Source: a bacterium (GTDB lineage: Bacteria; CG2-30-53-67; CG2-30-70-394). Taken from it: a stretch of 16,011 bases of DNA. Both the position numbers and the translations under genes were made by a program. A model generated the notes under the pieces. It searched no databases. It had not been told where the DNA came from and worked only from the letters and a program-made list of their open reading frames with translations. Location: contig JAJRSX010000182.1 in NCBI GenBank assembly GCA_024278555.1, positions 1-16,011 of the forward strand. The letters are read 5' to 3'. Below are positions 1 to 16,011 of this stretch, in pieces (position 1 is the first letter of the stretch; each line of letters begins with the position of its first letter).

Positions 1-50
1 GCTACGAGTGTTACGACGATCAGGAGCCAGGTTACTTTGGTGGTGCGCAT
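1..50 (-). CDS. 5' end of a secreted or membrane protein (partial, runs off left edge)
   Basis: Only the first 16 codons are in the window. They read MRTTKVTWLLIVVTLVA, where the last A is an incomplete codon. This is a short basic start followed by a hydrophobic stretch, as in an Sec signal peptide or an N-terminal membrane anchor. The start is well supported by a consensus Shine-Dalgarno AAGGAGG (plus-strand 59-65) placed 8 nt before the ATG at 50. The gene is divergent from the XRE-type regulator to its right and shares an intergenic region that contains an inverted repeat. The function cannot be told from what is visible. Confidence 0.7.
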   Translation of the reverse strand, partial: MRTTKVTWLLIVVTLV

Positions 51-86
51 GGGTACGTCCTCCTTGAATGAGTGGTACAAAGTGTT

Positions 87-129
87 CCGTGTACGACGCG
101 TGCCGGTGAACTATATTCGTCGTACGTGG
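87..129. promoter_or_regulatory. Inverted repeat around an AT-rich box between divergent genes (candidate operator)
   Basis: GTACGACG (91-98) is answered by its reverse complement CGTCGTAC (118-125). The similarity extends outward to 12 positions per side (87-98 and 118-129) with two mismatches. The spacer holds AACTATATT, which contains TATAGT on the minus strand (115-110, 5 of 6 matches to a -10 box). No good -35 is seen. The site lies between a leftward signal-peptide gene and a rightward XRE-type regulator, so an operator for that regulator is a reasonable guess. Confidence 0.4.
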
Positions 130-205
130 CGCGCGGGTGATTATAAACACACTATCGGTGCTCATAGTCAACTCATGTTCTGGCGGTGTGCGTAGATTCA
201 CGAGG

Positions 206-568
206 ATGAGCGACTGGGATCCGGGGGTCTTTCAGACGCGGCTGCTGGTGACAATGGGGAGTCGCACACGCCAAGACGTGGGGCACGCGGCGGGGGTGAG
301 CCACACGACAATCACCCGCTGGCTCCAGCCCCACAGCCGCCCGAACTCGTGCGTGGCCTCCCTCTGGCGCGTCGCCCAGGTCCTCGGGGTGAGTGTCGGA
401 TGGTTGATCGGGGAGGCGGAGAGCCCGGTGGTGGCCGGGCCGTCAGGGGCGGCGCAGCCGGGGGCGGCGGCCCACCTGGCGGTGGAGCAGGCCCTTGGCG
501 CCGGGGCGACGATGGAGCAGGTGGTCGCTCAACTCCGCCTCGTCACCCTGGCGGCGCGGGCGGGATAG
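206..568 (+). CDS. XRE/Cro-type helix-turn-helix transcriptional regulator
   Basis: This is a 120-residue protein with one N-terminal helix-turn-helix domain. TRQDVGHAAGVSHTTITRWL (about residues 21-40) has the usual XRE layout of two short helices around AGVS. It is followed by the typical third segment SLWRVAQVLGVSVGWLIGE. The C-terminal third is Ala/Gly-rich and unremarkable. The frame stays open up to a GTG at 137, but a TATAAA box at 142-147 would place that GTG upstream of transcription. I therefore prefer the ATG at 206, although GAGG lies directly against it and the ribosome-binding site is poor. The protein probably represses the divergent promoter region, including itself. No target can be named. 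Confidence 0.72.
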   Translation: MSDWDPGVFQTRLLVTMGSRTRQDVGHAAGVSHTTITRWLQPHSRPNSCVASLWRVAQVLGVSVGWLIGEAESPVVAGPSGAAQPGAAAHLAVEQALGAGATMEQVVAQLRLVTLAARAG

Positions 569-756
569 GTCACGCCTCTTCGAACGGACACCGAGTCTCT
601 GCCACGAACCCCTGCGCCCCGTCCACGAGGCTGACCGTCTAAATCTCTACCTGCCACCGGAACCGGCCTTCACGGCCGAGAGATCCGCCGGCCGATCACC
701 GGAAACACCCACCCCCATCCTCGTGGCGCTACCCCGTCCCGGGCGACGACGCCGCA
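569..756. other. Short spacer between convergent genes, with small hairpins
   Basis: The spacer separates the end of the XRE-type gene from the end of the coiled-coil gene. It holds a CGGCC-TTCAC-GGCCG hairpin (about 668-682) and a few further short GC dyads. None has a T-tract, so an intrinsic terminator is not supported. No gene is seen. Confidence 0.35.
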
Positions 757-1461
757 TCATGCGGCGAGCTGGCGCTTGATCTCCGAGACCTCGGACTCCA
801 GATGCGAGACCTTCTCCACGAGGACGACGTGCTCGTCCCGGCGCACGATGATCTCAAAGAGGCGGTCCAGACGCTTGTTGATCTGGTCATCCTTGCCACT
901 GAGCTCTTCGCGAACGGCGTCGATCCGGCCGCTGACCTTGTCGATCCGACCACCCAGCTCTTCACGCACCGCGTCGATCCGGCCACCCAAATCTTCACGA
1001 ACGGCGTCGATCCGACCGCTGACCTTGTCAATCCGACCACCCAAATCTTCACGAACGGCGTCGATCGGACCGCTGACCTCGTCAATCCGGCCACCAAAAT
1101 CTTCACGAACGGCGTCGATCCGACCGCTGACCTCGTCGATCCGGCCACCCAGCTCTTCACGAACGGCGTCGATCCGATCGCTGACCTTGTCGATCCGGCC
1201 ACCCAGCTCTTCACGAACGGCGTCGATCCGATCGCTGACCTCGTCGATCCGGCCACCCAGCTCTTCACGAACAGCGTCGATTCGCCGGCTCTGGTCCACG
1301 AGGTGAAGGTTGACGTCGTCGAGGCGCTTTTCCACCCCGGCGAGCCCCTTCTCCACCACCGTCAGGCGATTCTCCACCCGCTCACCCGACGCCCGCAGCA
1401 ACGCCAGCTCTGGCAGGATCAGCTCTTTGATGGTCTCCGCAACCGTTTCCATGGCACCCAT
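757..1461 (-). CDS. Coiled-coil protein with tandem 18-residue repeats
   Basis: This 234-residue soluble protein has no signal peptide or membrane segment. Residues 1-59 are a helical head (MGAMETVAETIKELILPELA...). Residues 60-189 are tandem copies of RIDAVREELGGRIDEVSD: five full copies, an 11-residue short copy, one further full copy and a final 11-residue copy. Residues 190-234 form a charged helical tail ending KRQLAA. Hydrophobic positions in the unit (I, V, L, I, V) are spaced 3-4-4-3-4, an 11+7 coiled-coil pattern. The start is fixed by AGGAGG (1471-1476) 9 nt upstream. One copy begins with Pro (residue 132). Related long-coil proteins are known as uncharacterised bacterial proteins, so I assign no function; oligomeric scaffolding is a guess. 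The opposite strand also stays open here, as a by-product of the repeats. Confidence 0.8.
   Translation of the reverse strand: MGAMETVAETIKELILPELALLRASGERVENRLTVVEKGLAGVEKRLDDVNLHLVDQSRRIDAVREELGGRIDEVSDRIDAVREELGGRIDKVSDRIDAVREELGGRIDEVSGRIDAVREDFGGRIDEVSGPIDAVREDLGGRIDKVSGRIDAVREDLGGRIDAVREELGGRIDKVSGRIDAVREELSGKDDQINKRLDRLFEIIVRRDEHVVLVEKVSHLESEVSEIKRQLAA
895..1284 (-). repeat. In-frame 54-bp tandem repeat inside the coiled-coil gene
   Basis: About seven copies of a 54-bp unit encode RIDAVREELGG followed by RID(E/K)VS(D/G). The array is in perfect frame. One copy has lost the 21 bp that encode the seven-residue part. Copies are nearly identical in DNA as well as protein, which suggests recent expansion or gene conversion. 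Copy number may vary between strains. Confidence 0.9.
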
Positions 1462-1476
1462 TTCGGCTCTCCTCCT

Positions 1477-1517
1477 GAGATGAATTCCCCGGTCTCCGCC
1501 GGAGAAAGATTCATCTC
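1477..1517. promoter_or_regulatory. Nested inverted repeat upstream of the coiled-coil gene
   Basis: GAGATGAAT (1477-1485) is the exact reverse complement of ATTCATCTC (1509-1517). Nested inside is TCTCCG (1493-1498) against CGGAGA (1500-1505). The left arm directly abuts the ribosome-binding site of the leftward coiled-coil gene (1471-1476). A possible promoter, TTGACG (1547-1542) with 17 bp to TAGCGT (1524-1519), would start transcription at the outer arm. The element could therefore be an operator or a leader hairpin. Confidence 0.5.
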
Positions 1518-1936
1518 GACGCTAGATGAGACCCTCCTTGTCGTCAACGACTACCGGAGAGGGCACGGTGCAGGCCCGGGGGATGGCTGGACGGAACGTA
1601 GCTCTCGCCAGAGGTGAGAGGGTCGGCGTCGCGGGCCTCGGCGATGCAGCGTTGGGGGACGTTGTTGACGGAGTGGACTATCGCGGCGTCGGAGAGACGT
1701 CCTCCTCAGTCGGATCCTGAATCCAGGCGCGGCTTGGAGGTGCAGGCAGCATTTGCGGTTACCTCTGCCTCCAGGGCCATGGGCTCCCTTTAGAGTTCCC
1801 CGAGCCCCACCCGGCCCCGGATTCCCCGCCCGTTGCGCCTCGCTCTCCGTTGCGTCTCTCGCACAGTCTGAGCCCGTCGCAGGCGGTGGATCCGGGATCG
1901 CAGTCCCAAGCCATCTCCGGGCGCGCAGCGCCCTCT
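1518..1936. other. About 400 bp with no convincing gene
   Basis: Frames here are open only by high GC content. Their translations have no recognisable domain, no good ribosome-binding site and no family resemblance. Apart from the possible coiled-coil promoter near 1519-1547, I see no repeats, RNA gene or mobile-element remnant. Confidence 0.5.
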
Positions 1937-1957
1937 ATTTTTCGCACAGCGAAAAAT
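1937..1957. other. Perfect hairpin just after the HspR-like gene
   Basis: ATTTTTCGC (1937-1945), loop ACA, GCGAAAAAT (1949-1957) form a 9-bp perfect stem. It begins 3 nt after the stop of the leftward regulator gene. In either direction the T-run lies on the 5' side of the stem rather than after it. It is therefore not a classical intrinsic terminator, though it may mark or protect the 3' end of the rpoH operon transcript. Confidence 0.6.
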
Positions 1958-1959
1958 GA

Positions 1960-2319
1960 TCACTCGTCGCGATCGCGCACCGCGAGGTCAGACGGCGGCC
2001 GGGGGATCGGGAGGTTCCTGCCGGCGGCGAGGTCGCGGTAGACCCGCTGGAGCACCTCACGCGCCTCCGAGCGCATCTCGGCGAGCTGGCGGCGCATGTG
2101 GAGGATCACCTCCACTCCGGCACGGTTGACGCCGAGCTCGCGGGTGAGGTTGAGGATGATCTCCAGCTCTTCGAGGTTCTCCTCGGTGTAGCGGCGGGTG
2201 TTGCCGGCGGTGCGCTCGGGGGTGATCAGCCCCTGGCGCTCGTAGGCGCGCAGGGTCTGGGGGTGGACGGTGAACATCTCCGCCACCACCGAGATCGAGT
2301 AGCCGGGCCGCCGTGCCAT
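1960..2319 (-). CDS. MerR-family regulator of the HspR type
   Basis: The 119-residue protein has a winged helix-turn-helix near the N-terminus. Residues about 8-40 read SISVVAEMFTVHPQTLRAYE followed by RQGLITPER, then a wing with NTRRYTEENLEEL. A helical dimerisation segment follows (GVNRAGVEVILHMRRQLAEM). The phrase VHPQTLRAYERQGL is characteristic of HspR, the repressor of dnaK/clpB-type heat-shock genes, and the J-protein neighbour fits. The ATG at 2319 shares one base with the J-protein stop (TGATG) and is preceded by AAGGAGG (2327-2333) at 7 nt. This means translational coupling, and it rules against the longer GTG start at 2340. No Cys is visible for metal sensing. CbpM-like modulation of the J-protein is a less likely alternative. 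Confidence 0.85.
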   Translation of the reverse strand: MARRPGYSISVVAEMFTVHPQTLRAYERQGLITPERTAGNTRRYTEENLEELEIILNLTRELGVNRAGVEVILHMRRQLAEMRSEAREVLQRVYRDLAAGRNLPIPRPPSDLAVRDRDE

Positions 2320-3254
2320 CACCGCCCCTCCTTGGCCCACTCGAGGCCCCGGCGCGGGTCATAGGGGGCGAGGCGCGCCACCTCTTCCAGGTGGGCACGG
2401 GCGGCGTCACTCAGGTGCTTGGGCGGGACGATCTTGATCACCACGAGCTGGTCGCCGCGCTTCCTCCCTTTGGCGGCCGGCAGCCCCTTGCCGCGCAGGC
2501 GCAGCTTGGCGCCCGAGGCGACCCCGGCGGGGACCTTGAGCTGGGTGGCGCCGTGGAGGGTGGGGATGCGCACCGAGGTGCCGAGGGTGGCCTCGGCGAG
2601 GGTGAGGGGGAGGTCGAGGTAGACGTCCTGACCTTCGCGCCGGAAGTAGGGGTGGGTCGCCATCCGTACCCGCACGAAGAGGTCGCCGCGCGGGCCGCCG
2701 TTGGCCCCCGGCCGCCCCTTGCCGCTCACCCGGATCCGGGTGCCGGTGTCGACGCCGGTGGGGATCTTCACGTCGACGCGGCTGCCGTCGCCGAGGGTGA
2801 TCCGCCGCCGGGTACCGTGGGCGGCGTCGTCGAGGGTGAGGGTGACCTCGGTCTCCACGTCGGCGCCCCGTTGCGGGCCGCGCGGCCGGCCGCCGCCGAA
2901 GAACTGTCCGAAGATGTCGCCGAGATCGGCGCCGCCAAAGCCGCCCGCACCACCGGGGAAACCGCCCGGGAAACCATCACCGCCACCCCCGAAACCGCCC
3001 GACGGTCCCGCCCCCTCCTGGAACCCCTCGCTCAGCCCCGCCTCACCGTAGCGGTCGTAGAGGCGCCGCTTTTTCTTGTCGGAGAGGACCCCATAGGCAC
3101 GGGAAATCCGCTTGAACCGCTCCGCCGCCTTGGCATTCCCCGGGTTGACGTCCGGGTGGTGCTTGCGCGCCAGGCGACGGTAGGCGCGCTTGATCTCCTT
3201 CTCCTCCGCGTCGCGCGCGACGCCGAGCTCTTTGTAGTAGTCGGTGGCGGCCAT
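2319..3254 (-). CDS. cbpA: CbpA-like type II J-domain co-chaperone
   Basis: This 311-residue J-protein stimulates the ATPase of DnaK and delivers unfolded clients in the cytoplasm. The J-domain spans residues 5-70, with the HPD motif at 33-35 and YYKELGV at 6-12. A Gly/Phe-rich linker (about 78-125) follows, then the two C-terminal beta-sandwich domains ([31 protein letters not shown]). The CxxCxGxG zinc-finger repeats of true DnaJ are absent, so it is a CbpA/DjlA-class, class B protein of typical length. The ATG at 3254 follows GAGG by 9 nt and lies 11 nt after rpoH. It is the middle gene of the rpoH operon and overlaps the HspR-like regulator by one base. Confidence 0.92.
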
Positions 3255-3265
3255 GGATCACCGCC

Positions 3266-4132
3266 TCAACCCGCCGCCACCGCCGGTGCCAGGGGGGCGA
3301 GGGCGGTGGCGAGCTTGCGCTTCAGCTTCATCTCGATCTGGCGCACCCGCTCGCGGGAGACGCCGTACCGCTCGCCGATCGCCGCCAGGGCCAGGGGCTC
3401 GTCACTCATCAGCCGCTCGTCGAGGATGTACCGCTGGCGCTCGTTCAGGGTCGGGCGCAACTCCTCCACCACCTGTCGCACCCGCGCGTCGAGGTCCTCG
3501 CGGCCGTACTGCTCGTCGGGCGCCTCCTGATCGCTGGGGAGGAACTCCATCAGCGTGGCGCCGTCACCGTCGTCGTGGGTCGATGGCAGATCGAGGGAGA
3601 GGTCGCGGCGCCGCACCCGCGCCGCGGCGACCCGGGCGATCTCCTCCTGGACCTTGCTGTCCTCGGCGAGTTTCCGGTACGCCTCCGCCTCGCTGGAGCC
3701 ATCGGCGTGGGTGTCGAGGTGGACGAGCTGGAAGAAGAGCTTCTTCTGCACCCGCGCCGAGGCGAGCTTCACCATCGACCAGTTGCGGATGATGTACTCC
3801 TTCATGAAGGAGCGGATCCAGTGGACCGCGTAGGTGAGCAGGCGGAAGCCGCGGTATGGGTCGAACCGCTTGACCGCGTGCATCAGGCCGATGTTGCCCT
3901 CCTGGATCAGATCCAGCAGCGGCAGGGCGAAGCGGGAGTACTCCTTCGCCACCTTGACCACAAAGCGGAGGTTGGCGAGAACCAGAGTGCGCGCCGCGTC
4001 GACGTCATGGTCATCGTGGACGCGCACCGCGAGCTCGTACTCCTCGTCACGGGTGAGCAGCGGGTAGCGGGCGATCTCTTCCAGGTATCGGGTCAGGTCG
4101 GTGGGCTGGGCCACCAGGGCGTTAGGCGTCAT
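3266..4132 (-). CDS. rpoH: RNA polymerase heat-shock sigma factor (sigma-32, RpoH)
   Basis: The 288-residue group of sigma-70 family proteins that includes RpoH directs RNA polymerase to heat-shock promoters. Region 2 is clear: NLRFVVKVAKEYSRFALPLLDLIQEGN (about 54-80 in parts), then FDPYRGFRLLTYAVHWIR. The RpoH box, QKKLFFQLV, lies near 129-137. Region 4.2 is the C-terminal helix-turn-helix IGERYGVSRERVRQIEMKLK. There is no region 1.1, as expected for RpoH. The ATG at 4132 has GAGGAG (4141-4146) at 8 nt. An upstream in-frame ATG at 4186 would sit inside the promoter -35 and is rejected. The gene leads the operon with the J-protein and the HspR-like gene. Region 2.4/RpoH-box features make RpoD or RpoS unlikely. 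Confidence 0.93.
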   Translation of the reverse strand: MTPNALVAQPTDLTRYLEEIARYPLLTRDEEYELAVRVHDDHDVDAARTLVLANLRFVVKVAKEYSRFALPLLDLIQEGNIGLMHAVKRFDPYRGFRLLTYAVHWIRSFMKEYIIRNWSMVKLASARVQKKLFFQLVHLDTHADGSSEAEAYRKLAEDSKVQEEIARVAAARVRRRDLSLDLPSTHDDGDGATLMEFLPSDQEAPDEQYGREDLDARVRQVVEELRPTLNERQRYILDERLMSDEPLALAAIGERYGVSRERVRQIEMKLKRKLATALAPLAPAVAAG

Positions 4133-4162
4133 GGTGGGTTCTCCTCGCGAAGGCTCATGGCC

Positions 4163-4191
4163 AAGGTAGGACGTGAGTCTCGACATGTCAA
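4163..4191 (-). promoter_or_regulatory. Sigma70-type promoter of the rpoH operon
   Basis: On the minus strand a perfect TTGACA (-35, 4191-4186) is followed by a 17-bp spacer and TACCTT (-10, 4168-4163). The expected start near 4156 gives a leader of about 24 nt that carries the rpoH ribosome-binding site. The housekeeping character suggests basal expression, with control added at the adjoining palindrome. Confidence 0.7.
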
Positions 4192-4221
4192 GTTATCTTC
4201 GTTCTTTTTCGAAGATACTTG
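4189..4221. promoter_or_regulatory. Palindrome overlapping the rpoH -35 box (candidate operator)
   Basis: TATCTTCG (4194-4201) and CGAAGATA (4210-4217) form a perfect 8-bp inverted repeat around TTCTTTTT. The arms extend with CAAG/CTTG (4189-4192 and 4218-4221), leaving one unpaired T. Three bases of the -35 lie inside it. Neither side has a trailing T-tract, so an operator is likelier than a terminator. It does not match the HspR HAIR consensus or CIRCE. Confidence 0.6.
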
Positions 4222-4408
4222 AGCCTGTTCGGCGCAAGGCGGTTCACCGGTCGGAGACGGCTCGCGCCATCTCGACTTCGAAGTGCCACCAGCGGATTGC
4301 GGGCGAGGCCGCCCCGAGGGGCAGCGGCGGCCATGACTGGCGAGAAATTCGGTGTCTCCGTGTTCCAGCGGTGTGCCGGCTGCCCGTCGATGTCGCCTCC
4401 GTCGGCGG

Positions 4409-5038
4409 TCAGCCACCGGCCACGGGGCAGGCGCCGATCGACTCCAGCCCCGCCTCCCACACCGCCGCCGGCTGCACCCCCTGCCAGCTCTGCTCCCCCA
4501 TGACCACCGCCGGGAATCCGCGGAAGCCCGCCGCCCCCACCGCCCGCAGACGGGCGGTGATGAGCCGCGTGAAGCCGTCGCGATCATCGAGGAAGCGGCC
4601 GATCGCCGGGCGCGAGATCCCCAGGGAGCGGACGATCGCCGGGATGGTCTCGGCGTCGCCGATGTTGCGCCCCTCCTGGAAGGTGGCGGCGAAGACCCGG
4701 TCGAGATAGGCGTCGAGACACCCCTACTGTCGGGCCAGCTCCGCCATCCGGTGGGCCAGCCCCGAGTTGGCGAGGGTGAGGGGGAGGTTGAGCTCCACCC
4801 CCTCCTCGTCTGCCAGGGCGACGATGCCGCCGGCGGCGCGGCGCAACAGATCCTCGCCGAAGCGGGCGATGGGCGCCCCCTCGCGCGGTGTCTCCGGGTG
4901 GATCTGAATCCCCTCCCAGCGGAGGTCGAACCCCCACCGCCCCTGGAGGCGGCGCAGGCGCAGGCCGCCGAGGTAGCAGAAGGGGCAGATGAAATCGAAA
5001 TAGACGGTGACCGTGGGACGGGTTGCCGGTGCTGCCAT
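4409..5038 (-). pseudogene. DsbA/FrnE-family thiol oxidoreductase, interrupted by one amber codon
   Basis: The full frame is 209 codons, the normal length for FrnE-type cytoplasmic DsbA-like proteins. The start (residues 1-30) has VYFDFICPFCYLGGL with the CPFC redox motif at 18-21. The second half carries FQEGRNIGDAETIPAIVRSL and ends with FRGFPAVVMGEQ and WQGVQPAAVWEAGL. Codon 105 is TAG (plus-strand 4726-4724), while homology-like sequence continues in the same frame for 104 more codons to a TGA at 4409. One base change would explain it (for example CAG to TAG). The N-terminal half alone would lack part of the helical insert and the cis-Pro region (FPAVV), so it is unlikely to work. The gene may be a recent pseudogene, a sequencing error or a readthrough case. 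It is divergent from hemE with a 52-bp gap and has no strong ribosome-binding site. Confidence 0.8.
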
Positions 5039-5052
5039 CCATCCAACATAGT
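5023..5052 (+). promoter_or_regulatory. Weak candidate hemE promoter
   Basis: TTGCCG (5023-5028, 4 of 6 matches) is followed after 18 bp by CATAGT (5047-5052, 4 of 6). It lies directly upstream of hemE and overlaps the start of the divergent frnE-like gene. It is offered because the hemE leader must begin here or inside that gene. Confidence 0.3.
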
Positions 5053-5090
5053 GCGCGGCTGCCCCTCTTTGCCAACCGAAGGAGCCCCCA

Positions 5091-6122
5091 ATGGCCGACC
5101 ACCTGTTGATCCGCGCCGCCTTCCGCCAGCCGGTGGAGCGCACCCCCGTCTGGATGATGCGCCAGGCGGGCCGTTTTCTCCCCGAGTACCGCGCGGTGCG
5201 CGAGAAGGCGGACTTCCTCACCATGTGCAAGACCCCGGAGCTCGCCGCCGAGGTCTCCCTCCAGCCCCTGGAGGCGGTGGACGTGGACGCGGTGATCTTC
5301 TTCTCCGACATCCTCACCATGTTGGAGCCGATGGGGCTGGAGCTGACTTTTGGTGAGGGCGAGGGGCCCCGCTTCCCCGATCCGATCCGCACCAGCGCCG
5401 ACATCGACCGCCTCTCGGTGGTCGACCCGGCCGACGGCCTCGCCTTCGTCGGCGACGCCCTCCACCTGTGCCGCGAGCGGATCGCCGGCCGGGTGCCCCT
5501 GTTGGGCTTCACCGGTGCCCCGTACACCCTCGCCACCTACGCGGTGGAGGGGTGCACCGGCAAGAACTTCAACCACATCAAGCGGTGGTACTACCGCGAG
5601 CCCGAGACCCTCCGCCGCCTCCTGGAGAAGATCGCCGACCAGGTGACCGTCTACCTCAACTACCAGATCGAGAACGGCGCCCAGGCGGTGCAGCTCTTCG
5701 ATACCTGGGCCGGGGCCCTCTCCCCCGAGGACTACCGGGAGATCGCCGCCCCCTACACCCGCCAGGTGATCGACGGGCTGCACCGGGACGGGGTGCCGGT
5801 GATCCTCTACATCAACGGCGGCGGCCACCACCTCGACACCATGGCGACCCTCGGCGCCGACGTCCTGTCGCTCGATTGGCGCACCGACATGGCCGAGGCA
5901 AAGCGCAAGTACGGCGCCACCCACTGCCTCCAGGGCAACCTCGACCCGTGCGCCCTCTACGGCACCGAGGCGCGGATCCGCCAGGAGGTCCAGCGGGTCC
6001 TCGACGCCGCCGGGAAGGTGGGCCACATCTTCAACCTCGGCCACGGCATGCTCCCCGATATCCCGGTGGAGAACGCCCGCTGCTTCGTGCGCGCGGTGAA
6101 GGAGCTGGGGGTGCATGGGTGA
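5091..6122 (+). CDS. hemE: Uroporphyrinogen III decarboxylase
   Basis: HemE removes the four acetate carboxyls of uroporphyrinogen III to give coproporphyrinogen III in haem synthesis. It is a cytoplasmic, cofactor-free enzyme. The 343 residues are of normal length. The signature PVWMMRQAGRFLPEYRAVR lies at about 18-36, with the substrate-binding Arg and the family Asp in AVIFFSDILTMLEP (about 66-79). YAVEGCTGKNF and VQLFDTWAGALSPEDY follow, and the end has LQGNLDP and FNLGHGMLPDIPVEN. The ATG at 5091 is supported by AAGGAG (5079-5084) 6 nt upstream. The protoporphyrinogen oxidase gene follows on the same strand after about 200 bp of repetitive spacer, so the two may be co-transcribed. No anomalies are seen. 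Confidence 0.96.
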   Translation: MADHLLIRAAFRQPVERTPVWMMRQAGRFLPEYRAVREKADFLTMCKTPELAAEVSLQPLEAVDVDAVIFFSDILTMLEPMGLELTFGEGEGPRFPDPIRTSADIDRLSVVDPADGLAFVGDALHLCRERIAGRVPLLGFTGAPYTLATYAVEGCTGKNFNHIKRWYYREPETLRRLLEKIADQVTVYLNYQIENGAQAVQLFDTWAGALSPEDYREIAAPYTRQVIDGLHRDGVPVILYINGGGHHLDTMATLGADVLSLDWRTDMAEAKRKYGATHCLQGNLDPCALYGTEARIRQEVQRVLDAAGKVGHIFNLGHGMLPDIPVENARCFVRAVKELGVHG

Positions 6123-6319
6123 GGCGCGCTACGCGCGCAGGGATGAGGGGTGGGGGCCGGACAGCCCTGCGGGCCGAATGAGATACCGATGGAAGCGACC
6201 AACCAAACAAAACATCCGGCTGCGGAGCGGCCGACGATCCCCCCACCCCGCGAACGCAGCGAGCCCATCCCCCAACCCCCACCCCCGTGCGCGAAGTACG
6301 CCCCATCCCCGCGAACAAC
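6123..6319. repeat. C-rich repetitive spacer between hemE and the oxidase gene
   Basis: The spacer has GGGGTGGGGG (6147-6156) answered by CCCCCACCCC (6240-6249). Then come imperfect units GCGAACGCAGCGAGCCCATC, GCGAAGTACGCCCCATCCCC and GCGAACAACGTGAGC (about 6250-6326) that run into the next gene. A short GCGCG-CTA-CGCGC dyad follows the hemE stop. The spacer has no gene. The last units supply codons upstream of, and at, the oxidase start. Confidence 0.5.
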
Positions 6320-7678
6320 GTGAGCGACACCGACTGTGACTGCATCGTCCTCGGCGCCGGCGCCGTGGGGTTGGCGTGCGCCTCGGTCCTCGCGGCGCGC
6401 GGCGTCGACGTGCAGGTGCTCGACCCGCGGCCGGCCGCCGGCGGCGTCATGCAGAGCGAGCGGGTCGACGGCTATCTGCTGGAGCGCGGCCCCAACTCGA
6501 CCCTCAACACCTCGGTGCGGGTCGAGCGGTGGCTCGCCGAGCTCGGGGTCGCCGAGGCGCGCCGCTTCGGGCCGCAGGCGGCATCGAAGCGGTTCATCCT
6601 CCGTGGCGGCCGCCTCCGCGCCCTGCCCACCTCCGCCGCCGCCTTCCTCCGCACCCCGGCGTGGTCGCTCAAGGGCAAGCTGCGGCTGATGGCCGAGCCG
6701 CTCATCCCCAGGCGGCGCGCCACCACCGAGGAGTGCCTGGCCGACTTCGTCCGCCGGCGGCTGGGGCAAGAGGGGCTCGACTACGCCCTCGACCCCTTCG
6801 TCTCCGGGGTCTACGCGGGCGACCCGGCGCGCATCGCCATCGACGCCGCCTTCCCGATGATGGTCGACTTCGAGCGCGACCACGGCTCCCTGGTCATCGG
6901 CATGATCCGCACCGCCAAGGCGCGCAAGGCCGACCCCGACCGCCCCGCCGACCGCACCCTCTACGCCTTCGCCGAGGGGATGCAGCAGCCCATGGTGGCC
7001 GCCGCCACCCGCCTCGGCGACCGCCTCCACCTCGGGGTGCGGGCGCGTCAGGTGGTGGCCGACGGCGACCACCTGCGGGTCGAGTCGGACGGCCTCACCC
7101 TCACCGCCCGCCGGGTAGTCTGCGCCACCCCCGCCTACGCCGCCGCCGAGCTCCTGGCGCCCCTGTCGCCGGAGGCCGGGCGGCTCCTGGGGGAGATCGA
7201 GCACAACCCGGTGGCGCAGGTCTACCTCGGCTACCGGCGCGAACAGGTGGGCCACCCCCTGGACGGCTTCGGGGCGCTCTTCCCGTCGAAGGAGGGGAAG
7301 CTCACCCTCGGCTCCCTCTGGTCCTCGACCCTCTTCCCGAACCGCGCGCCAAAGGGGCACATCCTGCTGACGAACTTCGCCGGCGGCGCCCGCCGCGCGG
7401 AGATCCGCGACATGGACCCGGTGGAGATCCGCAACCAGGTGGTCGAGGAGCTCGCCCCCCTGATGGATCTCCACGGCGAGCCCGCCTTCGCCGAGGTGCA
7501 GGTGCTCCCCCGCGCCATCCCCCACTACACCCTCGGCCACACCGCCCGCATCCGGGCCATCGAGCAGGCCCTCGCCGCCACCCCGGCGCTGCACCTCACC
7601 GGCAACTACCTCCTCGGCATCTCGGTCTCCGACTGCTGGAAGCGCGGCCTGCTGCTGGGCGACGCGCTGGCGGGGTGA
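6320..7678 (+). CDS. hemG: Oxygen-dependent-type protoporphyrinogen oxidase (HemG/HemY family)
   Basis: This FAD enzyme oxidises protoporphyrinogen IX to protoporphyrin IX, the penultimate haem step, usually as a membrane-associated protein. The FAD-binding Rossmann motif VLGAGAVGLACASVLA is at the N-terminus, with LDPRPAAGGVMQSE and GYLLERGPNS next. PPO features follow: YALDPFVSGVYAGDP in the middle, LTLGSLWSSTLFPNRAP, and the C-terminal LTGNYLLGISVSDCWKRG. At 452 residues it matches the family. The start is uncertain. GTG at 6320 leaves a normal short lead before the Rossmann motif. GTG at 6287 would add 11 residues encoded by the spacer repeat. Neither has a good ribosome-binding site, so coupling to upstream translation is possible. 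Other amine-oxidase-family members are a weaker alternative. Confidence 0.9.
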   Translation: MSDTDCDCIVLGAGAVGLACASVLAARGVDVQVLDPRPAAGGVMQSERVDGYLLERGPNSTLNTSVRVERWLAELGVAEARRFGPQAASKRFILRGGRLRALPTSAAAFLRTPAWSLKGKLRLMAEPLIPRRRATTEECLADFVRRRLGQEGLDYALDPFVSGVYAGDPARIAIDAAFPMMVDFERDHGSLVIGMIRTAKARKADPDRPADRTLYAFAEGMQQPMVAAATRLGDRLHLGVRARQVVADGDHLRVESDGLTLTARRVVCATPAYAAAELLAPLSPEAGRLLGEIEHNPVAQVYLGYRREQVGHPLDGFGALFPSKEGKLTLGSLWSSTLFPNRAPKGHILLTNFAGGARRAEIRDMDPVEIRNQVVEELAPLMDLHGEPAFAEVQVLPRAIPHYTLGHTARIRAIEQALAATPALHLTGNYLLGISVSDCWKRGLLLGDALAG

Positions 7679-7748
7679 GGTCGGCAAGGCGCGATCCGCG
7701 TGCGCCGGCCATTGACCGCGGCCGCACCGGTGCCGCACAAAGTCCGCC

Positions 7749-10700
7749 GTGGCCTTTCTCGCCGATCTTCACGTCCATTCACGCTTTTCCCGTGCCACCA
7801 GCCGGTCGCTCGACCTGCCCCACCTCGCCATCTGGGCGGCGAAGAAGGGGATCGCGGTGGTCGGCACCGGCGATATCACCCACCCGGGGTGGCGCCAGGA
7901 GGCGCGCGAGCAGCTCCTGCCGGCCGGCGGCGGCCTCTTTCGCCTGCTCCCCGAGGGGGAGCGGGAGGTGGCCCAGCGGGTGCCGGCGGCGTGCCGGCGC
8001 ACGGTGCGCTTCATGCTCACCGGGGAGATCTCGACGATCTACAAGAAGGGCGAGCGGACCCGCAAGGTCCACCACCTTGTCTTGCTGCCCGGCTTTGCCG
8101 AGGCGGAGCGGCTCGCCGCGCGGCTTGAGCGGATCGGCAACCTCCACTCCGACGGCCGGCCGATCCTCGGGCTGGACTCGCGTGACCTCCTGGAGATCTG
8201 CCTGGAGGCGGGCGAGGGGGTGACCCTGATCCCGGCCCATATCTGGACACCGTGGTTCTCGGCCCTCGGGTCGCGCTCCGGCTTCGACGCCATCGACGCC
8301 TGCTACGGCGATTTGGCGCCGCATATCTTCGCGGTGGAGACGGGGCTCTCCGCCGACCCGCCCATGTGCTGGCGGGTCTCGGCCCTGGACCGCTACCGCC
8401 TGGTCTCCCACTCCGACGCCCACTCCCCCGACCGCCTCGGGCGGGAGGCGTCGCGCTACCACACCGGGCGCGACTTCTTCGCCATGCGCCGCGCCCTGGA
8501 GACCGGCGCCGGCTACGGCGGCACGGTGGAGCTCTTCCCGGAGGAGGGGAAGTACCACCTCGACGGCCACCGCGCCTGCAAGCAGCGCCTCACCCCGGAG
8601 GAGACCCGCACCGCCGACGGCCTCTGCCCGGTGTGCTGCAAGGGGGTGACGGTGGGGGTCCTGAACCGGGTGGAGCAGCTCGCCGACCGGCCGGCGGGGG
8701 TGCGGCCCGGGGTCGCCGCCCCCTTCACCTCCCTCGTGCCCCTACCCGAGCTCCTCGCCGAGATCGCCGGGGTCGGGCCGCGGACGAAGCGGGTGGCAGC
8801 GGAGTACGAGGGGCTGCTGGACCGCCTCGGGCCGGAGATCACCATCCTGGAGGCGCTGCCGGTGGAGGAGATCCGTCTGGCGAGCTCGCCGCTCCTGGCG
8901 GAGTCGATCGCCCGCCTGCGCGGCGGCAAGGTGGTGCGGGAGGCGGGCTTTGACGGCGAGTACGGCCGCGTCCACCTCTTCGAGCCGGGGGAGCTGGCCC
9001 GCGCGATCCACGTCGCCTCTCTCTTCCCCGACCTGACCGCCGAGGAGCCGCCCGCGCCCCGCGCCGCCCCCTCACCGTCCCCCGCCCCCGTGCCGTCCCC
9101 CGCCCCACCCGGACCGGCGGAGCGGCCGAAGCCCGCGCCATCGCCGACCCCCGGCGCGATGCACGAAAGCGCGATCGCCGACCTCGACCCGGAGCAGGCG
9201 GCGGCGGTGGGCCACACGACCGGGCCGCTGCTCTTGATCGCCGGTCCGGGGAGCGGCAAGACGCGCACCGTCACCCACCGCATCGCCGCCCTGATCCGCG
9301 ACCACCAGGTACCACCGGAGGGGTGTCTGGCCCTCACCTTCACCCGCCGCGCCGCCGCCGAGCTCGGCGAGCGGCTCGCCGCACTCCTCGGGGAGGGGGC
9401 GGAGGCGGTCACGGTGACCACCTTCCACGGCCTCGGCCGCCGCATCCTGCGCGCCCACGCCGCCGACCTCGGCCTCGACCCGGCGGTGGTCGTCGCCCCG
9501 GAGGAGGAGCGCGCCGCCTGGCTGGCGGCGGCACTCTCCGTCTCCGAGCGACGGGCGGCGCGGTGGCTCGGGGCGATCTCCCTGCACAAGCGGCGCGGTA
9601 GTTGCCCGGAGACGGGCGGTGAGCTCGCCACCGCCTTTTCCGCCTACGAGCGGGTCTTGGCCGACCACCGAGCCGTCGACCTCGACGACCTGGTGGCGCG
9701 ACCGGTGGCGCTCCTCGAATCGAGCCCCGAGCTCGCCGGGGCGTGGGCGTCGCGCTACCCGTGGATCTCGGTGGACGAGTACCAGGACGTCGACCCCCTC
9801 CAGTACCGCCTGTTGCGCCTCCTCGCCCCGGGGGAGGCGAACCTGTGCGCGGTCGGCGACCCGGACCAGGCGATCTACGCCTTCCGCGGCGCCGACGTGG
9901 GGTTTTTCCTCCGCTTCCAAGAGGACTACCCGACCACGAAGGTCGTGGAGCTGGGGCGCAACTACCGCTCCACCGCCACCATCGTGGAGGCGGCCGGGGC
10001 GGCGATCGCGCCGACAAGCCTGGCCCCGGGGCGACGGCTGGAGGCGATGGCCGCGGGCGGCGAGGCGATCACCCTCCACGCCGCCCCCACCGAGCAGGCG
10101 GAGGCGGAGCAGGTGGTGGCGACCATCGAGCAGCTCCTCGGCGGCCACACCTTCTTTTCCCTGGACAGCGGCCGCGCCGACGGCGTGGCGACCGGCTACG
10201 GCCTCTCCGACATCGCCATCCTCTACCGCACCGAGGCGCAGGCCCCACCCCTGGCCGAGGCCCTGGCGCGCGCCGGAATCCCCTTCCAGCACCGTACCCA
10301 CCGGCCGTTGGTCGGCCGCCCCGGGGTGGCGCCGCTGGTGGCGGCGGCGGCCACCGAGGAGGGGGCCACCGTGGTCGCCCGCCTGCGCGCGGCCGCTCGC
10401 CGCCTCGGGGCCGAGGCGGCGAGCGGCCTCACCCTCCTCCTGCCCCTGGCGAGCGTGTGCGACGACGATTTTGTCCGCTTCACCGACGCCCTGCCGGTGG
10501 CCACCGAGATGGCCGCCTGGGAGCCGGGCGCCGCCGCCGTCTCCCTGCTCACCCTCCACGCCGCCAAGGGGTTGGAGTTTCCGGTGGTCTTTTTGGTCGG
10601 GTGCGAGGAGGGGCTCCTGCCCCTTCGCCGGGGGCGCGGGGTGGTGGACGAGGCGGAGGAGCGGCGCCTCTTCTTCGTCGGCCTCACCCGGGCCCAGGAG

Positions 10701-10863
10701 CGGCTGATCCTCAGCCGGGCGAAGATGCGCGCCCACCACGGCCGCCCCACCCCCGCCTCCCCCTCCCCCTTCCTCGCCGACCTCCCCCCCCCGCCTCCTC
10801 ACCCACCACGCCCCCCGCCCGCCGCGACCGCGGCAGGCACAGATGGCGCTCGACCTCGGGTAG
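7749..10863 (+). CDS. EndoQ-like PHP endonuclease fused to a UvrD/Rep helicase, with a probable frameshift near the end
   Basis: This gene encodes a fusion of about 1,037 residues. Residues 1-430 resemble endonuclease Q, which nicks DNA 5' of deaminated bases. The PHP metal residues begin DLHVH (D6, H8, H10) and GTGDITHP (D42, H45), and SHSDAH follows. A zinc-ribbon Cys set (HRACKQRL, LCPVCC) and a helix-hairpin-helix-like AEIAGVGPRTK come next. A Pro/Ala/Ser linker (about 430-475) leads to an SF1 helicase: Walker A GPGSGKT (500-505 region), VDEYQDVD (675-682), GDPDQAIYAFRGA, LGRNYRS, LHAAKGLEFPVVF and FFVGLTRAQERL. The GTG start has no strong ribosome-binding site. Read strictly, the frame runs on to 11077 through poly-Pro and across modB. 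Dropping one C of the C9 run at 10784-10792 gives a natural end, QMALDLG plus TAG at 10861-10863, typical of UvrD proteins. It likely acts in repair of deaminated DNA. Confidence 0.88.
10784..10792 (+). repeat. C9 homopolymer tract within the helicase C-terminus
   Basis: Nine Cs in a row follow GACCT. With eight, the downstream reading is DLPPRLLTHHAPRPPRPRQA followed by QMALDLG and a stop. With nine, it becomes Pro-rich junk antisense to modB. The tract is a phase-variation or sequencing-error hotspot. Confidence 0.85.
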
Positions 10864-10905
10864 ATCTCAACGCTAAGAGACAAGGGTGCAGTTGGATCCG
10901 AGCCT

Positions 10906-11697
10906 TCACTCCGCCCGCCCCGCCACCGCCCGCAGGAGGAGGAGGACCGCCGCGGCCGCCGCCACCAGGAGGAGGGCCAGGCGGGCGGCGACCGCCAAGT
11001 GGCCTGACTCGAGGGCGATGTAGAGGCCGGTGGCCACGGTCTCGGTGCGGCCCGGCAGGGTCCCGGCGACGGTGACCGTGGCGCCGAACTCGCCCAGCGC
11101 CCGGGCGAAGGCGAGGACCGCCGCCGCCAGGAGCCCCGGCCGGGCCAGGGGCAGGGTGACGCGCCAGAGGATCTTCCACCGTGAGGCGCCGTGGAGCTCG
11201 GCGAGGCGCTCGAGCCGCGGGTCGACGCCCACGAAGGCGGCCTCGGCGCTACGCACCACCAGGGCGACCACCACGGTGAACTGCGCCGCCACCACCCCGG
11301 GGAAGGCGAAGAGGAGCCCCACCCCCCCCTCCAGCCAGCTCCCCGGCGGGGCGCGCAGGGCGAGGAGGATGGCGGTCCCCACCGCCACCGGGGACAGCAT
11401 GGTGGGGAGGTCGAGGAGGGTGGTGACCAGGCGGCGGCCGGCCATGCGGGTGCGGGCCAGCCAGAGGGCGGTGGGGACGCCGACGACGAGGGCTAGGAGG
11501 GTGGCGCAGAGGGCGGCGGCGAGGCTGATGCCGAGAAGCGGCAGGAGGTGGAGGGGCGCCTCCGCCGGCGTCGCGGCGAGGCGCGCCAGGGCGAGGAGCA
11601 GCAAGAGGAGGTAGGCGACGAGGGCCGCGGCGGTGGTCGCCGCCCGCGCGCCCCCCACCACCCCCGGCGGCGCCGCATCCACCCCCTTGCCCCTCAC
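10906..11697 (-). CDS. modB: Molybdate ABC transporter permease ModB
   Basis: This 263-residue inner-membrane permease of the ModABC importer has about six hydrophobic segments, beginning ALVAYLLLLLLALARLA near residue 25. The MetI-type core has LGISLAAALCATLLALVVGV, RTRMAGRRLVTTLLDLPTML and SPVAVGTAILL. The cytoplasmic EAA loop, which docks to the ATPase, reads ELHGASRWKILWRVTLPLAR and continues into ALGEFGATVTVAG, a ModB hallmark. The GTG at 11697 overlaps the modA stop as GTGA, with GGAGG about 10 nt upstream, so translation is coupled. It is the last gene of the operon. The ATPase ModC, normally next, is not here, since the next gene is convergent and begins 42 bp away. Tungstate as substrate cannot be excluded. 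Confidence 0.92.
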   Translation of the reverse strand: MRGKGVDAAPPGVVGGARAATTAAALVAYLLLLLLALARLAATPAEAPLHLLPLLGISLAAALCATLLALVVGVPTALWLARTRMAGRRLVTTLLDLPTMLSPVAVGTAILLALRAPPGSWLEGGVGLLFAFPGVVAAQFTVVVALVVRSAEAAFVGVDPRLERLAELHGASRWKILWRVTLPLARPGLLAAAVLAFARALGEFGATVTVAGTLPGRTETVATGLYIALESGHLAVAARLALLLVAAAAAVLLLLRAVAGRAE

Positions 11698-12497
11698 CGC
11701 CCCACCCCCTCCGGCGGCTCGGTGCGGTAGCCGTGGCGCCGCCAGATCGCCCGGCCCGCGGGCGAGGCGAGCCAGGCGAGAACCCGGCGTGCCGCCGCCG
11801 GGTGGCGGGCAAAGGTCGTCACCCCCCCGGGGATCGTCGCCACCCCGGGGATCAACGCCGGGTCCACCGGGACCGCCTCGACCCGCTCCGGGAACCAGGC
11901 GGCGAAGACCCGCCAGCCGAGGATCGCGTCGACGCTGCCGGTGGCGAGGAGGTTGGCCACCGCCGCACACGACGGGGCGCGGCCGGCACGCGCCGCCACC
12001 GCCCCCTGCAGGTGGGCACGGGCCAGGAGCCGCCGGCCGTAGTCGCCCACGCAGACGGTGCGCGGCTCGCCGAGGGCGACCTTCACGTCGTCCCGCAGGA
12101 GATCGCGCGGGGTACGGATCCCCTTCGGGTTGCCCTTGGCCACCAGCAACGCCGGTACCAGGTAGGCGAAGTCAACGCGGGTCGCCGGGTCCACCACGCC
12201 GCGGCTGATCGCCCGCTCCAGGTAGTCGTGGCTCCCCGGGAGGTAGATGTCCCCCCGGTGGGTGAGACGGAGCTGCGCCAGCAGCGCCCCCGAGGCGCCG
12301 AGGTTGGGGAGCACCTTGATCCCGAGCGCCCGTTGGATCTCTGGAATCGCCTCCTCGATCACCGGCGTCGAGGCGGCGCCGGCGAAGAGGAGCACCTCCT
12401 CCCCCGCCATCGCCGGCCGCGACACGACGACCACGAAAACCGCCGCGATTAGCCACGGAATCCACGGAAGGACACGGAAAGATCGTGAGCGCTTCAT
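11694..12497 (-). CDS. modA: Molybdate-binding periplasmic protein ModA
   Basis: This 267-residue solute-binding protein delivers molybdate to ModB. The signal peptide is MKRSRSFRVLPWIPWLIAAV continuing to a cleavage site after PAMA (about residue 30). The mature part starts EEVLLFAGAASTPVIEEA and has NLGASGALLAQL, GDIYLPGSHDYLE, LLVAKGNPKGI, LGEPRTVCVGDYGR and WRVFAAW, all consistent with ModA/WtpA folds. The ATG at 12497 has AAGGA (12502-12506) at 4-5 nt. An imperfect inverted repeat supplies both that site and residues about 6-16 of the signal peptide. The end overlaps modB by GTGA. There is a 65-nt gap to the MOSC-MogA gene, filled by the other repeat arm. Tungstate could also be bound. 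Confidence 0.9.
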   Translation of the reverse strand: MKRSRSFRVLPWIPWLIAAVFVVVVSRPAMAGEEVLLFAGAASTPVIEEAIPEIQRALGIKVLPNLGASGALLAQLRLTHRGDIYLPGSHDYLERAISRGVVDPATRVDFAYLVPALLVAKGNPKGIRTPRDLLRDDVKVALGEPRTVCVGDYGRRLLARAHLQGAVAARAGRAPSCAAVANLLATGSVDAILGWRVFAAWFPERVEAVPVDPALIPGVATIPGGVTTFARHPAAARRVLAWLASPAGRAIWRRHGYRTEPPEGVGR

Positions 12498-12536
12498 CGG
12501 ATCCTTTCCGTGTCTTTCCGTGGATTCCGTGGCTAA
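12449..12536. repeat. 33-bp inverted repeat spanning the modA start
   Basis: The arms are 12449-12481 and 12504-12536. They match at 32 of 33 positions and are built on CCACGGAATCCACGG and GACACGGAAAG submotifs. The 22-nt loop holds the modA start codon (12495-12497), and the ribosome-binding site straddles the inner edge of one arm. In the mRNA this would be a long stable hairpin. The other arm encodes part of the modA signal peptide. Confidence 0.9.
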
Positions 12537-12562
12537 TTTCTCATTCTCCAAGCCCCCCGTGG

Positions 12563-13561
12563 CTACCGCACCACCACCTTCAACGGCTGCGCCTCGGGCT
12601 TGGCCGTTGCGACCTGCTTGCGGCGCGGGTCGTCGGCGTGGGCGGTGTGGCCGCGCAGGAGCCGCACAGCGTGGGGCAGGGTGTCGAGGATGGCGGTAAG
12701 GTTCTCGGTGGCCGCCCGCTCGCTGCCGGGGAGGTTGACGATGAGGGTGGTGCGGCGGATCCCGGCCACCGCCCGCGAGAGCCATGCGTGGGAGGTGATC
12801 TCGGCGGAGGCGGCGCGCATCCGCTCGGCGAGCCCCGGCACCTGGCGGTCAATCACCGCGAGGGTGGCCTCGGGGGTGACATCGCGCGGCCCGCAGCCGG
12901 TGCCGCCGCAGGTGAGGACCAGGTCGATGCCGCGGTCCGCGAGCCCTTTGAGGGAGTGCTCGAGGGTCTCCTGCTTGTCCGGCAGAATGCGGGTGACGGC
13001 CACGTGGGCGTCGAGTCGCGCCTCCGCCAGGCGCGCCACCGCCGGTCCGGCGGTGTCGGTCGCCTCGCCGCGGGAGCAGGTGTCGGAGCAGGTGACCACC
13101 GCCACCTGGATCCGGTCGCGCTCCACCAGCTCGACGACCCGCACCGCGGTGGCCGCCGCCGCCTCGCCGCCCTTGAGGACGCGGCCGAAGACCCCGAGGC
13201 GCGGCATGATGCAGTCGCCGGTGCGGTAGTAGATGGCGCACCGGTCGTGACACACCTTGCCGATCTGGGTGATCTCGATCTCCGCCTCGCCGATCGCCAG
13301 GCGCGAGCCGATCCCGACCCGCGCCAGCTCCAGCCCGGCGACCACGATGTTCTCGCCGAAGGCGCCCGGCTCCAGCTCCAGCCCCAGGGCGCGCTGGTCG
13401 TCGATGTCGGCCTCCAGCAGGAGGCTCACCTGCCGATGGCCGGGGCCGGCGTGGGCGTCACCCTCGACCCCGTGGGCCTCCTGCAGGCGAATCCGCTCCA
13501 CCGGGCGCTTCACCATCCCCTTCTTCTTCGAGGTGCAGACAAAACGGACGGTGCCGGTCAT
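12563..13561 (-). CDS. MOSC domain fused to a MogA/MoaB-type molybdopterin adenylyltransferase
   Basis: This 332-residue fusion has a MOSC domain at residues about 1-140 (VEGDAHAGPGHRQVSLL; GAFGENIVVAGLEL; IGKVCHDRCAIYYRTGDC with the family Cys pair; MPRLGVFGRVLKGG). The MogA/MoaB domain follows at about 150-310: VAVVTCSDTCSRGEATDTAG, LTCGGTGCGPRDVTPEAT, LIVNLPGSERAATENL. The second domain activates molybdopterin with ATP for MoeA. MOSC domains bind or handle the cofactor or its sulfur. The ATG at 13561 has AAGGAG (13568-13573) at 6 nt. Domain fusions of this type are known in proteobacteria. It lies between moaC (474 nt of repeats away) and modA. Cysteines in the GxGxTxxGP loop (GGTGCGP) look normal. 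Confidence 0.92.
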   Translation of the reverse strand: MTGTVRFVCTSKKKGMVKRPVERIRLQEAHGVEGDAHAGPGHRQVSLLLEADIDDQRALGLELEPGAFGENIVVAGLELARVGIGSRLAIGEAEIEITQIGKVCHDRCAIYYRTGDCIMPRLGVFGRVLKGGEAAAATAVRVVELVERDRIQVAVVTCSDTCSRGEATDTAGPAVARLAEARLDAHVAVTRILPDKQETLEHSLKGLADRGIDLVLTCGGTGCGPRDVTPEATLAVIDRQVPGLAERMRAASAEITSHAWLSRAVAGIRRTTLIVNLPGSERAATENLTAILDTLPHAVRLLRGHTAHADDPRRKQVATAKPEAQPLKVVVR

Positions 13562-13618
13562 GGGAGGCTCCTTGTGGAAGGTTCGAAAAGCTGGCGGGTG
13601 GGTGCGCGATCCGGTCTT

Positions 13619-14002
13619 TCAACGCAAAGGCGCCAGGCCGCCGGAGCGCGAAGGGCGCGATGAGGGGCCGCGGGGGTCTCGGGCAGACCACCGGCGGGGC
13701 GGCGACTCCTGGAAGGGGGATTCACCACAGAGACACAGAGGGCACGGAGAACTTCATAGGTAAACATTTCTTGATCAACACATGCCCGAACACCGCCTAC
13801 AGAGGGGGTGACGCAACCAGGGCTCACGTTGCCGTGCACACGTTTGATGAGACGAGTCCCTTCCGATGCAGTCCTCTGTGCTCTCTGTGTCTCTGTAGTG
13901 AAATCACCTTCCAGGCATCCTGCGTAACCCCGCGTTGGCACCGGCGACACCCGGGCCTGTTTCTTCGCCCTTTGCGCCCCGGCGCCTTTGCGCCTCTGCG
14001 TT
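13619..14002. repeat. Large nested inverted-repeat element between moaC and the MOSC-MogA gene
   Basis: The outer arms match as CAACGCA...AAGGCGCC (13620-13634 against 13981-14002), then GCGCGAAGGGCG-like stretches. The inner arms are strongest: about 45 bp from CCTGGAAGG through ATTCACCACAGAGACACAGA to GGAGAAC (13709-13752) against the complement of 13871-13914, with about seven differences. The central loop, about 13753-13870, is less GC-rich and has no gene. No transposase or clear target duplication is seen. The element accounts for the 474-nt gap (13562-14035). Confidence 0.75.
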
Positions 14003-14035
14003 GCGCTGTTCACGGCGGTTGCGTCCGTGTCTGCG

Positions 14036-14515
14036 TCACCCCGCGTCGGCCGCCCGGTAGTCGCCGGAGCGGCCGCCGGACTTGGCGACCAGGTGGAGGT
14101 TGTCCAGGTGCATCTCCTTGGAGAGCGCCTTGAGCATGTCGTAGAGGGTGAGGCCGGCCACCGCGCAGGCGGTGAGGGCCTCCATCTCCACCCCGGTAGG
14201 CGAGCGGGTGGCGGCGGACGCCTCGATCTCGATCCGGTCGGAGGCCGGGGTGAAGTCGACCTCCACGTGGTCGAGGGGCAGGGGGTGGCAGAGGGGGATG
14301 AGGTCCGAGGTCCGCTTCGCCCCGAGGATCGCGGCGATCCGGGCGGTCTCGTAGACGTTCCCCTTGGGCGTCTCCCCCGCCTCGATCGCGGCCACCACCC
14401 GCGCCCCCACCACCAGGGTGGCGCGGGCCACGGCGCGGCGCCGGGTCGGCTGCTTGTCGCCCACGTCCACCATCCGGGCGTGGCCTTCATCGTCGATGTG
14501 GGTGAGGTCGGTCAT
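14036..14515 (-). CDS. moaC: Cyclic pyranopterin monophosphate synthase MoaC
   Basis: MoaC works with MoaA to turn 3',8-cyclo-GTP into cyclic pyranopterin monophosphate, the first isolated cofactor intermediate. It is a cytoplasmic hexamer. The 159 residues match the family. MVDVGDKQPTRRRAVARA is at residues 15-32, KGNVYETARIAAILGAKRTS follows, then DLIPLCHPLPLDHVEVDF, and GVEMEALTACAVAGLTLYDM with the active-site Asp-Met-Leu-Lys, ending KSGGRSGDYRA. The ATG at 14515 overlaps the moeA stop as ATGA, with GAGG 6 nt upstream, so the longer frame from 14824 is rejected. It is co-transcribed with moaA and moeA. After it the operon is interrupted by the nested inverted repeat. Confidence 0.96.
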   Translation of the reverse strand: MTDLTHIDDEGHARMVDVGDKQPTRRRAVARATLVVGARVVAAIEAGETPKGNVYETARIAAILGAKRTSDLIPLCHPLPLDHVEVDFTPASDRIEIEASAATRSPTGVEMEALTACAVAGLTLYDMLKALSKEMHLDNLHLVAKSGGRSGDYRAADAG

Positions 14516-15750
14516 GGCTCGCCTCGCTCGCCGGCGCTCTCCGCGCGCCACGGATACAGATACACCTCCACCTCCGCCCCCGCCGCCAGCTGCCCCTCGG
14601 CCTCCACCACCACGTAGCCGTCCGCCGCCGTGATGGTGGTGAGCATGTGTGACGCCTGGCGGGTGAGGGGGTGGACCGTGTCGCCGTCGAGGCGCACGCG
14701 CAGGAACAGGGTCCGGTCGCCCCTGGCCGCCACCGCCTCGGCGAGGCGGCCGGTGGTCCGATGCCAGCCAAAGGGGCGGCCGGCGGCCGCCTGCAACAAC
14801 GGGTGGCAGTAATGGGTGAAGCAAGAGAGGGCGGAGACCGGGTTGCCGGGCAACCCCACCAGCACGGTGCTCTCGCGGCGGGCGACAAAGAGCGGCTTGC
14901 CCGGCTTCTGGCGCACCCGCCAGAAGAGCGGCTCGAAGCCGGCCGCCGCGGCCCCGCCGCGCACCAGGTCGTGGGGGCCGACGGAGACGCCGCCGGAGGT
15001 GAGTACCAGGTCGGCCTCCACCGCCGCATTTTCGATCGCCTCCGCCGTCGCCTCCTCGCGGTCGCCCACGTGCACCACCGACGCCACGATGCCGCCCGAG
15101 GCGACCACGGCGGCGCAGAGCATCGGGCCGTTGGAGTCACGAATCTGCCCTGGCGCCCGTGGCGCGTCACGGATGAGCTCGGCGCCGGTGACTACCAGGA
15201 CGACGCGCGGCCGGGCGTAGACGATGACCCGCTCCACCCCGAGGCTGACGAACAGGCCGAGGAGCGCGGGGCTCACCCTCTCCCCGGCCACCGCCACCTC
15301 CTCGCCCGCCCCCAGCTCCTCGCCGGCGCGGCGCACGTGCTGGCCGGCCTGGCGCACCCGCTGGATCGTCACCCTGCCGCCCGCCGTCTCCGTCGCCTCC
15401 ACCGGGACCACCGTGTCCGCCCCGTCCGGGACCATCGCACCGGTAGAGATCTGGACCGCCTCGCCCGCCCCGACTGTGCCCGCGTACGGGTGGCCGGCGG
15501 CGGACTCACCGGTGATCCGCAGAGAGACCGCCTCGCCCCCGGCCGCGGCCGCGGCCGCCACATCCGCCCAGCGCACCGCAAAGCCATCCATGGCGGAGTT
15601 GGTAAAAGGCGGCAGGGGCTCGGGCGCCACCACCCCCTCCGCGAGGCGGCGCCCCAGCGTCGCCGCCAAAGACACATCGACTCGCCGGGGCCGTGTCCCC
15701 AGGCCCCTGAGGAGCGCCACCGCCTCGTCCACCGAGATCATCTCCTGCAT
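14512..15750 (-). CDS. moeA: Molybdopterin molybdenumtransferase MoeA
   Basis: MoeA inserts molybdate into adenylylated molybdopterin made by the MogA-type protein, releasing AMP. The 412 residues are normal length. Domains in order: N-terminal ISVDEAVALL (about 5-14), PLPPFTNSAMDGFAVRW (about 44-60), GDAVQISTGAMVPDGADTVV-like GEAVQISTGAMVPDGADTVV (about 95-115), GQHVRRAGEELGAGEEV, GGVSVGPHDLV, FWRVRQKPGKPLF and VGLPGNPVSALSCF. The last are MoeA hallmarks of the substrate pocket. A C-terminal beta domain IV follows. The ATG at 15750 has GGAGG (15758-15762) at 7 nt, and a second ATG three codons later has no room for one. There is a 3-nt gap after moaA and an ATGA overlap with moaC. Confidence 0.96.
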   Translation of the reverse strand: MQEMISVDEAVALLRGLGTRPRRVDVSLAATLGRRLAEGVVAPEPLPPFTNSAMDGFAVRWADVAAAAAAGGEAVSLRITGESAAGHPYAGTVGAGEAVQISTGAMVPDGADTVVPVEATETAGGRVTIQRVRQAGQHVRRAGEELGAGEEVAVAGERVSPALLGLFVSLGVERVIVYARPRVVLVVTGAELIRDAPRAPGQIRDSNGPMLCAAVVASGGIVASVVHVGDREEATAEAIENAAVEADLVLTSGGVSVGPHDLVRGGAAAAGFEPLFWRVRQKPGKPLFVARRESTVLVGLPGNPVSALSCFTHYCHPLLQAAAGRPFGWHRTTGRLAEAVAARGDRTLFLRVRLDGDTVHPLTRQASHMLTTITAADGYVVVEAEGQLAAGAEVEVYLYPWRAESAGERGEP

Positions 15751-15753
15751 CGC

Positions 15754-16011
15754 TCAACCTCCGATCGCCGCCATGGAGACCGCCAGCCGTTGGGTGCGCG
15801 CCGCCTCCGAGACAAAGCCGTCCGCCCGCCGCCGGGCCACCGCGCCGAAGAGGGCGGCGGCAACCTCGCCGTCGGCCACGCCGCCGCGCAAGAGCGACGA
15901 GAGCTCGCCGCTCGGCTCGCCGTAGAGGCAGGTCTTTACCCGGCCCCGCGCGGTGACCCGCAGGCGATCACAGGTGGCGCAGAAGAGGCGCGACTCGCCG
16001 GCGATGATCCC
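15754..16011 (-). CDS. moaA: GTP 3',8-cyclase MoaA, C-terminal part (runs off right edge)
   Basis: Only the last 85 residues are present. They begin GIIAGESRLFCATCDRLRVT and contain the C-terminal [4Fe-4S] cluster motif of MoaA, C-x2-C-x13-C (CATC...KTCLYG). The protein ends with SMAAIGG, matching the MoaA C-terminus with its conserved Gly-Gly tail, which is needed for activity. MoaA is a radical SAM enzyme that rearranges GTP in the first step of cofactor synthesis. Its N-terminal CxxxCxxC radical SAM site lies outside the window. The stop is 3 nt before moeA, whose ribosome-binding site lies in the moaA end, so the two are coupled. Confidence 0.93.
   Translation of the reverse strand, partial: GIIAGESRLFCATCDRLRVTARGRVKTCLYGEPSGELSSLLRGGVADGEVAAALFGAVARRRADGFVSEAARTQRLAVSMAAIGG

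Follow-up and report, generated by a model that had tools for sequence, protein, structure and literature searches.

A dispersed palindrome probably co-opted as ribosome-binding site, start codon and signal-peptide segment of a modA-like gene

The window, a stretch of bacterial DNA of 16,011 nucleotides, carries on its minus strand a gene for a modA-like substrate-binding protein (11694..12497; SBP_bac_11, 162 bits; TIGR01256 modA, 41 bits, below the cut-off of 62.5). It is preceded on the same strand by a gene encoding a MOSC and molybdopterin-binding protein (mog/moaB-like, 12563..13561), which stops 25 nt before the arms of the palindrome described below, and is followed, again on the minus strand, by a gene for a modB-like permease (10906..11700, start approximate; BPD_transp_1; TIGR02141, 156 bits, below the cut-off of 182.6). 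Since the NCBIfam models for modA and modB both score under their cut-offs, the assignment "molybdate" rests on genomic context as much as on sequence. Sister repeat families crowd this molybdenum-cofactor/modA cluster, which holds moaC and mog. One of them is a second dispersed palindrome in the moaC-mog gap (13708..13915, no strand assigned), outside the modA leader, with the same architecture as the one at modA and with CACAGAG iterons inside CCTGGAAGG ends; CGCAAAGG-type arms (13623-13641 and 13974-13992) enclose it in turn. Elsewhere in the window a minus-strand ORF of 234 aa (757-1461) contains a coiled-coil-like tandem repeat of 18 residues (54 bp) of the GRIDEVSDRIDAVREEL type.

The start of modA is enclosed by an inverted repeat, I7, with arms of 34 nt at 12448-12481 and 12504-12537 (minus strand) that match at 33 of 34 positions (97% complementary) and are separated by 22 nt. 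Read along the modA strand its sequence is GCCACGGAATCCACGGAAAGACACGGAAAGGATCCGATGAAGCGCTCACGATCTTTCCGTGTCCTTCCGTGGATTCCGTGGC. The 33-bp arms that the earlier note had placed in 12449-12536 are this repeat, one base short on each side. The upstream (5') arm (12504..12537) belongs to the non-coding leader of modA, and the gene-proximal (3') arm (12448..12481) encodes residues 6-17 of the protein, SFRVLPWIPWLI. The 22-nt loop region (12482..12503) contains the ATG (12495..12497), the sole in-frame start here that yields a normal Sec signal peptide, and a Shine-Dalgarno-like AAGGA (12502..12506) lies 4 nt upstream of this codon, partly within the stem. The predicted signal peptide, MKRSRSFRVLPWIPWLIAAVFVVVVSRPAMA, spans 12405..12497; here and below, signal peptides were assigned by reading the sequence for n-, h- and c-regions and not by predictor software. 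The suggestion that the element provides modA with its Shine-Dalgarno sequence, its start codon and part of its signal peptide thus agrees with the positions of the ATG, the AAGGA and residues 6-17, all of which fall inside the palindrome.

Folding of the RNA predicts a hairpin of -64.0 kcal/mol, compared with -23.0 +/- 3.4 kcal/mol in shuffled sequences (z -12; none of 200 shuffles was as stable). The AUG does lie in the 22-nt hairpin loop, as had been proposed, but it is not predicted to be fully free, its unpaired probability being 0.36. The AAGGA had been described as partly in the stem; the mean unpaired probability predicted for the Shine-Dalgarno region is 0.10.

The arm is a member of a large repeat family. 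Its 15-nt core, CCACGGAATCCACGG, occurs in 72 exact copies in the 3.06-Mb genome, and in 116 if one mismatch is allowed, against none for the reversed sequence used as a control. The earlier note had taken an arm found nowhere else in the genome as fatal to an insertion; instead the arm recurs in about 75 places of the surveyed part. The survey covered 60 stretches around other copies plus the window, out of an assembly of 211 contigs, and so samples the copies of the genome; with up to two mismatches it yielded 75 elements, namely 23 inverted doublets and 52 single arms. About a dozen doublets have a long form of ~161 bp with a conserved interior, and the copy at modA (82 nt) is among the short palindromic forms of 70-118 nt. 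The arms are about 30 nt long and built of three CCACGGAAn-type iterons, and the outer modules GCCTGGAAGGCGATTTT and CCCGGCAGGGAATT are frequently found beside them. A codon-usage model trained on the genes of the window places 73 of 74 elements between genes, although 20 of the 73 lie near the edge of a stretch or contig; the remaining one touches a gene end. Judged from these sequence features, the family is MITE/REPIN-like. It appears to be largely confined to this lineage: the suggestion that similar repeats are scattered in other proteobacterial genomes does not hold for this exact core, which was found twice (exact) in the one congener searched and once each in 2 of 115 other genomes. 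A search with the 90-nt element gave no match in the plasmid collection, Rfam contains no family that matches the window, and the repeat sequences, taken as text strings, gave no match in the literature searched.

Within the surveyed stretches, the copy at modA alone has an arm that has to be read as the N-terminal part of a coding sequence. Arm-encoded N-termini were also checked at sufD, at gcvT and at genes in stretches L139, L149, L158 and L170, and none of these genes needs one; wherever a gene begins near an arm, as do sufD, gcvT and others, its coding part lies past that arm. Other kinds of contact between elements and genes were seen. The gcvT leader (L165:1500-1560) is a single arm with a purine-rich GGAAGGGCACGGAC right before the ATG, and differs from the leader in the congener; this arm-derived leader may be a second co-opted ribosome-binding site. 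At L160:1415 a gene of 449 aa that precedes an element appears to take its stop codon from the terminal TAG of that element. The sufB-sufC gap (C29, stretch L138) holds several dispersed repeat types, CACGAAG, CGCAAAGG and CACGGAA, none of which is present in the gap of about 100 nt between the same genes in the congener. The gcvT leader, the sufB-sufC gap and the sufC-sufD gap, all occupied in the window's genome, are empty in the congener, so that the family has moved or turned over since the split.

Three informative modA loci were available in the collections searched, two in genomes that carry the element, the window's own (G000) and its congener (G001), and one in an empty relative that is more distant (L009, Acidobacteriota bacterium M_MaxBin.023); no further modA ortholog of useful closeness was found among eight genomes of the phylum. 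In the outgroup L009 (66% aa identity) the C-terminus of mog ends in CGT TGA and modA starts at an overlapping TTG, with neither a gap nor a palindrome between the genes. Its ModA signal peptide, MRFLAATALAAVVLAGPALTAPA, is unrelated to that encoded in the window. The insertion model had been expected to fail if relatives shared the signal-peptide coding sequence without the upstream arm, and the outgroup, with its unrelated start, is not such a relative. The congener has, in its mog-modA gap, an element of the same length as that of the window (82 nt), 34 nt past the mog stop compared with 29 nt. Its outer (first) 18 nt are identical at all 18 positions to those of the window (p 0.0003 at a neutral identity of 0.64), and its right arm encodes W-S-P-W in the frame in which the arm in the window gives W-I-P-W. 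A GTG start with a good Shine-Dalgarno sequence lies at offset 33 of the congener element, one codon away from the ATG at offset 36 in the window. Other in-frame starts of the congener (e.g. GTG AACCGCCCG) also give a signal peptide, so that the use of the element's start is uncertain there. Between the two congeneric genomes the mature part of ModA is under purifying selection (dN 0.15, dS 0.50), which implies that the gene survived the insertion.

That the dispersed palindrome was co-opted as ribosome-binding site, start codon and signal-peptide residues 6-17 of modA is well supported by these sequence comparisons. As a whole, we favour an insertion of the dispersed palindrome followed by co-option of its start codon and signal-peptide segment and by passive damping of translation, with a probability of roughly 70%; within this reading, what we infer is that the ATG and the signal peptide are used, in which order the events took place, and that translation is damped. 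A MITE/REPIN-like copy would have landed between mog and modA, most likely before the split from the congener, and would have cut modA off from an ancestral start overlapping the stop codon of mog. In its place the element would have brought another ribosome-binding site and, within its loop, a start codon; its inner arm, in the right frame, would be read as the hydrophobic FRVLPWIPWLI and merge with the remaining signal peptide. modA may thus have survived because the element brought both a ribosome-binding site and a start, and because the arm reads as an in-frame hydrophobic stretch.

The two elements have not aged alike. In the congener 21 of 33 arm positions form Watson-Crick pairs and the hairpin is reduced to -42 kcal/mol, a decay that equals the expectation for neutral drift at dS 0.5, whereas the arms in the window (33/34) are better kept than drift permits for an insertion that preceded the split (p about 4e-6). 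The account therefore needs a further ingredient, be it homogenisation of the arms, a new and independent insertion, or selection; the preservation can be explained equally well by selection, arm-to-arm correction, conversion from other copies or a fresh insertion. One could accordingly think of two independent insertions at a hotspot just past mog, an old one in the congener and a recent one in the window's genome. Near-perfect arms in one species and decayed arms in the other would fit this, as would loop sequences that differ (and an orientation that may differ) and a family that is far larger in G000. Two hits would, however, have to account for a shared length of 82 nt without indels, nearly equal distances to the mog stop, and the same frame and start position; moreover, the congener family counts just about 3-5 members genome-wide, which makes a second hit at one site improbable. 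We regard separate insertions as unlikely.

How the hairpin affects modA is a matter of prediction. In folding calculations, opening the ribosome-binding site of modA costs 27.4 kcal/mol, compared with 9-17 kcal/mol at seven other starts in the window. On growing transcripts, treated as equilibrium folds of truncated RNAs, the predicted cost is 9-10 kcal/mol when the RNA extends to +12 to about +20, 16 at +30 and 26 from +42 onwards. Because the cost is low on short transcripts, ribosomes loading on nascent RNA would meet an ordinary site, whereas later arrivals would find it locked; loading would be possible up to the point at which about 30-40 nt beyond the AUG have been transcribed, and the site would be closed from then on. 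As the arms in the window still pair almost perfectly, the hairpin probably acts as a passive damper of translation and not as a dedicated switch.

The opposite view, that the hairpin has been selected to gate molybdate uptake, whether as a thermosensor, an RNase III site or a coupling element, draws on its great stability, on the position of the Shine-Dalgarno sequence and AUG at its apex, and on the modA arms in the window being preserved better than drift predicts. The genome encodes RNase III, for which the 34-bp duplex would probably serve as a substrate; the enzyme would be expected to cut it, and a cut there would destroy the modA start. Processing of repeats by RNase III has a precedent in the Correia elements (PMC2649163). 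Yet the stem of the congener decayed at the neutral rate, the same palindrome is found in about 75 unrelated and mostly intergenic places, and no Rfam family was matched. The possible switch for molybdate uptake that had been envisaged is, as a dedicated device, not supported, the long stem being near-perfect in this species only and showing no sign of a ligand-responsive fold. A simple thermosensor, which calls for a stem of marginal stability, was rejected: with the Shine-Dalgarno region sequestered (0.10 unpaired), an opening cost of 27 kcal/mol and a stem of -64 kcal/mol that is not expected to melt across the physiological range, the modelled structure is too stable. A regulated switch is in our view distinctly unlikely.

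It is very unlikely that the element forms only a 5' leader, with modA starting at an upstream TTG or at the GTG at 12434 and the palindrome being non-coding. The codon-usage model does place its top-scoring modA start at 12434, past the arm, but it prefers this codon because the arm is unlike native coding DNA. A start at 12434 would leave VVVVSRPAMA, which lacks the n-region and the greater part of the h-region, and export of such a protein would be improbable; the upstream TTG would give a long, partly acidic n-region. In addition, no stop codon interrupts the reading frame across the element in either species, and the ATG at 12497 has its Shine-Dalgarno-like AAGGA at 4 nt.

The two species may carry the element in opposite orientations. 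Comparison with its own reverse complement shows 20 differing positions; at these, the congener's element agrees with the inverted element of the window at 12 and with the direct one at 4. Alignment scores for the loops alone also favour inversion, at 14 against 5 (shuffle p 0.018 and 0.43, respectively). This is weak evidence, with a one-sided sign test of about 0.04 from one genome pair. The loop in the window contains a start codon in both orientations (ATG AAG... and GTG AGC...), each in the modA frame through the shared arm, and flipping would therefore change the strength of initiation without breaking the protein. An invertible start module, whose orientation seems to differ between the congeners, is nevertheless highly improbable. 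An intrinsic terminator or attenuator between mog and modA is barely credible and was rejected: a pattern scan flagged two terminator-like sites in the arms, compared with a mean of 0.2 in shuffled sequences, but each is a short sub-hairpin formed from only part of an arm, the complete stem on the modA strand is followed by CGCGGCGGTTTTCG and not by an immediate U-tract, and termination here would silence modAB.

The preferred reading, insertion and co-option of a dispersed palindrome, can be compared with several known systems. REPINs, i.e. paired REP hairpins (Bertels & Rainey 2011, PMC3116915), resemble the modA family in occurring as singlets and as inverted doublets with a spacer, mostly outside genes and in high copy number within one genome. 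REPs of the GTAG type carry the tag GTAG, which the family lacks; among 68 arm ends the tetranucleotide before the core was TTGG in 15, TTAG in 11, TCAG in 7, TGAG in 6 and GTAG in one. None of the four Y1_Tnp (RAYT-like) genes in the genome is flanked by clear arms, the locus L205 having one match with three mismatches. 23S_rRNA_IVP four-helix-bundle proteins are neighbours of similar repeats; such proteins are present in the genome, with no clear arms flanking them. Like MITEs, the family consists of short non-coding elements with inverted ends and many dispersed copies, and it shows presence/absence polymorphism between related genomes (the gcvT and suf sites). No target-site duplication was obvious by eye in the surveyed copies, and no matching transposase was found. 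Correia repeat enclosed elements (PMC2649163) are likewise miniature inverted-repeat elements, which can alter the expression of neighbouring genes, including via RNase III, although sequence and host differ.

With respect to coding use, the copy at modA recalls the Rickettsia palindromic elements (RPEs; PMC10969869), palindromes inserted in frame and translated within a conserved protein, in that its arm appears to be read in frame as residues 6-17. RPEs insert within ORFs of the genome and alter the encoded protein through translational fusion, whereas the modA element lies at the 5' end and would give the Shine-Dalgarno sequence, the start and part of the signal peptide; moreover, unlike in RPEs, coding copies are rare in this family (one of about 75 surveyed). 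An NCBIfam scan of ModA matched no RPE model, the arm-encoded stretch being just 12 residues long. A further parallel is the enterobacterial RU-2 repeat, a small mobile repeat which forms N-terminal residues of the predicted signal peptide of YPO1552, the signal sequences of its relatives being unrelated (Delihas 2007, PMC2759123). YPO1552 is a putative exported protein (PMC2759123), whereas the gene in the present case can be identified as a transport gene, an outgroup shows the empty site, and the start lies inside a long hairpin. Repeat-derived N-termini are thus already known; what is new is that a Shine-Dalgarno sequence, a start codon and signal-peptide residues come from one palindrome at a transport gene, together with an empty outgroup.

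Finally, the locus offers a clean natural example of dispersed intergenic DNA turned into a working ribosome-binding site, start codon and export signal of a conserved gene, with the outgroup representing the state before the insertion and the congener the state after decay. It is also a testable case of translation starting from the apex of a very stable hairpin, which should succeed mainly for ribosomes loading while the RNA is nascent. Should the hairpin simply be tolerated, the example would illustrate how well signal peptides and start sites can absorb an insertion.
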